Notes under the pieces: model-generated
What the model saw: the letters and a program-made list of their open reading frames with translations, nothing else
Told to the model about the DNA's origin: nothing
Database searches by the model: none
Assembly: GCF_014352935.1 (NCBI RefSeq)
Contig: NZ_CP060694.1
Coordinates: 930,001 to 994,000 of the forward strand
DNA: 64,000 bases
Direction: 5' to 3'
From: Aliarcobacter cryaerophilus
GTDB lineage: Bacteria > Campylobacterota > Campylobacteria > Campylobacterales > Arcobacteraceae
Shown here: one piece after another, positions 1 to 64,000 of the stretch
Numbering within the stretch: position 1 is the stretch's first letter
How the letters are laid out: each line of letters opens with the position of its first letter
Made by a program: the position numbers and the translations under genes

Positions 1-1270
1 TTATTGCTTTTTTAATTCCTTGAGCTTGAGCCTCTTTTAATCTTAAATCTATAGAATAAACATCTTTTATTTCACCAGTTAGTGAAACTTCACCAATAAA
101 TACAGACTCTTTTGAAATTGGTCTATCTCGAAAACTTGAGATAATTGCAGCAATTACTGCTAAATCAGCACTACTCTCTTTAATCTTTATTCCACCACTA
201 ATATTTATAAACACATCATAATGATTAAAAGGTAAGTCTAATTTTTTCTCTAAAAGAGCTAAAAGCATAGTTAAACGGTTTGTATCAAAACCAGTGGCAC
301 TTCTTTTTGGATTTGGAAAAGTTGTTTCGCTTACAAGTGCTTGAACTTCAAGAATAATTGCACGACTTCCTTCCATACTAACAGTTAAACTTGAACCACT
401 TTGACTTTTGCTTTTATCAAAAAACTTTGACGCTATATCTTTTGCACTTACAAGTCCTTCTTGTGTCATCTCAAAAATTCCAATTTCTGAAGTTGAACCA
501 AACCTATTTTTGAAACCTCTTAACATTCTTAGTTCCCTGCTTGCTTCTCCTTCGAAGTATAAAACTGTATCAACCATATGTTCTAACACTCTAGGACCTG
601 CAATACTTCCATCTTTTGTAATATGACCAATTATAAACATAGCAATATTTGACTCTTTTGCTTTTCTCATAAGCTCAAAAGTAATCTCTCGAACTTGTGA
701 AACACTTCCAGGGCTTGAGTTTAAATGACCTGAATATATTGTTTGAATTGAGTCAATAATACAAACTTCATAATCAATTCTAAGAAGTTCACTCATAATC
801 TCTTCAAGTTTTATCTCACTTAATAAGAAAAGTTCATTGTGGTTTGCATCAAGACGATTTGCTCTTAGTTTTATCTGTCCAGCACTCTCTTCTCCAGATA
901 CATAAAGTACTTTTTTTCCTGACTTTGCAATACTTCCTGCAACTTTTAAAAGAAGAGTTGATTTTCCAACTCCTGGGCTTCCTCCAATAAGTGTTAAACT
1001 TCCAGGAACAACTCCTCCACCTAAAACTAAATCAAATTCATAATTAAAAGATGAAAATCTTGAAACATCATCTTGTAAAATCTCTGTTATTGGTCTTGCT
1101 TTTGAACTAGAACTATTTGCTGTTATGGTTTGCTTTAAAACCTCTTGTTGTACTTCATTTAACTCTAGAAAACTATCCCAAGAGTCGCAACTAGGACATT
1201 TTCCAAGCCATTTACTAGATTGCTCACCACAGTGTTGGCACTCAAATAGAGTATTTTTTTTCTTTGCCAT
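1..1270 (-). CDS. radA: DNA repair protein RadA (C-terminus beyond window)
   Basis: RadA/Sms is a RecA-like ATPase and DnaB-type helicase that drives branch migration of recombination intermediates. The N-terminus has a four-cysteine zinc finger (Cys11, 14, 25, 28: CQHCGEQ then GKCPSC). A Walker A motif GGSPGVGKS follows near residue 98, and the RadA-specific KNRFGST motif lies near residue 250. The last third reads like the Lon-type C-terminal domain and is still open at base 1, ending LKEAQAQGIKKAI. The family is usually about 450 residues, so only some 25 should be missing. The start is the ATG at 1268-1270. It is divergent from polA across a 139-bp gap. Confidence 0.95.
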   Translation of the reverse strand, partial: MAKKKNTLFECQHCGEQSSKWLGKCPSCDSWDSFLELNEVQQEVLKQTITANSSSSKARPITEILQDDVSRFSSFNYEFDLVLGGGVVPGSLTLIGGSPGVGKSTLLLKVAGSIAKSGKKVLYVSGEESAGQIKLRANRLDANHNELFLLSEIKLEEIMSELLRIDYEVCIIDSIQTIYSGHLNSSPGSVSQVREITFELMRKAKESNIAMFIIGHITKDGSIAGPRVLEHMVDTVLYFEGEASRELRMLRGFKNRFGSTSEIGIFEMTQEGLVSAKDIASKFFDKSKSQSGSSLTVSMEGSRAIILEVQALVSETTFPNPKRSATGFDTNRLTMLLALLEKKLDLPFNHYDVFINISGGIKIKESSADLAVIAAIISSFRDRPISKESVFIGEVSLTGEIKDVYSIDLRLKEAQAQGIKKAI

Positions 1271-1409
1271 ATTTTGCCTTTTTGGAATAAAATTTTAGTA
1301 AGATAAATTAAAATTAATAAGATTATTAAATCCCAAATTTTACAATAAACCCATTTTTAAAAGAGTTTATTATATTATAAAATCTTTAAACTCATATTGA
1401 AAGAATATT
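1271..1409. promoter_or_regulatory. Divergent radA/polA intergenic promoter region
   Basis: This 139-bp AT-rich gap must carry promoters for both radA (leftward) and polA (rightward). On the + strand, TATTATAAAATC at about 1372-1383 is a plausible -10 element followed by a leader of about 25 nt with a weak ribosome binding site (GAAAGAA) before the polA ATG. I see no hairpin or operator-like palindrome. Confidence 0.4.
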
Positions 1410-4094
1410 ATGAAAAAGAGCATTACAATTATCGATACATTTGGATTTTTATTTAGAAGTTATTTTGCACTTCCACCTTTGCGATCAAACAGAGGTTTCC
1501 CAACTGGACTTTTAACAGGTTTTATTAACTTTGTTGCTGGAATTGGAAAAGATTTTAAGACAGATTATATAGTTTTTGCTCTTGATGCAAAAGGTACAAC
1601 TTTTAGAAATGAGTTATTTGATAACTACAAAGCTCAAAGACCAGATGTTCCTGAAGATTTATTAACTCAGCTTCCAGTTGCAATATCTTGGGTTGAGAAA
1701 ATGGGATTTAAAATAGCTATTAGAACTGGATATGAAGCTGATGATATGGTTGCTTCAATTGCAAAAGATGCAAAGGAAAAAGGCTTTGAGGTAAGAATTG
1801 TATCTCATGATAAAGATTTATATCAACTAATTGATGATGCAAATAGTGTATATTTGTTTGACCCAACTAAAAAACAGATTATTAATGAAGCAAAATGTAT
1901 AGAAAAATATGGAGTTACTCCAAAGCAGTTTATAGATTATCAAGCATTAGTTGGTGATACAGCTGATAATATTCCAGGAGTAAAAGGAGTTGGTGCAAAA
2001 ACAGCACAAACTTTGATAGAACAATTTGGAACACTTGAAAATATCTATGAAAATATTGAAAATATTGATAAAAAAAGAACAAAGGAGCTATTAATTGAAG
2101 GAAAAGAGAATGCTTTTTTATCAAAACAACTTGTAACTTTAAAAGATGATTGTCACTTTATATCAAATATAGATGAGTTTTCTTTGCCAAGTGAAAATCC
2201 AATTTTAAAAATAGCTTCGGATTTAGAGTCTTATGATATGCACAGAATCATTGAAAGAGTAAATAGAAATGGTTTAAATTATAAAACTGAAGTTCCAAAA
2301 AAAGCAGAAGATGAGAAAATTGAGTATATTTTATTAAACAATGAAAATGATTTAACTTTAGCAATAAATAAAATTCCAAGAGATGCAATAATTGCATTTG
2401 ATACAGAGACAACTAATCTTGATACGGCAAAAGCAAAAATAGTTGGATTCTCATTTTGTTATGAAGATAAAAAAGCATATTATGTACCAATAGCTCATAA
2501 CTACTTAGGTGTTGGAAATCAAATTTCAATTGATGCTGCTAAAAAAGCAATAGAGATTTTAAATAGATATAAACTTGTTTTTCAAAACTTCAAATATGAT
2601 TGGCAAATTGTAAAAAACAATTTTGATTTAGATTTAAAATTATATGCAGATACTATGATTTTATCGTGGCTTTTAGATACAAGCGAGAAAGTTGGAATAG
2701 ATTATCAAATAAAAAAATATTTTCAAATAGATATGGTTTCTTTTTCTCAAGTTGTAAAAAAAGGTGAAGATTTTTCAAGTGTGGAGTTAGAAAAAGCAAC
2801 ACTATATGCAGCTGAAGATGCTTTGATGACTTTGAAACTATTTAATAAACAGCTTGAGATTTTTAAACAAAGAGGCGAAGATGAACTTTTAAGTATAGCT
2901 TTTGAGCTAGAGTTTAACTTTATTTATGTTTTAGCTTCAATGGAGCAAAAAGGTATAAAAGTAGATATAAAACTTCTAAAAGATTATAAAGATAAAAGTT
3001 TAATTTATCTAAATGAATTAACTCAAAATATTTATGAAGCTTGTGGAGAGAGTTTTAATATTAACTCTCCAAAGCAGTTGGGTGTGATTTTATTTGAAAA
3101 ACTAGGACTTGCATCTTCAAAGAAGACAAAAACAGGTTATAGTACAGATGAGTCTGTTTTGGAGAGCTTAAAAAATGAGCATAAAGTAGTTCCTCTTTTA
3201 TTAAAATATAGAGAGGCTTTTAAACTTCACTCAACATATATTGAACCACTTTTAGAGCTTGGATTAAAAGATAGTGAAAATAGAGTTTTCTCTTCATTTT
3301 TACATACAGGTACTACAACAGGAAGATTAAGCTCAAAAAATCCAAATTTACAAAATATTCCTGTTGGAGCTTTTAGTGATATTCAAATTAGAAGAGCTTT
3401 TATAGCACAAGATGGTTATAAGCTTGTTGGAGTTGATTATTCACAAATTGAGCTTAGGCTTCTTGCGCATTTCTCACAAGATAAAGCTTTACTTGAAGCT
3501 TTTAGAAATGATTTAGATATTCACTTACAAACTGCTATAAAAATTTTTGGTGAAGATGAAGCAAAAGATAAAAGAGCTATTGCAAAAACTATAAACTTTG
3601 GGCTTTTATATGGAATGGGAAGTAAAAAACTATCAGATACTTTAGGAATTTCTACAAAAGAGGCAAAAACATATATTGATTCATACTTTGAAGCATTTAA
3701 AAGTGTAAAAGATTATTTTAAATCTATTGAAGATGAAGCTATTGAAAAGGGTTATGTAAAAACACTATTAAATAGAAAAAGGTTTTTTGATTTTCAAGGT
3801 GCAAGTCCAATGTTGAAAGCAGCATATTTAAGAGAGGCTGTAAATACGCTATTTCAAGGAAGTGCAGCTGATTTAATAAAGCTATCTATGATAAATATTC
3901 ATCTAAAATATAAAGATAATCCAAATGTAAAAATGCTTTTACAAATACACGATGAGCTTATTTTTGAAGTTAAAGATGAGTATGTTGATGAAGTTATAGA
4001 AGATATAAAAGAGATAATGGAGAGTATTTTTGTATTAAATGTTCCTTTAAAAGTATCTGTTGGTGTTGCTAACTCTTGGCAAGATTTAAAATAA
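1410..4094 (+). CDS. polA: DNA polymerase I with 5'-3' and 3'-5' exonuclease domains
   Basis: Repair and Okazaki-fragment-processing polymerase, 894 residues, full length for the family. The 5'-3' exonuclease occupies about residues 1-290, with a helix-hairpin-helix-like GVKGVGAKTA near 190. The 3'-5' proofreading domain follows: Exo I FDTETTNLD near residue 330, Exo II NFKYDWQIV and Exo III YAAEDALMT, so its acidic ligands are intact, unlike many PolA proteins that have lost proofreading. Polymerase motifs are A (DYSQIELRLLAHFSQD, about 676), B (KRAIAKTINFGLLYGMG, about 720) and C (QIHDELIFEV, about 845). It is followed 42 bp later by the antiporter gene. Confidence 0.98.
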   Translation: MKKSITIIDTFGFLFRSYFALPPLRSNRGFPTGLLTGFINFVAGIGKDFKTDYIVFALDAKGTTFRNELFDNYKAQRPDVPEDLLTQLPVAISWVEKMGFKIAIRTGYEADDMVASIAKDAKEKGFEVRIVSHDKDLYQLIDDANSVYLFDPTKKQIINEAKCIEKYGVTPKQFIDYQALVGDTADNIPGVKGVGAKTAQTLIEQFGTLENIYENIENIDKKRTKELLIEGKENAFLSKQLVTLKDDCHFISNIDEFSLPSENPILKIASDLESYDMHRIIERVNRNGLNYKTEVPKKAEDEKIEYILLNNENDLTLAINKIPRDAIIAFDTETTNLDTAKAKIVGFSFCYEDKKAYYVPIAHNYLGVGNQISIDAAKKAIEILNRYKLVFQNFKYDWQIVKNNFDLDLKLYADTMILSWLLDTSEKVGIDYQIKKYFQIDMVSFSQVVKKGEDFSSVELEKATLYAAEDALMTLKLFNKQLEIFKQRGEDELLSIAFELEFNFIYVLASMEQKGIKVDIKLLKDYKDKSLIYLNELTQNIYEACGESFNINSPKQLGVILFEKLGLASSKKTKTGYSTDESVLESLKNEHKVVPLLLKYREAFKLHSTYIEPLLELGLKDSENRVFSSFLHTGTTTGRLSSKNPNLQNIPVGAFSDIQIRRAFIAQDGYKLVGVDYSQIELRLLAHFSQDKALLEAFRNDLDIHLQTAIKIFGEDEAKDKRAIAKTINFGLLYGMGSKKLSDTLGISTKEAKTYIDSYFEAFKSVKDYFKSIEDEAIEKGYVKTLLNRKRFFDFQGASPMLKAAYLREAVNTLFQGSAADLIKLSMINIHLKYKDNPNVKMLLQIHDELIFEVKDEYVDEVIEDIKEIMESIFVLNVPLKVSVGVANSWQDLK

Positions 4095-4136
4095 TTAAAA
4101 GTATACTTCCGAAAATTTATTAAGGAAGATATATTT

Positions 4137-5114
4137 ATGATATTTTATCTACTAGCAGTAGTATTAGGATTTGCTCTTTTAGTTTGGAGTGCAGATAGGT
4201 TTGTAGATGGTGCTGCATCAACAGCAAAGCATCTGGGAATGCCAAGTTTATTAATAGGTATTTTAATTGTTGGATTTGGAACAAGTGCTCCTGAGATGGT
4301 TGTTTCTGCAATAGCTGCTTATGAAGGAAATCCAGGGCTTGCACTTGGAAATGCTATTGGATCAAATATTGTAAATATTGCATTGATTTTAGGAGTTACA
4401 GCTATTGTCTCTCCAATTATGGTTAATTCAAAAATAGTTAAAAAAGAGATTCCACTTTTACTTCTAATCGTATTGCTTACAGGGTATTTGCTTTTGGATA
4501 ATAGTTTAACACTTTTTGAAGGAGTTATACTTTTAGTATCTTTTTTTGCACTAGTTTTATGGTCTGTTTATACAGCCTTAAAAAGTAGGGGTGATAGTTT
4601 AGAAAGTGAGATGGATATAGAGTTAAAAGAGCACTCTATGAGTTTAAAACTTGGAGTTATTTGGCTTATTTTTGGACTTATTTTATTAATAGTAAGTTCA
4701 AGAATACTTGTTTGGGGAGCTGTTGGAGTTGCTGTTGAGTTTGGAGTTAGTGATTTAATAATTGGTTTAACAATTGTTGCTCTTGGAACCTCTTTACCAG
4801 AACTTGCAGCTTCTGTAATTGCAGCACGAAAAGGTGAGCATGATATTGCTATTGGAAATGTTGTTGGATCAAATATGTTCAACCTTTTAGCAGTAATTGG
4901 AATTGCTGTTGTAATTGCACCTATGAATAATATTCCTCTTGAAGTTCTACAAAGAGATTGGATAATTATGCTTCTTTTAACAATTGCACTCTTTGTTATG
5001 GCTTATGGCTTTAAAGGAAGAGATGGAAGAATAAATAAAGTTGAAGGAACAATTTTAATTCTTTGTTATGTTGCATACAACACATATTTAGGAATGAGTT
5101 TGGTAAATAGTTAA
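4137..5114 (+). CDS. Calcium/sodium:cation antiporter (CaCA family)
   Basis: Inner-membrane Ca2+/cation exchanger of the YrbG/CaxA type, 325 residues with about ten hydrophobic segments. The two inverted alpha-repeats that form the ion-binding core are clear: GFGTSAPEMVVSA (about residues 47-59) and ALGTSLPELAASV (about 217-229). Each carries the glutamate expected in the transport site, and GNxxGSN motifs follow (GNAIGSNIVNIA, GNVVGSNMFNLL). The ribosome binding site is AAGGAAG before the ATG. It is close behind polA and may share its transcript. The exact ion specificity cannot be read from sequence. Confidence 0.9.
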   Translation: MIFYLLAVVLGFALLVWSADRFVDGAASTAKHLGMPSLLIGILIVGFGTSAPEMVVSAIAAYEGNPGLALGNAIGSNIVNIALILGVTAIVSPIMVNSKIVKKEIPLLLLIVLLTGYLLLDNSLTLFEGVILLVSFFALVLWSVYTALKSRGDSLESEMDIELKEHSMSLKLGVIWLIFGLILLIVSSRILVWGAVGVAVEFGVSDLIIGLTIVALGTSLPELAASVIAARKGEHDIAIGNVVGSNMFNLLAVIGIAVVIAPMNNIPLEVLQRDWIIMLLLTIALFVMAYGFKGRDGRINKVEGTILILCYVAYNTYLGMSLVNS

Positions 5115-5194
5115 ACTCTTTTGTTATTTGTTCATCTTTATCAAATCATTATTTATATAAGTATATAATGGTAAAAATTTTTTAAAGGGAAGAT

Positions 5195-5704
5195 ATGACA
5201 AGAGAGATGATAATGATAAATCTTTTTCAATTTTCAGCACCTACTTATTATAAATGGAAAAAGCATGATAAAAGAAAGATAATTTCACTTTTAGAGTATG
5301 CTTTTAGTGATGAGGATTTAATTGAATATTTGAATAAAGGTAAAATTTCTAAAATAGAAGAGATTGGTAATCAAGACTATCTTTTTGACTTAGCAATAAA
5401 GTTTTATAAATTTTTAAGACATATAACAAATTATAAGGTAGCTAAAAAAGTTTTAGAACTTTTGGAAAATAGCTTTAATGAAAATCAAAATAAAATTTCA
5501 ATAGAGAATATTGCAGAAAAAATTTATAAAGATGATGATTTTTATACATCAATGAAGCTTGCTATTTTAAATCTTATTCAAAAACAAGAACCACTTGTTT
5601 TGGAGTATGTATCAAAAAATAGAGTTAAAGTAGAAAATGAATTTTCAAAAAGAGCTTCAAAGCTTATTAAAAAATCTGATTTTATGATTCCTAGTATTGC
5701 ATAA
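5195..5704 (+). CDS. Hypothetical protein, possible DNA-binding N-terminus
   Basis: I do not recognise this 169-residue, lysine-rich, soluble, mostly helical protein. The first 40 residues (LFQFSAPTYYKWKKHDKRKI) read like a helix-turn-helix in which SAPTYYKWKK would be the recognition helix, similar to AlpA or transposase-type HTH segments. The remainder is charged helices with no catalytic motif and no signal peptide. The start is set by AAAGGGAAG eight bases upstream of the ATG. It stands alone, with its own AT-rich upstream region (5115-5194) and 106 bp before the next gene. The regulator idea is inference only. Confidence 0.6.
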   Translation: MTREMIMINLFQFSAPTYYKWKKHDKRKIISLLEYAFSDEDLIEYLNKGKISKIEEIGNQDYLFDLAIKFYKFLRHITNYKVAKKVLELLENSFNENQNKISIENIAEKIYKDDDFYTSMKLAILNLIQKQEPLVLEYVSKNRVKVENEFSKRASKLIKKSDFMIPSIA

Positions 5705-5810
5705 TTTACTATATTTGAAGATAACACTATTAAAAGTATTATAAACTTATAAAATAACTATACAAAAAAGCTTTTTTATATTATAAAATAAAATAAAAAA
5801 AGGCTTTACT

Positions 5811-6764
5811 ATGATTTTAGGAGTTTCATCTTGTTTGTTAGGAAATATGTGTAGATATGATGGTCATGGTGCAAAAGATGATTTTGTATTTAATAGTTTA
5901 AAAGATTATTTTACTCTTTTACCATATTGTCCAGAAAATTCTATTTGGAGTGCCCCAAGAGAAGCTATTAGACAAGTTTCTATAGATGGAGAAGTTAAAA
6001 TATTTACATCTACAAAAGAGCCAAAAGATGTAACAGATATACTAGATGATGCTTGTGAAAAGATGGCTTTAAAAGCTTGCAATGATGATTTGTGTGGTTT
6101 TGTTTTAAAATCAGCATCACCTTCATGCGGAATGGAGAGGGTTAAAGTTTATCAACCATTAAATGCGCCATCAATTAAAAATGGAGTTGGTGTTTTTGCA
6201 AAAAAACTAAAAGAAAAAATGCCAAATCTACCAATAGAAGAAGAGGGTAGATTAAATGATGCTTGGCTTAGAGAAAATTTTTTAATGCAAGTTTACTCTT
6301 ATTCAAGTTTAAAAGAGTTACTAAAAAAAGAGAAAAAAATTTCAAACTTAGTTGAGTTTCACACATCATATAAATATTTAATATACTCAAAATCACAAAA
6401 CTCTTATAAAATATTAGGAAAAATTGTTGCAAATAGCGAAAAAAAAGATATTGAACAGCTTTATAAAGATTATGAAGCAGAATTTTTAAAAGCAATAGCT
6501 ACAAAATCAACTCTGAATAAAACTTACAATATATTACTTCATATTTTTGGATATTTTAAAAAACATATAACAAAAGAGGAAAAAGTTGATATTTTAGAAA
6601 GTATGTACGATTTTAAAAATAGGGTAATTCCACTAATTAGTGTAATTAAGATATTTAATATTTATATAAATAGATTTGATATAACTTATTTAAAAAATCA
6701 AAAATTTTTAAATCCATATCCTTCAAAATTAGCGCTTAGAAGTGATTTGAAGAGTTTTAAATGA
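5811..6764 (+). CDS. DUF523 and DUF1722 domain protein (YbgA-like)
   Basis: Two-domain protein of 317 residues. The N-terminal DUF523 part (about residues 1-150) has the conserved cysteines (VSSCLLG, MCRYDG, YCPE, SPSCGMERV) typical of a domain thought to bind metal or act in redox or 2-thiouracil chemistry. The C-terminal DUF1722 part (about 180-300) begins LVEFHTSYKYLIYSKSQ and includes the basic helix KEEKVDILESMYDFKN. The same fusion is known in proteobacteria next to photolyase genes. Here it overlaps the following FAD oxidoreductase by four bases (ATGA), so the two are translationally coupled. Biochemical function is unknown. Confidence 0.85.
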   Translation: MILGVSSCLLGNMCRYDGHGAKDDFVFNSLKDYFTLLPYCPENSIWSAPREAIRQVSIDGEVKIFTSTKEPKDVTDILDDACEKMALKACNDDLCGFVLKSASPSCGMERVKVYQPLNAPSIKNGVGVFAKKLKEKMPNLPIEEEGRLNDAWLRENFLMQVYSYSSLKELLKKEKKISNLVEFHTSYKYLIYSKSQNSYKILGKIVANSEKKDIEQLYKDYEAEFLKAIATKSTLNKTYNILLHIFGYFKKHITKEEKVDILESMYDFKNRVIPLISVIKIFNIYINRFDITYLKNQKFLNPYPSKLALRSDLKSFK

Positions 6765-8173
6765 AAAAAATTGATTTATCTGTTATTGGAAGTGGAATAG
6801 GTGGAAGCTTAATATCAATTTTGAATAAAGATAAAGATTTAATACTATTTGAAAAAGATAAAAACCTAGGTGGAACTGCCTCAACATTTAAAAGATTTGG
6901 AAACTATTTTAATAGTGGGGCTACAACTTTTGTTGGTTATGAAGAGAATCACATTTTAAAAGATATATTTGATAAAGCAAATTTTACCCCTGATTTAATA
7001 GAGAGTTCTTATGCATATAGAACTATTATAGATGGAAAAATTATTGATAGAAAATGTGATTTTGAAGAGTTCTTAGATAGTTTAAACACGGTTTTTTATC
7101 ATAAAAACAATAGATATTTTTGGCAAACTTTAAAAGATATTGATGAGAGATTTTGGAGATTAAAAGATATATATTTTGCAAAATATAGTTTAAACTCTTA
7201 CTTAAAAACTCTAAAAACAGTTGAGATACTTTTTAAAGAGTATAAATTTTTGATGTTTAAAAGTGCCAAAAGTTTTATAAAAGAGGTTTTAGGTGATATT
7301 TCAAAAGAGTATGAAGATTTTATAGATGCTCAACTTCAAATTACACTTCAATCAAGTTCAAAAGATATTCCACTCCTATCTTTTGCAATTGCTTTATCAT
7401 ACCCTTTTCATAAGATTTTTTATGCAAATGGTGGAATGGGAAAACTGTTTGATGATATGTTAAAAGATATAGATGTAAAAAATACTGAAGAGATAAAATA
7501 TATAAAAAAAGAGAGAGATTTTTATAGATTAATCTCTACAAAAAATGAGTATCTATCTTCAAAAGTTGTTTTAAATGCTCCTGTTTTTGAGTGTAGTGAA
7601 ATTTTTTTAGATGAAGATATTAAAAATTACTATAAAAAATTTGAGTTTTATGATCAAAGTGCTTTTGTAATTTATTTAAAGATTGATTCACAAAAAGAGT
7701 TTTTAAATCACTATCAAATTATTTTAAAAGATACCATTCCAAATACAATAACAAAAAGTTTTTTTGTATCTTTTAGCCACAAAGATGATGAAAAACTATC
7801 AAAAAATGGCTACTCTGTTACAATTTCATGTCATACAAAAGCTCTATTTTGGAGTAATCTTTCAAAAGATGAGTATGAGACAAAAAAAGAGCTTACAAAA
7901 AACTTTATAATAGATGAGTTATTAAAAAATATTTCTGATATTAAAAAAGAGGATATAAAAATAGCATTTAGTGCCACAAGTAAAACATTTAAAAGATATA
8001 TAAATAGATTTAATTGTGGTGCAACTCCTTTGAATCTTAAAAATATTTTTAAAATTCCAAGCTCAACAACTCCATTTAAAAATCTTTACAATATAGGAGA
8101 TTCTGTTTTTGCTGGACAAGGTTGGCCTGGAGTTGCTTTAGGAGTTAAAGTTTTAAACCAAAACTTAATTTAG
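6761..8173 (+). CDS. FAD-dependent oxidoreductase, phytoene desaturase/CrtI-like
   Basis: A 470-residue flavoprotein starting with a dinucleotide-binding fold: VIGSGIGGSL at residues 8-17, an acidic LFEKD at the end of beta-2, then the NLGGTAST stretch typical of CrtI, retinol saturase and amine-oxidase-like enzymes. The C-terminus has the second FAD motif LYNIGDSVFAGQGWPGVALG. No signal peptide or membrane segment is present. It is coupled by a four-base overlap to the DUF523/DUF1722 gene. No other carotenoid gene is nearby, so the substrate is unknown and carotenoid synthesis should not be assumed. Confidence 0.8.
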   Translation: MKKIDLSVIGSGIGGSLISILNKDKDLILFEKDKNLGGTASTFKRFGNYFNSGATTFVGYEENHILKDIFDKANFTPDLIESSYAYRTIIDGKIIDRKCDFEEFLDSLNTVFYHKNNRYFWQTLKDIDERFWRLKDIYFAKYSLNSYLKTLKTVEILFKEYKFLMFKSAKSFIKEVLGDISKEYEDFIDAQLQITLQSSSKDIPLLSFAIALSYPFHKIFYANGGMGKLFDDMLKDIDVKNTEEIKYIKKERDFYRLISTKNEYLSSKVVLNAPVFECSEIFLDEDIKNYYKKFEFYDQSAFVIYLKIDSQKEFLNHYQIILKDTIPNTITKSFFVSFSHKDDEKLSKNGYSVTISCHTKALFWSNLSKDEYETKKELTKNFIIDELLKNISDIKKEDIKIAFSATSKTFKRYINRFNCGATPLNLKNIFKIPSSTTPFKNLYNIGDSVFAGQGWPGVALGVKVLNQNLI

Positions 8174-8204
8174 ATAAAATAGCTTAAATATAAAAAGGTT
8201 TAAA

Positions 8205-9200
8205 ATGATAAAAGATGAACTTAAAATATCATCAAAAGATTGGTTAAATATCTTAATAATTGGAATACTATTTGGATTTTTTCAATCTTTGATTTTCTAT
8301 TTTTTAAATAAAGATTTACAAACAATTTCAACAATTATTTTTAGCATAAGCACAGCTTTTTTTATAGCTATTTTTGCAATGATTTTAATAAGCTCTTCAA
8401 ATAGGTTTATTCTTCCAAAAATAGATAAAAAATTTTGGACGAGTTTAAGTCTGTTTTTCTCTTTTTTATCAGGATTTCTAGGATTTTTACTCACTTTTTT
8501 TATATATTATAATAGTGATTTTGAAGTTATCTTTTTAGTAAGTTCATTTTGGTTTAGTATTGCAGTTGTTGTTGGTTTTTTAACACTTCTAATAGCTTTG
8601 ATTTTGCATCAATTTGTATCTTTAAAAAATAAAAATAGTCAAATAGCAAAAGAGATTTTAGAGTCAAAATTAAAATCTTTAGAAAATGAGTTAAATCCAC
8701 ACTTTTTATTTAACGCACTAAACTCGGTTTCACAACTAATCTATAGCGATAAAAAAAAGGCAGAAGATGCTGTTTTACAACTATCCAAATTTTTAAGAAA
8801 TGCTATAAATAAAGAGAGTTTAGTTACACTTGAAAATGAGATTTTAATGGTTCAAACTTATGTTGGAATTGAAAATATTAGATTTGACAATAAAGTAGTT
8901 TTGCATATAGATGATTATAAAGATTTAAAATTTGTAAAAATACCAAAATTTTCAATACAACTTTTGGTTGAAAATGGTATAAAACATGGATATTTGGGAA
9001 AAGAGTTAAATATTTATATTAAATTTGATAAAAACTCTATAAAAGTTTCAAATGATGGTAAAAAGAGTTCAAACATCAAGTTTAAAACAGGTTTATCAAA
9101 TTTAGAAAATAGATTAAAAATATTAAATATAGGAAAACTTGAATATATTTCAGATAGTGAAAATATAGCTTTTTCTATTATTTTAAAGGATAAAAATTGA
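8205..9200 (+). CDS. LytS/YehU-type sensor histidine kinase
   Basis: Membrane sensor kinase of 331 residues with four transmembrane segments in the first 140 residues and no separate sensory domain. The pfam06580-type phospho-acceptor region follows: ELNPHFLFNALNSV, with His166 as phosphorylation site. The ATPase N box is LLVENGIKHGY, and VSNDGK is a shortened G1-like motif. It overlaps the downstream LytTR regulator by four bases, so the two form a two-component system. GATAAAATA just upstream resembles a -10 element. The signal is not evident, though relatives respond to metabolites or membrane state. Confidence 0.9.
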   Translation: MIKDELKISSKDWLNILIIGILFGFFQSLIFYFLNKDLQTISTIIFSISTAFFIAIFAMILISSSNRFILPKIDKKFWTSLSLFFSFLSGFLGFLLTFFIYYNSDFEVIFLVSSFWFSIAVVVGFLTLLIALILHQFVSLKNKNSQIAKEILESKLKSLENELNPHFLFNALNSVSQLIYSDKKKAEDAVLQLSKFLRNAINKESLVTLENEILMVQTYVGIENIRFDNKVVLHIDDYKDLKFVKIPKFSIQLLVENGIKHGYLGKELNIYIKFDKNSIKVSNDGKKSSNIKFKTGLSNLENRLKILNIGKLEYISDSENIAFSIILKDKN

Positions 9201-9907
9201 AAGTATTAATAGTAGATGATGAGAGTTTGGCACTTGCAAGATTAAAAAGAGTTTTAAATGATAACAATATTTTTGATATAGTTGAATTTAGTGACCCTTT
9301 AGAAGCTATAAAAGAGATTTCAAAAACAAAATTTGATGCTGCTTTTTTGGATATCTCTATGCCAAATTTTAGTGGTTTAGAACTAGCTGAACTAATACTT
9401 AATATTGAGCCAAAAACTTTTATAGTGTTTCAAACTGCTTATGAAGAGTATGCTTTGGATGCCTTTAAAAAAGGTGGAATGGGGTATTTGCTAAAACCTG
9501 TTGAAGATGTTGAACTAAAAAAAACTTTACAAAAAATATCTTTGTATAAAGAGGAAAAAGTTAATAGTTCAAAAAAAATTTTAGGAAAGGTTTCTGATAA
9601 AATCTATTTAGTTGAGATAGATGAGATTTTTTATATAAAAGCTGATTTAGATGAGATTATTATACGTACAAAAGATAACTTTGTTTATGCAAAAAAGAAG
9701 ATTGGAGATTTAGAAGATATATTAAAAGATAAAAATTTTTTTAGAGTTCATAGATCTTATATTGTAAATGTTGATAAGATAAAATCTATAAAAAGTGTAG
9801 AGCAATCAAAACTAGAGATATATTTTAGTGGTATTGATGAGTTTATTGTAAGCTCAAAAGATGGTGCAAAAGAGTTTAGAGAGTATTTAGATAAAAAAAG
9901 TATATAA
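9197..9907 (+). CDS. LytTR-family response regulator
   Basis: Response regulator of 236 residues. The receiver domain has the acidic pair VDDE, phospho-acceptor Asp52 in FLDISMPNFSG, a Thr in FQTAYEEYA and Lys in YLLKPVED. The C-terminal LytTR DNA-binding domain (about 130-232) contains IDEIFYIKADLDEIIIRT and the conserved FFRVHRSYIVNVDKI. It is the cognate partner of the overlapping LytS-like kinase. Targets are not obvious. Neighbours downstream are an EAL protein and a phasin-like/ABC1 pair. Confidence 0.93.
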   Translation: MKVLIVDDESLALARLKRVLNDNNIFDIVEFSDPLEAIKEISKTKFDAAFLDISMPNFSGLELAELILNIEPKTFIVFQTAYEEYALDAFKKGGMGYLLKPVEDVELKKTLQKISLYKEEKVNSSKKILGKVSDKIYLVEIDEIFYIKADLDEIIIRTKDNFVYAKKKIGDLEDILKDKNFFRVHRSYIVNVDKIKSIKSVEQSKLEIYFSGIDEFIVSSKDGAKEFREYLDKKSI

Positions 9908-9972
9908 ATTGGCATTAAAGTAGTACCAAAAATTTTAAATTCTATTAAAATTTTAAAAAAAGAGGAGTAAGT

Positions 9973-11043
9973 ATGCCTACATCATCTTGTATAAAATGTC
10001 AAACTTTACCAATAATAAAAGATAGGGAATCTAGTCTTATTTTTGGTTTTGAAGTTGTTGAGTTGTCTAAAAAATTTAGAGATTTTTTAGATGATAGCGG
10101 TATTAATTATTTAAAAGAGGATAGTTTGACAGTTGTTGTAAAAACTTCTTCTTTTATTGATTTTTTAAGTAATCTTCTTTCAAAAAATATTTTTAAAAAA
10201 CATGAAAGAGAAGCTATTTATATTCTTAGTTTAAGTGAAAATGAAAAGCTCGATTACTCAAAAATTAGAGATGTAAAGAGTTTGGAAAAGTACAAAAATT
10301 TAATTTCAGCTCAAGAGTTATCATCTTTACTCTCAAAAGGTGGTTTAACAGCACATTTTCAACCAATTTTAGATGTAAAAACTAATACAATTTATGGTTA
10401 TGAAACTCTTGCAAGAGGTGTAAATGAGGATGGAACATTAGTTTATCCAGATAAACTTTTTACTTGGGCAAAAGATGGAGATATGCTTTTTTATTTAGAT
10501 AGAGCTTGTAGAGAGAGTTCACTAAAAACTGCTGCTATTAAAAATATTAGAGCAAAAGTTTTTATAAACTTTATTCCAACAGCAATTTACGATCCAAATC
10601 ACTGTTTACAATCTACTGTAAAATGGGCAAACTCTTTAGAGTTTGATCCAAAAAATGTAATATTTGAAGTTGTTGAGAGTGAAAATATAGAAGATATTGA
10701 ACACTTGAAAAATATTTTGAATTTTTATAAATCAAAAGGTTTTATGGTAGCATTAGATGATGTTGGAAGTGGATACTCCTCTTTAAATATGATTGTTCAA
10801 CTTCTGCCTGATATTGTAAAAGTTGATAGAGAAATAGTAAAAGATATTGATAAAAATAGAGCAAATCAATCTGTTTTTACAGCTATAGTAAATATTGCAA
10901 AAGAGAATAATATTACAGTTTTAGCAGAAGGAATTGAGACTAAAGAGGAGTATTTATACTTAAAAGAGAATGGTGCTTCATTGGTGCAAGGTTACTACTT
11001 TGCAAAGCCATCTTCGGAGCCAATTAGAAAAATTAATTTTTAA
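9973..11043 (+). CDS. EAL-domain c-di-GMP phosphodiesterase with N-terminal CxxC segment
   Basis: Predicted cytoplasmic c-di-GMP phosphodiesterase, 356 residues. The first 115 residues are not a domain I recognise and begin with a Cys-x-x-Cys (SSCIKCQTLP) that could bind metal or be redox active. The EAL domain runs from about 118: signature YGYETLARG, then FINFIPTA, FEVVESENIED, VALDDVGSGYSS, VKVDREIVKD, LAEGIETKE and QGYYFAKP. The metal- and substrate-binding acidic residues, the lysine and the terminal Gln are therefore all present, which suggests an active enzyme. A strong GAGGAG ribosome binding site precedes the ATG. No diguanylate cyclase is adjacent. Confidence 0.9.
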   Translation: MPTSSCIKCQTLPIIKDRESSLIFGFEVVELSKKFRDFLDDSGINYLKEDSLTVVVKTSSFIDFLSNLLSKNIFKKHEREAIYILSLSENEKLDYSKIRDVKSLEKYKNLISAQELSSLLSKGGLTAHFQPILDVKTNTIYGYETLARGVNEDGTLVYPDKLFTWAKDGDMLFYLDRACRESSLKTAAIKNIRAKVFINFIPTAIYDPNHCLQSTVKWANSLEFDPKNVIFEVVESENIEDIEHLKNILNFYKSKGFMVALDDVGSGYSSLNMIVQLLPDIVKVDREIVKDIDKNRANQSVFTAIVNIAKENNITVLAEGIETKEEYLYLKENGASLVQGYYFAKPSSEPIRKINF

Positions 11044-11052
11044 GGAGTTTTT

Positions 11053-11316
11053 ATGTTAAAAGAGATTTTATTTACAGGACTTGGTGGAGCGTTACTTTTA
11101 AAAGAGCGAGTTGAAGAGGAGTTAAAAACTCTTGAGGAGAAAGGAAAAATCAAAACTAGCGATGCAAAGAGCTTTTTGGAGTCTTTAGAACAAAAAGGAA
11201 AAGATGAAGATGAGCGAATTAAAGCTAAGATAAAAGATATGTTTAAAGAGGTTTTAGATGAACTAGGAGTTGCTACAAAAGCTGATTTAGAGAAGTTAAA
11301 AGAGGATTTAAAATAA
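11053..11316 (+). CDS. Phasin-like coiled-coil protein
   Basis: An 87-residue protein resembling the small poly(3-hydroxyalkanoate) granule-regulator-like (phasin) family. A hydrophobic start (LFTGLGGALLLKERVEEEL) is followed by a long charged helix rich in Lys and Glu with heptad spacing. In many bacteria such proteins are encoded beside ABC1/UbiB-type kinases, as here. No PHA synthase is present in the window, so a granule role is not supported. Its 3' end contains the Shine-Dalgarno AGAGGA used by the next gene, and its TAA overlaps that gene's proposed AUA start, implying tight coupling. Confidence 0.7.
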   Translation: MLKEILFTGLGGALLLKERVEEELKTLEEKGKIKTSDAKSFLESLEQKGKDEDERIKAKIKDMFKEVLDELGVATKADLEKLKEDLK

Positions 11317-12872
11317 AAACTTTTTATATCTATCTTAAACTTTTCTCACCTTTTAGAGTCTATTTAATATTTAGATTCTTACTATCTCTTTTTTTACTTA
11401 TTAAAAAAAGGGATAGTTTTTTCTTCCTTAAAGCTTTAAAGCCAAAAAAACTAAAAGAGACAATATTTTATTTGGGAGCTAGTTTTATAAAACTTGCACA
11501 AGTTTTGGCAACTAGATCTGATTTTTTCTCAAAAGAGTATTTGGATGAGTTAAAAGAGCTACATGACAAACTTCCAAAAATGTCTAAATCTGATTTTGAA
11601 GATGTTTTTAAAGAGTCTTTCAAGCAAGAGTGTTTTAAAAAGTTTGAAAATGAGCCAATTGCTAGTGCTTCTATTGGTCAAGTTCATATTGCATATTTGC
11701 AAGATGATACAAAAGTTGCAGTTAAATTAAGAAGAAAAAATATTGAAAAACAAGTAAGAGTTGATATAAAAATATTAAACTTCTTCAACAAACTTTTTAG
11801 ACCACTTTTTTCATATTACACAAAAAATTCAATAGATGCTGTTATAAATGAGTTTTCATCTATGATAAAAGATGAGACAAACCTTACAATAGAGCTTGAA
11901 AATTTAAAAAAGTTCTCTGCTACATATAAAGATAGTGGAGTTTTATTTCCAAAACCTTTTGAAGAGTTTTGCTCAAATAGTGCCATAGTTATGAGTTTTA
12001 TGGATGGTTTTAGATTTGATGATAAAACTTCTTTAGAAAAATATGATATTGATTTTAAACAAATTATCTCAAAACTTGTAAACTTCTACACAGAGCAGAT
12101 GTTAATAAATGGATATTTTCACGCAGATCCCCATCCTGGAAACTTGCTTGTAAACGCAAATGGAGAGCTAATTTTACTTGATTTTGGAATGGTTAAAAAT
12201 ATACCAAATGATTCAAGAGTTGCGATAATTGAGCTAATTGATGGTGCAAATAGAGGGGATTTTGAAACTTTTGTAAGAGCAAACAAAAAACTTGGAACTA
12301 TTAGTTATGAAGCACCTGAAGCTTTGATGGCCCAGTTTAGTCAAAAGATGTTTGATATTTTCTCAAATGATAATCTATCTAGTGAATCTATGCAAAAACT
12401 AGCATTTGAAGTTTTGGAAAGTACAAGAGATTTACCATTTAAACTTCCAAGCGATGCTGTTTATATTTTAAGAGTTAGTGCAATAATAGAGGGTTTAGGA
12501 ACAACTTATATAGAAAATTTCAATGGTGTAAAAGATATTTTACCAATTTTAAAAGATAATCTTCCAAAAGCTTTAGGAGTTAAAACTACAATTTCACAAA
12601 TAGTTTTAGATGAGTTAGAGTCATTTCCTAAATTTATAAAAAATCTAAAACAACTAGTTGAAAAAGGTTCAAAAGGTGAACTTGAAGTACAAATAAACAA
12701 AGAGCAACTAGAGTTTATAAAAAAAGATTTAAAAGAGTATTTTGGAAGTTATCTAAAATCTTTATCTTTTATTCTATTTGGTATATTTTTAATCTTTTAT
12801 GATGATAGTTTAAAAAATCTAGCTTTGATTTTGGTCTCTTTAGGGTTTTTAAAAGTTTGGTTTATCAAATAG
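11313..12872 (+). CDS. ABC1/UbiB-like atypical kinase with probable AUA start
   Basis: Member of the AarF/UbiB/COQ8 atypical kinase family, probably involved in isoprenoid-quinone synthesis. Seen: ASIGQVHIAYL (Ala-rich loop), VAVKLRR with the ATP lysine, YFHADPHPGNLL (catalytic) and LLDFGM (metal), then a C-terminal membrane hairpin. The family KxGQ motif reads KLAQ. The first standard in-frame start, TTG at 11472, would cut into the conserved LGASFIKLAQ helix. The frame is open upstream and reads as a convincing N-terminus (TFYIYLKLFSPFRVYLIFRF). The only positioned start is ATA at 11313, six bases after AGAGGA. From there the product is 519 residues, normal for the family. Confidence 0.8.
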   Translation: MKTFYIYLKLFSPFRVYLIFRFLLSLFLLIKKRDSFFFLKALKPKKLKETIFYLGASFIKLAQVLATRSDFFSKEYLDELKELHDKLPKMSKSDFEDVFKESFKQECFKKFENEPIASASIGQVHIAYLQDDTKVAVKLRRKNIEKQVRVDIKILNFFNKLFRPLFSYYTKNSIDAVINEFSSMIKDETNLTIELENLKKFSATYKDSGVLFPKPFEEFCSNSAIVMSFMDGFRFDDKTSLEKYDIDFKQIISKLVNFYTEQMLINGYFHADPHPGNLLVNANGELILLDFGMVKNIPNDSRVAIIELIDGANRGDFETFVRANKKLGTISYEAPEALMAQFSQKMFDIFSNDNLSSESMQKLAFEVLESTRDLPFKLPSDAVYILRVSAIIEGLGTTYIENFNGVKDILPILKDNLPKALGVKTTISQIVLDELESFPKFIKNLKQLVEKGSKGELEVQINKEQLEFIKKDLKEYFGSYLKSLSFILFGIFLIFYDDSLKNLALILVSLGFLKVWFIK

Positions 12873-12873
12873 T

Positions 12874-13605
12874 TTAATTTTTAAATTCACTCATATAAGT
12901 TCTATATAAAAGTGGCACCATTTGAGTTTGAAGCTTTAAATTAGTTCTTTCATTTATAGTAACACCACTAAAAAAACTCTTCCATAGTTTTTGAAATTTT
13001 TCTTCATTTGATGAATAATTTGGTTCATCAAAAAAAGCAACCTCTTTTATTGAGTAATCATTTTGCATTTTTACAAAAGCTAGTTTTCTATTTATGTCGT
13101 GGATTATGAAATTTTGGTTGTTGAATCTTTTTAGAAAATGTCTTCCCAAAAAATAAACAACATTGAATTTGGATTCAATTTTTGCATATAAAGTTTTATC
13201 TTCTAACCCTTCAAATCTTATAAATCCAGTTAATTTATGTGTCACTCTAAACAACTCTTTTTCAAGATTATTTAGATAAAAAACGCAAGAGTTGTTTATA
13301 TTGTATAGCTGTTTTGAATCTTTAAAACCAATAATAATATACTCTAAAAGAGCCATTTCAAACTCCTTTGAATCGCACATAAAGATATTTAAAATTTTCT
13401 CTAAAATCTCTTTTGAAAATTTTGTTTTTATGGCATTTAAAACTTTTATTCCACTCTCTTTTGAACTGTTTATCTCTAAAGTCTCTTCAAATAAGATCTC
13501 ATTTGGAAGAGTTTTATATATTTTTGTAGGTTTTAATTTTTTATAATAAACCTCATAAACCAAAGATAAAAATCCCTCAAAAGTTCCATCATAAAGTAAA
13601 ATCAT
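12874..13605 (-). CDS. TIGR03915-family SAM-pathway DNA metabolism protein
   Basis: A 243-residue protein matching the family of probable DNA metabolism proteins almost always found next to the TIGR03916 radical SAM enzyme. Recognisable features are the start LLYDGTFEGFLSLVYEVYY, a central HKLTGFIRFEGLED and FLGRHFLKRF, and the C-terminal YRTYMSEFKN. It overlaps the upstream radical SAM gene by four bases, so the two are one operon. The family is thought to work on DNA with its partner, but the reaction is not established. Confidence 0.88.
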   Translation of the reverse strand: MILLYDGTFEGFLSLVYEVYYKKLKPTKIYKTLPNEILFEETLEINSSKESGIKVLNAIKTKFSKEILEKILNIFMCDSKEFEMALLEYIIIGFKDSKQLYNINNSCVFYLNNLEKELFRVTHKLTGFIRFEGLEDKTLYAKIESKFNVVYFLGRHFLKRFNNQNFIIHDINRKLAFVKMQNDYSIKEVAFFDEPNYSSNEEKFQKLWKSFFSGVTINERTNLKLQTQMVPLLYRTYMSEFKN

Positions 13606-14837
13606 ATCTCACCTGTAATTGAGCTAACATCAAAAAGTGTTGGTTGAACTAATTTTTTTGGTTCAGGTTTTGTAAGTGCAAGTTTGAGATTTTCTCTATA
13701 AAATGGAACTTGCCTTTGAAACTCTTTGTTGCAAGTGATAAAGTATTTTGCTTTTTTGATTGAAATTTTTAATTTTTTCAAATCATCAAAAGTAAGTTTT
13801 TTAAATCTTCTTGCACTTAATATCTTCATAACACCCCTTGCTCCAACTCCTGGAATTCTAAGAAGTTCCTCTTTTGAAGCTGTGTTTATCTCCATAGGAA
13901 AATATTTTAGATTGTTTAATGCCCAAAAAGTTTTTGGATCTAACTCCTCATCTAAATTTGGAAACTCATCTGTTACTATCTCATCATAAGAGAAGTTATA
14001 AAATCTAAGTAACCAATCAGCTTGATAAAGCCTATGCTCTCTTAAAAGTGGTGGTTTTGTAACAACTGAAGGAAGATTTTTGTCATTATTTACAGGAATA
14101 TAAGCACTATAATAAACCCTTTTTAACAAAGCTTTATCATAAAGTGCAGAGCTAAGTTTAAGTATATCTCTATCGCTTTCAGGAGTTGCTCCAACTATTA
14201 GTTGTGTACTCATTCCTATTGGTTTTTGATTCCTTACTAGACTTAAATCTCTTGCAAATTTTAGTGGTTGTAAAACCTTCTCTTTTGTCTTATTTGGTGC
14301 TAAAAGTTTTAAAGATTTATCACTTGGAAGCTCTATATTTGAACTTACTCTATTTGCTAGTTTAACTATTTCTTCAACTAACTCCATACTACTTCCAGGG
14401 ATTAGTTTTACATGAATATAACCATTAAATCTATATTCATATCGCAAAATCTTTAAAGCTTTTAAAATCAAAGTCATAGTATGGTCTTCATCTTTTACAA
14501 TTCCAGAGCTTAAAAAAAGTCCTTCTATATAATTTCTTTTATAAAAATTTATTGTAATATCTGCTAATTCTCTTGGAGAAAAAACAGCTCTTGGAATATC
14601 GTTTGAAACACGATTTATACAATAAGCACAATCATAAATACAAATATTTGTAAGTAAAACTTTAAGAAGTGATACGCATCTGCCATCAGGTGTAAAAGTG
14701 TGGCAAATTCCACTTGTGTGAGTTGCTCCAAGTTCCCCTTTTTTGTATGAAGTTTCAACTCCACTTGAAGAGCAAGATACATCATATTTTGCACTATTTG
14801 CTAAAATTTCCATTTTTTCATAAATATCATTTTTCAT
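13602..14837 (-). CDS. Putative DNA modification/repair radical SAM protein (TIGR03916)
   Basis: Radical S-adenosylmethionine enzyme of 411 residues. The Fe-S cluster motif is CIYDCAYC (CxxxCxxC) near residue 68, followed by FLSSGI and the TIM-barrel strands. A C-terminal helix-hairpin-helix (INTASKEELLRIPGVGARGV, about residue 318) suggests DNA binding. Such proteins are distantly related to spore photoproduct lyase and predicted to act on DNA lesions or modified bases; this is inference from family and motif. It is coupled to the TIGR03915 partner, and the next gene upstream on the same strand is a photolyase homologue. Confidence 0.9.
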   Translation of the reverse strand: MKNDIYEKMEILANSAKYDVSCSSSGVETSYKKGELGATHTSGICHTFTPDGRCVSLLKVLLTNICIYDCAYCINRVSNDIPRAVFSPRELADITINFYKRNYIEGLFLSSGIVKDEDHTMTLILKALKILRYEYRFNGYIHVKLIPGSSMELVEEIVKLANRVSSNIELPSDKSLKLLAPNKTKEKVLQPLKFARDLSLVRNQKPIGMSTQLIVGATPESDRDILKLSSALYDKALLKRVYYSAYIPVNNDKNLPSVVTKPPLLREHRLYQADWLLRFYNFSYDEIVTDEFPNLDEELDPKTFWALNNLKYFPMEINTASKEELLRIPGVGARGVMKILSARRFKKLTFDDLKKLKISIKKAKYFITCNKEFQRQVPFYRENLKLALTKPEPKKLVQPTLFDVSSITGEI

Positions 14838-14880
14838 TTTGTAATTTTACTTTAAATAAATTTTTTTATTCAAAAATATT

Positions 14881-16275
14881 TCAATTTGTAATAAAAATAT
14901 CATCTATAAACTTTTTTGCAACTAAAAGATGATTTTCTAACTTCTCTTTTGGCATTTTATTTAAAAGTGCTATTTGCATCTTCATTCGTGGATTTTTGTC
15001 AAACTTAAAAGAGTATTTATATAAAAATCTCCAGTAAAGTGCATCTAAAATTTCACACCAACTCTCATTTTTACTATAATCACTCATTTTTAATAAATAG
15101 TTTGAACTTGATATATATGGTTTTGTAGTTATACTTCCACCATCACTAAAACCACTCATTCCATAAACATTTCCAACCATAACCCAATCATAGGCATCAA
15201 TGTAGTTTTTCATAAAAAACTCGTAAACCTCATTTGGTTTGATTTCAAGTAGTAAAAAAATATTTCCTAAAATCATAAGCCTTTCTATATGGTGATTATA
15301 AGCTGTGAGTTCTAGTTTTTTGATGCTATCATCAAGAATTTTTATTCCACTTTTTGCTTCAATTATCTTTTTAGGAATTGGATTTTTAAACTCAAAAAAG
15401 TTTGAGTTTCGCAAGAGTATTCCATCATCTTCATAAACTCGAAGCATAAATTCACGCCAACCAATAATTTGTCTTATAAAACCCTCTTTTGCATTATATG
15501 GTGCTTGAGAATTTACTATTTTTTCTATCAACTCATTTAAATCAATCAAACCAATATTTAAACTACTTGAGATATTTGAGTGAAATAAAAAAGATTGCTT
15601 TGTATCTTTTGTGATTGCATCTTGATAGAAGCCAAAATTCTCAAACTTCTCTTTTAAAAAATACCTTAGTTGCAAAGAGGCTTCTTCAAAAGTTGTAGGA
15701 TAGTAAAAATATTCACAAACTCCAACACTCTTAAACTTTTTGCAATACTCTTTTGCCTCTTTTACAAACTCATTTTCAAAAGCCAAAGTAGGTGGAATTT
15801 TTATATCTTTTGGAAGTTTTTTTCGATTATCCTCATCAAAACTATATTTATCAAAAAGAGGTTTTCCATTTTGCATAAAGATATTTAACTCTTTTCTTCT
15901 ATTTATATAAAACTTATGTAAAAACTTGTTTTTATCTTTTGGGTTTATAAAGTTTGGATTTTTGATTGTTGTTATATTTAAAAAGTTTTTATAAACTTTT
16001 TTTTCCAAATAGTTATCAAAAAGTTCATAGACAAAAATCTCTTCATCTTTATAAAGCTCAAGATAACTCTCATCTTCAAAATACTCTACTAGGATATTTT
16101 TTTGTTTTAAATAGTTTTCATAAAATTTCATACTAGCTCTATGTAAAATTAGTTTTTGAATATGAAAATCATATTGAGTAAAAAATAGTGGCTCTTCAAT
16201 TAAAAGCACTTTTTTATCTACAAAATTTGATATGTTTTTGAATAGTTGGTTTGGATAAAGTATAAATATTTTCAT
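14881..16275 (-). CDS. Photolyase-related protein (FeS-BCP/PhrB-like), Fe-S ligands mostly lost
   Basis: Cryptochrome/photolyase homologue of the deoxyribodipyrimidine photolyase-related type, 464 residues, whose studied members are bacterial (6-4) photolyases with FAD, a lumazine antenna and a [4Fe-4S] cluster. Seen: the family start FILYPNQLF, IRQIIGWREFM, AYNHHIERLMILGN with the paired histidines expected at the lesion, and VGNVYGMSGFSDGG. The CxxC that should follow the KPY segment is replaced by a short SDYSKNESW, and only the Cys of SWCEILDALYW remains of the expected ligands. FAD binding and repair may persist. It sits 43 bp upstream of the radical SAM gene. Confidence 0.88.
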   Translation of the reverse strand: MKIFILYPNQLFKNISNFVDKKVLLIEEPLFFTQYDFHIQKLILHRASMKFYENYLKQKNILVEYFEDESYLELYKDEEIFVYELFDNYLEKKVYKNFLNITTIKNPNFINPKDKNKFLHKFYINRRKELNIFMQNGKPLFDKYSFDEDNRKKLPKDIKIPPTLAFENEFVKEAKEYCKKFKSVGVCEYFYYPTTFEEASLQLRYFLKEKFENFGFYQDAITKDTKQSFLFHSNISSSLNIGLIDLNELIEKIVNSQAPYNAKEGFIRQIIGWREFMLRVYEDDGILLRNSNFFEFKNPIPKKIIEAKSGIKILDDSIKKLELTAYNHHIERLMILGNIFLLLEIKPNEVYEFFMKNYIDAYDWVMVGNVYGMSGFSDGGSITTKPYISSSNYLLKMSDYSKNESWCEILDALYWRFLYKYSFKFDKNPRMKMQIALLNKMPKEKLENHLLVAKKFIDDIFITN

Positions 16276-16387
16276 TTGATTATTGTATGTTATTTTTATG
16301 TTTGTTTGTATATCTAACTTGTTATTTTATATTTAAAAAAATATAAATCTTTTGTATAATTTAATAAATTCTTCGATTGGGAAATTT

Positions 16388-16684
16388 ATGAAAAAAGTAA
16401 ATATTTTTAGAATTACTATCTACTCTTTGATAGTTTTTATACCACTTTTAGCTATGTTAAATTGTAGTGGTTGGAGTACTTCTGATATGGAAGTTTCAAG
16501 ATGTTATATTGATTTTGAAATACTAAGAGAGTTTTCTAATTATTGTTATACTTGGTTTCATCTTTCAGCATTTGTTGCATTTTTTCCTATAATACTTTTT
16601 TATACTGTTATTGTAGTAACAACTGAAGTTTTATTATTTATTGCAAAAGTAATAAATAAGTACAATAATAGAAAATCAGATTAA
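16388..16684 (+). CDS. Small membrane protein, unknown
   Basis: A 98-residue protein with two hydrophobic stretches (ITIYSLIVFIPLLAML near residues 8-23 and AFFPIILFYTVIVVTTEVLL near 64-83) and four cysteines between or near them (NCSGW, RCYIDF, YCYTWF). It matches no family I know. I chose the ATG preceded by GGGAAA; an in-frame TTG 36 bases upstream lacks a ribosome binding site. It stands alone between the photolyase-related gene and hemH. Confidence 0.55.
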   Translation: MKKVNIFRITIYSLIVFIPLLAMLNCSGWSTSDMEVSRCYIDFEILREFSNYCYTWFHLSAFVAFFPIILFYTVIVVTTEVLLFIAKVINKYNNRKSD

Positions 16685-16750
16685 CTAACAAAAAATAGCT
16701 ACAAAAAATCTTTTATATATTATAAATTTAAATAAAAATTAGGAAAGATT

Positions 16751-17686
16751 TTGAAAAGAGCAATAGTTTTAATGAATATGGGTGGACCAAATAACCTTGA
16801 TGAAGTTGAAGTATTTTTAAAAAATATGTTTAACGACAAATACATTATAGGAGCTCCACAACCAATTAGGGCTTTAATAGCAAAATTAATCATATATAAA
16901 AGATTAAACATAGCAAAAGAGAATTATAGAAAATTAGGTGGAGTTTCTCCAATAGTTGGATATACCAAAAGATTAGTAAGAAGATTACAAAAAGTTGTAG
17001 ATGCAGATGTATTTTATGAGATGAGATATACATCTCCTTTTGCAAAAGATGTTATTGAAAAAGTGAAAGATTATGATGAGATTTATGCAATACCTATGTA
17101 TCCACATTATTCAAGAACTACAACTTTATCTTCAATTGAAGATTTTATATCTTCTGCTAAAAAATTTAAAATAGAACATAAAATAAAAACTATTGATTAC
17201 TATTACGATAATATATTTTATAACAAAGCAATAGTTGATAGAATAAAAGAGGCACTAAAAGATGATAAAGCAGAAGAGTTTGAGTTAGTTTTTTCAGCTC
17301 ATGGATTGACTCAAAGAGTTATAGATAAGGGTGATTTATATCAAAAACATATTTTGGCAAATGTTGAGTTTGTAAAAGAAGAGTTAAAAAAACAAAATAT
17401 AAATTTCAAAAAAATAGATCTTGCTTATCAGTCAAGAGTTGGTCCCATGAAATGGTTACAACCATATATGGAAGATAAGATTAAAGAGTTAGGAAAAAAT
17501 GTTATTGTTTATCCTATATCTTTTACTGTTGATAATTCAGAAACTTTAGGAGAATTAGTGCTAGAATATGGAGAATTAGCAAAAGAGCATGGTATAAAAG
17601 ATTATAGAGTTGCAAAAACACCAAATAGTAATTATAATTTTATAGTATCTTTAAAAACTATCTATGAAGATTTAAAATTAAAATAA
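16751..17686 (+). CDS. hemH: Ferrochelatase
   Basis: Catalyses insertion of Fe2+ into protoporphyrin IX, the last step of protohaem synthesis. The protein is 311 residues, the normal bacterial length. It begins AIVLMNMGGPNNLDEVEVFL and has the metal-inserting histidine motif LVFSAHGLTQ near residue 180, preceded by YPHYSRTTT. The TTG start is preceded by AGGAAAG at good spacing. It leads a run of closely spaced + strand genes (hemH, blc, DUF2805, epimerase, photolyase). Confidence 0.97.
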   Translation: MKRAIVLMNMGGPNNLDEVEVFLKNMFNDKYIIGAPQPIRALIAKLIIYKRLNIAKENYRKLGGVSPIVGYTKRLVRRLQKVVDADVFYEMRYTSPFAKDVIEKVKDYDEIYAIPMYPHYSRTTTLSSIEDFISSAKKFKIEHKIKTIDYYYDNIFYNKAIVDRIKEALKDDKAEEFELVFSAHGLTQRVIDKGDLYQKHILANVEFVKEELKKQNINFKKIDLAYQSRVGPMKWLQPYMEDKIKELGKNVIVYPISFTVDNSETLGELVLEYGELAKEHGIKDYRVAKTPNSNYNFIVSLKTIYEDLKLK

Positions 17687-17695
17687 GGAAGAATC

Positions 17696-18220
17696 ATGAA
17701 AAAAATAGTTAGTTTTTTTTGTATAGCTTTATTGTCTATATTTTTTGTATCTTGTAGTACAAAACAAGAGACAGATTTACAGACTGTAAAAAAAGTTGAT
17801 TTACAAAGATATCTTGGTGATTGGTATGAAATTGCACGATATGAACATAAGTTTCAAAAAGATTGTAAAAATGTAAAAGCAAACTACTCTTTAAGAGATG
17901 ATAAGAAGATTCAAGTTGTAAATAGTTGTACAAAAATATCTACAAATGAGTTTAAAGATGCAAAAGCAGTTGCATATAGTGTTGATGAAACAAATAGTAA
18001 ATTAAAGGTTAGTTTTTTTAGACCATTTTATGGTGATTACTGGATTTTAGACTTAGATGATGAGTATAAATATGCAATTATTGGAACGCCATCTAAAGAG
18101 TATTTATGGATACTTTCACGAGAGAAAACTATTAGTGATGAGGTATTAAATAAACTATTAGAAAAAATTTCAAATATGGGATTTGATAAGTCAAAACTTA
18201 TTTATACAATACAGGAGTAA
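17696..18220 (+). CDS. blc: Lipocalin-family outer-membrane lipoprotein
   Basis: Bacterial lipocalin of 174 residues. A lipoprotein signal peptide ends at Cys20 (IFFVSC, then Ser at +2, compatible with outer-membrane sorting). The lipocalin signature LGDWYEIARY starts near residue 39, and the C-terminal strand motif YLWILSREKT is also conserved. Blc proteins bind fatty acids or lysophospholipids and are linked to envelope stress. It is ten bases after hemH and four before the DUF2805 gene, so probably cotranscribed. Confidence 0.93.
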   Translation: MKKIVSFFCIALLSIFFVSCSTKQETDLQTVKKVDLQRYLGDWYEIARYEHKFQKDCKNVKANYSLRDDKKIQVVNSCTKISTNEFKDAKAVAYSVDETNSKLKVSFFRPFYGDYWILDLDDEYKYAIIGTPSKEYLWILSREKTISDEVLNKLLEKISNMGFDKSKLIYTIQE

Positions 18221-18223
18221 GAT

Positions 18224-18520
18224 ATGTATTTTCAAAAAGATAGTGCTAGAGAGTTTAATATAAATAAAAAGAAGGGTGTAAAACCAAGTGATTTATCTTT
18301 TAGTGAAAGTGATAAAAATAGACTTATTGAAATGGCATGGCAAGATAGAGTCTCTTTTGATACTATAAAAGAGCTTTATGGTTTTACTGAAAATGAAGTT
18401 AAAAATATGATGAGAGAACTTCTAAAAAGAAGTAGTTTTAAGATGTGGAGAAAAAGAGTTCAAGGAAGAGCTACAAAACATAAATTAAAAGTAAGCTATA
18501 AAACGACAAGATTTCAGTAA
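18224..18520 (+). CDS. DUF2805/TIGR03643 family protein
   Basis: Small 98-residue protein of an uncharacterised family recognised by DKNRLIEMAWQDRVSFDTIK and the conserved RSSFKMWRKRVQGR. It looks like a helix-turn-helix fold (FDTIKELYGFTENEVKNMMR) with a basic tail, so nucleic-acid binding is plausible but unproven. Family members recur beside photolyase and YfcH-like epimerase genes, as here, which points to a role in light or UV response. It lies four bases after blc and 23 before the epimerase. Confidence 0.85.
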   Translation: MYFQKDSAREFNINKKKGVKPSDLSFSESDKNRLIEMAWQDRVSFDTIKELYGFTENEVKNMMRELLKRSSFKMWRKRVQGRATKHKLKVSYKTTRFQ

Positions 18521-18543
18521 AAATAATTATACAAGGATAAAAT

Positions 18544-19395
18544 ATGAAAACTATTGCAATATCAGGTGCTAGTGGGTTTGTTGGGCAAAGTTTGGTGGAT
18601 TTTTTTTCAAAACAAAACTATAAGGTAGTTCAAATAAAAAGAGATATTTTAAATAACTCTTTAAAACTAGATGAACTTATAAACTCTACTGATGTTGTAA
18701 TAAATCTAAGTGGTGCAAATATAATAAATAGATGGAGTGAAAGTTATAAAAAACTTTTGATTTCAAGTAGACTTGATACTACAAAAAAACTTGTTGAATC
18801 TCTAAATAGATTTGAAAAGAAAGATAAACTATTTATATCAACATCAGCTGTTGGAATTTATGACAATAGTGCTAAATATGATGAAAATGGCTCTTTTTCA
18901 AATGATTTCTTATCAACTCTTTGCCAAAATTGGGAAAAGGAAGCTCAAAAAGCAAAAAGTGAGAGTACAAAAGTTGCTATTTTTAGATTTGGAATAGTTT
19001 TAGGAAAAAATGGTGGAGCATTTCAAAAGATGATAACTCCTTTTAAATTAGGTCTTGGTGGAATTATAGGAAGTGGTAAACAACACTTTTCATATATTCA
19101 CATAGAAGATTTGATGGAAGTTTATAAGTTTGTAATAGAAAATAGTTTAGATGGAGTATTTAATTGTACAGCCCCAACACCTACAACAAACTATGAGTTT
19201 ACAAAGACACTAGGAAGAGTTTTAAATAGACCAACTATTTTTCCTATCCCAGAGTTTGTTTTAAAACTGATATTTAGTGAAGGTGCAAAAGTTTTAACTG
19301 ATGGGCAAAGTGTAATTCCTAAAAGATTACTTGATTTAGGATTTAATTTTAAATATAAAAATATTGATGAAACTTTGAAAAATTTAGCAAAATGA
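18544..19395 (+). CDS. TIGR01777-family NAD(P)-binding epimerase-like protein (YfcH)
   Basis: Extended short-chain dehydrogenase-like protein of 283 residues. The Rossmann motif is ISGASGFVGQSL at residues 5-16, VINLSGANIINRWS is a family hallmark, and STSAVGIYDN carries the YxxxK-type region. The C-terminal DUF1731-like segment includes PIPEFVLKLIFSEGAKVLTDGQ (in two conserved halves). The substrate is not known. It overlaps the photolyase gene by four bases, an arrangement common around bacterial phr genes. Confidence 0.9.
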   Translation: MKTIAISGASGFVGQSLVDFFSKQNYKVVQIKRDILNNSLKLDELINSTDVVINLSGANIINRWSESYKKLLISSRLDTTKKLVESLNRFEKKDKLFISTSAVGIYDNSAKYDENGSFSNDFLSTLCQNWEKEAQKAKSESTKVAIFRFGIVLGKNGGAFQKMITPFKLGLGGIIGSGKQHFSYIHIEDLMEVYKFVIENSLDGVFNCTAPTPTTNYEFTKTLGRVLNRPTIFPIPEFVLKLIFSEGAKVLTDGQSVIPKRLLDLGFNFKYKNIDETLKNLAK

Positions 19396-20744
19396 AGCAA
19401 GTTTTATGGTTTAGAAGAGATTTAAGAGTAGTTGATAGTGAGATTTTAGCAAATGCTAAAGATGAAGTTCTACCTATCTTTATTTTTGATAAAAATATAT
19501 TAAATAAGCTTCCAAAAGATGATAAAAGAGTAACTTTTATCTATAAAACTGTTTTGGAATTAAAAGAGAATTTACAAAAAATAGGTCTTGATTTAGCAAT
19601 ATTTTATTCAAATCCCAAAGATGTTTTTATTGAGTTAAAAAATAAAGGTTTTGATGAGGTTTTAACTTCAATAGATTTTGATATTTATGCAAAAACAAGA
19701 GATGAAGAGTGTGAGAAAATATTGCCAATAAAAAGATATACGGACTCTTTTTTAATCCATCCAAATGATGTATTAAAAGCTGATAAAACACCATATAAGG
19801 TATTTACAGCTTTTTATAACTCTTTGGAATTTTTGCATAGTTCAAACAATATAAAAGAGTTTGAAACTCCTAAAAATTTAAAAAAAGTAGATTTTGATTA
19901 TAGTTTTATTCCTACTTTAAATGATTTAGGATTAAAAAAGCAAGATTTACCAGATTTTTTATATAAAAGTGCAGATGAATTAATAGATATTTTTTCAAAA
20001 AAAATTCAAAATTATCAAGAGAATAGAGACTATTTTTATTTAGATGCTAGCTCAAATTTAAGTGTTCATTTAAGATTTGGTCTTGTTTCTGCTAGAACAC
20101 TATTTAATAAAATAAAAAGGCTAAATGCACCAAAAAAGCAGATAGATTTTTTTATAAGAGAGCTATTTTGGAGAGAGTTTTATAACTATATTTTATACCA
20201 TTTCCCAAAATCACAATTTGAAAATCTAAATTCAATTAAAGTAAATTGGAATCAAAATGAAGATGATTTTAAAAATTGGTGCGAAGGAAATACGGGTGTT
20301 CCAATAATTGATGCTAGTATGAGATATTTAAATCAAACAGGACTTATGCATAATCGTTTAAGAATGGTTACCTCTTCATATTTGACAAAAAATTTATTAA
20401 TAGATTGGAGAAAAGGCGAAGAGTATTTTGCTTTGAAACTTCTTGATTATGAAGCTAGTTCAAATATAGGCTCTTGGCAGTGGGCTGCTAGTACAGGAGT
20501 TGATGCAGTTCCATATTTTAGAGTTTTTAATCCATATTTACAATCAAAAAAGTTTGATAAAGATGCTATTTTTATAAAAAGTGTTTTAAAAGATTTAAAA
20601 GATATATCACCAAAAATCATACATACAGAAAATGGTGTTCAAGAAGATATTTTTCTAAATTATCCAAGACAAATTGTAGGTATTGACTATTCAAGAAATA
20701 GGGCTATTATGGAGTTTAAAAGAGCGAATAGTTTTAATAAATAA
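19392..20744 (+). CDS. phr: Class I CPD photolyase
   Basis: FAD-dependent enzyme that splits cyclobutane pyrimidine dimers with blue light. The protein is 450 residues, starting VLWFRRDLRVVDSEIL (antenna-binding domain). The helical FAD/DNA domain is well conserved: IRELFWREFYNYILYHFP, NTGVPIIDASMRYLNQTG, MHNRLRMVTSSYL and the tryptophan-rich SNIGSWQWAASTG, with the expected electron-transfer Trp candidates. It overlaps the epimerase gene and is the last gene of the hemH-blc run. A separate photolyase-related gene lies 3 kb upstream. Confidence 0.97.
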   Translation: MKQVLWFRRDLRVVDSEILANAKDEVLPIFIFDKNILNKLPKDDKRVTFIYKTVLELKENLQKIGLDLAIFYSNPKDVFIELKNKGFDEVLTSIDFDIYAKTRDEECEKILPIKRYTDSFLIHPNDVLKADKTPYKVFTAFYNSLEFLHSSNNIKEFETPKNLKKVDFDYSFIPTLNDLGLKKQDLPDFLYKSADELIDIFSKKIQNYQENRDYFYLDASSNLSVHLRFGLVSARTLFNKIKRLNAPKKQIDFFIRELFWREFYNYILYHFPKSQFENLNSIKVNWNQNEDDFKNWCEGNTGVPIIDASMRYLNQTGLMHNRLRMVTSSYLTKNLLIDWRKGEEYFALKLLDYEASSNIGSWQWAASTGVDAVPYFRVFNPYLQSKKFDKDAIFIKSVLKDLKDISPKIIHTENGVQEDIFLNYPRQIVGIDYSRNRAIMEFKRANSFNK

Positions 20745-20780
20745 TAAATCTTAGCTAGTAGGGTGAGGAGGATAAGAAGT

Positions 20781-21731
20781 TTAGAGTTTTATCTCCAAAC
20801 CTTTTCTCTCTTCAAGTCCTAACATGATATTCATACATTGAATAGCTGCTCCACTTGCACCTTTTCCTAGATTGTCAAGTCTTGATATGATTACTAAATC
20901 TGTATTGTTTTCATAAATTGATACTTCTATACTATTTGTATTGTTGCATCTCATTGGATTTAGAAAACCATTTTCTAGGTATTCATCATTGTTTTCAACT
21001 ATTTTTATAAAAAGTTCATCAGCATAATAATCTTTATAAACTTTTATAAGCTCTTCACGGTTTGTTGCTTTTTTCATACTCTTTTTTTCAATATATGACA
21101 TTACAAGCATACCTTGTTTAAAATTCCCAACACTTGGTGTGAAAATAGGGGCTTTGTTTGTTTTTAAAATATATTTCATCTCAGGTAAATGTTTATGATT
21201 TAAACCTAAAGCGTATGGTCTTTGAGCTCCAAAAATTTCAAAAGCACCATTTTCATAATCATTTATCATTGAGCTTCCACCACCACTATATCCAGTAATT
21301 GAGTGACAAATAAGTTTATGATTTTTCCCTAAAATCTTATTTCTAAAAAGAGGTTTCATAGATATTATTAGTCCACTTGCATGACAACCAGGTACACAAA
21401 CTCTTTTTGAGTTTTTGATTTTATCTCTTTGTTTGCTTGTAAGTTCAGGTATTCCATAAACCCAAGATGGATTTGTTCTGTGTGCTGTACTTGCGTCTAT
21501 TACCTTTACATTTTCATTTTCAATTAAACTTACAGATTCAATTGCCGCATCATCTGGGAGGCATAAGAATACTAAATCAGCACTATTTAAAAGCTCTTTT
21601 CTTTTTTCTAGATTTTTTTTATCTTTTTCATCTATTTCTAAAAGTTCTATCTCATCTCTTTTTTCTAATAATTCGTGAATTTTTAATCCAGTTGTTCCGT
21701 GTTGTCCATCTACAAATACTTTAAATTTCAT
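20781..21731 (-). CDS. argC: N-acetyl-gamma-glutamyl-phosphate reductase (type 2 ArgC)
   Basis: Third step of arginine synthesis: NADPH-dependent reduction of N-acetylglutamyl phosphate. At 316 residues, with the start VFVDGQHGTTGLKIHELL, it belongs to the shorter ArgC type (TIGR01851) rather than the 340-residue type. The catalytic cysteine is in VPGCHASGLI near residue 115, and the histidine is probably in LGLNHKHLPEM. AAGGAAG precedes the ATG. It lies on the opposite strand to the photolyase run, 76 bp downstream of uvrA on the same strand. No other arg gene is present. Confidence 0.95.
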   Translation of the reverse strand: MKFKVFVDGQHGTTGLKIHELLEKRDEIELLEIDEKDKKNLEKRKELLNSADLVFLCLPDDAAIESVSLIENENVKVIDASTAHRTNPSWVYGIPELTSKQRDKIKNSKRVCVPGCHASGLIISMKPLFRNKILGKNHKLICHSITGYSGGGSSMINDYENGAFEIFGAQRPYALGLNHKHLPEMKYILKTNKAPIFTPSVGNFKQGMLVMSYIEKKSMKKATNREELIKVYKDYYADELFIKIVENNDEYLENGFLNPMRCNNTNSIEVSIYENNTDLVIISRLDNLGKGASGAAIQCMNIMLGLEERKGLEIKL

Positions 21732-21807
21732 TATCTTCCTTCATAAATTGTGTTTTATTATCCTATCAAAATATCTCTTTTTATGTGCTTTTTGCTTAAA
21801 AAAAAGA

Positions 21808-24621
21808 CTACTTATTTATCTCTTTATCCAAATAGTAACCTGTATATGAGCCACTATTTTTGTGGTTTTGTGCTAAAAATTCAGGTGTTCCCATATCTAC
21901 AACTTTTCCACCTTTATCTCCACCTTCAGGACCTATGTCTATTACAAAATCAGAGTTTTTTATAACATCAAGATTATGTTCTATTACAAGAACTGAGTTT
22001 CCAAGTTCAACTAAATGATGTAGAACACGTGTTAGTCTATCGACATCTGCAAAATGAAGTCCAGTTGTAGGTTCATCTAAAATATATAGAGTATTTCCTG
22101 TATCTTTTTTACTTAGCTCTTTACTTAGTTTTATTCTTTGAGCCTCTCCACCACTTAAAGTTACAGCATTTTGTCCTAAAGTTATATATCCAAGTCCAAC
22201 ATCGCTTAGAGTTTGAAGTTTTGCCTTAAGTTTTGGCACCTTAGCAAAAAATTCTAAAGCCTCATCTACACTCATATTTAGAACTTCAGATATATTTTTT
22301 CCTCTGTAAAGTATTTCAAGTGTTTGAGCGTTGTATCTATCTCCATTACAAACATCACATTTAACCATAATGTCTGGTAAGAAGTGCATCTCTATTTTAA
22401 TTTCACCTTCACCTTGACATTTTTCGCATCTTCCACCTTTTACATTAAATGAAAACCGTCCAATCTTATACCCTCTAAGACTAGCTTCTTTTGTTTTAGT
22501 AAAAAGGTCTCTTATTTCATCCATAAGTCCTGTATAAGTTGCTGGATTACTTCTAGGAGTACGACCAATTGGGCTTTGGTCAAGATATATAACTTTATCT
22601 AGTTTTTCTAAACCATCTATTTCTACTCCATCAACTTTTTTTACTTTTCTAGCACGATTTAAAAGCTCTTGCGCAACAGGAAGTAGTGTTTGAAGAATAA
22701 GTGAAGATTTTCCACTTCCACTAACTCCTGTAATACTTACTAGATTTCTAAGAGGAAGTTTTACATCTAGATTTTTGATATTGTTTATATTTACATTTTT
22801 TATCTCTATAAAATCTTCTTGTTTTCTATTATGAGGATATTCAACTTTTTTTGCTTCTGTTACATATAAAGCAGTTAGAGTTTTTGCTTTTTTCATTTTT
22901 TCTAAAGTTCCAGCAAATACTACTTCTCCACCAAATTTACCTGCATTTGGTCCAATATCAACAATAAAATCAGAAGCCATAATTGTCTCTTTATCATGCT
23001 CAACTACAATTACAGTATTTCCTTTTTCTTGTAGCGCTCTTAATGTCTTTATTAGTTTACTAGTATCTCTTTCATGAAGTCCAATAGATGGCTCATCTAG
23101 TACATACATAACCCCAGTTAAACCACTTCCAATTTGTGAAGCAACTCTTATTCTTTGGGCTTCTCCACCACTTATTGTTCTTGCATCTCTTCCTAAAGTA
23201 ATATAACCTAAACCAACATCATATAAAAAGAAAATTCTCTCTTTTATCTCTTTTAAAATTGGAGCTGCAATCATCTTATTTTGTTCACTTAAATATGAAA
23301 AATTGTTTTCATCTTGAAAAAAATGGTGAGCTTCTTCTATTGGAATATTTAAAATTTCAGGAATAGTTTTTTTAGCCACATATACAGTTTGACTAGCTGG
23401 TTTTAGTCTATTTCCATTGCAAGAGTCACATTTTTTTTCTGTCATAAATTCAGCCATCTCTTTTTCATCTTTTATCATATCATAGGCTAATTTTACAACA
23501 CCATCCCATTTTCTTGTGAGTTTGTGTTTTTTCCAAAAGAATTTTACCTCATCAACAGTTCCGTGCAAGATAGATTTTTTTTGATGCTCTTCTAAATCTC
23601 TAAATGGAATTTTTATATTTATTTGTGATTGTTCACAAAAAGCTATTAACATTTTAAAATAGAAACCTTTGTTAAATCCATATATTATCTTTATTGCTCC
23701 ATCTTCAATAGCTAAATCTTCATCAATAACCTTTTTCATATCAAGTGCATATCTTATTCCTAATCCATCGCAAGAGCTACAAGCACCTTTTGGTGAGTTA
23801 AAAGAGAAAGATATTGGTTCTAGTGGTTCAAATGATATTTTACAATCAAAACAAGCCATATGTTCTGAGTAGTGAATGTTTTTCTCAACTCCAAGCTCTT
23901 CGTGATTTATTATCTCAATTTCTAGCTCTCCAAAACTCTCTTTTAGACCTTTTTCAACATCTTGAGCAATTCTATCTTTGTTTGTTTCATTTGCTGTAAC
24001 TCTATCTATTACTACTTTTATTGTATGCATTTGAGTTTTGGATAACTCTATATCCTCGTCAAGTCTTACCATTACTCCATCTATCATAGCTCTTACATAA
24101 CCTTTTGATCGAAGATTTTCAAGTAAATCTGCGAAACTTCCTTTTTTTCTATTTATTAAAGGTGCTAGTATTATAAGTTTTGCTTCATTTGGTAGCGATA
24201 ATACCTGATTTATTACATCCGTAGCACTCATTTTCGAAATTGGTTTATTGCATTGATGACAATGTTGTTCTCCAACTCTTGCATATAAAAGTCTAAAGTA
24301 GTCATATACTTCAGTTATAGTTCCTACAGTTGATCTTGGGTTTTTTGAAGTAGTTTTTTGATCTATCGCAATTGCTGGAGTTAATCCTTCTATTCTTTCA
24401 ACATCAGGCTTTCCAACTTTGTCTAAAAATTGTCTAGCATAAGAGGATAAAGACTCTATATATCTTCTTTGTCCTTCTGCATAAAGTGTATCAAAAGCTA
24501 GTGTAGATTTACCGCTTCCACTAAGTCCTGTAAAAACTATTAGCTTATTTTTTGGTATCTCTAAGTTTATATTTTTTAGATTATTCTCTTTTGCATTAAA
24601 TATTTTTATTGTATCACTCAT
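21808..24621 (-). CDS. uvrA: Excinuclease ABC subunit A
   Basis: Damage-recognition ATPase of nucleotide excision repair, 937 residues, full length. Two ABC modules are present: Walker A GLSGSGKST near residue 33 and GVSGSGKSS near 635, with signatures TISGGEAQRIR and TLSGGEAQRIK. Zinc-binding pairs are visible as CHQC, CDSC/CNGNR, CEKCQGEGE and CDVCNGDRY. LDEPSIGLHERD and LDEPTTGLHFAD are the Walker B regions. With two photolyase-type genes and radA in the same window this locus is rich in DNA repair. Confidence 0.98.
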   Translation of the reverse strand: MSDTIKIFNAKENNLKNINLEIPKNKLIVFTGLSGSGKSTLAFDTLYAEGQRRYIESLSSYARQFLDKVGKPDVERIEGLTPAIAIDQKTTSKNPRSTVGTITEVYDYFRLLYARVGEQHCHQCNKPISKMSATDVINQVLSLPNEAKLIILAPLINRKKGSFADLLENLRSKGYVRAMIDGVMVRLDEDIELSKTQMHTIKVVIDRVTANETNKDRIAQDVEKGLKESFGELEIEIINHEELGVEKNIHYSEHMACFDCKISFEPLEPISFSFNSPKGACSSCDGLGIRYALDMKKVIDEDLAIEDGAIKIIYGFNKGFYFKMLIAFCEQSQINIKIPFRDLEEHQKKSILHGTVDEVKFFWKKHKLTRKWDGVVKLAYDMIKDEKEMAEFMTEKKCDSCNGNRLKPASQTVYVAKKTIPEILNIPIEEAHHFFQDENNFSYLSEQNKMIAAPILKEIKERIFFLYDVGLGYITLGRDARTISGGEAQRIRVASQIGSGLTGVMYVLDEPSIGLHERDTSKLIKTLRALQEKGNTVIVVEHDKETIMASDFIVDIGPNAGKFGGEVVFAGTLEKMKKAKTLTALYVTEAKKVEYPHNRKQEDFIEIKNVNINNIKNLDVKLPLRNLVSITGVSGSGKSSLILQTLLPVAQELLNRARKVKKVDGVEIDGLEKLDKVIYLDQSPIGRTPRSNPATYTGLMDEIRDLFTKTKEASLRGYKIGRFSFNVKGGRCEKCQGEGEIKIEMHFLPDIMVKCDVCNGDRYNAQTLEILYRGKNISEVLNMSVDEALEFFAKVPKLKAKLQTLSDVGLGYITLGQNAVTLSGGEAQRIKLSKELSKKDTGNTLYILDEPTTGLHFADVDRLTRVLHHLVELGNSVLVIEHNLDVIKNSDFVIDIGPEGGDKGGKVVDMGTPEFLAQNHKNSGSYTGYYLDKEINK

Positions 24622-24692
24622 AATTTGCCTTTAAAAATTTAAAGTGTTTATTATATATAAAGTTTGTTAATAGTTAGTATTATATTTTACTA

Positions 24693-26318
24693 TTAAGCCA
24701 ACTCTTTTGGCTCATCTATAAAAAAACCTTGAGAGTAATCTATATCTAGATTTTTTACACAATTTAAAACCTCTTCATTATGTACAAACTCTGCAACAGT
24801 TTTTATTTTAAGTGCTTTTGCAAATCCAATAATAGTTTGAACAGTAAGATATAGATTGTTATCTGTATTTATATTTTTTATTAAAGAACCATCTATTTTT
24901 ATATAATCAACATCTAATTTTATAATATACTCAAAATTTGAGTATCCAGTACCAAAATCATCAATAGCAATTTTACAACCAAGTTTTTTTGCTTTTTTTA
25001 TAAAATTTGATACTTCAGTGAAACTTTCAATCCCTTCACTTTCAACTATCTCAAAAGTTATCTGTTTTGCAGTATTTGTCTTTTCCATTGCATTCACAAT
25101 AAAATCCATAGTATACTGGTCTTTAATATCTTCAAGAGTTAAATTTAAGTTAAAGTCAATATCTTTACCTTTGAAATATTCACAAGCTTTTTTTACAAGC
25201 ATTCTTGTCATTCCTAGATATAGTTTTGCTTTTTTTGCCTCTTTTAAAAAACTATATGGTGTTAAAATAGAACCATCTTCTAGTTTAACTCTCATTAATA
25301 TCTCATATTTCTCTTTTTTAGAAATATTATTAATTAGCTTTTGACCATATATTAAAAGATTATTTGAAATAAGAGCATTTTTTAACTCTTCAATTAGTTT
25401 TTTATTCTCTTTTAATTTATTATAAAGCTCAATATTTTCATCTAAAAATAGTATTGAAATATCTCTTTTTTTAGCCATCCTTAGTGCATATTCTGCTTTT
25501 GACAAAAGATTATTTTGAACAGCACTATCTTTACAATTTCTAGCAACACCAATAGAGATACTTAAATAAAAGCTATTATTATTTATTAAAATAGGGTGCA
25601 AAGAAAAATATTCAATAATATTTGTACATATATCTCTTATCTCTTTTAGGTTATCTTTATTTTTTGTACATATTGCAAAAACATCATTTGCAACTCTATA
25701 TAAATCTAAATTTATATTTGTAGAAATTTTATCAAGAAGTATTTGTGAGAATTTTTTTAGTACTAAATCTCCTGCTTCAAAACCATAAAAGTTATTTATA
25801 TCTCTAAAGCTATTTATATTTATCATAGCAATTTTTTGAATTTTGTTATCTTTTAAATCTTTTAAAAGTTTTTGTCTATTTGGTAATAGAGTTAATTCAT
25901 CTATAAATTGTTCTTCTATAAGTTTTTTTTGCTCATATACTTTTGTAATATCATGTCTTATTGCAATAAATTCCTCTATATTTTTATTTTCATCTAAAAT
26001 AGGAATAATAGTTGTATCTACATAATATACTAATCCATTTTTCTTTTTATTTACAATTACACCTTTAAAAATCTCTTTATTTGTTATAGTTTTCCAAAGA
26101 TTATTAAAAAACTCTTTTGTCATACTAGGGTGTCTTACAATATTGTGACTTTTTCCTATTAATTCATCTTCTTCATAACCTGAAATTTCACAAAATTTTT
26201 TGTTCACAAATGTTATTAGACCATTTTTATCTGTTTTAGAAACAATAGAGCTTTCATCTATAGCTTTTTTATACTCTAGTAAAAAGTTGTAGCTATGTTT
26301 TAAATCTTTTTTTCCCAT
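24693..26318 (-). CDS. PAS - degenerate GGDEF - EAL protein
   Basis: Cytoplasmic c-di-GMP signalling protein, 541 residues. The N-terminal PAS domain (about 15-130) has an Aer-like stretch (HNIVRHPSMTKEFFNNLW), so a flavin or redox sensor is possible. The GGDEF domain (about 140-290) has RVANDVFAI where RxGGDEF is expected and is probably not a cyclase. The EAL domain (about 300-540) keeps YEILMRVK, LNLTLED, FEIVESEGI, IAIDDFGTGYSN, YIKIDGSLI, AEFV and YSQGFFIDEP, so phosphodiesterase activity is likely. No membrane segment is seen. It is a single gene with its own upstream region. Confidence 0.9.
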   Translation of the reverse strand: MGKKDLKHSYNFLLEYKKAIDESSIVSKTDKNGLITFVNKKFCEISGYEEDELIGKSHNIVRHPSMTKEFFNNLWKTITNKEIFKGVIVNKKKNGLVYYVDTTIIPILDENKNIEEFIAIRHDITKVYEQKKLIEEQFIDELTLLPNRQKLLKDLKDNKIQKIAMININSFRDINNFYGFEAGDLVLKKFSQILLDKISTNINLDLYRVANDVFAICTKNKDNLKEIRDICTNIIEYFSLHPILINNNSFYLSISIGVARNCKDSAVQNNLLSKAEYALRMAKKRDISILFLDENIELYNKLKENKKLIEELKNALISNNLLIYGQKLINNISKKEKYEILMRVKLEDGSILTPYSFLKEAKKAKLYLGMTRMLVKKACEYFKGKDIDFNLNLTLEDIKDQYTMDFIVNAMEKTNTAKQITFEIVESEGIESFTEVSNFIKKAKKLGCKIAIDDFGTGYSNFEYIIKLDVDYIKIDGSLIKNINTDNNLYLTVQTIIGFAKALKIKTVAEFVHNEEVLNCVKNLDIDYSQGFFIDEPKELA

Positions 26319-26452
26319 ATATTATCCTAAATAAAACACTTTAATAGATTGCATAATACAATTATTTTTATAAAAAAAGAAGTAATTTAATAAAATTAAT
26401 ATTAATTTAATTTTAAGAAATGTAAAATGTTTAAAATAATAAGGAGTTATCT

Positions 26453-27076
26453 ATGCAAATTCAAAATAGTACAAATCAGGCCTTAAATGCTTTCAAACAA
26501 AATTCTGCTTCAAAGGTAGATGAGGGTTCAAAAGAGCAAGTTGCTCCTAAAACAGAGAAATCTGTTGAAGAGATAATAAATAATTCAGCTGCAAAAGTTG
26601 CTATATCAATGAATGCTCAATATATTTTATTTGAGATGAATGCAAAAGCTATGGCTGCTGGTAATTCAGTAGGACAAGCAGGTCTAAATGCTTCAAAAGA
26701 TCAACAAAGTGTTTTGGATTTTTTAAGTGGCAAAGGTAAAATAAATGATATGAGTCTTGAGGATATTGGCTATAAAGGAAAACCAATTATGGATTTATCG
26801 CCACAAGAGGCGACAGATCTTGTAAGTGAAAATGGTTTTTTTGGAATAACTCAAACTTCAGATAGAGTTTCAAACTTTGTTTTTAGTTTTGCTGGAGATG
26901 ATTTAGAAAAACTTCAAAAAGGAAGAGATGGAATTGTTAAAGGTTTTGAGGAAGCAAATAAAATGTTTGGCGGAAATTTACCAGAAATTTCATACAAAAC
27001 TCAAGAGAGAACTTTAGCTCTAATAGATGCAAAAATTGAATCTTTGAAGAATCCACAATCAAAAGTAGAAGAGTAA
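26453..27076 (+). CDS. Conserved hypothetical protein, DUF5610-like C-terminus
   Basis: A 207-residue soluble protein, low-complexity for about 40 residues and then helical. The C-terminal part (VKGFEEANKMFGGNLPEISYKTQERTLALI, quoted in pieces: VKGFEEANKMFGGNLPEI and SYKTQERTLALI) resembles a segment found in DUF5610-type proteins; homologues in related genomes are sometimes labelled hydrogenase-4 component G, for which I see no support. There is no signal peptide. AAGGAG precedes the ATG. It is monocistronic and ends at a strong bidirectional terminator. Confidence 0.65.
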   Translation: MQIQNSTNQALNAFKQNSASKVDEGSKEQVAPKTEKSVEEIINNSAAKVAISMNAQYILFEMNAKAMAAGNSVGQAGLNASKDQQSVLDFLSGKGKINDMSLEDIGYKGKPIMDLSPQEATDLVSENGFFGITQTSDRVSNFVFSFAGDDLEKLQKGRDGIVKGFEEANKMFGGNLPEISYKTQERTLALIDAKIESLKNPQSKVEE

Positions 27077-27079
27077 TAT

Positions 27080-27107
27080 AAAAATAGAAGCAAAAGCTTC
27101 TATTTTT
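27080..27107. terminator. Bidirectional hairpin terminator
   Basis: A perfect 12-bp stem with a four-base AAAA loop: AAAAATAGAAGC pairs with GCTTCTATTTTT. The A-run and U-run on the two sides let it act for both convergent genes (the DUF5610-like gene and the small FAD oxidoreductase, whose stop codon lies inside it). Confidence 0.85.
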
Positions 27108-27699
27108 ATGCTTTTACATCATGAACAACTGCTATTTTTCCACTCCAAAGTTTAAAAATATCACAAGCAACTTTAGCTCCATCTCCACTTGCACATGAAA
27201 ACATTGTAGGAACACCACTTGCAAGTCCAGCTACATATAGATTTTTAGAGATTAAATTGTTTGAATTTTCCAAATAGATATTATTTGGTTTTGGAACAAA
27301 AATATTATCTTTTACATTAACACCTTTACACTCTATATCAAATTTATGAAGACCAGTTGCTAATACTACAATTGAAGCTTCATAAGTAGAGTTTTGTGTT
27401 GTTATTTTAAAATATTCACCTAAATTCTCAATTTTAGTAGCTTTTTCATCTTTTAGTTCAACATCTTTGTATATTTCTAGCTGTTTTTTCATTTTAAGAA
27501 GTAAATCAACACCATTGATTCCACTATCAACTCCAGCAACATTGAAATATTTTCCAACATTTAAATCACTTTTATTATCATCTAAAATTAAATATTTTTT
27601 ATCTTTTGCCCAATCAAATTTATCATTTGCACTTCCTAAAGTTAAAGCACAACCAAAACCAGCAGCTCCAGCACCAATAATTACTACATCATATCTCAT
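27106..27699 (-). CDS. Short FAD/NAD(P)-binding oxidoreductase
   Basis: A 197-residue flavoprotein-like protein with one FAD Rossmann motif (VVIIGAGAAGFGCALTLG, residues 5-22) and the second FAD motif NLYVAGLASGVP near 165. It looks like a thioredoxin-reductase fold without the inserted NADPH domain and without a CxxC. An ATG at VVLATGLH marks the usual FAD strand. It is about 100 residues shorter than TrxR but continuous, so it is a compact family member and not obviously truncated. The physiological substrate is unknown. Confidence 0.75.
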   Translation of the reverse strand: MRYDVVIIGAGAAGFGCALTLGSANDKFDWAKDKKYLILDDNKSDLNVGKYFNVAGVDSGINGVDLLLKMKKQLEIYKDVELKDEKATKIENLGEYFKITTQNSTYEASIVVLATGLHKFDIECKGVNVKDNIFVPKPNNIYLENSNNLISKNLYVAGLASGVPTMFSCASGDGAKVACDIFKLWSGKIAVVHDVKA

Positions 27700-27752
27700 A
27701 ATATTTTCCTTTCATTTAAAATTTTTCGTAGTTTAACAAAACAGATATAAAC

Positions 27753-28457
27753 TTACTCTTTCATCCACTTTTTAATAGAGTTCGCAAAAAGTTCTGGAAA
27801 CTCCAAAGGAATATTATGGCTAGTTCCATCTCTTTTTATTAATTTAATATTATGTTTTTGATTATGTAGCTTATCTAAAGCCTCTAAATCCAAAAGTCTA
27901 TCATTTGAGCTATAAAGCATATACATAGGAATGTTTTTATCTTTTAATTTATCAAATAGATCTACTCTATTAAAGGTACTTTTTAATTGAGTTATAAAAG
28001 TATCTCTTCCTAAATCATTAAACATATCAATCATAGTTTGAGCCAAAGATAAATCACTTTGATTTTGCTCTTCTAAAAGCATAATTGCTTTTTCAAAATC
28101 AAGTCCAAAAAAATCATTTATACCTTCGAACTCTTCTAGTTTCTTTTCTCTTCTTACTTTTTCTATTTTTGAAGTAGTTCCAGGAGTTGCAGCTACTGTA
28201 AATAATCTTTTTACTCTATTTGGATATTTACAAGTAAAATAAGATGCGATATAACCTCCTAGTGAAAATCCTAAGATATTTATCTTCTCTTCTTTAAACT
28301 CTTTGTTTAAAATATTAACAATTTCATCAAAATCTGTTGAGTTTGGAATAGGTATGTGAACTATTTCAAACTCATCTTTTAAAAATGGTAATGCTCTACT
28401 CCAAAGCCTAATATCAGTCATAAGACCTGGTATAAAATATATTTTCTCTTTTTCCAT
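27753..28457 (-). CDS. Alpha/beta hydrolase
   Basis: A 234-residue alpha/beta-hydrolase fold protein. The nucleophile elbow is GFSLGGYIAS (Ser near residue 64), the acid is probably the Asp in SSNDRLLD near 190, and the histidine is in DGTSHNIPLEFP near 213. No signal peptide is seen, so it is cytoplasmic. BioH- and MenH-like esterases have this size, but substrate cannot be assigned. It lies 53 bp upstream of the small FAD oxidoreductase on the same strand and may be cotranscribed. Confidence 0.85.
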   Translation of the reverse strand: MEKEKIYFIPGLMTDIRLWSRALPFLKDEFEIVHIPIPNSTDFDEIVNILNKEFKEEKINILGFSLGGYIASYFTCKYPNRVKRLFTVAATPGTTSKIEKVRREKKLEEFEGINDFFGLDFEKAIMLLEEQNQSDLSLAQTMIDMFNDLGRDTFITQLKSTFNRVDLFDKLKDKNIPMYMLYSSNDRLLDLEALDKLHNQKHNIKLIKRDGTSHNIPLEFPELFANSIKKWMKE

Positions 28458-28617
28458 CTTATTATTCTCTTTTTGTTTATTAACTATTATTTTTATTAAA
28501 TTCTATATTAAATTAGCTTAATAGTCTAAAAAATATCATATTTTAATAAGTTTTTCTTATTTATTTTAGATTAAGTTATCTTATATATAATTTTGATAAA
28601 TTATAAGGAGTTCAAAT

Positions 28618-28812
28618 ATGAATACATTTGATAAAATTCGAGCTTTTTGCAGACCGTTTAGAATTATTATTGGAATTATTTTGATTATTGTTGGTGTTTA
28701 TACAGGGATTGTTTGGTTTTATTTAGGAGTTATTCCATTGATTGTTGGGATTTTTGATATTTGTCCACTTTGTAAGTTTAGTGGAAAATGTACACCAAAA
28801 AATTTAAAGTAG
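28618..28812 (+). CDS. DUF2892/YgaP-like small membrane protein
   Basis: A 64-residue inner-membrane protein with two hydrophobic helices (FRIIIGIILIIVGVYTGI and FYLGVIPLIVGIFDI) followed by a short cysteine tail CPLCKFSGKC. The pattern matches the membrane part of YgaP-type proteins, here without a rhodanese domain. AAGGAG precedes the ATG, and TATATAAT about 35 bases upstream of the start is a good -10. It is a single gene ended by a hairpin overlapping its stop. Confidence 0.75.
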   Translation: MNTFDKIRAFCRPFRIIIGIILIIVGVYTGIVWFYLGVIPLIVGIFDICPLCKFSGKCTPKNLK

Positions 28813-28830
28813 AGATATTACTCTACTTTA
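28805..28830. terminator. Bidirectional hairpin terminator
   Basis: A perfect 10-bp stem TAAAGTAGAG / CTCTACTTTA with a six-base loop. The minus-strand side is followed by AATTTTTT, a good U-tract for the Csd4/Pgp1-like gene; the + strand side contains the stop of the small membrane protein gene. Confidence 0.75.
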
Positions 28831-28836
28831 ATATTC

Positions 28837-30135
28837 TTAATCTATAAATTTTATTGTAATCATCCCATAAAATATATTGTCGTGATAAAATTCAACTCTG
28901 TAACTTTTATTAGAGTTATCTAGTGAAAAACTACTTACCATATCACTTTTTTTAAGAACTAAACTATCTTCACTATCAACTCCAGATTTACTAAAACCAA
29001 TAACATTTACTCTAAGTGGAGATTTTAAAACTTTGAAACTTTTTTTAACTTCTAAAATTTGACCAAATTTAGTTTTTATTATATTTCCATCTATTTCTAA
29101 ATCAACACTATCAAATGAGCCATTTTTATCAAATATTTGAGGAGATAAAGTAGTTATTAGGTTATTTCCTATGTATATTTCATAGTTACCATTTGTAAAT
29201 TTACTATTTCCTAAAGAGTGTTCAAATTTAAAATTATTTTCACTTTTTTTCATAGGAATAAATCTTAAATTTTTTCTAATATCATTTAAATTAAAAGAGA
29301 TATTGTTATTTATCTCTATTTTTCCAAAATCAAAAAGTAATTTTTGTACCTCTTTGTAATTGTTTACATCAAAATTTCTACTAAATTCAATATCCATAAT
29401 TCTCATAAACTCTTCAATAGATTTTAATTGATAAATTACTTTTTCTGTTAAATCAGTAATATTTTTGCTTGTTTCTATTGCAAATGCTGGTTTATTGTTT
29501 GTAACTGCAAAAAAAGTCAAAGATAGTTGTTGTTGTTCATCTTTTGCTTTTGTTTCTGTATTTTTTACTCCAAAATAGTGGTGGTCTTGAAAAAGTTTAT
29601 CTTTGTTTAGATTATCTCTTACTGTTGATGCAATCTCGTCTAAATTTCCAAATTTTTCCAAAGAGTGTATTTTATCTTGGTCAATAATAGTTGCTTGACC
29701 CCAAGCTCTTGGATTAAATATTGCATTTTCATAGTTTTGTCTATAAAAACCATGTCCATCGTGTAGATTTAAAATTAAATCTACTTTTTTATCCAAAATA
29801 AGAGATTTTATTTTTTCTATATTTTTTAAATCTTTATCATCTTTTGAAATAGTGCTAAATTTTCTATTCATATCTCCATATATGCCTCTCTGGTTTACAA
29901 TCATACTATCTATATTTACACTAGGAGCAATCCAAACACTACCTTTTTTTATAGTGTAATATTTTTCTAAAAATGCTGGTGCAAAATATCCTCCAGGTTC
30001 ATCACCGTGTATCCCACCAATGATAAGTAAAGTATGTCCTGATGTTGTGCCATCTTTTTTATAAAGAGTAAAATCTTTGTTTGTATTTGCATAAATATTT
30101 GATATTAAAAATATAATAAGAAAAATAAATCTCAT
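28837..30135 (-). CDS. Csd4/Pgp1-like peptidoglycan DL-carboxypeptidase
   Basis: Periplasmic M14-type zinc carboxypeptidase, 432 residues, with a signal peptide (FIFLIIFLISNIYAN). It resembles Helicobacter Csd4 and Campylobacter Pgp1, which trim peptidoglycan tripeptides to dipeptides and set helical cell shape. The zinc site is GGIHGDEPGG (His and Glu, near residues 42-51) plus LNLHDGHGFY (His near 125). From memory, Csd4 has Gln in place of the first His, whereas this protein keeps the classic HxxE. The C-terminal 170 residues would be the extra beta domains of Csd4. It is a single gene with its own terminator. Confidence 0.8.
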   Translation of the reverse strand: MRFIFLIIFLISNIYANTNKDFTLYKKDGTTSGHTLLIIGGIHGDEPGGYFAPAFLEKYYTIKKGSVWIAPSVNIDSMIVNQRGIYGDMNRKFSTISKDDKDLKNIEKIKSLILDKKVDLILNLHDGHGFYRQNYENAIFNPRAWGQATIIDQDKIHSLEKFGNLDEIASTVRDNLNKDKLFQDHHYFGVKNTETKAKDEQQQLSLTFFAVTNNKPAFAIETSKNITDLTEKVIYQLKSIEEFMRIMDIEFSRNFDVNNYKEVQKLLFDFGKIEINNNISFNLNDIRKNLRFIPMKKSENNFKFEHSLGNSKFTNGNYEIYIGNNLITTLSPQIFDKNGSFDSVDLEIDGNIIKTKFGQILEVKKSFKVLKSPLRVNVIGFSKSGVDSEDSLVLKKSDMVSSFSLDNSNKSYRVEFYHDNIFYGMITIKFID

Positions 30136-30285
30136 ATGTCTCCAAGCCTATAAAATTATTAAAAATGGCTCGTATAGTATCTAAAGCTTATTTAGACGAG
30201 GATTAAAAGTTGTTTGCCTATTTTAAATATTATTAAAACTATTATTCTTTATTTTATGTTAGAATCTTAGTAAATTAAGATATAA

Positions 30286-31998
30286 ATGGAAAATATTATG
30301 ATAAATGAAAATAATAAAAAAAATATAGAAACTTTTGGTGAACTAATTAATTTAAGTGATTACTCTTTTATAGAAAATCTAAACAGCGATCCTGATGCAA
30401 AACATAATGGTGACAATAAATATCCAAGAGAGGTTTTTAGTGGACATTATGTTCCTGTAAGTCCAACTGCTATTAAAGAGCCAATATATATTTCTCATAG
30501 CAAAAACTTTTTTAAAGAGTTAGGATTTAGTGAAAACTTACTAAAATCAGATGATTTTATAAAACTCTTTTCAGGAGATATGTCAAATATTTATAATTTA
30601 AAACAAAATATAGGTTGGGCAACAGGATATGCGCTTTCTATTTATGGTCGTGAGTATTATGCTCAATGTCCTTTTCAAACTGGAAATGGTTATGGAGATG
30701 GTAGAGCAATTTCTGTTTTAGAAGCTGTGATAAATGGTAAAAGATGGGAGTTTCAACTAAAAGGTGGTGGAAAAACTCCATATTGTAGAGGTGCAGATGG
30801 AAGAGCAGTTTTAAGATCAAGTGTAAGAGAGTTTTTAGCTCAAGAACATATGCACTCTTTAGGAATTCCTACATCAAGGTCTTTAACTTTGTTTACCTCT
30901 AAAAAAGAGCAGGTTTCTAGACCTTGGTTTAAAGAAAAATCATCATCTTATGAGCCTGAAGTTATGATAGAAGAAGATGTTGCGATTACAACAAGAGTTG
31001 CATCTTCATTTTTAAGAGTAGGGCAAATAGAACTTTTTGGAAGACGAGCTAGAAAAAATGAACATAAAAATGCTTTAAAAGAGTTAGAAATGATTGTTTT
31101 ACACTTAATTGATAGAGAATATAGTGAAGTAATCAATCAAGATTTGAGTTTAGAAGAAAAAATAATACTACTAGCAAATGAGTTTCAAAATCGTCTTACT
31201 TTTTTAGTAGTAAACTGGATAAGAGTTGGATATTGTCAAGGAAATTTCAACAGTGATAATTGTGCAGCTGGTGGTTTTACTCTTGATTATGGACCATTTG
31301 GATTTATAGAGATGTTTGACCCAAAATATCAATCTTGGACTGGTGGAGGAATGCACTTTTCATTTTTAAATCAACCAGTTGCTGCTTTTAAAAACTTTAA
31401 ATCATTTTGTAGTGCTTTAAAACCACTACTTAGTTCAAATAAAGAAGCTTTAGAAGAACTTGAAAAAATCGAAAATAACTTTAGTAAAGTTATGCAAGAA
31501 AAGATGCAAAATATGTGGGCTAGTAAGTTGGGATTAAAAAAGTTTGATTTTGAACTTTTTGATGAGCTTATAAATATTATGATAGATACAAAAGTTGACT
31601 ATACGATATTTTTTAGAGAGTTATCAAATATTCCCCATAATTTGAGTAACCTTGAAAAAAGTTTTTATGGAAATTTGAAAGATGAAAATATTATACTAAG
31701 ATGGAATAGTTGGCTTGAAAACTGGAAATCACAAATAAATGTAAATGATGAAGAATCAAAACAAAAACTATCAAATCAAATGAAACTAACTAATCCAAAA
31801 TATACTTTAAGAGAATGGCATCTAGTTTGGGCATATCAAGAAGCAGAGAATGGAAACTATGAACGAGTAAATGAACTACAAGAGATAATGACAAAACCAT
31901 ATGAAGAGCAAAAAGAGATAGAAGAGAAATACTATACTAAAAAACCCTCAGATTTTTTTGGAATAGCTGGTATATCGCATGTGAGTTGTTCGTCATAA
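30286..31998 (+). CDS. selO: SelO/YdiU protein adenylyltransferase
   Basis: Pseudokinase-fold enzyme that transfers AMP to protein Ser, Thr or Tyr residues, linked to redox stress. The protein is 570 residues. Conserved blocks are [14 protein letters not shown], the [20 protein letters not shown] core near residue 158, [12 protein letters not shown], and [11 protein letters not shown] with [13 protein letters not shown]. The C-terminus ends SHVSCSS, with a Cys where eukaryotic SelO has selenocysteine. A second in-frame ATG 12 bases downstream has a slightly better GGAAA spacing, so the start is uncertain by four residues. Confidence 0.95.
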
Positions 31999-32137
31999 AA
32001 AGAAAACATCTCTTTGCTTTACAACTGGCAAATGTATTTATAATGATTTATTCTATAGATTTTAATTTATTTTTCTAAAATAATAGCGATGAAAATTTAT
32101 AAAAATAGTTTAAAACCTTTATTTTTTATTTATTTAT

Positions 32138-33085
32138 TTAAGAGTTAGAATTCTTAGTTAATTTATAAGTATCAATATTTCTTAAAATACGTGCTATACA
32201 ATCTTGAAATCCCATCATAAAATGATATGCATTATGATTGTGATATTGGATAATTTTTTTATGGTTAGCATACTTAACATGAAAACCTAATATAGTAGGA
32301 TAATCAATCCCAATATTACTAAATAACTCATCTTGCATTAATGTATGTTTAAATCCATTAAATAAATCGTTAGAAATATTTAAAAAGTTTGTCGTATCCT
32401 TTTCATATATGTCATTACCAACAAGAATATCTCTAATTTCTGAATTCTTTTCTTTTGACAGTATAGAACCGATAGATTCATAATTTAATTTTTTGTTCTT
32501 TTCAAATAGAGAAAAATTTACCAATAAATCTGTAAGTTGAACTAATGAATCTAAGATTCTACGCATGATAAATACAATTGATTCAAGTTCCATTTTAAAT
32601 TCATACATTATTGATGGGTTAAATATCATAGTTCCTTGGTTAGGTGAATACAATACTTTATTTCCACCTCCTTGTCTAATTAAGTTATACATATCTATAC
32701 ATTGTGCAAATTTTTTATTTATAATAATTAAAGATTGTTGAATTCTCATTCCAACTAAAGCTGTATTGCATAATTGAGGCATAGTTGGAAATTTCATAAA
32801 GTCTATCATATTTGGTTCTATAAATTGAAAGGTATCAACTTTACGACCTGCATCATAATTAATCTCTTCAATACATGGTCGCCAAAAATCATCTACAACT
32901 ATTTCCCATTCACCATTTATGAAGACAGGAATTTCTCCCTTTTTACATTTATTTAAAGGTGGGTTTTTAGTAGTTGAGCCAAATGGAATTTCAAGTCCTT
33001 TATTAGCTTTTTCCTCATCTAAATCATTTCTGTCTTCCGAATAAAGATAAAATTTATAAAAATGTTCATAATGGTGAAGTTGCAT
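32138..33085 (-). CDS. Hypothetical accessory protein with phage tail-fibre-like segment
   Basis: A 315-residue protein I cannot assign. Residues about 35-85 (PPLNKCKKGEIPVFINGEW then EIVVDDFWRPCIEEINYDAG) resemble the short NGEWEIVEDxRG module found in phage tail-fibre-associated proteins. The rest is a helical domain with NIDTYKL at the end and no catalytic motif or signal peptide. Its codon use looks slightly different from neighbours (more isolated G/C third positions), and it is flanked by unusually long gaps (139 and 207 bp) between two housekeeping genes, which suggests an acquired gene. Weak ribosome binding site. Confidence 0.55.
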   Translation of the reverse strand: MQLHHYEHFYKFYLYSEDRNDLDEEKANKGLEIPFGSTTKNPPLNKCKKGEIPVFINGEWEIVVDDFWRPCIEEINYDAGRKVDTFQFIEPNMIDFMKFPTMPQLCNTALVGMRIQQSLIIINKKFAQCIDMYNLIRQGGGNKVLYSPNQGTMIFNPSIMYEFKMELESIVFIMRRILDSLVQLTDLLVNFSLFEKNKKLNYESIGSILSKEKNSEIRDILVGNDIYEKDTTNFLNISNDLFNGFKHTLMQDELFSNIGIDYPTILGFHVKYANHKKIIQYHNHNAYHFMMGFQDCIARILRNIDTYKLTKNSNS

Positions 33086-33202
33086 TATTAATCCTACATT
33101 ATTGGTATTACATATAAATAAAATATAAACTATACAATATATATTTTTAACCTTAAAATAATTTAAATCTTAAATATCAATAAAGCTTCAATAAAAAGGG
33201 AA

Positions 33203-33271
33203 ATGAGAGTGAATTTATATGAGAGTTTATTTGAAGTAAATGACCAAAATAAATTTGGTCATTTGATGTAA
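33203..33271 (+). other. Possible 22-codon ORF or gene remnant
   Basis: An ATG preceded by AAAAAGGGAA opens a 22-codon frame (MRVNLYESLFEVNDQNKFGH, then LM and TAA). The good ribosome binding site is notable, but the second half is dictated by a hairpin (33238-33264), and there is no homologue I know. It may be a peptide, the remnant of a gene displaced by the neighbouring accessory gene, or chance. Confidence 0.2.
33238..33264 (-). terminator. Hairpin downstream of guaA
   Basis: A perfect 11-bp stem AAATGACCAAA / TTTGGTCATTT with a five-base loop, 29 bases past the guaA stop on its strand. It has no long U-tract, so it is either a weak terminator or an mRNA-stabilising 3' hairpin. Confidence 0.45.
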
Positions 33272-33292
33272 AAATTGCTTAATAATAAGCTT

Positions 33293-34828
33293 TTATTCCC
33301 ACTCGATAGTTGCTGGTGGTTTTGAGCTGATGTCGTACACTACACGGTTGATTCCATCAACTTCATTGATAATTCTTCTTGAAATTGTTTCTAAGATATC
33401 ATGTGGAATATGTGCAAAAGTTGCTGTCATACCATCTGTTGCATCTACTATTCTTACACAAACAGTGTTGTCATAAGTTCTATTATCACCCATAACACCA
33501 ACAGATTTTACATTTAATAATACTGTAAATGCTTGCCAAGTTTTTTCATAATATCCAGTTGAGTGTAAAACATCTAGTAAAATAACATCAGCTTTTCTTA
33601 ATAAATCTAAATCAGGCTTGTTTACATCTCCCATAACTCTAATTGCAAGTCCAGGTCCAGGGAATGGGTGTCTATTTATCATATTTCTTGGAAGTCCAAG
33701 TTCAAGTCCAAGCTCTCTTACTTCATCTTTAAAGATTTCTCTTAAAGGTTCAACAAGTTCAAATTTCATCCAATCAGGAAGTCCACCAACATTGTGATGA
33801 GATTTTATAGTTTTTGAAGGACCTTTAACTGAAACAGACTCAATAACATCTGTATAAAGTGTTCCTTGAGCTAAAAACTCAACACCTTCGTGTTTTTTTG
33901 CCTCTTTGTCAAATACTTCAATAAATGTTTCACCAATTATTTTTCTTTTTGTTTCAGGATCAGTCACACCTGCTAATTTTGTTAAAAATTGCTCACTTGC
34001 ATCAACAGTAATTAAATCAATACCTCTTGATTTAAAAATAGTCTCAACTTGTTCTCTTTCGTTTGCTCTTAAAAGACCATTATCAACAAAAACTGGAATT
34101 ACTTGATTTCCAATTGCTTCAAAAAGAAGAGTTGCCACAACAGAGCTATCAACTCCACCACTTACAGCACAAAGAACTTTTTTATTTCCAACTTGATTTT
34201 TAATTTTTGTCATTTGTTCTTTTGCAAAAGAACCCATATTCCAAGTGCTTTCACATCCACAAATATATTTTGCAAAGTTTTTAAGTAGTTTGCTTCCACA
34301 TTCTGAGTGATAAACTTCAGGATGAAATTGAAAAGCATAGATATTTCTATTTGTGTCAGCAATAGCGGCATAAGGTGAATTTTCACTAATTGCAATTTTT
34401 TCAAATCCAGATGGAATTGATTCAACTCTATCACCATGGCTCATCCAAACGATTTGACCATTTTGTGTATCTTTAAAAATCTCATTTTCTACAATAATAT
34501 CTAGTTTTGCTTTTCCATATTCATGACTTGTTGCTGGAATTACACTTCCACCAAAATGTTGAGCAATAAGTTGCATTCCATAGCAAATTCCTAAAATTGG
34601 AAGTCCTAAATCAAAGATTGTAGAATCAGGATGATATGAATCGCTAGCATAAACAGAAGCTGGACCACCTGAAAGTATAATCCCTTTTGGAGTTCTTGCC
34701 ATAATATCTTCAATTGATTCATTATAAGGAACAATTTCAGAATAAACTCCGCTTTCTCTTAGTTTTCTTGCAATTATTTGTGTATATTGACTACCAAAAT
34801 CTAATACTACTATTGGTACATGCTTCAT
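33293..34828 (-). CDS. guaA: GMP synthase (glutamine-hydrolysing)
   Basis: Converts XMP to GMP using glutamine and ATP. The protein is 511 residues with the usual order: class I glutamine amidotransferase ([10 protein letters not shown]-like start, nucleophile Cys in [11 protein letters not shown] near residue 81, triad His/Glu in FHPEVYHSE near 168), then the ATP pyrophosphatase P-loop SGGVDSSV near 222, and the dimerisation domain ending [16 protein letters not shown] precedes the ATG. It is followed by a hairpin. The 53-bp gap to nadB is too short for a purine riboswitch, and none is visible. Confidence 0.98.
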
Positions 34829-34881
34829 ATATTTAACCTTTCTTCTATATTTTAATCGAATATTTTATCTAAAAACTCTTT

Positions 34882-36333
34882 TTAATCTTCTTTTATAAAA
34901 TGAGCACCTAAAGATTTTTCTCTCTCAAGACAAGCTTTTAGTATAGTTTTTGCTGTTAAAAGTCTAAGATACAATAATCTTCCAACATCAAGTAATAAAT
35001 AACTCTCTATTTTGTTTAAAGCATCTTTTAACTCTTTTTTTGTTCTTACAATTCCTGCACTTTCCCACATAGTTCTTCTTAAATCATCTTTTATATCTTT
35101 ATCAATCTCTTTGTTTCTTATGTACTCTTTTATCTCTTTTTTATAGTTTTGTTTATCTATTTTAAAATCAATTTCTAAAGATTTATTAACTGCAATTCTT
35201 GAAAAAACAAGACCTTCTAAAAGTGAATTTGAAGCAAGTCTATTTGCTCCATGAACACCATTACAAGCAACTTCCCCAATAGCATAAAGATTTTTAAAAT
35301 TTTTAACTAATCCATTTAAAGAAACTTCTATTCCACCCATACAGTAGTGAAAAGCAGGGCTTATTGGAACATTTTCAAATGGAAGTTCGTATCCCAAATC
35401 TTTTATATTTTCATAAATATTTGGAAATCTTTGTTTAAAGGCTTTTTTCTCAAAATTTTTAAAAGATAAAAATATACTCAAACCTGTTTTTTTGTTATAG
35501 TCAAAAATTGCACGACTTACAATATCTCTAGGAGCTAACTCACCACTAGGATGATAATCAAATAGAAATCTTTTATTGTTTTCATCGACAATAAATGCAC
35601 CTTCTCCTCTTAATGCTTCACTTAAAAGTGGTTTTCTAGCAAATGATGTTCCTTTTAAAACTGTTGGATGAAATTGTGTCATTTCCATATCTTTTAAAGA
35701 TATATTTTTTTCAGCAATAATTCCTTGAATTTCACCAGCATTTGCAGTTGAATTTGTGTGATATTTGTATAAAGAACCAACTCCACCACTTGCTATAATT
35801 GTATTGTGTGCAAAAGCTACTTTTTGTTCATATTCACTAGTAAAATATTGAACTCCATAGCAAACATCATCTTGTATTAATAAATCACAAACTACAGCTT
35901 GAGTTACTATTTCGTGAGGACAATGTTCAAGTAAAAATAGATGAATCTCTCTTCCAGTTGCATCACCTTGAGCGTGTAATATTCTATTTCTACTATGTGC
36001 TGCTTCTTTTGTATATGCTAAGTTTCCATCTACATTTTTATCAAAAATCATACCAGCTTCTATAATCTCTTTTATTGTAGGAATTGATTCAGAACTTAAA
36101 AGTTCAACTGCTTCAAGGTTGTTATAATTAGCACCTGCTTCTAGAGTATCTTTTATGTGAGTTGGTATGTCGCTTTTATCAACAGCACTTGCAATTCCAC
36201 CTTGAGCCCAAAAAGTATTTGAATTCCATGTTGACATTTTGCATAAAATTAAAACTCTTTTGTTCTTTGGTAGAAGTCTAGCAGCATTAAGCCCTGCTAT
36301 TCCAGCTCCAACTATAATATAATCATATATCAT
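34882..36333 (-). CDS. nadB: L-aspartate oxidase
   Basis: First step of de novo NAD synthesis: FAD-dependent oxidation of aspartate to iminoaspartate. The protein is 483 residues. It has the FAD motif VGAGIAGLNAARLLP at residues 7-21, WAQGGIASAV, the active-site region HSRNRILHAQGDATGREI near 115, and the C-terminal helical domain with RTMWESAGIVR. The start ATG overlaps the stop of a small lipoprotein gene (ATGA), indicating coupling. nadA and nadC are not in the window. Confidence 0.97.
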   Translation of the reverse strand: MIYDYIIVGAGIAGLNAARLLPKNKRVLILCKMSTWNSNTFWAQGGIASAVDKSDIPTHIKDTLEAGANYNNLEAVELLSSESIPTIKEIIEAGMIFDKNVDGNLAYTKEAAHSRNRILHAQGDATGREIHLFLLEHCPHEIVTQAVVCDLLIQDDVCYGVQYFTSEYEQKVAFAHNTIIASGGVGSLYKYHTNSTANAGEIQGIIAEKNISLKDMEMTQFHPTVLKGTSFARKPLLSEALRGEGAFIVDENNKRFLFDYHPSGELAPRDIVSRAIFDYNKKTGLSIFLSFKNFEKKAFKQRFPNIYENIKDLGYELPFENVPISPAFHYCMGGIEVSLNGLVKNFKNLYAIGEVACNGVHGANRLASNSLLEGLVFSRIAVNKSLEIDFKIDKQNYKKEIKEYIRNKEIDKDIKDDLRRTMWESAGIVRTKKELKDALNKIESYLLLDVGRLLYLRLLTAKTILKACLEREKSLGAHFIKED

Positions 36334-36467
36334 TGTTGTTGTGTTTTTTCTTGTTGTTTGTCGTTTGGTTTGTAAACTGGATTAGCTTTAAAACCGCAAC
36401 CACTAAAACTAAATAAAACTCCTGCTATAATAAAAGCATGAAAAATATTAATGAAATTCTTAATCAT
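36330..36467 (-). CDS. LptM-like small lipoprotein
   Basis: A 45-codon gene reading MIKNFINIFHAFIIAGVLFS followed by FSGCGFKANPVYKPNDKQ and a Gln-rich end. The N-terminus is a short lipoprotein signal peptide with lipobox FSGC, giving Cys24 as the modified residue and a 22-residue mature peptide. The GCGxKxPxYxP pattern matches the YifL/LptM type, which in E. coli assists assembly of the LPS translocon; that role here is inference. Its TGA overlaps the nadB ATG by four bases. Its start overlaps, on the opposite strand, the first 30 bases of the next gene. Confidence 0.7.
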   Translation of the reverse strand: MIKNFINIFHAFIIAGVLFSFSGCGFKANPVYKPNDKQQEKTQQQ

Positions 36468-36878
36468 ATTACAAATAATCCCTCTTATGATAAATTAAAT
36501 ATCTTTTTAGAGATAAAAAGATTTGTAAATATACTACCTTTAAAATTAAAAAGTGGCATAAAGTTTGTATATATTAAAAATCAAACCATGCATTTTGTTC
36601 TAACTCACCAACTTTTCAAAGTTGAGTTTGAGCATAACAAAGATACACTAAAAGCTCTTTTAAAAATGGCAGATATAAAAGATGTTTCAAATTTTGTTTT
36701 TTTTGTATCAAATAGTGTTGATAATTTAATCAAAAAAAACAGTGAAAATATAGATAAAAAATATATAGAAAAAAGTGTTGGAATTTTTGAAAATAGGGCA
36801 AAAGATGAAAAAATATTTAAAAAATTTGAAAGTATAAGAGAGATTATAAAAAATTCTACTAATCAAGGTAATATCTAA
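36438..36878 (+). CDS. Hypothetical protein, possibly DUF721/DciA-like
   Basis: A 146-residue basic cytoplasmic protein. A central segment (LPLKLKSGIKFVYIKNQTMH then FVLTHQLFKVEFE) has the strand-strand-helix pattern of DUF721, whose characterised member DciA loads or assists the replicative helicase DnaB. The match is weak and rests on pattern only. The C-terminal half is Lys-rich helices. The gene is divergent from the lipoprotein-nadB pair, with overlapping 5' ends, and convergent with the following metallopeptidase gene (one-base gap). Confidence 0.5.
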   Translation: MKNINEILNHITNNPSYDKLNIFLEIKRFVNILPLKLKSGIKFVYIKNQTMHFVLTHQLFKVEFEHNKDTLKALLKMADIKDVSNFVFFVSNSVDNLIKKNSENIDKKYIEKSVGIFENRAKDEKIFKKFESIREIIKNSTNQGNI

Positions 36879-36879
36879 A

Positions 36880-37473
36880 TTATAAGAGAGTTTTAAATAT
36901 TTTTTCTATCTCTTTATAGTTTGGAGAGTACTTTTCTACTAATTCCCAAAACTTTTTTGAATGATTTTTATGCTTTATATGTGCTAGTTCGTGAATAACA
37001 ATATATTCCATAATATAAAGTGGAAATTTCATAAGCAATATATTAAAATTTAGCTCATTTTTATAGTTACAAGAACCCCAAGTTCTTTTGTTTTTTCTAT
37101 ATGAAATTTTTGTTGGAAATAGTTGCATTAAATTTGAATATTTTTCAATAAAAGTAGAGATAAAACTGTCTATCTCTTTTTTATAAAAACTATCAAGATT
37201 TTTTATAGCAAAATCGCTTAAAAGCTTTTTTTCTCCTAAATATAAAAAATAACCATTTTCTAAAGTTTTACTTTCTACTCTTTTTATATTTTCTAATATC
37301 CAATCTTTTTTTCTATTTATCAAATCTTTTGCATCATAAATTGTAAAATATCTATTTGCTTTTATTTGCAATAAATCTTTTCTTAAAATTCTTAAATAGC
37401 AATGTTTTATATGCTTTTTATTATGTAATTCAACACTTATTACACTATTATTCAAATTAATTTCAAAATTCAA
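36880..37473 (-). CDS. YgjP-like M48-type metallopeptidase
   Basis: A 197-residue protein of the YgjP (DUF45, SprT-like) family. The zinc motif VIHELAHIKHKNHSKKFWEL near residue 157 supplies HExxH and a downstream His. Upstream is the family RKNKRTWGSC stretch. There is no signal peptide, so it is cytoplasmic. The start is TTG, preceded by AAAGG at six bases. Substrate unknown; some family members are linked to DNA-protein crosslinks or nucleotide metabolism. Confidence 0.85.
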   Translation of the reverse strand: MNFEINLNNSVISVELHNKKHIKHCYLRILRKDLLQIKANRYFTIYDAKDLINRKKDWILENIKRVESKTLENGYFLYLGEKKLLSDFAIKNLDSFYKKEIDSFISTFIEKYSNLMQLFPTKISYRKNKRTWGSCNYKNELNFNILLMKFPLYIMEYIVIHELAHIKHKNHSKKFWELVEKYSPNYKEIEKIFKTLL

Positions 37474-37493
37474 AAAAAACCTTTAAGTAAATT

Positions 37494-37514
37494 TTAGATA
37501 AAATCCGCCCGATT
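37494..37514 (+). promoter_or_regulatory. Probable promoter of the aminotransferase gene
   Basis: TTAGATAAAATCCGCCCGATT contains GATAAAAT as an extended -10 with a G/C-rich start site just after it. A nearly identical 21-mer precedes the acyltransferase gene near 45909. A leader of about 45 nt would follow. Confidence 0.5.
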
Positions 37515-37555
37515 ATACCATAAGTGTAATGATAATTTAATTGAGGAAAACTATT

Positions 37556-38722
37556 ATGAAAATTGCAAATAGAATGGAGAAATTAGCTCCTTCACTTACT
37601 TTATCTATAACAGCTTTAGCAAACGAATTAAAAGCTGCTGGTAAAGATATTCTAAGTTTTAGTGCAGGTGAACCTGATTTTGATACGCCACAAGTTGTAA
37701 AAGATGCAGCTATTAAAGCAATAAATGAAGGAAAAACTAAATATACAGCAGTTGAGGGTATTAAAGAAACTAAACAAGCAATTATTAATAAGTTAAAGAA
37801 AGACCACAATTTAGATTATACATTGGATAAAATTGTAATAAGTAATGGAGCTAAACACTCTTTATTTAATCTAGCTCAAGCACTAATTGATGAGGGTGAT
37901 GAAGTTATAATTCCTAGTCCATATTGGGTTACTTATCCAGAATTAGTCGTTTATAGTGGAGGAGTTCCTGTATTTATTGAGACAGATGAGAGTACAGAAT
38001 TTAAAATCACTGCAAAGCAATTAAAAGAGAAAATTACACCAAAAACAAAAATTTTAATGTTAAACTCTCCTTCAAATCCAACAGGATCAATTTACTCAAG
38101 AGATGAGTTATTAGCTATTGGTGAAGTTTTAAAAGGTACAGATATTGTAGTTTTATCAGATGAAATGTATGAAAAACTAATATATAAAGGTAAAAAATTC
38201 ACTGCAACTGCTGAAGTTAGTGAAGATATGTATAATAGAACAGTTACAATAAATGGTTTGAGTAAATCTGTTGCAATGACTGGTTGGAGATTTGGGTATG
38301 TTGCATGTCCAAACAGTGCACTTGCAAAAGCTATGTCAAAACTTCAAGGTCAAGTTACATCGAATGTAAATTCGATGACTCAATATGCAGCAATTGTAGC
38401 TTTAGAAGGTGAAGCCAATAAAGATATTGAGATGATGAGAGTTGAGTTTGAGAAAAGAAAAGATTATGCTGTTAAAGCTATAAATAATATTTCTAAGCTA
38501 TCTTGTTATGATCCAGATGGTGCTTTTTATCTATTTATAAATATAAAAAAATACTCAAATGACTCTATGAAATTTTGTGCTGATTTGCTAGAGAGCAAAG
38601 GAGTTGCACTTGTTCCTGGTCTTGCTTTTGGGATGGAAGGATATGTTAGATTATCTTTTGCTACAAGTATGAAAGCTATAGAAGATGGAATAAATAGAAT
38701 CAAAGAGTTTGTAGAAAAATAA
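37556..38722 (+). CDS. aspC: Aspartate/aromatic aminotransferase (PLP, class I)
   Basis: Pyridoxal-phosphate aminotransferase of 388 residues, subgroup Igamma, probably aspartate:2-oxoglutarate aminotransferase. Seen: FSAGEPDFDTPQ, SNGAKHSLFNL (cofactor phosphate site), LNSPSNPTGSIYSR (Asn), the Schiff-base lysine in NGLSKSVAMTGWRFGY (about residue 236), and the C-terminal Arg region YVRLSFATS. The ATG preceded by GAGGAAAA was chosen over an in-frame TTG 15 bases upstream that lies within the ribosome binding site. The symbol could equally be aspB/aatA; prephenate activity cannot be excluded. Confidence 0.93.
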   Translation: MKIANRMEKLAPSLTLSITALANELKAAGKDILSFSAGEPDFDTPQVVKDAAIKAINEGKTKYTAVEGIKETKQAIINKLKKDHNLDYTLDKIVISNGAKHSLFNLAQALIDEGDEVIIPSPYWVTYPELVVYSGGVPVFIETDESTEFKITAKQLKEKITPKTKILMLNSPSNPTGSIYSRDELLAIGEVLKGTDIVVLSDEMYEKLIYKGKKFTATAEVSEDMYNRTVTINGLSKSVAMTGWRFGYVACPNSALAKAMSKLQGQVTSNVNSMTQYAAIVALEGEANKDIEMMRVEFEKRKDYAVKAINNISKLSCYDPDGAFYLFINIKKYSNDSMKFCADLLESKGVALVPGLAFGMEGYVRLSFATSMKAIEDGINRIKEFVEK

Positions 38723-38779
38723 TTTTAAAATTAAACCTAATTTTGATACAATAATTTATAATCTAAATTAGGAAATCTT

Positions 38780-41107
38780 ATGAATTATCTAAAAATACTT
38801 GGAAGTAGTGGCAATAAATCAAAGAATTTTGGTACTACTTCTTTTCAAATCTCAAATGACACTGCTATTGATGCTGGAAATATAATAAATTCTTTAGATG
38901 ATGAAGCCTATAAAATAAATCATATTTTTGTAACACATGCTCATTTAGATCATGTAAGTGATATTCCTTTTATGTTGGACAACTATTTTACAAAAAGAGA
39001 AATACCTCTTACTATTTATGGCTCATTAGAGACTATCCAATTTTTAAAAGAGCATATTTTTAATAATAAAATTTGGCCAGATTTCTCAAATATTAAGCTT
39101 TTGAATAAAGATGAAAATACTCTTTTATTTAAAGAGTTAAAAGAAAATGAAGAGATAATTCATGGTAAATTTAAAATAAAAGCTATAAAAACAGAACATA
39201 CTGATGGCTCTTTTGGATATATTGTTTCTAAAAATAGTAGTAGCTATATAATAAGTGGAGATACTGATTTTAATGATAATTTAATCTCTCATATAAATAA
39301 TACAAAAAATCTAAAAGCTCTTTTTATTGAGTGCTCTTTTCCTAATAGTTTAGAAAATATTGCAAAAGTAAGTAAACATTTAACTCCTAATAGTTTAAAA
39401 ATGGTTTTGAAGAAAATAGAGAATAAAAATCTAGCTATATTTTTATATCACTTAAAACTTGTGCAACAAGATGTTTTAAAAAAAGAGATAGAAAATTTAG
39501 GTATTTTTAAAAATGGTGGAAAAATTTTAGAAGATGGAGATATTATTCATATAGATGATTTAAAAGTTCAATCAAAAATAGAAGATATTGAACTTTTTGA
39601 TAGAGTTATGGATATAAATTTAAAGTTATCAAGTGAAAATGATAAAGAACATTTATATGAAATGATTTTAACTCTAATAAGAGAACTTACAAAAAGTGAT
39701 GCAGGGACATTATATTTAATAAGTGATGATAAAAAACATTTAGATTTTAAAGTAGTTCAAAATGAAACTCTTAATATATTTTTAGGAACAAAAGAGGAAA
39801 AAATATCTTGGAATCCTTTACCTCTTTATCTTGATAATGGTGAAGAAAATAGAGCTATGGTAGCTGTTGTTTGTGCTTTAGATAAAAAAATTATAAATAT
39901 TTCAGATGTTTATAATAGCAAAGATTATAATTTTGAAGGTACAAAAGCATTTGATAAAAGTAAGAATTATCATTCTAAATCGATGTTGGTTGTTCCTTTG
40001 GTAAATCATGAGAATGATGTAATAGGTGTTATACAACTTATAAACAAAGGGATAAAAGATAAAAATAGTATCTATACTTCTTATGATGAAAAGATAATAA
40101 AAGCTCTATCTTTACAAGCTGCTATGGCTTTGACAAATACTATTTTAATAGATAGTTTAGAAAACTTTTTGGAAAGCTTTGTAAATTCTATTGCAAATGC
40201 AATTGATGCAAAATCAAGACATACTTCAACACATATTACAAAGATGGCAAAATTAGCTCCTATGATTGCAAATTCAATAAATGAAGATAAAACAATATAT
40301 AAAGATATAAACTATTCTAAAAACGATTTAAAAGAGATTGAACTAGCTGCAAAACTTCATGATGTTGGAAAAATATCAATACCTGAATGGGTTATAGATA
40401 AGAGTACAAAACTTCAAAAACTTATAGATGGATTTGAGCTTATCAAGTTAAGAGCAGAGATAATAAAAAGAGATTTAAAAATAGAATTTTTAGAAAATAA
40501 ATTAACCAAAGAGAGCTATGAGTATAGTTTACAAAATATTGAAGATAGTTTAGAGTTTATAGGAAAAGCAAATATAGGTCAAGAGTTTATGAGTGATGTT
40601 GATATTAAAAGAGTTGAAGATATATCTTTATATAAATATTATGAAAATAATATAGAAAGGAACTTTTTAAGCGATGATGAAGTTTATAATATATCAATTA
40701 GAAAAGGTACTTTAACAAAAGAAGAGAAAGATATTATGAATTCTCATGCAACACTGTCTTATGAGATGTTGAGTGCATTACCATTTCCTAAAAAGTATTC
40801 AAATATTATGCATATTGCTGTAAATCATCATGAAAAATTAAATGGAAAAGGTTATCCTAGAGGATTAAGTGAGCAGGAGATAGCTTTAGAGGATAGAATT
40901 TTAATTCTAGCTGATATTTTTGAAGCACTTAGTTCAAATGATAGACCATATAAAGGTGTTAAGAAACTAAGTGAAATATTTAAAATATTAGATTTTATGG
41001 TAAAAGATGGAGAGATAGACAAAGATTTATTAGATTTCTTTAAAAATAGTAGAGCTTTTAAAGAATATTGTGAAACTGAGCTTTTAACTGAGCAGTTAGA
41101 TGTTTAA
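38780..41107 (+). CDS. MBL-fold (class II PDE-like) - GAF - HD-GYP phosphodiesterase
   Basis: A 775-residue cytoplasmic protein with three domains. Residues 1-260 are a metallo-beta-lactamase fold with THAHLDHVSDIPF (about 52-64) and SGDTDFND, matching the HxHLDH signature of class II 3',5'-cyclic-nucleotide phosphodiesterases. A GAF domain follows (about 275-455, with LVVPLVNHENDVIGVIQLIN). Residues 470-770 are an HD-GYP domain: KLHDVGKISIPEWV near 520 and HHEKLNGKGYPRGLS near 682. About 100 extra residues lie between those motifs. It overlaps the adenylate cyclase gene by eight bases. Predicted dual action on cAMP and c-di-GMP is inference. Confidence 0.88.
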   Translation: MNYLKILGSSGNKSKNFGTTSFQISNDTAIDAGNIINSLDDEAYKINHIFVTHAHLDHVSDIPFMLDNYFTKREIPLTIYGSLETIQFLKEHIFNNKIWPDFSNIKLLNKDENTLLFKELKENEEIIHGKFKIKAIKTEHTDGSFGYIVSKNSSSYIISGDTDFNDNLISHINNTKNLKALFIECSFPNSLENIAKVSKHLTPNSLKMVLKKIENKNLAIFLYHLKLVQQDVLKKEIENLGIFKNGGKILEDGDIIHIDDLKVQSKIEDIELFDRVMDINLKLSSENDKEHLYEMILTLIRELTKSDAGTLYLISDDKKHLDFKVVQNETLNIFLGTKEEKISWNPLPLYLDNGEENRAMVAVVCALDKKIINISDVYNSKDYNFEGTKAFDKSKNYHSKSMLVVPLVNHENDVIGVIQLINKGIKDKNSIYTSYDEKIIKALSLQAAMALTNTILIDSLENFLESFVNSIANAIDAKSRHTSTHITKMAKLAPMIANSINEDKTIYKDINYSKNDLKEIELAAKLHDVGKISIPEWVIDKSTKLQKLIDGFELIKLRAEIIKRDLKIEFLENKLTKESYEYSLQNIEDSLEFIGKANIGQEFMSDVDIKRVEDISLYKYYENNIERNFLSDDEVYNISIRKGTLTKEEKDIMNSHATLSYEMLSALPFPKKYSNIMHIAVNHHEKLNGKGYPRGLSEQEIALEDRILILADIFEALSSNDRPYKGVKKLSEIFKILDFMVKDGEIDKDLLDFFKNSRAFKEYCETELLTEQLDV

Positions 41108-43262
41108 AAGTAAGATAAAAAAGTTTTTAATATATGGTTTTTTTTCTTTTCTAATTTCAAGTTTTTTAATAGTTTTATATATATTTTTTCCATCACTTCT
41201 TGATTCTTTTGATAATAGAATTAGAGATTCTTATTTTATTTTCAAAGGTGAAACAAAAACTTCAAATAATGTTGTAATTATAGATATTGATGATAGTTCA
41301 ATAAAAGAGTTTGGACAGTGGCCTTGGAGTAGAAATATTTTATCAAAAATTATAGAAAATTTAACAAATTCAAATATTTCTGTAGTTGGAATGGATATTG
41401 TTTTTGCTGAAGAAGATAGAACTTCACCATCTTTAATAGCAAAAAAATTAGGTATAAATAAAGAGCTAGAAAACTATGATTTTGATTTTGCAAAAGTTAT
41501 TTCAACATCACCTGTAATTTTAGGATATAGCTTTGATATAGAAGATAATAATTCGAGTAAAAACTCACCACAAATTCCTGCAATATTTATTGAAAAAAAT
41601 AAAAATAGTGATACAAACTATTTAATACAAGCTTTTGGAACTACTTTAAATCTTCCAATATTGCAAGAAAATTCATATTCAAGTGGTTTTTTTAATATTA
41701 TTCCAGATGAAAGTGGAGTTATAAGAAGTGTTCCATTGTTGATTTCTTATAATGATACTTTGTATCCATCTTTGGCTTTGGAAATTATAAGAGCTTTAAA
41801 TGATATCCAAAAAGTTTTTGTAAACTATGATGAAAATGGAGTTTCAAATATTCAATTAGGAGATTTTTATATTCCTACAGATAAATTTGGAAGAATATTT
41901 ATAAATTATCGTGGACCTTCTAAAAGTTTTAAATATATTAGTGCAAAAGATATTTATAATAATAATTTCAAAGTGGAAGATATAGAAGGAAAGATAGCTC
42001 TTTTAGGTACAAGTGCAACAGGACTTTATGATTTAAGGGCAACTCCTTATGAAAATGTATTTCCTGGAGTAGAGGTGCATGCAAATGTAATTGATAATAT
42101 TTTGCAAGGTGATTTTATTCAAAAAGCCTCTTATCTTGATGGTGTAAATATAGTATCAATTTTTGTTCTTGCTTTTTTTGTATTCTTTTTAGTTTCAGTT
42201 ACACCTTTTATTTTAAAGCCTTTTGTTTTTTTACTATTTTTTAGTGCATATTTGATTTTTTCTTATCATGCTTTATTCTCTTATGGTTTAGTATTAAATA
42301 TAATATTTCCAATCTCTTCTATAATTTTGGCATTTGTTTTTTCTATCATAATTGATTTTTTCTATAATATAAAACAAGAAAAAGCTATTAAAAATAAGTT
42401 TGCTTCAAAAGTATCAAAAAGTGTTATGGAAGATATTTTAAAAAATATAGATAATAATGAATTTAGTGCAAAAAACAAAGAGATAACAATCTTTTTTAGT
42501 GATATTAGAGGTTTTACACAAGTTTCGGAGCAACTAAAAGCAAAGGAACTAATAGAGTATTTAAATGCTTATATGGAACCTATGAGTAGTATTATTATAA
42601 AAAATCAAGGAACTATTGATAAGTTTATTGGAGATGCTATTATGGCATATTGGAATGCACCACTTGATGTAGAAAATCATGCAGATATGGCAGTTAAAGC
42701 ATCATTAGAACAATTAGAGGCTTTAAATGAATTAAATAAAAAATTTGAAAAAGACAAATTACCAACTATTGATATAGGAATAGGGCTAAATAGTGGTGAA
42801 GTAATAGTTGGTGAGATGGGAAGTAGTTTAAGAAGTGATTATACTGTTATTGGTGATGCTATAAATTTAGGTTCAAGGGTTGAGTCTTTATGTAAATATT
42901 ATGGTTCAAAGTTAAATATAACAAACTTTACAAAAGATAAATTAAAAGAAAAATATATATTTAGATTTTTAGATTTTGTAAGAGTAAAAGGTAAAACTCA
43001 GCCAGTTGAAATTTGGCAAGTAATAGGAAGTGGTGAAGTTAAAGATGATTTAAAAAATGAACTAGAAGATTATCATAAGGCAATTGATTTTTATAAAGAG
43101 TCAAAATTTTCAGATGCTTTAGAACTTTTTAGAAAACTAGATAATCTAGAAAATAAAACAAATAAAAATATTTATAAAATTTATATAAAAAGATGCGAAG
43201 AGTTTATACAAACACCACCAAAAGATTTTGATGGTGTTTATGAACATACAACAAAGGCTTAG
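41100..43262 (+). CDS. CHASE2-domain class III adenylate cyclase
   Basis: Membrane cyclase of 720 residues. An N-terminal membrane helix (about 8-30) is followed by an extracytoplasmic CHASE2 domain (VVIIDIDDSSIKEFGQWPWS, about 56-75, to about 330) and three membrane helices (about 345-420). The cyclase domain is at 455-640: FFSDIRGFT and DKFIGDAIMAYWNAP supply the metal aspartates, the Lys of DKFIGD plus SDYTVIGDAINLGSRVE indicate ATP specificity, and the Asn and Arg of NLGSRVE are the transition-state residues. The tail ends PPKDFDGVYEHTTKA, typical of the family. Its stop overlaps that of the convergent SLAM-like gene. No CRP-type receptor is nearby. Confidence 0.93.
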   Translation: MFKSKIKKFLIYGFFSFLISSFLIVLYIFFPSLLDSFDNRIRDSYFIFKGETKTSNNVVIIDIDDSSIKEFGQWPWSRNILSKIIENLTNSNISVVGMDIVFAEEDRTSPSLIAKKLGINKELENYDFDFAKVISTSPVILGYSFDIEDNNSSKNSPQIPAIFIEKNKNSDTNYLIQAFGTTLNLPILQENSYSSGFFNIIPDESGVIRSVPLLISYNDTLYPSLALEIIRALNDIQKVFVNYDENGVSNIQLGDFYIPTDKFGRIFINYRGPSKSFKYISAKDIYNNNFKVEDIEGKIALLGTSATGLYDLRATPYENVFPGVEVHANVIDNILQGDFIQKASYLDGVNIVSIFVLAFFVFFLVSVTPFILKPFVFLLFFSAYLIFSYHALFSYGLVLNIIFPISSIILAFVFSIIIDFFYNIKQEKAIKNKFASKVSKSVMEDILKNIDNNEFSAKNKEITIFFSDIRGFTQVSEQLKAKELIEYLNAYMEPMSSIIIKNQGTIDKFIGDAIMAYWNAPLDVENHADMAVKASLEQLEALNELNKKFEKDKLPTIDIGIGLNSGEVIVGEMGSSLRSDYTVIGDAINLGSRVESLCKYYGSKLNITNFTKDKLKEKYIFRFLDFVRVKGKTQPVEIWQVIGSGEVKDDLKNELEDYHKAIDFYKESKFSDALELFRKLDNLENKTNKNIYKIYIKRCEEFIQTPPKDFDGVYEHTTKA

Positions 43263-44575
43263 AAAGAGTAATAAATATTTGTTCTTACAACATATTTATC
43301 ATATTCATAGATATTTTGATTAGAATCATTATTTATATATCTTAAAGTTGCACCTAAAGATAGGTTTTTATTTATAGATTGTAAAACACCTAAATCAAGA
43401 ATAACTTTATCATCTCTTTTTTTATTGTTATACAAAACCTCTTCTTTTATTTTGTATCTATCTTTATATAGTTCAATTCCGCTTGTAAGCATAGTTGATT
43501 TTGTAAGAGGGTACATATTTTCATATCTTAAACTTGCAAAGTTATAGTCCACATTCCAAGCTTTACCTTTATCTTTATTATCTGTTCCAAAAGCAAAAGA
43601 TAAAGTATTCATACCAAACTTTTCCGTTAATAAAACTAAACTATTTGAAAGTTCATAATAGATTGAATCTCTAAACTCATAATCAGTTTGTTTAAAATCT
43701 TTCTTAATAAGTTTTACTTTTGTTTTATAAATTAGGTCTTTATCTATTTGATAATCAAAAGAAGGAGTTATAATATAGTTAAATAAATATGTACTATTAT
43801 CTAACCAAACATAGTTGTAATCGAAAGCTAAAGATGATTTTGATTTTTGTGTATAGTAAGAAAGCCCAGTTCCAAAAACTGCAAGGCTTAAATCATTATC
43901 ATGGTCTTTGTTAAACTTTTGCATATAACCTACGAATTTATTATCCATAGTTAAATTTTCTTTAATCTTAAATGTATGATTTAAAGCTAAGATATATTCT
44001 GCAACATGATCACTTTTTTTATCTGGAATAGATAAAGGAATATTACCCCAATTTACAAAATCATCATTTGAGTTATTGTCTGTATTTGAATCATATCCAT
44101 AGCCAAAACCTAAAGTTGTTTTTAGAAAGTTTCTTTCAGATTTTTTATTTAAAGAATCTAAAGTTAATTCTATATTTTTTCTTACATTCATAGGCAAACT
44201 ATTATCTTTTAATACATCTTGATATAAAACTTCAGCTTCTTCATATCTTTTTTGTTGAAAATATGTTTGTGCAAGTTCAAGTTTTACTCTACTATTATTT
44301 GGAGTTTGTTCTAAAAGCTCTTTATATAATGTTTCAGCCTCTTCAAACTTACCTATTTCATAAGCACTTCTTGCTAAAGCAAATGTTAGATTAGAGTCTA
44401 ATTTATCTTTTTTTAAATACTCTTTAAAAGCTAAATAGCTATCTTGAAAAGCTCTATTGTTGTAACTTTCAAGAGCTTTTGCAAAATTTTCATTTGAGTA
44501 GTTTTGGTTTGCAAAAATTAGTGTAGGTAAAAATAGGGCTTTAAAAATTAATTTTTTATTTGATTTTATTTTCAT
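43259..44575 (-). CDS. TPR + outer-membrane barrel protein (SLAM/type XI secretion-like)
   Basis: An exported protein of 438 residues with a signal peptide (FKALFLPTLIFANQ). Residues about 30-150 are tetratricopeptide repeats (FEEAETLYKELLEQTPNNSR, YEEAEVLYQDVLKDN). From FGYGYDSNTDNNS (about 158) onward it is an amphipathic beta-strand domain ending in YYSF with a terminal Phe, as in outer-membrane barrels. This TPR plus barrel order is that of SLAM/DUF560 proteins, which move cargo across the outer membrane. It lies nine bases behind the FecR-domain gene, its likely cargo. Confidence 0.8.
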   Translation of the reverse strand: MKIKSNKKLIFKALFLPTLIFANQNYSNENFAKALESYNNRAFQDSYLAFKEYLKKDKLDSNLTFALARSAYEIGKFEEAETLYKELLEQTPNNSRVKLELAQTYFQQKRYEEAEVLYQDVLKDNSLPMNVRKNIELTLDSLNKKSERNFLKTTLGFGYGYDSNTDNNSNDDFVNWGNIPLSIPDKKSDHVAEYILALNHTFKIKENLTMDNKFVGYMQKFNKDHDNDLSLAVFGTGLSYYTQKSKSSLAFDYNYVWLDNSTYLFNYIITPSFDYQIDKDLIYKTKVKLIKKDFKQTDYEFRDSIYYELSNSLVLLTEKFGMNTLSFAFGTDNKDKGKAWNVDYNFASLRYENMYPLTKSTMLTSGIELYKDRYKIKEEVLYNNKKRDDKVILDLGVLQSINKNLSLGATLRYINNDSNQNIYEYDKYVVRTNIYYSF

Positions 44576-44584
44576 ATCTAGTTA

Positions 44585-45781
44585 CTACCTATTTGCACTA
44601 AAATTTACAGAAGTACCTGGATTATTTATATCAAAATTGTTTAATGTCCCAGAGATACTATTCATAGTATCTCCATAAAATTGACCTTCAGCTCTTGCAT
44701 CACTGTTGCTCATAGTTTCAAAGTACATTTGACCATTTCTTGGATCTTCATATATATTTCCATTAGCAAAACTACCATAATGTTGAATCATCTCATAGCC
44801 AAAACTATACTCTCCTGTGATATAATTGCTTCCATTTCCTATATTAAAATTTAGGTTTATATGACCACTATTTGTAACTTTATCTCCGCTAAAGCTTCCA
44901 TAAAAAGATAGTAATTGAAATTGAGATGAATTTATTTGCTCTTTTATATAGTTGGCATCTGTTAGTTGAAGTCCTGAGTTGCTCTCTTCACTCTTTTTTG
45001 CAATATCTTCATCTATTTTTGCAATATCTTGATCTATCTTTGAAATATTGTTTTCATTTTGAATATGATCTGCCCAATATCCCCAAGAGTTTTGATTATC
45101 TTGGTTTTGATTCATTTCAGGGCTTTGACTATTTTGAAAAGCTAATGGACTACTAGGATTATCAAAGTTATTTGAATTTTGGTTATTACCTAAATTATTA
45201 TTGTTTAAGTTTGAGTTTACATCTTGAAATTGTTGTTGATCAATAGGTGTTGATTGACTTGGTATTTGATTATCAAAAGTATTTACAAAAAAACCTTGTG
45301 AAACTTCTCTTGTCTCTCCAAATGAATTTACAAAAATTGCACCTTGAGTACAAAATACTCTATTTTGGTCACCATAAATTTCAGTTCCTCTTATTCCAAT
45401 AGTTGCATTTTTAGTTTTTAGTTTAAATTTTTCTGGATTAACTTTTCCAATTTGTCCTGTAATTGCATGAAAAGCGCCTTTTGAAACACTTAATTCTGTT
45501 TTTGCAGAGTTCTTATTATTTGAATCAAAGAAATAATCCTCAATTTTTAAGCTTGACTCTTTTCCTATTGTAATAATAGTGTTATCTATAAAAGTTATTT
45601 TTACTTTTGAGTTTGTTTTTGTCTCAATAAAATCATTATTACTTATTGAATCACTAATGTTTAATCTAAGTGTTTCTTCACCTCTTTTTACAAAAGCTTC
45701 ACCCTCAAGAAGTGTTATTTTCCCGATATTTGCAAAAAGTGTTGAAACAAATAGTAAAAATATAAGAATAATTTTTTTCAT
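44585..45781 (-). CDS. Secreted FecR-domain protein with C-terminal TbpB-like barrel
   Basis: A 398-residue protein with a Sec signal peptide (IILIFLLFVSTLFAN) and no lipobox. A FecR domain occupies about 20-165 (ITLLEGEAFVKRGEE, ITIGKESSLKIEDYFF, ATIGIRGTEIYG). A long Asn/Gln-rich linker (about 170-240) and a short coiled coil with a 7-residue repeat (IAKIDED) follow. The last 110 residues are strand-rich with AEGQFYGDTMNSISGTLNNF, the GxFYGxxxxxxGG(T)F pattern of TbpB-type barrels that mark SLAM cargo. AGGAGAG precedes the ATG. It is the first gene of the pair with the SLAM-like gene. Confidence 0.75.
   Translation of the reverse strand: MKKIILIFLLFVSTLFANIGKITLLEGEAFVKRGEETLRLNISDSISNNDFIETKTNSKVKITFIDNTIITIGKESSLKIEDYFFDSNNKNSAKTELSVSKGAFHAITGQIGKVNPEKFKLKTKNATIGIRGTEIYGDQNRVFCTQGAIFVNSFGETREVSQGFFVNTFDNQIPSQSTPIDQQQFQDVNSNLNNNNLGNNQNSNNFDNPSSPLAFQNSQSPEMNQNQDNQNSWGYWADHIQNENNISKIDQDIAKIDEDIAKKSEESNSGLQLTDANYIKEQINSSQFQLLSFYGSFSGDKVTNSGHINLNFNIGNGSNYITGEYSFGYEMIQHYGSFANGNIYEDPRNGQMYFETMSNSDARAEGQFYGDTMNSISGTLNNFDINNPGTSVNFSANR
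44996..45037 (-). repeat. 21-bp tandem repeat in the FecR-domain gene
   Basis: TTTTTGCAATATCTTCATCT-type units occur twice in tandem with one mismatch, encoding two copies of a seven-residue heptad (DIAKIDE, DIAKIDQ). The unit length keeps frame and extends a short coiled coil between linker and barrel. Confidence 0.8.
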
Positions 45782-45987
45782 AATCTCTCCTAATTAATGA
45801 AATGAATATTTTCGATAATTTGTTTATACTAAAATATTTTTTAGAAAATATAATAACAAAAAAATTATAAAAAAAAGAATAATTTATTAACTTTTTATTA
45901 ATTTAAGATTAGATAAAATCCGCACAATTTTAAAAAAGGTATTAAAATCTTTTGTTAATTTAAAATTTATTAGGGGGAATTTATAAA
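45782..45987. promoter_or_regulatory. Divergent intergenic region with acyltransferase promoter
   Basis: A 206-bp, very AT-rich gap between the FecR-domain gene and the acyltransferase. TTAGATAAAATCCGCACAATT (45909-45929) closely matches the element before the aminotransferase gene, and GATAAAAT would be the -10. The predicted leader is about 60 nt with an unusually strong AGGGGG ribosome binding site. Nothing distinctive is seen on the FecR side beyond AGGAGAG. Confidence 0.45.
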
Positions 45988-47154
45988 ATGATGGGTCCTA
46001 TTACACTTGCAAATGATGTTGCATCATTTACTACTCTTCAGTTATCCACTTTTGTAGTTATTGCTTTTGCAATATTGGTTTTGTTTACTACTTTAAAACA
46101 ATCAACACATAGTGATGTTTTTCCAGTATCTGTTACAAATGAGCTAAAAGGTCTTGGAATTTTGACAGTTGTTTTTGCTCACTTTGCATATATGAAAGTT
46201 ACAAATGCTGATTTTTTGTTTCCACTTTCTATAATTGCTGGAGTTGGAGTTGATTTATTCTTATTTATGTCAGGATTTGGTCTTACAGTTGGAATGCTTA
46301 AAAGACCTATGAAGACAGTTGATTTTTATAAAAAAAGAGTTATAAAAATCTTTATTCCATTTTGGATTGCTTTAATTATTATGTTTATCGCAGATGCTCT
46401 GTTTATGGATAAAACTTATTCTGTAGGATATATTATAAAATCTATGTTAGGGTTTTTCCCAACAGCGGATGGATTTGGTGATGTAAACTCTCCATTTTGG
46501 TATATTACATGGATGATTATGTTTTATCTTTTATATCCATTGGTATTTTTTAAAGATAAGCCATGGTTAACTGCAATTATTTTAGCAGTTATTGCTACAA
46601 TTATTGGAACTTTTAATATCTTTGATTTGGGAAGTAACTGGCTTCATAGACTTCATACAGTTGCTTTTTCTATGGGTATTATTTTAGCTTGGCTTTTACA
46701 AGTAAAAGAGGGTGAGAAAAATAGATTTATAGAATATATTAAAGATTTCAGAGACAACTCTAAAGATATGAAATATATCGTTATAGCTATTATGTTTGTT
46801 ATTGTGTTTTATGTATCACAAAGAACAGGTGCTGGTTCTTGGCCAACTTTAACTTCTATTTTTGGACAAGGTTTTTTTGTAGAACAACTAATGTCAATTG
46901 TAATAATGCTAGCATTTACAGTGATTTTTATACTTAAAAAAGTAGATAGCAAGTTTTTAACTATGTATGGAGTTTACTCTTATGAAGTTTACTTAATTCA
47001 CTGGCCACTTATGGCAAAATATGATATTTTCTTTGTATATCTTCCGGCTTGGGCTGCTGTAATTGCTTGGTTGGTTGCATTTATTTTAGTTAGTATGCTT
47101 CTTCAAAGGTTAGTAACTCCTGTTAGTAATTTTGTAGATAAAATTACTAAATAA
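45988..47154 (+). CDS. Acyltransferase family 3 membrane protein
   Basis: A 388-residue integral membrane protein with about ten hydrophobic segments. The family-3 acyltransferase pattern is seen in ELKGLGILTVVFAHFAYMK (with the catalytic-type His near residue 64), FLFMSGFGLTVGMLKRP, FYKKRVIKIFIPFW, SPFWYITWMIMFYLLYPL and the late YSYEVYLIHWPLM. Such enzymes O-acylate surface polysaccharide, lipid A or peptidoglycan; the substrate is not evident. The strong AGGGGG ribosome binding site suggests high expression. An ATG three bases downstream is an alternative start. It is monocistronic and ends in a strong terminator. Confidence 0.85.
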   Translation: MMGPITLANDVASFTTLQLSTFVVIAFAILVLFTTLKQSTHSDVFPVSVTNELKGLGILTVVFAHFAYMKVTNADFLFPLSIIAGVGVDLFLFMSGFGLTVGMLKRPMKTVDFYKKRVIKIFIPFWIALIIMFIADALFMDKTYSVGYIIKSMLGFFPTADGFGDVNSPFWYITWMIMFYLLYPLVFFKDKPWLTAIILAVIATIIGTFNIFDLGSNWLHRLHTVAFSMGIILAWLLQVKEGEKNRFIEYIKDFRDNSKDMKYIVIAIMFVIVFYVSQRTGAGSWPTLTSIFGQGFFVEQLMSIVIMLAFTVIFILKKVDSKFLTMYGVYSYEVYLIHWPLMAKYDIFFVYLPAWAAVIAWLVAFILVSMLLQRLVTPVSNFVDKITK

Positions 47155-47162
47155 AAATATAT

Positions 47163-47190
47163 AAAAAGTAAGCTTTATAGCTTACTTTTT
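47163..47190 (+). terminator. Rho-independent terminator after the acyltransferase
   Basis: A perfect 12-bp stem AAAAAGTAAGCT / AGCTTACTTTTT with a four-base TTAT loop, the 3' arm ending in a T-run. Confidence 0.85.
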
Positions 47191-47287
47191 ACTTTTTGAA
47201 AATTATAAAACATATAATTCTTAGTGTAATAAAAATAAAAAATACAAATTTCAATAATATTTTTAAAATATTAAATATAGAGGTTAA

Positions 47288-48196
47288 ATGAATATAGAAG
47301 ATTTAATAAATATTATAGAAAAAAATTTAGAAAATAGAACAAATGAAGCAAAAAGAGTTTTCCATGGTCGTGGGAACTTTTATGATAATTTTTCATATTT
47401 AACTGTTGATAGTTTTGATAATACACTTTTTGCAACTTTTTTTGAAGAGAGTTTTGATGAAAAAGAGATTATAAAAGCTTTAGAGATTATCTCAAAAAAT
47501 AGTGATTTTGAGAATTTTATTATTCAAAGAAAATATAAAGAAAAAGATTTTTATGAAGTTATTTATGGAGAGATTATAGAAGATTTTTTTGTGTACGAAA
47601 ATAACTTAAAATATAAAATAGATTTTAAAAATCGAAATATTGGACTGTTTTTAGATATGAAAAAAGGTAGAGAGTATATAAAATCTATTTGCAAAGATAA
47701 AAATGTTTTAAATCTTTTCTCATATACTTGTGCTTTTAGCGTAGTTTGTATTAGTGGCGAAGCCTCAAGTGTAGTAAATATTGATATGTCAAAAGCTAGT
47801 TTATCTACTGGAAGAATAAATCATCATCTAAATCAATTAGATACAAAAAATGTAAAATTTTTACCATATAATATTTTAAAATCATTTGGTAAAATCAAAA
47901 AAATGTCACCCTATGATATTGTTATAATTGATCCGCCATCATTTCAAAAAGGCTCATTTGTTGCTACTAGTGATTATATTAAGATTATCAAAAAACTTGA
48001 TTTTATATTACCCATTGGTGGAGTAGTTTTAGCTTGTTTAAATGACCCATTTTTAAATAGTAATTTTTTAATAGATATATTTAAGAAAGAAGCGCCAAAT
48101 TTCGAGTTTTTAGAAAAATTGGAAAATGTAGATGAATTTTTAGTAGAAAATGAAGAAAAAGCTCTTAAAAATCTAATTTTTTTAAAAAAAAACTGA
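47288..48196 (+). CDS. Class I SAM-dependent methyltransferase, RlmI/RlmK-like
   Basis: A 302-residue methyltransferase of the RlmI/RlmK (YccW/YcbY-like) type, probably acting on rRNA. It has FLDMKKGREYIK, the SAM-binding motif VLNLFSYTCAFSV (about 140), an acidic end of beta-2 in VVNIDMSKASLSTGR, and catalytic motif IV IIDPPSFQKG (about 215). The first 120 residues are divergent, and no PUA domain is obvious. A ribosome binding site (AGAGG) precedes the ATG. The Kef-type antiporter follows after 33 bp. Confidence 0.85.
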   Translation: MNIEDLINIIEKNLENRTNEAKRVFHGRGNFYDNFSYLTVDSFDNTLFATFFEESFDEKEIIKALEIISKNSDFENFIIQRKYKEKDFYEVIYGEIIEDFFVYENNLKYKIDFKNRNIGLFLDMKKGREYIKSICKDKNVLNLFSYTCAFSVVCISGEASSVVNIDMSKASLSTGRINHHLNQLDTKNVKFLPYNILKSFGKIKKMSPYDIVIIDPPSFQKGSFVATSDYIKIIKKLDFILPIGGVVLACLNDPFLNSNFLIDIFKKEAPNFEFLEKLENVDEFLVENEEKALKNLIFLKKN

Positions 48197-48203
48197 TATA
48201 ATC
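48195..48203 (+). promoter_or_regulatory. Possible -10 element before the Kef-type antiporter
   Basis: GATATAATC, 27 bases upstream of the antiporter ATG and overlapping the stop of the methyltransferase gene, fits the GATAnAATC pattern seen before several genes in this window. Confidence 0.4.
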
Positions 48204-48229
48204 CAACATTTTTAAAGAAAGAAATCACA

Positions 48230-49855
48230 ATGGAACACTTCTTATTTACACTATTTATGGCAATTTTTCTAGCAACTGTCCTAAATATAATTTTAAAAAA
48301 ATTAGGTATTTCACAAATTATAGGTTATATTTTAACTGGAATTATCATATCTTATGGATTTCATTTTAAAGGTGCTAGTAATAGCTCCTTAGATGCTATT
48401 GCAGAGTTTGGAATAGTTTTTCTAATGTTTACAATAGGTCTTGAAATAAGCTTTGATAAGATTAGAAAGATGAAAGAGATTCTTTTATTAAATGGTTTTT
48501 TACAAGTTCATATTAGTGCATTGCTTATTTTTGCTGTTACTCACTTTATTTTTGATTTGTCAATAGAAGTTTCAATAATTATTGCTTTTGCATTTTCTCT
48601 ATCTTCAACTGCTATTGTTTTACCTTATTTAAAATCTTCAAAAGATATATATACTCCTTATGGAGAAAAGACAACTGCTATATTGATTTATCAAGATTTA
48701 GCAGTTATTCCAATACTTCTTTTAATCTCTTTTTTAACAAATGACAATTTATCTATAGGGGAAGTTATTTGGAATACTTTTGTCTCAGCTGCTGTTATTA
48801 CAATATTTATGTTCTTTTTTGGAAAAAGAATAATAGATTGGTTGCTTCAATTTTCATCAAATACAAGGCTTGAAGAGTTATTTATTGGTGCTGTTTTTTC
48901 AATAGTTATTGGTGCATCTTTATTGGCTGAATATTTAGGATTTACATACTCTTTGGGTGCTTTTTTAGCTGGAATGATTATTGCTGATACAAAATTTAGA
49001 ATAAAAGTTGAATCAGATATTTCAAATTTCAAAGATTTACTTTTAGGAACATTCTTCTTTACAGTTGGAACAAAAATAGATATTTTATACTTTTTAAATA
49101 ATATTCATATTGTAATAGGTCTATTTTTATTAATAATGATAATAAAAGCATTGGTTGTATTTTTAATTATTAGGAGAAAATCAGATAAAAATACATCTGT
49201 AAAATCAGCAATTGCACTTTGTCAAGTTGGTGAGTTCTCTTTTGCTATTTTAACTCTTGCTGCAAGTCAAAATGTAGTTCCTGTTGAAACTGCAAATTTT
49301 TTGGTTTTGATTTCGGTAATGTCAATGATTTTGACACCATTTTTATTAAACAATATATATAAAATATCAGATCTAATTTCAGCTGATATTTATCAATCAG
49401 AAAATTTAGAGCCTATTGAAGATACTAATCATATTATTATTTGTGGGTTTTCAATTTTAGGAAGAGTTGTTGCTAGAGATTTATCAGATAGAAATATGCC
49501 TTTTGTAATTGTTTCAAATGATATTAGACAAATCCAAGTTGCAACAAAAATGGGTTATAAAGCATATTTTGGTCATTTAGATAAAAAATCAGTTTTAGAA
49601 GCTTTAAAAGTGGAAGATAGTTCAAGTATTATAATAACTATTAATGAAACACATGAAAAAATACTTATTTGTGATGCCATATTAAAATATTGTCCAGATG
49701 CAAATATTATTTTAAAATATGAATCTTTAGAAGAGAGACATGTTTTGAATGATTTAAAAATTAAAAAATTTGTTCACGCGCATGCTGAAATTGGGAGATT
49801 ATTGGTAGAAGAGGCAACTCATTGTTGTGATTTAAGACTTCATAAATATGATTAA
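48230..49855 (+). CDS. Kef-type cation:proton antiporter with TrkA-N domain
   Basis: Inner-membrane CPA2 antiporter of 541 residues. The Na+/H+ exchanger domain has about twelve membrane segments (residues 1-380), with FGIVFLMFTIGLEISFDKI, AFSLSSTAIVLPYL, YQDLAVIPILLL and LGAFLAGMIIADT all characteristic of KefB/KefC-like proteins. The C-terminal RCK/TrkA-N domain starts at IIICGFSILGRVVARDLSD (about 400) and would bind NAD(H) or nucleotide to gate the channel. Glutathione-gated K+ efflux is a family role; the ion here is not determined. Confidence 0.9.
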   Translation: MEHFLFTLFMAIFLATVLNIILKKLGISQIIGYILTGIIISYGFHFKGASNSSLDAIAEFGIVFLMFTIGLEISFDKIRKMKEILLLNGFLQVHISALLIFAVTHFIFDLSIEVSIIIAFAFSLSSTAIVLPYLKSSKDIYTPYGEKTTAILIYQDLAVIPILLLISFLTNDNLSIGEVIWNTFVSAAVITIFMFFFGKRIIDWLLQFSSNTRLEELFIGAVFSIVIGASLLAEYLGFTYSLGAFLAGMIIADTKFRIKVESDISNFKDLLLGTFFFTVGTKIDILYFLNNIHIVIGLFLLIMIIKALVVFLIIRRKSDKNTSVKSAIALCQVGEFSFAILTLAASQNVVPVETANFLVLISVMSMILTPFLLNNIYKISDLISADIYQSENLEPIEDTNHIIICGFSILGRVVARDLSDRNMPFVIVSNDIRQIQVATKMGYKAYFGHLDKKSVLEALKVEDSSSIIITINETHEKILICDAILKYCPDANIILKYESLEERHVLNDLKIKKFVHAHAEIGRLLVEEATHCCDLRLHKYD

Positions 49856-49902
49856 TTTTAATATTTATTGGATTTTATAAATAAATAGTTTGGGAGGAAT
49901 AA

Positions 49903-50865
49903 ATGAAAATCTTTAAAATTATGGTTTTGCTACTATTTTTTATCTCTAATTTGTATTCAAACCAACAAAAAAAACTTGCTTATATTGTTTCTGATATAAA
50001 TATCCCATTTTGGCAAATTATCTCAAAAGGTATAAAAGATAAATCAAATGAGCTTGGATATGAGATACATATTTATAGTTCAAATAATTTAAAGAAAAAT
50101 GAACTTGAAAATTTAGCTTCCGCAATATCTTTAAAAATTGATGGTTTAATAATATCTCCAATAAACTCTTCAACTGCTTCAACTCTTTTGGAAATTGCTA
50201 AGATGAATAAAATTCCTACTATTGTTGCAGATATTGGTTCAGATAGTCAAGATTATCTATCTTTTATATCCTCAGATAATAAAAAAGGTGCTTATGAACT
50301 TGGTAAAATTTTATCAAAATATATGAAGAGCTTATCTTGGAATAAGGAAGGAACAGTTGGAATAATAGCAATTCCTCAAAAACGTTTAAATGGAAAAGAT
50401 AGAACCATTGGATTTATTCAAGCTTTAGAAGAGGATAATATAAAAGTTTCTGGAATGTATCAACAAGTAGATTTCTCCTATGAAGAGACTTATAATTATT
50501 CAAAAAAATTAATAGATGAGAATAAAGATTTACGTGCTATTTGGCTTCAGGGATCGGATAAATATAAAGGTGCTTTGGATGCTATAAAAAAAGCAAATAA
50601 GCAAAACGAAATAGCTCTTATTTGTTTTGATGCAGAACCAGAATTTTTAGAAATGATACAAAATGGAGATTTGGTTGCTTCTGCTATGCAACAACCATAT
50701 ATAATTGGTCAAGAGGCAGTTGTAACTTTAAATAACTATTTTAATAATAAAGAGGTTAAAAAGGAGCAAAAAATGGAAATTTTATCAATTTCAAAAGAAA
50801 ATATTGATGATAAATTAAAGATAATCAAATTAAATGTTTTAGGAATAAAATCTGATGAAAAATAG
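49903..50865 (+). CDS. Periplasmic sugar-binding-like protein (sensor accessory)
   Basis: A 320-residue type I periplasmic binding protein with a signal peptide (MVLLLFFISNLYSN). The fold is clear from LAYIVSDINIPFWQIISKGI, IDGLIISPINSST, IPTIVADIGSD, and the C-terminal LDAIKKANKQNEIALICFDA. It resembles ribose/LuxP/TorT-type ligand binders. No ABC permease or ATPase is adjacent. It overlaps the following membrane histidine kinase by 11 bases, so it most probably presents a ligand to that kinase. The ligand is not predictable. GGGAGG precedes the ATG. Confidence 0.85.
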   Translation: MKIFKIMVLLLFFISNLYSNQQKKLAYIVSDINIPFWQIISKGIKDKSNELGYEIHIYSSNNLKKNELENLASAISLKIDGLIISPINSSTASTLLEIAKMNKIPTIVADIGSDSQDYLSFISSDNKKGAYELGKILSKYMKSLSWNKEGTVGIIAIPQKRLNGKDRTIGFIQALEEDNIKVSGMYQQVDFSYEETYNYSKKLIDENKDLRAIWLQGSDKYKGALDAIKKANKQNEIALICFDAEPEFLEMIQNGDLVASAMQQPYIIGQEAVVTLNNYFNNKEVKKEQKMEILSISKENIDDKLKIIKLNVLGIKSDEK

Positions 50866-53044
50866 ATCTTTACTATTTTCTTTTCTTTTACCATTTTTAA
50901 TTACAATAATAACTATTTCATCTTTTTACACCATTTACAGCTATTTTAAAACTAAACAAAGATTAGTAAATGAGATTAATTTAAAAACAAAATCTATTTT
51001 GACTCAATTAAAATATGCTCTTCCACATTTTATAGATTCTTATGCAATTAATGAGTATAAAAAATTAATTGAAAATGAGATGCAAGATAGTGATATTTTA
51101 GCAGTAATTGTAAAAGATTATAATTACGGAAAAATATTTTCAAAAGAGTTTTTACAAATTGGGAAAATAAGAGAAAATGACCAAATTTTAGATATTGACC
51201 TAAATAGTGTTCATCAAATGAATCTATTATCTAAAAAATTTTCTTATACTGAAGTTGATTTATTAAATGAATCTGATATTAAAATTGCTACACTTGAATT
51301 ATACATTTCTGATAAAAATTTAAAACATAATTTAAATGAGATAGTTAAAAAAAGTATTCTCGAGATATTTATTTTATCATTATTTATTGTTATTTTAGTT
51401 TTTTTAATAATAAAGTCTTTAATTTTAAAACCAATTTTAAATATAGTAAACACTATACAAAATAGTGATATTTACGGTATTCCAAAAGAAAATGTTCCTG
51501 AAAACAATAGAGTTAAAGAGTTTAATGATTTATCAAAAAAAATGAATGAAATGATTTTCACAATAAAAGACTTACAAAAACAAATTATCAAAGAAAAAGA
51601 TTTTATTTCAAATATAATTGATAATTCAAATGTAATAGTTGCTGTAATAGATAGCTGTGGAAGAATGTTTAAAATTAATAAATTTGGACAAGAGTTTATA
51701 GGTTATAAACAAGAAGAGATCTCAAGTAAACCATTTTTTTGGCTTAAATTTCTACATAAAGATATACAAGCAACAGTTGGTAATATTATAGAAAAAGCAA
51801 AAAGTGGTAATTTGAAAAGATATTATAAGGCTAGTTGTATTTCAAAAGATGGTGAAGAAAAGATATTTGAATGGTCTAATAGTGTTAGAAATAAGAGTGA
51901 TGGCTCAATGGATTATCTTGTTTTAATAGGAATAGATGTTACTCAAAAAGAACTTATTCAAAAAGAGATTTTACAACAAAAAGAGGAGTTAGAGTTGATT
52001 TTTAACTACTCTAAGGATGGAATTGCAATTTTAGATTTAAATACAAAACTTCTAAATTTTAACAATTCATTTATAGAGATGACAGGTTACTCAAAAGATG
52101 AATTACTTGAAAAAACAGCTTTTGAAATGTTTGTTGATAAGGATATTGATAAAAATAAAATTATAATTAAAAAGATACTAGAAGAAGGCTTTATAACTAA
52201 TCATGAAGAGACTTTTGCCTTTAAAGAGAAAAGAGTATTTACAAACTTTAGTGTCTCTTTACTTCCAAATAAAGAGACTTTACTTATGATTATAAAAGAT
52301 GTTAGTTCATTGAAAGTTTTGCAAGAACAATCAAAATTAGCTTCTTTGGGTGAAATGATAGGAAATATAGCTCATCAATGGAGACAACCTTTAAGTTTAA
52401 TTAGTACTGTTGCTAGTTCTTTAAGAGTAAAATCTGAATATGATATGCTTAAAAAAGAGGATATTTATGAAGCTTCAAAATCTATAGTTATGCAAACAGA
52501 ATATTTATCAAATACAATAGATAATTTTAGAGATTTTATAAAAGGTGATAAATCTTATACAAATATTAGTATTAAGGATGTTTTGCATAATAGTTTAACT
52601 CTTGTATCTGCTTCATTAAACAATAATTTTATTAATCTAATCATAGAATTAAATGATGATTTAACTATTTTTGGAAATAAAAATGAGCTAACAGAAGCAT
52701 TTTTAAATATTATTTCAAATAGTAAAGACATTTTAAAAACTATTGAAGAGAAAGATAGGTTTATATTTATTAAAACTAAAAAAATAGATGAAAATAGACT
52801 CGAATTAAAGTTTTTAGATAGTGGTGGAGGAATTGATGAAGCACTTATATCTAGAGTTTTTGAGCCATATTTTACAACAAAACATAAATCACAAGGAACA
52901 GGACTTGGGCTTCCAATAGTTGATAAAATTGTAAGAGAAAGACATAATGCTAGTATTGAAATTTACAATGAAGATTTTATTTATAATGAAAAAAAGTATA
53001 GAGGTTTTAGCTTTAAAATTATTTTTGAAAGATTAAATCATTAA
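50855..53044 (+). CDS. PAS-domain sensor histidine kinase
   Basis: A 729-residue membrane kinase. Membrane helices at about 5-30 and 168-191 enclose a periplasmic sensor region of about 135 residues. Two PAS domains follow (about 250-365 with VIVAVIDSCGRMFKINKFG; about 372-490 with ILDLNTKLLNFNNSFIEMTG). The phospho-acceptor is the His of GNIAHQWRQPLSL near residue 508, and the ATPase boxes are ISNSKDIL, FLDSGGGIDEAL and [12 protein letters not shown]. No response regulator is nearby. It is coupled to the periplasmic binding protein gene. Its final 63 codons are repeated exactly downstream. Confidence 0.93.
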   Translation: MKNRSLLFSFLLPFLITIITISSFYTIYSYFKTKQRLVNEINLKTKSILTQLKYALPHFIDSYAINEYKKLIENEMQDSDILAVIVKDYNYGKIFSKEFLQIGKIRENDQILDIDLNSVHQMNLLSKKFSYTEVDLLNESDIKIATLELYISDKNLKHNLNEIVKKSILEIFILSLFIVILVFLIIKSLILKPILNIVNTIQNSDIYGIPKENVPENNRVKEFNDLSKKMNEMIFTIKDLQKQIIKEKDFISNIIDNSNVIVAVIDSCGRMFKINKFGQEFIGYKQEEISSKPFFWLKFLHKDIQATVGNIIEKAKSGNLKRYYKASCISKDGEEKIFEWSNSVRNKSDGSMDYLVLIGIDVTQKELIQKEILQQKEELELIFNYSKDGIAILDLNTKLLNFNNSFIEMTGYSKDELLEKTAFEMFVDKDIDKNKIIIKKILEEGFITNHEETFAFKEKRVFTNFSVSLLPNKETLLMIIKDVSSLKVLQEQSKLASLGEMIGNIAHQWRQPLSLISTVASSLRVKSEYDMLKKEDIYEASKSIVMQTEYLSNTIDNFRDFIKGDKSYTNISIKDVLHNSLTLVSASLNNNFINLIIELNDDLTIFGNKNELTEAFLNIISNSKDILKTIEEKDRFIFIKTKKIDENRLELKFLDSGGGIDEALISRVFEPYFTTKHKSQGTGLGLPIVDKIVRERHNASIEIYNEDFIYNEKKYRGFSFKIIFERLNH

Positions 53045-53240
53045 TTTTTTGAGCCATATTTTACAACAAAACATAAATCACAAGGAACAGGACTTGGGCT
53101 TCCAATAGTTGATAAAATTGTAAGAGAAAGACATAATGCTAGTATTGAAATTTACAATGAAGATTTTATTTATAATGAAAAAAAGTATAGAGGTTTTAGC
53201 TTTAAAATTATTTTTGAAAGATTAAATCATTAATTTTTTG
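52857..53240 (+). repeat. 189-bp tandem duplication
   Basis: The segment 52857-53045 recurs immediately as 53046-53234 with no difference that I can find, and the first six bases of a third copy (TTTTTG) follow at 53235. The same TTTTTG stands at the start of each unit, consistent with slippage or recombination at a 6-bp direct repeat. The unit is 63 codons long. Confidence 0.97.
53046..53233 (+). pseudogene. Duplicated 3' fragment of the histidine kinase gene
   Basis: The second copy of the repeat re-encodes the last part of the kinase ATPase domain ([20 protein letters not shown] onward to its own TAA at 53231-53233). It lies in the same frame but after the kinase stop codon at 53042-53044, and has no start codon or ribosome binding site, so it should not be translated. 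The upstream kinase copy remains full length. Confidence 0.9.
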
Positions 53241-53261
53241 TAAATATACTTATATTTTATG

Positions 53262-53293
53262 AAAATCAAAAAGCTCTTAAGCTTTTTGATTTT
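53262..53293. terminator. Bidirectional terminator between the kinase and GH17-GT2 genes
   Basis: A perfect 14-bp stem AAAATCAAAAAGCT / AGCTTTTTGATTTT with a four-base loop. It contains the stop of the minus-strand glycosyltransferase gene and lies past the duplicated kinase fragment, so it can stop transcription from both sides. Confidence 0.85.
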
Positions 53294-55802
53294 TTAAAGA
53301 GTATAACTCTAGTATTCTCATAATAATTGCAGAGATATAAGGGATAGTTTGAATAAATATTGTTGCTGCAAATACATAAATCTCTATAATTCCAGATTTA
53401 TTTGTGTATATTAAAGATACAAAGGCTGTTAAAAGTAAAACACATAAGATAGTTTCGTATTTTATAGGATTTGCACTCTTTTTTGCTTTTCCACCTTTTT
53501 CTGTTCTTTTAAATGGTAATCCATCTTTTATAAATCCATCAAATACAGCTTTAAATATTATTAATTGCAAACTCATAGAGGCAATAGAGCTTAGTAAAAT
53601 CTCTTTAAAAGTTGCTTTTACTTTTGTTCTATAAAGTATAAATGTATGCAAAATATTTACTATAAATGCTGTTATAATTGGAATAGTAAGTGGAATTGTA
53701 GGAATTGTAACACCTACAAAGATAATTACAGGAACCCAAATAATATTCATAACAGCCATAATTGGTCCCATAGCATCACTTAACCAGAAAAACCAACCTG
53801 TAACAAATTTATTTTTTTGTGGCGGACTTAATCTTTTTGAACTAGGTTTAAACTCTCTCCAGTGCTTTTTAAGAATTTGAATTGCACCATAAGCCCATCT
53901 ATGTCTTTGAGTTTTAAACGCTTCAACAGTATCTGGTAAAAGCCCAAATCCATATCTTCTATTTGTATAGTGCGCAATATAACCAGCTTCAAATAGTCTA
54001 AGCCCTAATTCACTATCTTCAACAATAGTATCAGTTCCCCAACCACCAACTTCCATCATAGCACTCAGTCTTACCATAACCATTGTTCCATGAACAACGA
54101 TTGCATTTTCTTCATTTCTATCAACCATACCAATATCAAAGAAACCTGCATACTCAGCATTCATAGCTTTTTTGATAATACTTTCATCACCATCTCTATG
54201 ATCTTGAGGAGCTTGAACGATGGCAACTTTTGGATCATCAAATAGTGGAACTAAATCTACAAGCCAAGGAGATTCAACTTTATAATCAGCATCAATAACA
54301 GCAACGATTTCTGCATTTTTATCTGTATATTCAAGTGCTTTATTTAATGCCCCTGCTTTAAATCCTGTACAAGTAATATCTAAATACTTAAACTTATCTC
54401 CAAGTTTCTCACAAAGCTCTTTTATTGGGGCTTTATAAAAATCTTCAGGAGTATTATTTATAATAACTAAAACCTCAAAATTTGGATAAGTAAGTTTTGA
54501 TAAACTCTCTAAAGTTTCAGCTAAAACATGAGGTTGCTCTTTGTATGCAGGAACATGAATAGATACAAGAGGTGCATTTTTTGATTTTAAATCAAGAGGA
54601 ACTAGTCTTGAAGGTTGAACTCCAATTGAGCTTCTAAATAGCTCATTTGCTTTTGCTAAAGTTATAATCACAAGTGGAATCATAAGAAAACTTCCCATTC
54701 CCCACATAATCCACATTCCAAAGTTCATATAGTTTACAAATGGATATATAGCAGCCATGACAATACCAAAAGCCATACCTTGAGCAGCAATTGCATAAGC
54801 GAAAGCGTGGCTAATATTTACTCTTTGATTTTTTAGCCCAAATATAGTTAATAATGCCCCAATAATAATTGCAGCAATCATTTGATATAGCCAATATTTA
54901 TTTAATTCAACTTCACCAGCTAATTGGAATTTTAAAGCACGATCTGTTGTGAAAATTCCCCAGTATTGACCAACATTTCCTTCATCATAACCTTTCCAAG
55001 GTTGATCTAATGCTTCAATTATATTGTAATGCCAACCTTTTTCATGAGCTAGATTTACAAAACCTCTTATAGCTTGTGCTTGATTTTTAATACTAGGAAC
55101 TGCTTTGTTGTTGTTATATCCGTGACTTGGCCATCCTGTCTCTCCAATAACTATTTTTCTATTTGGAAAAAGCTCTTCAACAACACTATATTTTTCAATA
55201 ATAAATTCGTTGTATCTTTCTATTGGCACTTTTTCCCAATATGGTAAAATATGTATAGTTAAAAAATCAACATGACTAGCTAGTTGCGGATTTTTTTCCC
55301 ATATATCCCAAGTTTCTGCAGTTGTTACAGGTTTTTTTGTATGACTTTTCATAAAATCTATATAAGCATATAATTCTAAAGGCTCAAGTTCTTTTCTTAG
55401 AAGTACCTCGTTTCCAACTATTACAGATTGAATTCTATTTGGATACTCTTTTAAAATTTCTAATGCTCTTTGGATTTCAAGATTATTCTCTTGTAAATCT
55501 CCACCTATCCAAAGACCTAAATCAATAGGAAGATTTGAATCTTTACTAGATTGAAGTATTTTATAAGCTTCCAAAGTTCCATAAGTTCTAAGTTTGTTTG
55601 TAAAATTTTCAAATAAATTTACATCATAAGCAATCTGTTCACTTGAAAGTAAATTTTTATCATACCCTTCAAATGGTGAATACGACAATGATTCAATTTT
55701 TTCAAATGAGTTTTCATTTAATGTTACTAGGTTATCTCTTGATAACCAAAAAAAGACTTGAAAAAGTCCAGCCATAATAAGCCCTAAGATAATATATCTC
55801 AA
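53277..55802 (-). CDS. GH17-GT2 fusion, NdvB-like beta-glucan synthase
   Basis: An 841-residue inner-membrane protein. A signal-anchor (ILGLIMAGLFQVFFWL) leads into a periplasmic glycoside hydrolase family 17 domain (about 40-310), with acid/base Glu in SVIVGNEVLLR and nucleophile Glu in IVIGETGWPSHG. Membrane helices (about 310-390) and a GT2 domain (about 410-640) follow: VAVIDADYKVE, IVEDSELGLRL and the processive QRHRWAYG motif, then more helices. This order matches NdvB-type beta-1,3-glucan synthase/transglycosylase proteins. The TTG start follows AGAAGGA. Product linkage and cyclisation are inferred from family. Confidence 0.88.
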   Translation of the reverse strand: MRYIILGLIMAGLFQVFFWLSRDNLVTLNENSFEKIESLSYSPFEGYDKNLLSSEQIAYDVNLFENFTNKLRTYGTLEAYKILQSSKDSNLPIDLGLWIGGDLQENNLEIQRALEILKEYPNRIQSVIVGNEVLLRKELEPLELYAYIDFMKSHTKKPVTTAETWDIWEKNPQLASHVDFLTIHILPYWEKVPIERYNEFIIEKYSVVEELFPNRKIVIGETGWPSHGYNNNKAVPSIKNQAQAIRGFVNLAHEKGWHYNIIEALDQPWKGYDEGNVGQYWGIFTTDRALKFQLAGEVELNKYWLYQMIAAIIIGALLTIFGLKNQRVNISHAFAYAIAAQGMAFGIVMAAIYPFVNYMNFGMWIMWGMGSFLMIPLVIITLAKANELFRSSIGVQPSRLVPLDLKSKNAPLVSIHVPAYKEQPHVLAETLESLSKLTYPNFEVLVIINNTPEDFYKAPIKELCEKLGDKFKYLDITCTGFKAGALNKALEYTDKNAEIVAVIDADYKVESPWLVDLVPLFDDPKVAIVQAPQDHRDGDESIIKKAMNAEYAGFFDIGMVDRNEENAIVVHGTMVMVRLSAMMEVGGWGTDTIVEDSELGLRLFEAGYIAHYTNRRYGFGLLPDTVEAFKTQRHRWAYGAIQILKKHWREFKPSSKRLSPPQKNKFVTGWFFWLSDAMGPIMAVMNIIWVPVIIFVGVTIPTIPLTIPIITAFIVNILHTFILYRTKVKATFKEILLSSIASMSLQLIIFKAVFDGFIKDGLPFKRTEKGGKAKKSANPIKYETILCVLLLTAFVSLIYTNKSGIIEIYVFAATIFIQTIPYISAIIMRILELYSLKNQKA

Positions 55803-55887
55803 ATAAAATCCTTCTACAAAAAATATGCGAATATTAACATTATTTTGATAGAATAAAACTTATTTGAATTTTAAAAGGATTTTTGTT

Positions 55888-56289
55888 TTGAATTATCTAT
55901 TTTTTGCTTTTATTATTTCTTTATTTGCAACATTAGGAAGTCTTTTTTTCTCTGAAATTATGCATTTTATTCCTTGTAGTTTATGTTGGTACCAAAGAAT
56001 TTTTATGTATCCATTAGTTTTTATATTTTTAATTAACTTATTGTATCCAGATGATAAAGTTTTTAAATATAGTTTTCCTCTTGTAATTATTGGTTTATTT
56101 ATATCAATTTATCACAATTTACTGATTTTAAAAATAATACCTGAAACTCTATCACCTTGTATTAGTGGAGTACCTTGTAGTGTTGATTATCTGAACTATT
56201 TTGGATTTATTACGATTCCTTTACTATCTTTTATTGCTTTTTTAACTATTTTTATCCTATTAATAGCTTATAAAAGAAGAGTTTCTTAA
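55888..56289 (+). CDS. DsbB-family disulfide bond formation protein
   Basis: Four-helix inner-membrane protein of about 133 residues that reoxidises DsbA with quinone. The first periplasmic cysteine pair is IPCSLCWYQRIFMYP, with the family Arg after it, and the second pair is SPCISGVPCSVDY. An in-frame TTG 24 bases upstream is possible, but AAAGGA is best placed for the TTG at 55888. It is the first gene of a five-gene thiol-redox run and is divergent from the GH17-GT2 gene. Confidence 0.9.
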   Translation: MNYLFFAFIISLFATLGSLFFSEIMHFIPCSLCWYQRIFMYPLVFIFLINLLYPDDKVFKYSFPLVIIGLFISIYHNLLILKIIPETLSPCISGVPCSVDYLNYFGFITIPLLSFIAFLTIFILLIAYKRRVS

Positions 56290-56345
56290 TCTTTTGTTAT
56301 CTTTTTTAAGTTAGAGTTTTACAAAAAATTTTGAAGGGAAATTAT

Positions 56346-56999
56346 ATGCAAAATAAAGTTTTGGTTTTGGGTTCTTTGGTTTTGGTTTTACTACTTTTTA
56401 TTGGATTTTCATTTTTTTATAAAAGTGAGCAAAAAGTTGAACAAGTAGCTATGACACCAAATATAAATGAACTACTTTTAAGAGATTACTCTTATAAAAT
56501 GGGTGATAATCAAAAAAATATTAGTGTTGTTGAGTTTTTAGATCCAGAGTGTGAATCATGCGCTATATATTCAGAAGTTGTTAAGAAGTTATATAAAGAG
56601 TATTACAAAGATATCCAAATTGTCGTGAAATATTTGGATAATCATAAAAACTCTAGACTTACAATTCAAATGCTTGAAGCAGCAAGAGTTCAAGGTAAAT
56701 ACGAAGATGTTTTAAATATGATGTTTGAAAAGCACTCTTTATGGGCTTCACATTATTCTTCTGTTGATAAACCAGAGCTTTTATGGCAATTTTTAAAAGA
56801 GATTCCTGATTTGGATATTGAGAAGTTAAAAGCTGATATGAATAATCCAAAAATTGATGAAATCATTGCTCAAGATAGAGCTGATGCAACAGCTTTAGGA
56901 GTAAGAGGGACGCCAACACTTTTTGTAAATGGAGTTTTATTAAATTCTTTATCACAAAAAGCTCTATTTGATTTAGTAGAAAAAGAGATTTATAAATAA
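56346..56999 (+). CDS. DsbA-like thioredoxin-fold protein, membrane anchored
   Basis: A 217-residue periplasmic thiol oxidoreductase with an N-terminal anchor (LVLGSLVLVLLLFIGFSFF). The active site is DPECESCAIYS (CESC, near residue 75), and the cis-proline loop is GVRGTPTLFVNG near 190. The DsbA helical insertion lies between them. The start ATG follows GAAGGGAAA. It pairs with the DsbB-like gene 56 bp upstream, as electron donor to it. Its TAA overlaps the next ATG by one base. Confidence 0.9.
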   Translation: MQNKVLVLGSLVLVLLLFIGFSFFYKSEQKVEQVAMTPNINELLLRDYSYKMGDNQKNISVVEFLDPECESCAIYSEVVKKLYKEYYKDIQIVVKYLDNHKNSRLTIQMLEAARVQGKYEDVLNMMFEKHSLWASHYSSVDKPELLWQFLKEIPDLDIEKLKADMNNPKIDEIIAQDRADATALGVRGTPTLFVNGVLLNSLSQKALFDLVEKEIYK

Positions 57000-57289
57000 T
57001 GGAGTATTTAGGAACAACTGTTTTAACTATTATTTTAGTTGTTTTATTTATATATTTTACAAATAAAAACATATTAAAAAAAACACAAAGTAAATTAGAC
57101 ATAATAAATCGATATAAAATTGCTCTTTTAAAAATTTTAAATGAGTCAAAAGATGATAAAGATTTACAAAGAAGTAATAAAATAGAGTTTCTAAAAAGAG
57201 TAAATGATGAATTATCAAGAAATATATTTTTTGAAAAGCATGAAATAAAAGTTGTTTTAGAAGAGTTATCAAAAATGGAGAATGAATGA
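56999..57289 (+). CDS. Small membrane-anchored coiled-coil protein
   Basis: A 96-residue protein with one N-terminal membrane helix (TTVLTIILVVLFIYFTN) followed by a charged helix with coiled-coil spacing (KLDIINRYKIALLKILNES to EVLEELSKM-like end). I know no function. It is translationally coupled on both sides (TAATG with the DsbA-like gene, ATGA with the TlpA-like gene), which argues for a structural role in the same redox module. Confidence 0.7.
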   Translation: MEYLGTTVLTIILVVLFIYFTNKNILKKTQSKLDIINRYKIALLKILNESKDDKDLQRSNKIEFLKRVNDELSRNIFFEKHEIKVVLEELSKMENE

Positions 57290-57855
57290 AAAAAGTATTA
57301 ATTATAGTTTTAAGTAGTTTTGTTTTTTTATTTACAGCTTGTGATAGTAGTTCATCTATTGATGCAAAATCACTAGCAAAAACAAAAATAGAGGCAGAAA
57401 AAAAAGAGTTTGAACCAACTTCTTTTGTTTTATTAACAACAGATGAAAAATTTATTGGATTTAAAACATCAAAAGATGGGCTAGATTTTGATGAGTTTAA
57501 AGGTAAAAAAGCTGTTATTGTAGATATTTTTGCAACTTGGTGCCCACCTTGTATTGAAACAATTCCAAAATTAAGAGAGATAAAAGATAAATACTCTGAT
57601 AGTTTAGAGATTGTTTCAGTACTTTTTCAAGATGAAAAAACTGTTGAGCAGATGAAAGAGTTTATTAAAGAGTATCAAATTAATTATCCAATTACTATGG
57701 GTGAAGAGAATCAAAAATTAGCAGATGAATTAGGTGTTACAAAAGTTCCAGAGATGTTTTTATTTTCAAAAAGTGGAAAATTTATACATAAATTTGTAGG
57801 AAATGTACCAAAAGAAGAGTTAGAAAAATATCTAAAAATTGCTATGGAAAATTAA
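57286..57855 (+). CDS. TlpA/ResA-like thioredoxin lipoprotein
   Basis: A 189-residue thioredoxin-fold lipoprotein. The signal peptide ends in FLFTAC, with Cys19 and Asp at +2, which in E. coli-type sorting would favour the inner membrane. The active site is FATWCPPCIETIP (CPPC, near residue 86), and the cis-Pro is in GVTKVPEMFLF. Such proteins reduce periplasmic disulfides, often for cytochrome c assembly. It is coupled to the coiled-coil gene by a four-base overlap. Confidence 0.9.
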   Translation: MKKVLIIVLSSFVFLFTACDSSSSIDAKSLAKTKIEAEKKEFEPTSFVLLTTDEKFIGFKTSKDGLDFDEFKGKKAVIVDIFATWCPPCIETIPKLREIKDKYSDSLEIVSVLFQDEKTVEQMKEFIKEYQINYPITMGEENQKLADELGVTKVPEMFLFSKSGKFIHKFVGNVPKEELEKYLKIAMEN

Positions 57856-57870
57856 TCAAACTTAGATTTT

Positions 57871-58230
57871 ATGATTAAAGAAAAAATAACTATATATTAT
57901 GATAAAGAGTGTCCATTTTGTAATGGTTATGTAGGATATTTGAAGTTAAAAGATAGTTATGAATTAATTCTAAAAAATGTAAGAGAAGATAAAAATATAG
58001 ATTTAAAATTTGATATTAACAATGGATTTATAGTAAATTTTAAAGATAATTTTTTCCAAGGTTCAAAAGCCTTGGAATTTTTAAATAGTGTTGTAAATAA
58101 AGATACTTTTTTAGGAAAACTACACTTTTTATTTAAATATGATAATTTATTTTCAAATTTTTTATATAAAATATTGTTTATTTTAAGAAAAGTAATACTT
58201 TTTTTGATGCAAAAGAAATCTAAAATCTAA
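57871..58230 (+). CDS. DCC-family (DUF393) thiol-disulfide oxidoreductase-like protein
   Basis: A 119-residue protein with the DUF393 start ITIYYDKECPFCNGYVGYLK (CPFC at residues 14-17). It carries the GSKALEFL motif and a hydrophobic basic C-terminus (ILFILRKVILFLMQKK). The family has a thioredoxin-like fold of unknown substrate. It lies 15 bp after the TlpA-like gene and probably closes the redox operon. No clear terminator follows; the next gene is convergent. Confidence 0.85.
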   Translation: MIKEKITIYYDKECPFCNGYVGYLKLKDSYELILKNVREDKNIDLKFDINNGFIVNFKDNFFQGSKALEFLNSVVNKDTFLGKLHFLFKYDNLFSNFLYKILFILRKVILFLMQKKSKI

Positions 58231-58241
58231 AATTACTATTT

Positions 58242-58907
58242 TTAAGATTTTAAGATTTTAAAATACTCTTCTCTACTTATCTCATAGGCTCCTAAACTCT
58301 CTAAATGTTTATTATAAACTTGACAATCAATAATTTTAATACTATTCTCTTTTGCCCAATTACAAAGATAAAAAAATGCGACTTTTGAAGCATCATTTAC
58401 AATAGAGAACATACTTTCACCGCAAAATATATCATTTATTATAAGTCCATAAAGACCACCTACAAGCTTTCCCTCTAGATAAACTTCAATACTATTGGCA
58501 AACTCTAAATTGTGCATTAGGGTGTAAGCTTTTATAAAATTATCATCTATCCATGTATCATTTTCATGTTTTCTTTTTACTTTTTGACAATTTTTTATAA
58601 CATTTTCAAAATTTGTGTTTGATTTTATTTCAAAACCTCTATTTTTAATTGATTTTTTTAAGCTTTTTGATACTTTTAAATCATTTGGATATAAAATCAT
58701 TCTTTTTTGTGGACTATACCAATTTATATAGTTATAATCATCAATAAACCAAGGGAATAAACCATTTTCATATGCATTAAGTAATCTTTGTGGATGAAAA
58801 TCACCACCAATTGCAACCAAATCACCACCCATTTGTTCTAATGTTGGAAAATTGAAGTTTTCATCATCCAAAAGCCAGATTTTTTCTTTAATATCTAGTA
58901 GTTTCAT
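58242..58907 (-). CDS. aat: Leucyl/phenylalanyl-tRNA-protein transferase
   Basis: Adds Leu or Phe from aminoacyl-tRNA to the N-terminal Arg or Lys of proteins, marking them for ClpSAP in the N-end rule pathway. The protein is 221 residues, typical length. Signature blocks are LDDENFNFPTLEQ, GLFPWFIDDYNYINWYSP, KRMILYP, LVGGLYGLIINDIFCGESMF and the C-terminal CQVYNKHLESLGAYEISR. It stands alone and is convergent with the DCC gene. Confidence 0.96.
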   Translation of the reverse strand: MKLLDIKEKIWLLDDENFNFPTLEQMGGDLVAIGGDFHPQRLLNAYENGLFPWFIDDYNYINWYSPQKRMILYPNDLKVSKSLKKSIKNRGFEIKSNTNFENVIKNCQKVKRKHENDTWIDDNFIKAYTLMHNLEFANSIEVYLEGKLVGGLYGLIINDIFCGESMFSIVNDASKVAFFYLCNWAKENSIKIIDCQVYNKHLESLGAYEISREEYFKILKS

Positions 58908-58960
58908 TTTGGCATTTTATTTAAAATTATGTTAATATCCAATTTTTAAGAGGTTTAAAT

Positions 58961-59641
58961 ATGAAAAGAGTAGATGCTTATTTATCAAGTTTAGGATATT
59001 GTAGTAGAAGTGAAGCTAAAAAATTTTTAAAACAAAATGAAGTTTTATTTTTTGAAAATAGGGTATTTAATCCAAGCACTAAAGTAAATCATGATAATGT
59101 ATTGGTAAATGGGGAAAAACTTGATAGTGAAAAAATTACAATATTAATGAATAAACCTTCTGGTGTTATTTGCTCTCATAATGATTCTGGGGTGCTAATT
59201 TATTCCCTTCTTCCACAAAGATGGCAAAATAGAAATCCAAAAATTTCAACTATTGGAAGATTGGATATGGATACAACAGGAGCTATTTTATTAACAGATG
59301 ATGGAGAGTTAAATCATAAACTTACAAGCCCAAAAAAAGATGTAAAAAAGATATATGAAGTAACTTTACAAAATCCACTAAAAGGTGATGAAAAAGAGAT
59401 TTTTGAAAGCGGGAATATTATTTTAAATGGAGAAGAAAAGCCACTAAAACCAGCAAAACTTACTATTTTAAATGATAAGTTAGTTCATCTTGAAATTGTT
59501 GAAGGAAAATATCATCAAGTAAAAAGAATGTTTGCCTACACAGGAAATAAAGTTGTTAAACTACATAGATTAGAGTTTTCTGGTTTTAGAGTTGATGATT
59601 TAAAAGAGGGTGAGTTTAGAGTTATTGAAGATAAATTCTAA
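58961..59641 (+). CDS. RsuA/RluB-family pseudouridine synthase
   Basis: A 226-residue RNA pseudouridine synthase. The N-terminal S4 RNA-binding domain (MKRVDAYLSSLGYCSRSEAK) is followed by NKPSGVICSHND and the catalytic motif GRLDMDTTGAILLTDDG (catalytic Asp in the first half, near residue 105). It ends with the EGKYHQVKRMFAYTGNKVV block. Size and layout fit RsuA (16S rRNA) or the RluE/F-like group; the target base cannot be chosen from sequence. AAGAGG precedes the ATG. Confidence 0.93.
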   Translation: MKRVDAYLSSLGYCSRSEAKKFLKQNEVLFFENRVFNPSTKVNHDNVLVNGEKLDSEKITILMNKPSGVICSHNDSGVLIYSLLPQRWQNRNPKISTIGRLDMDTTGAILLTDDGELNHKLTSPKKDVKKIYEVTLQNPLKGDEKEIFESGNIILNGEEKPLKPAKLTILNDKLVHLEIVEGKYHQVKRMFAYTGNKVVKLHRLEFSGFRVDDLKEGEFRVIEDKF

Positions 59642-59650
59642 CTCTAAATA

Positions 59651-60280
59651 TCAAGCTTTTAAAAACTCATTTTCAATTTTTTTTCTTAATTCACAAACAG
59701 TTTTTAATGCATCTTCTTTATGGTCTGAAAATCCCCAATTAACTAAAATCCCTTCAATCCCAGCTTTTTTTGCTGCTGCAATATCTTTATTTGAATCGCC
59801 AATAAGTTTTGTTTTCTCTTTTTTTGTATTATATTTATCAAGTAAAACATTTACCATATCTGGATTTGGTTTAGGTTTAGCAACATCGTTGTATCCTAAA
59901 ATTGTAGAAAAATATCTATCTATTTCAAGATGAGATAACATTTTTTTAGCAGCATTTGAATTTGCATTTGTTGCTATACAAAATTTAAAATCATTTTTAA
60001 AATCATCAAGAATATCTTTAATTCCATCATAAATTACTAAATCATTCAAACAGTTTTGATTATAATACTCTTCAAAAAGGTTTGTTACTAAAGGTGTAAA
60101 CTCTTTTTGATTATAAAAAAACTCTGCACTATTTATATTTATATCATTTACATGTTCTAAGATAAAATCATGTTCAAATTTTTCAAGCCCTAAATTTTCT
60201 CTTACATAATTTACTGTATTTGCAATTGCATGTCCGCTATTTATTAGCGTTCCATCCATATCAAAAATAATCATTCTCAT
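59651..60280 (-). CDS. HAD-family phosphatase, phosphoglycolate phosphatase-like
   Basis: A 209-residue haloacid-dehalogenase-type hydrolase. The nucleophile motif is FDMDGTLINSG at residues 5-15, motif II is ATNANSNAAKKML, the lysine region is DVAKPKPNPDM, and motif IV is GDSNKDIAAAKKAGIEG. A helical cap (about 18-80) makes it similar to Gph. Substrate could be phosphoglycolate or another small phosphate ester. AAGGGG precedes the ATG. Convergent with the pseudouridine synthase gene; upstream lies the candidate small RNA region. Confidence 0.92.
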   Translation of the reverse strand: MRMIIFDMDGTLINSGHAIANTVNYVRENLGLEKFEHDFILEHVNDININSAEFFYNQKEFTPLVTNLFEEYYNQNCLNDLVIYDGIKDILDDFKNDFKFCIATNANSNAAKKMLSHLEIDRYFSTILGYNDVAKPKPNPDMVNVLLDKYNTKKEKTKLIGDSNKDIAAAKKAGIEGILVNWGFSDHKEDALKTVCELRKKIENEFLKA

Positions 60281-60352
60281 AAAAACCCCTTAAAATGGCT
60301 TTAACATTATATAGTTTTTACATTAGTAAGAAGTTAAAAATATTTTCTTGCT

Positions 60353-60377
60353 AAATAAGACAAATTTTATCTTATTT
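60353..60377. promoter_or_regulatory. Inverted repeat upstream of the candidate sRNA
   Basis: AAATAAGA and TCTTATTT are separated by nine bases. The centre is about 40 bases before the predicted sRNA start, so it covers the -35 region and could be an operator. It could also be chance in AT-rich DNA. Confidence 0.3.
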
Positions 60378-60392
60378 TAATATTTCTTTTAT

Positions 60393-60398
60393 TATAAT
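60393..60398 (+). promoter_or_regulatory. -10 element of the candidate small RNA
   Basis: A consensus TATAAT lies seven bases before the first base of the predicted 5' stem. It is preceded by T-rich phased runs, as is usual for Campylobacterota sigma-70 promoters that lack a clear -35 box. Confidence 0.55.
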
Positions 60399-60404
60399 TC
60401 TTTC

Positions 60405-60529
60405 ATAGGATATTTGTATTGAATCCTCCTACAATTAAATACAATTTTTTTATAGTATCCTATACTTTTTTTGAAATGAATTTATATTATATAAGCTTTG
60501 CAGTTTTTCCCTCTGCAAAGCTTTTTTTT
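60405..60529 (+). ncRNA. Candidate trans-acting small RNA with UCCUCCU loop
   Basis: No ORF fills this stretch. The predicted RNA of about 125 nt starts with an 8-bp stem (ATAGGATA at 60405-60412 with TATCCTAT at 60456-60463). Inside it is a 7-bp stem (TTGTATT with AATACAA) whose 17-nt loop carries UCCUCCU, complementary to Shine-Dalgarno sequences. A 3' intrinsic terminator closes the transcript. A consensus -10 sits just upstream. The layout recalls C/U-rich-loop sRNAs such as RepG of Helicobacter. Function is inferred. Confidence 0.6.
60493..60529 (+). terminator. Strong Rho-independent terminator of the candidate sRNA
   Basis: A perfect 11-bp stem AAGCTTTGCAG / CTGCAAAGCTT with a nine-base loop and eight T residues. 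No protein gene ends before it on this strand, so it most likely ends an untranslated RNA. Confidence 0.88.
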
Positions 60530-60540
60530 ATGCCAAAAAA

Positions 60541-60549
60541 GATACAATC
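60541..60549 (+). promoter_or_regulatory. Probable -10 element of the NosL-like operon
   Basis: GATACAATC, 31 bases before the ATG of the NosL-like gene and just after the sRNA terminator, fits the GATAnAATC pattern seen elsewhere in the window. Confidence 0.45.
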
Positions 60550-60579
60550 ACCCCTAAATTTATTATATCTTGGAGACAT

Positions 60580-61077
60580 ATGAAGAAAATTTTACCAATA
60601 TTAACAGTTGTTTTAATAATCGCAATAATTATAATAATATTTATATCTATGGCAAAAGAGCAAAAAATGGTAGTAATAAAAGAGGGTAATGTTTCTCAAA
60701 CTCCACTTGAAATAATTTTAGGTAAGTATCAAGATAGTGATTGTGGAATGATTATTAATGATTTAACTTTTGCTTCTCAAGTAATTTCACAAGATGGAAA
60801 AACTTGGTTTTTTCATGATCACGGTGGAATGGCAAATTGGTTAAATAATAAAGATTTTAAAAATAGTGTTAAAATTTTTGTTATGACTAAAGATACAAAT
60901 AGATATATAGATGGGAAAACTGCTTTTTATAGTACAAATGAAATAACTCCAATGAGATATGGTTTTGGAGCTTATGAAAATAATCAAGATGGTTTTATAG
61001 ATTTTGAAGAGATGAGTTTAAGAGTTTTAAGAAAACAGACTTTAGCAAATCCGCAACATAAAGAACATAAGCATTAA
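60580..61077 (+). CDS. NosL-like copper-binding protein
   Basis: A 165-residue membrane-anchored periplasmic protein (anchor ILPILTVVLIIAIIIIIFIS). It resembles NosL, the Cu(I) chaperone of nitrous oxide reductase, through DSDCGMIINDLTFASQVI and the following TWFFHDHGGMANWL; Cys-Gly-Met and the His/Met cluster are plausible Cu(I) ligands. The C-terminus ends in HKEHKH. No nosZ is visible, so it may serve another copper enzyme such as cytochrome oxidase. Its TAA overlaps the next ATG by one base. Confidence 0.82.
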   Translation: MKKILPILTVVLIIAIIIIIFISMAKEQKMVVIKEGNVSQTPLEIILGKYQDSDCGMIINDLTFASQVISQDGKTWFFHDHGGMANWLNNKDFKNSVKIFVMTKDTNRYIDGKTAFYSTNEITPMRYGFGAYENNQDGFIDFEEMSLRVLRKQTLANPQHKEHKH

Positions 61078-61787
61078 TGGAAACTTTTAGCCTTATTTCA
61101 ATTATATCAATAGCTCTTCTAGGCTCTTTTGGGCATTGTATTGGAATGTGTGGAGGAATAGTTGTGGCATATTCTAGTACAAAAATAAAAAGTGAATATT
61201 CAAAAACTATTCAAAGTGTTGCTCATCTTTTGTACTCTTTTGGAAGAGTTACAACATATACAATTTTAGGAGCTATTTTTGGTTTTATTGGTGGAGTTGT
61301 AACTTTCTCAAATACTACAAGTGGAGTTTTTTTATTAATAACTGGTTTTTTGATGGTAATAGTTGGATTTTCACTTTTAGGAAAAATAAAATTTTTAACT
61401 ATTTTGGAGCATAGTTGTTCAAAATCACCACTTTATCAAAAAACATTCAAAAATCTTTTAACATCTAACTCTTTGTTTAGTTTCTATCTTTTAGGTATGT
61501 TAAATGGTCTTTTACCTTGTGGCTTCGTATATGCTTTTGCAATTACAGCTGCAAGTACAGGAAGTGCTTTTTGGGGTGCAGTTGTTATGTTTATTTTTGG
61601 ACTTAGCACTATTCCAGCACTATTTTTCTTAGGATTTTTTGTTGGATTTTTTAAACAATCAAATTTAAGAGATATTTTTATAAAAATAGCTTCTATTTTA
61701 GTAATTATTTTTGGAATATATATAGCGTATAAAGGTTATGAATATATTATTGACCCAACAAAATCAATACTAAATTGTCATATATAA
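61077..61787 (+). CDS. SafE/UreH-like transmembrane protein
   Basis: A 236-residue protein with about six membrane segments of the sulfite exporter TauE/SafE-like (UreH/CcoH-associated) group. The first helix holds the metal-type motif GSFGHCIGMCGGIV, and a second LNGLLPCGFVYAFAI completes the family pair. Related proteins move or insert copper during cytochrome oxidase assembly. Coupled to the NosL-like gene, so both probably handle copper at the inner membrane. Confidence 0.85.
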   Translation: METFSLISIISIALLGSFGHCIGMCGGIVVAYSSTKIKSEYSKTIQSVAHLLYSFGRVTTYTILGAIFGFIGGVVTFSNTTSGVFLLITGFLMVIVGFSLLGKIKFLTILEHSCSKSPLYQKTFKNLLTSNSLFSFYLLGMLNGLLPCGFVYAFAITAASTGSAFWGAVVMFIFGLSTIPALFFLGFFVGFFKQSNLRDIFIKIASILVIIFGIYIAYKGYEYIIDPTKSILNCHI

Positions 61788-61821
61788 TAAAATCTAAATT
61801 AATTTTGTAAAGGAGGAAAAA

Positions 61822-61992
61822 ATGAGAAGATATTTTAGCTTTTTTGGTATTTTAATGGCAACATCAAATGCAAAACTTAATATGTTTTATTCAAAATTTG
61901 ATAACTATTTAGAAAAATTACCAAATATAAAAAATAGTTTAATAAAAACTGAACTAAAACCAATAAAACAATATTCAACAAATAATTTATAA
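61822..61992 (+). CDS. Small 56-residue protein of unknown function
   Basis: A short gene with a near-perfect ribosome binding site (AAAGGAGG) before the ATG. The product starts MRRYFSFFGILMATSNAKLN and continues as a Lys/Asn-rich tail (FDNYLEKLPNIKNSLIKTEL). The beginning is a weakly hydrophobic, possibly membrane-associated helix. It lies between the SafE-like gene (34 bp) and the TonB-dependent receptor (15 bp) in the same direction. It has no motif and no function I can name. Confidence 0.6.
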   Translation: MRRYFSFFGILMATSNAKLNMFYSKFDNYLEKLPNIKNSLIKTELKPIKQYSTNNL

Positions 61993-62007
61993 AAAATAAG
62001 GTCAAAA

Positions 62008-63951
62008 ATGAAAAAAATAAATGTAAGCTTAGTTGCAAGCTTTTTAATAGCAACAAATCTTTATTCAAATGAAACTAAATTAGAAACAGTTACAATCTCT
62101 GCAAACCCTATTGAAACAGATGAAAAAAAAGCAACTTTTGCAACTGAAATTTATACAAAAAAAGATATTGAGCAATCAAAATCAAAAGATATATATGATT
62201 TTCTAGCTTCTCAAACTTCAGTAAATGTTATGCCAAATTTTGGCAATAAATTTTCTCAAAGTTTAGATATAAGAGGTTATGGAATAGAGAATGGTTATCA
62301 AAATATTGCAGTGGTTGTAAATGGGAGAAGATTAAATAATATTGATATGGTTCCACAGCTTTTAAGCTCAATTCCACTTGAAAGTATTGAAAAAATAGAG
62401 ATTTTAAAGGGAAGTGGAAGTGTAAAATATGGAGATGGTGCAAATGCTGGGGTTATTAGTATTACAACTGATAAAAAAAACAGCAACTACTTAAAAGCAT
62501 ATTTAGGAAATAATACTTCAAAAGATGGAGCTGCTAGTTTTGGATATGGAAATGAGTATATTATTGCAAATGCTTATGTGGATTACAATTCAACAGATGG
62601 TTCTATAAAAGATAATAGAGGAAATAGTGATGAAAACAATATAAGAAATATGAATTTTAGTGTAGTATTTACACCTATTGAAGAGCTAGAGCTTAGTTTG
62701 TCACGAACTTATTCAAATATGACTACAAACTATGCAAGACCAATATCACTAAAGCAATACAATGAAGATCCAAACCGTACATCAGGATTTAATAAACAAT
62801 ATTTTAGTTCATATGTTACAACAGCTGGTGCAAGATATGATTTTAATCAAAATTTCTTTATAGATGCAACTTTTAGTGATGAAGATAAAATTAGTAAATT
62901 TGGAACAAGCCCTGATACTCAATATGATTATAAATCCTTTGCATCTACATTTAACTATAGAAGTGATATTTTTAAAGGAACAGCAGGAGTTGATGGGTTC
63001 AAAGGAGATAGATTTAATTTTGTTTCATCTTTTGGAACTCCTGAAAATACAACTTCAAAAAATAATCTAGCTATGTTTACATCTCTTGAGATTAATCCAA
63101 TAGATGATTTAACTTTTTCAGCAGGAGCTAGAAAAGAGAAAGTAGAGTATAAATATGAACCACAAAATGGGATGGATTTAAATCAAAAAGATAGATTAAA
63201 TGCATACGACTTTGGGGTAAATTACGCTTTGACTCAAAATCAGTCTATTTTTGCTAATTACAATAGAGGTTTTCAAGCACCAGATATTGATAGATTTTTC
63301 TCAACAGACTGGACGACAATGGCTACAACTTTTAATGGTTTTATTGAACCAGCAAAAGTGAATACTTATACTCTAGGATATAATAATTTTCAAGAAAATA
63401 ATAAGCTTAAAATTGCACTATTTAGAGCAAATTTAAAAAATGAAATTTATTTTTACAATACTGGAAATTGGATGATTCCATCATATAACACAAATATAGA
63501 TAAATCTCATAAGTATGGTCTAGAAGTTTATGATAAATTTTTAATAAACGAAAATTTATATACATCTTTAAACTACTCTTATATTAAAGCAAAAATAGAT
63601 AGAGAAAATGAAGGAAATGGAGTTTATGATGGCAAAGATTTACCAGGAGTTTCAAAACATAATTTAACTCTAGGTTTGGGATATGATTTTTATAAATTCT
63701 CTACATTTTTATCTCATTCTTACAAAAGTAGCGCATATGCTATAAATGATTTTAAAAATGACTTTAAACAAAAACAGGAAGCTTATCACTCTACAGATTT
63801 TAGTGTAAGTTTTAAACATAAAGAGTTGGAAATTTTTGGAAAAATTCAAAATCTATTTGACCAAAAAAATGGACTATGGGTACAAGATGATTCAATTTAT
63901 CCAGTCAATTTTGAAAGAACATTTTTTGCTGGTATGAAAGTTAGTTTCTAA
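62008..63951 (+). CDS. TonB-dependent outer-membrane receptor
   Basis: A 647-residue receptor with a signal peptide (VSLVASFLIATNLYSN). The plug domain is at about 30-155: a TonB-box-like LETVTISANPIE, SQSLDIRGYGIENGYQNIAV, VVNGRRLNNIDM and IEKIEILKGSGSVKYGDGAN. The barrel follows, ending KIQNLFDQKNGLW and FERTFFAGMKVSF with terminal Phe. Substrate is not readable directly. The operon with NosL-like and SafE-like genes suggests copper (as for OprC/NosA), while iron-siderophore or haem remain possible. No Fur-type palindrome is visible upstream. Confidence 0.92.
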   Translation: MKKINVSLVASFLIATNLYSNETKLETVTISANPIETDEKKATFATEIYTKKDIEQSKSKDIYDFLASQTSVNVMPNFGNKFSQSLDIRGYGIENGYQNIAVVVNGRRLNNIDMVPQLLSSIPLESIEKIEILKGSGSVKYGDGANAGVISITTDKKNSNYLKAYLGNNTSKDGAASFGYGNEYIIANAYVDYNSTDGSIKDNRGNSDENNIRNMNFSVVFTPIEELELSLSRTYSNMTTNYARPISLKQYNEDPNRTSGFNKQYFSSYVTTAGARYDFNQNFFIDATFSDEDKISKFGTSPDTQYDYKSFASTFNYRSDIFKGTAGVDGFKGDRFNFVSSFGTPENTTSKNNLAMFTSLEINPIDDLTFSAGARKEKVEYKYEPQNGMDLNQKDRLNAYDFGVNYALTQNQSIFANYNRGFQAPDIDRFFSTDWTTMATTFNGFIEPAKVNTYTLGYNNFQENNKLKIALFRANLKNEIYFYNTGNWMIPSYNTNIDKSHKYGLEVYDKFLINENLYTSLNYSYIKAKIDRENEGNGVYDGKDLPGVSKHNLTLGLGYDFYKFSTFLSHSYKSSAYAINDFKNDFKQKQEAYHSTDFSVSFKHKELEIFGKIQNLFDQKNGLWVQDDSIYPVNFERTFFAGMKVSF

Positions 63952-63952
63952 G

Positions 63953-64000
63953 ATGAAAAAACTACTATATCTTCTACTTTTTTTAAATTTTTTAAATGCA
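63953..64000 (+). CDS. Exported protein, only signal peptide in window
   Basis: An ATG two bases after the receptor stop opens a frame that runs to the window end and reads as a typical signal peptide start (MKKLLYLLLFLNFLNA). The position just behind a TonB-dependent receptor would suit a periplasmic binding protein or partner lipoprotein. Only 16 codons are visible. Confidence 0.6.
   Translation, partial: MKKLLYLLLFLNFLNA

Follow-up and report, generated by a model that had tools for sequence, protein, structure and literature searches.

Type 11 secretion systems (T11SS) comprise DUF560/SlipAM exporters, such as Slam1/2, NilB and HrpB, and cargos such as TbpB, fHbp and hemophilin (PMC8406197, PMC12282271), in which a handle or pedestal region precedes the barrel (PMC12282271). 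The terms FecR, Arcobacter and Campylobacter are absent from the main text of both papers. FecR/LysM proteins are described as neighbours of CHASE2 kinases (PMC5192318), and NsrA is reported to mediate the sensing of a plant protein by CHASE2 cyclases (PMC13001267). In 2022, a four-gene cluster was noted in Campylobacterota as a likely single signalling pathway (PMC9239204); in the passage on this cluster no SLAM-type exporter appears, nor is the FecR protein said to carry a TbpB-like barrel.

The four genes of that cluster encode a CHASE2 adenylate cyclase, a cAMP phosphodiesterase, a FecR-domain protein and a TPR protein, and the same four are found in the window, by which we mean the whole stretch of 64,000 nucleotides of Aliarcobacter cryaerophilus DNA that was analysed. 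The features are as follows.

38780..41107, plus strand: class II cAMP phosphodiesterase with GAF and HD-GYP domains, 775 aa (domain matches)
41100..43262, plus strand: CHASE2 adenylate cyclase, 720 aa, convergent with the exporter gene and overlapping it by 4 bases
43259..44575, minus strand: TPR plus outer-membrane-barrel protein, 438 aa, SLAM/T11SS-like exporter (TPR_Slam, and SlipAM via relatives)
43262..44128, minus strand: predicted beta-barrel part of the exporter, about residues 150-438 (SlipAM-homologous at family level)
44201..44491, minus strand: TPR domain of the exporter, TPR_Slam PF24575, about residues 29-125 (Pfam)
44585..45781, minus strand: FecR-domain protein, 398 aa, candidate T11SS cargo (Pfam FecR and family barrel profiles)
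44588..44917, minus strand: TbpB-like barrel domain of the FecR protein, about residues 289-398 (family profiles; AlphaFold2 model poor)
44918..45286, minus strand: Asn/Gln/Ser-rich linker, about residues 166-288, hypervariable among relatives
45287..45781, minus strand: signal-peptide-like leader and conserved FecR-type domain, residues 1-165 (Pfam FecR at 51-148)

A preliminary description of this DNA had read the two minus-strand genes as a SLAM-like exporter beside a FecR cargo with a TbpB-type C-terminal barrel. Its coordinates were right, the 9-base gap between the FecR gene and the exporter gene (44576-44584) was confirmed, and family-level profiles together with near-constant adjacency support the pair itself; it did not remark that a CHASE2 cyclase and a cAMP phosphodiesterase adjoin the pair, nor that the cluster had been described in 2022. 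FecR proteins were gathered from 104 genomes of the family, together with the DNA around their genes. A partner (FecR and/or barrel) lay within 1.5 kb of the exporter gene in 70 of 71 loci; there, the two genes were always on the same strand, in either order, and mostly less than 30 bases apart. The nearest named locus is that of Aliarcobacter vitoriensis, whose exporter is 77% identical to the one in the window, and the pair is also present beyond the home family, in several further families of the same order.

TPR_Slam was detected directly on the window exporter (39.2 bits against a cut-off of 35.2) and, at E<=0.1, on all 46 exporter relatives. SlipAM was matched by 11 of these 46 (E<=0.1), and the window exporter alone gave no SlipAM match. 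A relative from another campylobacterotal family (L150) matched SlipAM over its full length at 2.3e-25, and the relatives L149, L142 and L076 likewise scored above the SlipAM cut-off. When the window exporter, paired with its ortholog from A. vitoriensis, was compared by hhalign with the SlipAM-positive set of five relatives, four of which were scanned singly and scored 28.5-90 bits against a cut-off of 22, the alignment extended over 433 columns with an E value of 2e-41. Because of these four matches and the full-length alignment, the exporter is assigned, at the level of sequence homology, to the DUF560/SlipAM superfamily by descent. The SLAM-like reading of the TPR-barrel protein in the preliminary description holds at family level, with TPR_Slam found directly and SlipAM only via relatives. 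Single-sequence searches with both window proteins found neither key family, and tblastn of the window exporter against plasmids gave no match; it is mainly through relatives that both proteins reach the SLAM and TbpB families, as judged by profiles.

The candidate cargo carries AEGQFYGDTMNSISGTLNNF near its C-terminus. In an alignment of the last 130 residues of 48 FecR proteins, the final ~125 residues formed a single domain. Scanned singly with Pfam, 28 of the 48 C-termini matched TbpB_B_D (best 3.8e-14) and eight matched FHBP_C (E up to 1); the window C-terminus alone matched neither TbpB_B_D nor any other Pfam family. Searched against the PDB, the C-terminal profile recovered TbpB (4qq1, 1.6e-11), NHBA/GNA2132 (5o1r, 1.3e-9) and LbpB (3.4e-5), each match covering nearly the whole domain. 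A leave-group-out profile, built from 40 sequences that all lie outside the close group of the window protein, recovered residues 301-397 of that protein at E 2.4e-9 versus only 0.18 for the runner-up open reading frame of the window, and the motif, already pointed out in the preliminary description, is therefore more than chance. In all 61 scored FecR proteins the barrel ended 0-7 residues from the C-terminus. A predicted C-terminal fold other than an eight-stranded barrel had been named beforehand as one outcome that would speak against the pair; by family sequence profile, the C-terminus is TbpB_B_D-like. AlphaFold models of both barrels, made from two-sequence alignments, were poor (pLDDT about 25-35, and about 30 over the C-terminus of the FecR protein with AlphaFold2), and comparison of the poor cargo model with the PDB aligned no TbpB-type structure to the C-terminus. 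Matches of fHbp structures to this model were discarded, since they cover residues 10-107 and not the C-terminal domain.

The window pair shares with T11SS the Slam-type N-terminal TPR, the SlipAM-homologous barrel and the signal peptide, and an adjacent cargo with a variable N-terminal part and a TbpB_B_D-like barrel at its end. It differs from the described systems in the FecR domain at the cargo N-terminus, in a locus tied to a CHASE2 cyclase and a cAMP phosphodiesterase instead of TonB or haem uptake, and in its main host group, which is Campylobacterota. The assignment to T11SS rests on family-level domain homologies, adjacency and recurrence, and the same evidence makes it highly improbable that the locus holds an unrelated porin beside a FecR anti-sigma regulator. 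A BBP2_2 porin model does match 12 of the 46 exporter relatives, and FecR is known from anti-sigma factors. However, the two genes, whose rare adjacency elsewhere the preliminary description had named as part of a refuting outcome, are adjacent almost everywhere; the SlipAM and TbpB homologies stand against this explanation as well, as does the FecR protein itself, in which Pfam found no anti-sigma domain. Unlike a FecI/FecR system, where FecR has a cytosolic anti-sigma part and is partnered by FecI and FecA, it has a signal-peptide-like start and a cyclase and an exporter as neighbours. We regard this explanation as largely excluded.

The FecR domain (PF04773) spans residues 51-148 of the window protein (Pfam, 6.9e-13) and is the sole PF04773 match in the genome. 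Both this protein and the exporter begin with a hydrophobic leader closing in a ...FA site. Signal peptides and the absence of a lipobox were judged by eye; inspection bore out the earlier remark that the window FecR protein has no lipobox, and none was found in the 61 scored cargos. Between FecR and barrel, the window protein has no Pfam domain but an N/Q/S-rich linker, and in the 61 scored proteins the linker ranges from 57 to 2697 aa and essentially lacks cysteine. The first half of the FecR domain, predicted by AlphaFold with moderate confidence, aligned in the comparison of the cargo model with the PDB to 5ix9 (Z 9.4, 2.1 A, 73 residues), the cell-surface anchoring domain of a giant adhesin, which also matched the FecR domain by profile (E 4.9e-5). 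In fold it thus resembles N-terminal retention domains of the LapA/MpAFP type, and the LapA retention model (retention_LapA) matched 49 of 49 FecR N-termini. It differs from them in that the window N-terminus scored 22.5 bits, below the curated NCBIfam cut-off of 50 bits, and in that other FecR proteins match too; because four of five control FecR proteins did so, a specific LapA-retention match was rejected.

Beside the same exporter type, cargos with other front ends occur in other campylobacterotal families, one fronted by OmpA (L147, 3394-4833) and one by VWA (L150, 6606-10103). Since these fronts share the same barrel and exporter type, the C-terminal barrel is, on sequence comparison, the constant element, as expected for an export tag. 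The retention-domain likeness, together with the OmpA-fronted cargo, suggests that the FecR front end may be held on the periplasmic side. The preliminary description had favoured a soluble, hemophilin-like cargo; we found a free protein of this kind unsupported, given that FecR resembles a surface-anchoring domain and that sister cargos start with OmpA or VWA, and prefer a protein coupled to the cyclase. Further variants were seen among the fetched loci: a FecR-barrel cargo of 2991 aa adjoined by another such pair (L073:3397-12372), two FecR cargos with two barrel-domain matches each (L137:5377-7452 and L138:1291-3303), and a pair of a TPR-barrel gene and a short FecR gene in Azospirillum, with no barrel domain or cyclase nearby (L155:5875-8211).

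On the other side of the exporter, the phosphodiesterase gene precedes the cyclase gene. The class II phosphodiesterase contains the motif HAHLDH, and with its GAF and HD-GYP domains the protein may connect the breakdown of cAMP and c-di-GMP. The CHASE2 cyclase, in which class III cyclase motifs are present, is the only PF00211 match found in the genome. Among the 104 genomes of the family, it accompanied the exporter in 46 of 46 exporter-bearing genomes versus 11 of 58 without an exporter (Fisher 2e-19, a value that is not corrected for kinship and hence overstated). Within the fetched loci, the cyclase was seen in 50 of 71 and in none of the stretches fetched for the other 21, several of them far from a contig end.

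A second type of CHASE2 cyclase was also observed, with a one-domain FecR gene at a distance of 60-190 bases (genomes G077, G080, G078, G043, G049, G045, G042 and G032); no exporter match was found beside these cyclases, which indicates that the association of FecR with CHASE2 is independent of the exporter. In several of these one-domain genes, a stop codon was counted inside the matched stretch. Pairwise divergence gave partial correlations of 0.38 between FecR and CHASE2, 0.42 between FecR and the exporter barrel, 0.30 between the cargo barrel and the exporter barrel, and -0.13 between the cargo barrel and CHASE2. FecR thus tracks both, and the cargo barrel tracks the exporter barrel only, in values that are confounded by shared ancestry and transfer.

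These associations bear on another, possible but rather unlikely explanation, namely plain T11SS display. In this case the whole FecR protein would reach the surface or the medium and serve there as an adhesin or bind a ligand, and the cyclase and phosphodiesterase genes would only regulate it or be neighbours without direct contact. It draws on the same TbpB_B_D and SlipAM homologies as evidence of export, and is consistent with about a dozen pairs without a cyclase nearby and with the very long, adhesin-like cargos of up to 2991 aa. In contrast, the joint presence of exporter and cyclase in every exporter-bearing genome argues against it, as do the pairing of FecR with CHASE2 even without an exporter, known also from CHASE2 kinases (PMC5192318), and the precedent of NsrA (PMC13001267).

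The window locus is of the NsrA-CyaK type in its gene layout, since the FecR and TPR-barrel genes lie next to one for a CHASE2 adenylate cyclase. In Sinorhizobium meliloti, the gene upstream of cyaK, whose position identifies it as nsrA, combines FecR, TPRs and, possibly, a barrel at the C-terminus in a single protein. In both systems, FecR, TPRs and a barrel predicted for the outer membrane are thus encoded next to a CHASE2 cyclase, and by analogy the proposed window system would likewise perceive an outside signal. NsrA differs in being a single polypeptide of 1197 aa with a large barrel of uncertain kinship, and Pfam found no TbpB-like barrel in it. On plasmids of Shinella and Paracoccus, consecutive genes encode a TPR protein resembling the exporter, a FecR protein and a CHASE2 cyclase, and the FecR C-termini matched TbpB_B_D weakly (Shinella 0.019, Paracoccus 2.3e-4).

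This likeness could also be taken to mean a receptor without secretion, in which the TPR-barrel protein is a surface receptor and FecR its periplasmic adaptor to the CHASE2 cyclase. FecR domains of Fec systems are indeed periplasmic. In NsrA, FecR, TPR and a probable barrel are fused and are reported to act in signal perception (PMC13001267). We nevertheless consider such a receptor improbable, as it does not account for the finding that every scored cargo ends in a TbpB-like barrel, for the SlipAM homology or for OmpA and VWA cargos that share this barrel.

The explanation we judge best, and to which we give somewhat better than even credence, is that the FecR-linker-barrel protein is exported by a T11SS and coupled to a cAMP cyclase. 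From the homologies and the neighbourhood we infer export, a periplasmic FecR domain, FecR-CHASE2 contact and a cAMP output. The TPR-barrel protein would be the SLAM-type outer-membrane exporter. Recognising the TbpB-like barrel at the C-terminus of the FecR protein, it would carry this barrel, along with the variable linker, onto the cell surface. The FecR domain, right after the signal peptide, probably stays periplasmic as an anchor, where it would touch the adenylate cyclase encoded next door, at the CHASE2 sensor domain of this inner-membrane protein; the export state or surface ligand binding may then change cAMP, which the adjacent phosphodiesterase would remove. A more specific and tentative version is a two-membrane receptor, in which the cargo would remain threaded in, or tethered to, its T11SS exporter, with the barrel outside and FecR inside, and would report surface events to the CHASE2 cyclase. 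Under that version, the Shinella and Paracoccus trio of exporter, cargo and cyclase would be similar and NsrA would be, by analogy, a fused form.

If true, the reading of a T11SS-exported protein coupled to a cyclase would add Campylobacterota to the range of type 11 secretion, bring in a new cargo class and offer a physical explanation for an already known, unexplained cAMP gene cluster. To our knowledge, the ligands of CHASE2 domains are largely unknown; if the reading holds, what CHASE2 may sense is a FecR domain in the periplasm, joined to a protein that is displayed at the surface. The exporter, cargo and cyclase genes recur as a set across the phylum and also in certain alphaproteobacteria, a pattern suggesting that cAMP signalling is linked to the export or display of a surface protein.

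Follow-up and report, generated by a model that had tools for sequence, protein, structure and literature searches.

A conserved RNA gene of the Arcobacteraceae with a predicted anti-Shine-Dalgarno loop and an Fe-S/oxidative-stress operator

We propose that positions 60405-60529 (+) of the window, by which we mean the whole 64-kb stretch of DNA analysed here, encode a trans-acting small RNA of the Arcobacteraceae that would pair with Shine-Dalgarno sequences without Hfq, much as IsrR, FsrA and RyhB act on their targets, and that would take part in an Fe-S/stress circuit. We give this reading a probability of roughly 0.62. The RNA has a strongly conserved CCUCC(UACUA) loop, its own -10 box and its own terminator. 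To our knowledge, Campylobacterota lack Hfq and few of their small RNAs have a known regulon. The preliminary description of this DNA had also assumed that Hfq is missing, and a model search indeed found it in none of the 31 genomes of the genus (the same model was positive in 5 of 14 controls). Here, sequence evidence by itself links a conserved RNA with a stress regulon that has a defined operator and with one ranked target, so that Hfq-free sparing of Fe-S clusters or iron becomes directly testable.

The RNA gene and its conservation

The RNA lies in a gap of 299 bp between the flanking genes (60281-60579), with the following elements:

60353-60377, no strand assigned: 25-bp palindromic operator AAATAAGACAAATTTTATCTTATTT, centred about -40 from the RNA start, the usual place of a -35 box
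60393-60398, +: -10 box TATAAT, retained as TANNAT in most members of the genus
60405-60529, +: small RNA of about 125 nt, with a predicted 5' end
60405-60413, +: 5' arm of the lower stem, partner of 60455-60463 or, alternatively, of the loop
60414-60420, +: 5' arm of the upper stem, partner of 60438-60444, not conserved as such
60421-60437, +: 17-nt loop with UCCUCCU at 60424-60430, the presumed pairing site
60455-60463, +: 3' arm of the lower stem, GTATCCTAT
60493-60529, +: intrinsic terminator with an 11-bp stem (60493-60503/60513-60523), a 9-nt loop and a U tract
60543-60548, +: TACAAT, the presumed -10 box of the downstream operon's own promoter

The hairpin begins at 60405, 7 nt 3' of TATAAT and at the predicted 5' end, which agrees with the earlier remark that the first stem starts where transcription should; the -10 box, the hairpin with UCCUCCU in its 17-nt loop and the terminator were likewise all recovered at 60393-60529. 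One detail in the preliminary description needs adjustment: its eight terminal U residues correspond to a run of eight T at 60522-60529, of which two lie inside the terminator stem. The sole ORF that crosses the 299-bp gap is a mechanical one with a TTG start. A generic promoter and terminator scan called neither element, there being no TTGACA and the 9-nt terminator loop exceeding the limit of 8. A peptide product was considered and rejected: the sole long frame through the RNA is this TTG ORF (60419-60583), and its internal ATG is not conserved.

With a 156-bp query, the RNA locus was the best blastn match in all 25 genomes of the genus first searched. A covariance model trained on 19 distinct sequences of the genus recovered the RNA in 45 of 104 genomes of the family, namely 29 of the 31 from the genus (it missed two fragmented assemblies, one of them 54% complete) and 16 of the 73 others, the latter spread over four further genera. 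The window itself probably comes from Aliarcobacter cryaerophilus, going by a protein encoded next to the RNA that has 98% identity to its counterpart in L031. CCTCC is retained in 43 of the 45 loci, including 29/29 in the genus, and CCTCCTA in 41 of the 45. Conservation of stem and loop in close relatives, on which the preliminary description had staked its RNA gene, is what these counts give. The conserved loop is flanked by arms of variable spacing, and genus g25 has another stem sequence altogether, yet the loop still presents CCUCCUAC; this exchange of the stem around an unchanged loop suggests that the loop is the selected part. In our judgement there is little doubt that a real, conserved RNA gene lies here.

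At the level of the order, 7 of 16 genomes outside the family gave matches (E 6.8e-8 to 0.009). We regard these as chance similarity of AT-rich sequence; the hairpin was absent from the three that were inspected. The RNA was not matched in phage records, and a literature search found no paper on it in Arcobacter. A scan that included Arcobacter sp. L (PMC6429828) left motifs confined to that genus unnamed in the portion of the article available, so that an unnamed earlier sighting of this RNA is possible.

Alternative folds and the downstream operon

The predicted fold of the RNA has a free energy of -26.5 kcal/mol, compared with -12.9 +/- 2.65 for shuffled sequences (n=200; z -5.1), none of which folded as low. 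It consists of a lower stem of eight Watson-Crick pairs and one U-G pair with a 10-nt bulge on the 3' side, an upper stem of seven pairs and the terminator stem of 11 pairs. The two nested perfect stems of the preliminary description thus fold as such in this sequence save for the one U-G pair of the lower stem, but they are not conserved as a pair. In the genus alignment, covariation, which that description had proposed to look for, came out at the terminator, where six of the 11 pairs changed on both sides, but not in the upper stem, where compensatory changes numbered zero and 6 of the 17 rows that carry letters at pair 12-46 break it. The predicted terminator stem is therefore well supported and the predicted upper stem is not supported; the lower stem hardly varies in sequence, which speaks neither for nor against its pairing.

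A competing 5' hairpin joins UAGGAU of the 5' arm to AUCCUCCUA of the loop, with 95.7% of alignment cells paired and two pairs changed on both sides. Partition functions calculated over 27 sequences (25 from the genus and two others) favoured the open-loop fold in 19 of the 25 genus members, with 98% for the window's own RNA, and the masked-loop fold in five. For the nascent, truncated transcript, the minimum was a 5' hairpin covering the loop core wholly or partly in 27/27. The open UCCUCCU loop claimed at first therefore applies to most of the genus, but it is better regarded as one of two folds, since the predicted ground state is mostly masked in 5 of 25 relatives.

The genes around the RNA are as follows:

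59651-60280, -: HAD-family hydrolase (Pfam HAD_2), divergent, found upstream in 39 of 45 loci
60580-61077, +: 165-aa membrane-anchored protein, the next gene in 33 of 45 loci
61077-61787, +: SafE/DsbD_2-type membrane protein (Pfam DsbD_2), downstream and codirectional in all 45 loci
62008-63951, +: TonB-dependent receptor (Pfam)

The last three form an operon (60580-63951, +), which may function in copper or oxidase assembly; its 165-aa protein has no match in Pfam or NCBIfam, and we take it to be nosL-like. The main rival to a separate RNA gene is that the transcript is a cis-acting leader or attenuator of this operon, in which competing folds and the terminator set the read-through, the small RNA being the terminated leader. 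The invariable presence of safE downstream fits this explanation as well, and the linkage holds also in the six loci where the upstream HAD gene was not found; in addition, the operon's first start codon lies 31-111 nt past the terminator, and the two folds are mutually exclusive. However, both folds keep the terminator and differ only in the 5' hairpin, a competing antiterminator was not seen, and the loop is, as we see it, conserved beyond what a leader alone would require. Moreover, TATAAT or TACAAT stands between the terminator and the next ATG in 41 of the 45 loci (the exceptions being the four g25 loci), although this is a count of boxes in an AT-rich region, made on sequence only. Because a -10-like box thus separates the terminator from the next gene in 41/45, we prefer the separate RNA gene and consider the leader unlikely. 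Control of the next operon by pairing of the loop with its Shine-Dalgarno sequences was also rejected, as these are mostly of the UUGGAG type and offer a match of only 4-6 bp (by eye).

Less probable still is a role in sequestering a protein or the ribosome instead of mRNAs, be it as a decoy or as a 6S-type polymerase-binding RNA. The near-invariant sequence of the lower stem recalls protein-bound RNAs, and the Rfam model for 6S RNA (RF00013) is unmatched in the whole of this genome, an absence that says little because the model was positive in just 5 of the 14 genomes used as controls. RF00013 is equally unmatched in the region itself, and a central bubble is absent; 6S identity was rejected because the genome has no RF00013 match. 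No Rfam family was matched in the window at the gathering score, the best permissive hit (E 0.098) lying on the opposite strand and far below the cut-off of its model. The replacement of the stem in g25 also argues against such a role, and we retain the separate, mRNA-pairing RNA as the preferred reading.

An operator shared with an Fe-S/oxidative-stress regulon

Position 60353, with which the preliminary description let the RNA element begin, is in fact the first base of the 25-bp palindrome, and both the operator and the Fe-S/oxidative-stress regulon that it marks escaped that description and are new here. The site scores 30.3 bits and is the only one of its kind in the window; a control of 300 kb of Markov sequence contained zero sites of 10 bits or more. 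Operators of at least 15 bits accompany the RNA in 29/29 loci of the genus, a circular figure, as the matrix had been trained on such sites, and in 9 of the 16 loci from other genera, whereas in 6 of these 16 the operator is missing (below 8 bits). The palindrome begins 52-53 bp before the RNA in 27 of the 29 loci of the genus; in the remaining two (G010 and G015) the distance is 63 bp, longer by about one helical turn.

In this genome, a pattern search found eight operator-like sites and the reversed control two; across the genus, the search gave 1-5 sites per genome in 31/31 genomes and the control 0-1. Four of the eight sites in this genome have no sensible promoter or gene start behind them. 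The genes directly behind sites encode SufB, NifS/IscS, NifU, Mrp, a hemerythrin-PAS protein, thiol peroxidase, superoxide reductase, cytochrome c peroxidase and a CRP-type regulator (SufB, NifU, ccp, hemerythrin, redoxin and desulfoferrodoxin were family-checked, and NifS, Mrp and the CRP type were assigned by eye). Among 57 distinct sites (69 loci), 22 stand before sufB, 10 before nifS, eight before nifU and six before hemerythrin, while tpx, SOR and ccp contribute a single site each. From these sequences, we judge it very probable that the RNA belongs to an Fe-S/oxidative-stress regulon. As a separate observation, a regulon with operator AAATAGGATAAANTTTATCCTATTT can be outlined in the Arcobacteraceae, comprising suf, nifU, nifS, mrp, hemerythrin-PAS, tpx, SOR and ccp, with sites at L153:9042-9192, L112:1501-1525, L116:1501-1525 and L151:1388-1412.

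Before sufB and hemerythrin, sites lie 15-30 bp from the start codon, which suggests that the regulator is a repressor. This genome encodes three Rrf2 proteins, two of them with three-cysteine motifs, and none of the three genes has the operator beside it. We favor an Rrf2-type regulator because of the content of the regulon and the 12-1-12 geometry of the operator, which we take to be that of NsrR. Fur may be the regulator instead, as the operator core GATAANNNTTATC presumably resembles a Fur box; however, the sites precede suf, nifU and nifS genes and not iron-uptake genes, and Rrf2 is preferred. That the locus is nothing but a DNA-level feature, with regulatory sites and a terminator and no functional RNA, would fit the 5' arm ATAGGATA (60405-60412), which repeats part of the operator half-site AATAGGATA (palindrome 60353-60377), but is highly improbable given the conserved loop with variably spaced arms, the covarying terminator, the conserved -10 box and the covariance-model matches across five genera.

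Direct repeats resembling TTTAACA-N5-TTTAACA, with a pitch of 11 bp, occur between the operator and the -10 box in L219, L224 and other g20/g35 loci, some 25-50 bp before the RNA start, and within the genus in L019 and L023. One 11-bp turn has been lost in most of the genus, which suggests a second input of the response-regulator type.

Candidate targets and mode of action

This genome (G000) contains five exact copies of TAGGAGGAT, the 9-nt complement of the loop core; one of them is the RNA's own complement, and only two are followed by ATG after 2-9 nt. The idea that the loop blocks the ribosome binding sites of many mRNAs is thus unlikely, and a genome-wide Shine-Dalgarno blocker was ruled out by the scarcity of sites. 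The AGGAGG-type sites said to precede several genes nearby were overstated as well: AGGAGG occurs five times in 64 kb on both strands, against 9.4 expected, and one of these copies is again the RNA's own complement. The two genes are ccp, which encodes a di-haem cytochrome c peroxidase, and one that looks by eye like a secreted glycoside hydrolase 3. Their predicted duplexes reach -16.3 and -17.9 kcal/mol, respectively; among 50 window genes taken as a comparison, the best reached -15.0 and the median was -7.0 kcal/mol, so that ccp beats all 50. Over 31 genomes, TAGGAGGAT precedes ATG at 75 sites against 45 for the reversed-pattern control, a modest excess, and GGAGGAT is simply a strong Shine-Dalgarno sequence, which counts against specific targeting.

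The operator starts 119-182 bp upstream of the ccp ATG in 24 of 26 species (13.9-29.4 bits), each time as the best match over the whole 4-kb ccp locus; it is weaker in G042 (7.2 bits) and absent in G004. Among the matches listed (60 of 75 sites), the full 9-mer lies in the ccp Shine-Dalgarno sequence of at least nine species, before a DASS-type anion transporter in at least 10 and before an ABC ATPase in at least six; G046 adds a further ccp case. In G018, G019, G021, G022 and G041 the ccp match is lost (duplex -7.8 to -9.9 kcal/mol) and the RNA loop is kept. The anion transporter and the ABC ATPase are not obviously iron proteins, and no operator was found at the transporter loci. We judge the chances of ccp being a target in this species, as predicted from its sequence, to be about even; it is a good hypothesis rather than a demonstrated target, and the case for predicted targets other than ccp is weak.

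How might such an RNA work? A repressor, probably an Fe-S-sensing protein of the Rrf2 type, would sit on the palindrome and be released when clusters run short or suffer damage, whereupon the RNA would be made alongside the SUF/NifU and peroxide-defence genes. In the absence of Hfq, the loop would then form 9-11 bp with UAGGAGGAU-type Shine-Dalgarno sequences and block ribosome binding. As the RNA shares the switch for Fe-S repair and peroxide defence, it would probably lower the translation of chosen proteins under stress, and action in trans as an anti-Shine-Dalgarno regulator is, in our judgement of the sequences, somewhat favored. The clearest candidate in this species, ccp, carries the same operator, so that the RNA would limit or delay the accumulation of a protein that the same signal induces, forming an incoherent feed-forward loop that would spare iron. 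The second fold, with the 5' arm over the loop, may delay or tune the activity of the RNA. It would be tempting to combine these elements into an Hfq-free, bistable anti-Shine-Dalgarno RNA that stands with its own target ccp under one Fe-S/oxidative-stress regulator, its nascent loop masked until the 3' arm displaces the mask; this would be a RyhB-like sparing circuit, separately invented in Campylobacterota and keyed to Fe-S status instead of Fur, but we offer it as a tentative extension that we rather doubt.

By analogy of mechanism, IsrR of Staphylococcus and FsrA of Bacillus appear to be the nearest systems: their single-stranded C-rich regions pair with Shine-Dalgarno sequences, and IsrR works without Hfq, according to the sections available of PMC9410917. 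They share with the RNA described here an AT-rich genome, membership in a stress regulon and a C-rich anti-Shine-Dalgarno region, which here is predicted; like IsrR, as far as the same sections portray it, our RNA keeps its stems in primary sequence with little covariation. IsrR is, however, controlled by Fur and has been found by experiment to act on iron enzymes (PMC9410917, same sections), while the palindrome here belongs to an Fe-S/oxidative-stress regulon, the targets are predicted and the RNA matches no Rfam family. As with RyhB, Fe-S repair would be co-induced while the expression of iron proteins is cut, although RyhB is Fur-repressed and depends on Hfq (in the same partial source, PMC9410917), which is absent here. 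Of the iron-protein mRNAs whose Shine-Dalgarno sequences an iron-sparing RNA of this class would pair with, ccp is the candidate here, in part of the genus.

The preliminary description had pointed to RepG of Helicobacter, also a small RNA with a C/U-rich loop from a Campylobacterota lineage without Hfq, and this holds as an analogy only. RepG acts on G-repeats through its terminator loop, whereas the conserved CCUCC here lies in the 5' hairpin, and its authors found no homologues outside Helicobacter (both from the part of PMC8295292 at hand). RepG stands beside an hp1043-type regulator and our RNA between a HAD hydrolase and the safE operon; with another loop and other neighbours, identity with RepG was rejected. 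The CcsR or "cuckoo" RNAs of Alphaproteobacteria are likewise stress-related and carry a CCUCCUCCC-type anti-Shine-Dalgarno loop. They belong to a different phylum, and there are four of them, arranged in tandem and transcribed together with a DUF1127 protein, as stated in the available part of PMC10253847.

The terminator loop UUUUUCCCU (60504-60512) is C-rich and conserved in most of the genus, with UUCCC in the rest; outside the genus its C-richness is mostly not kept, CCC being lost in most such loci. It could serve as a second pairing site.
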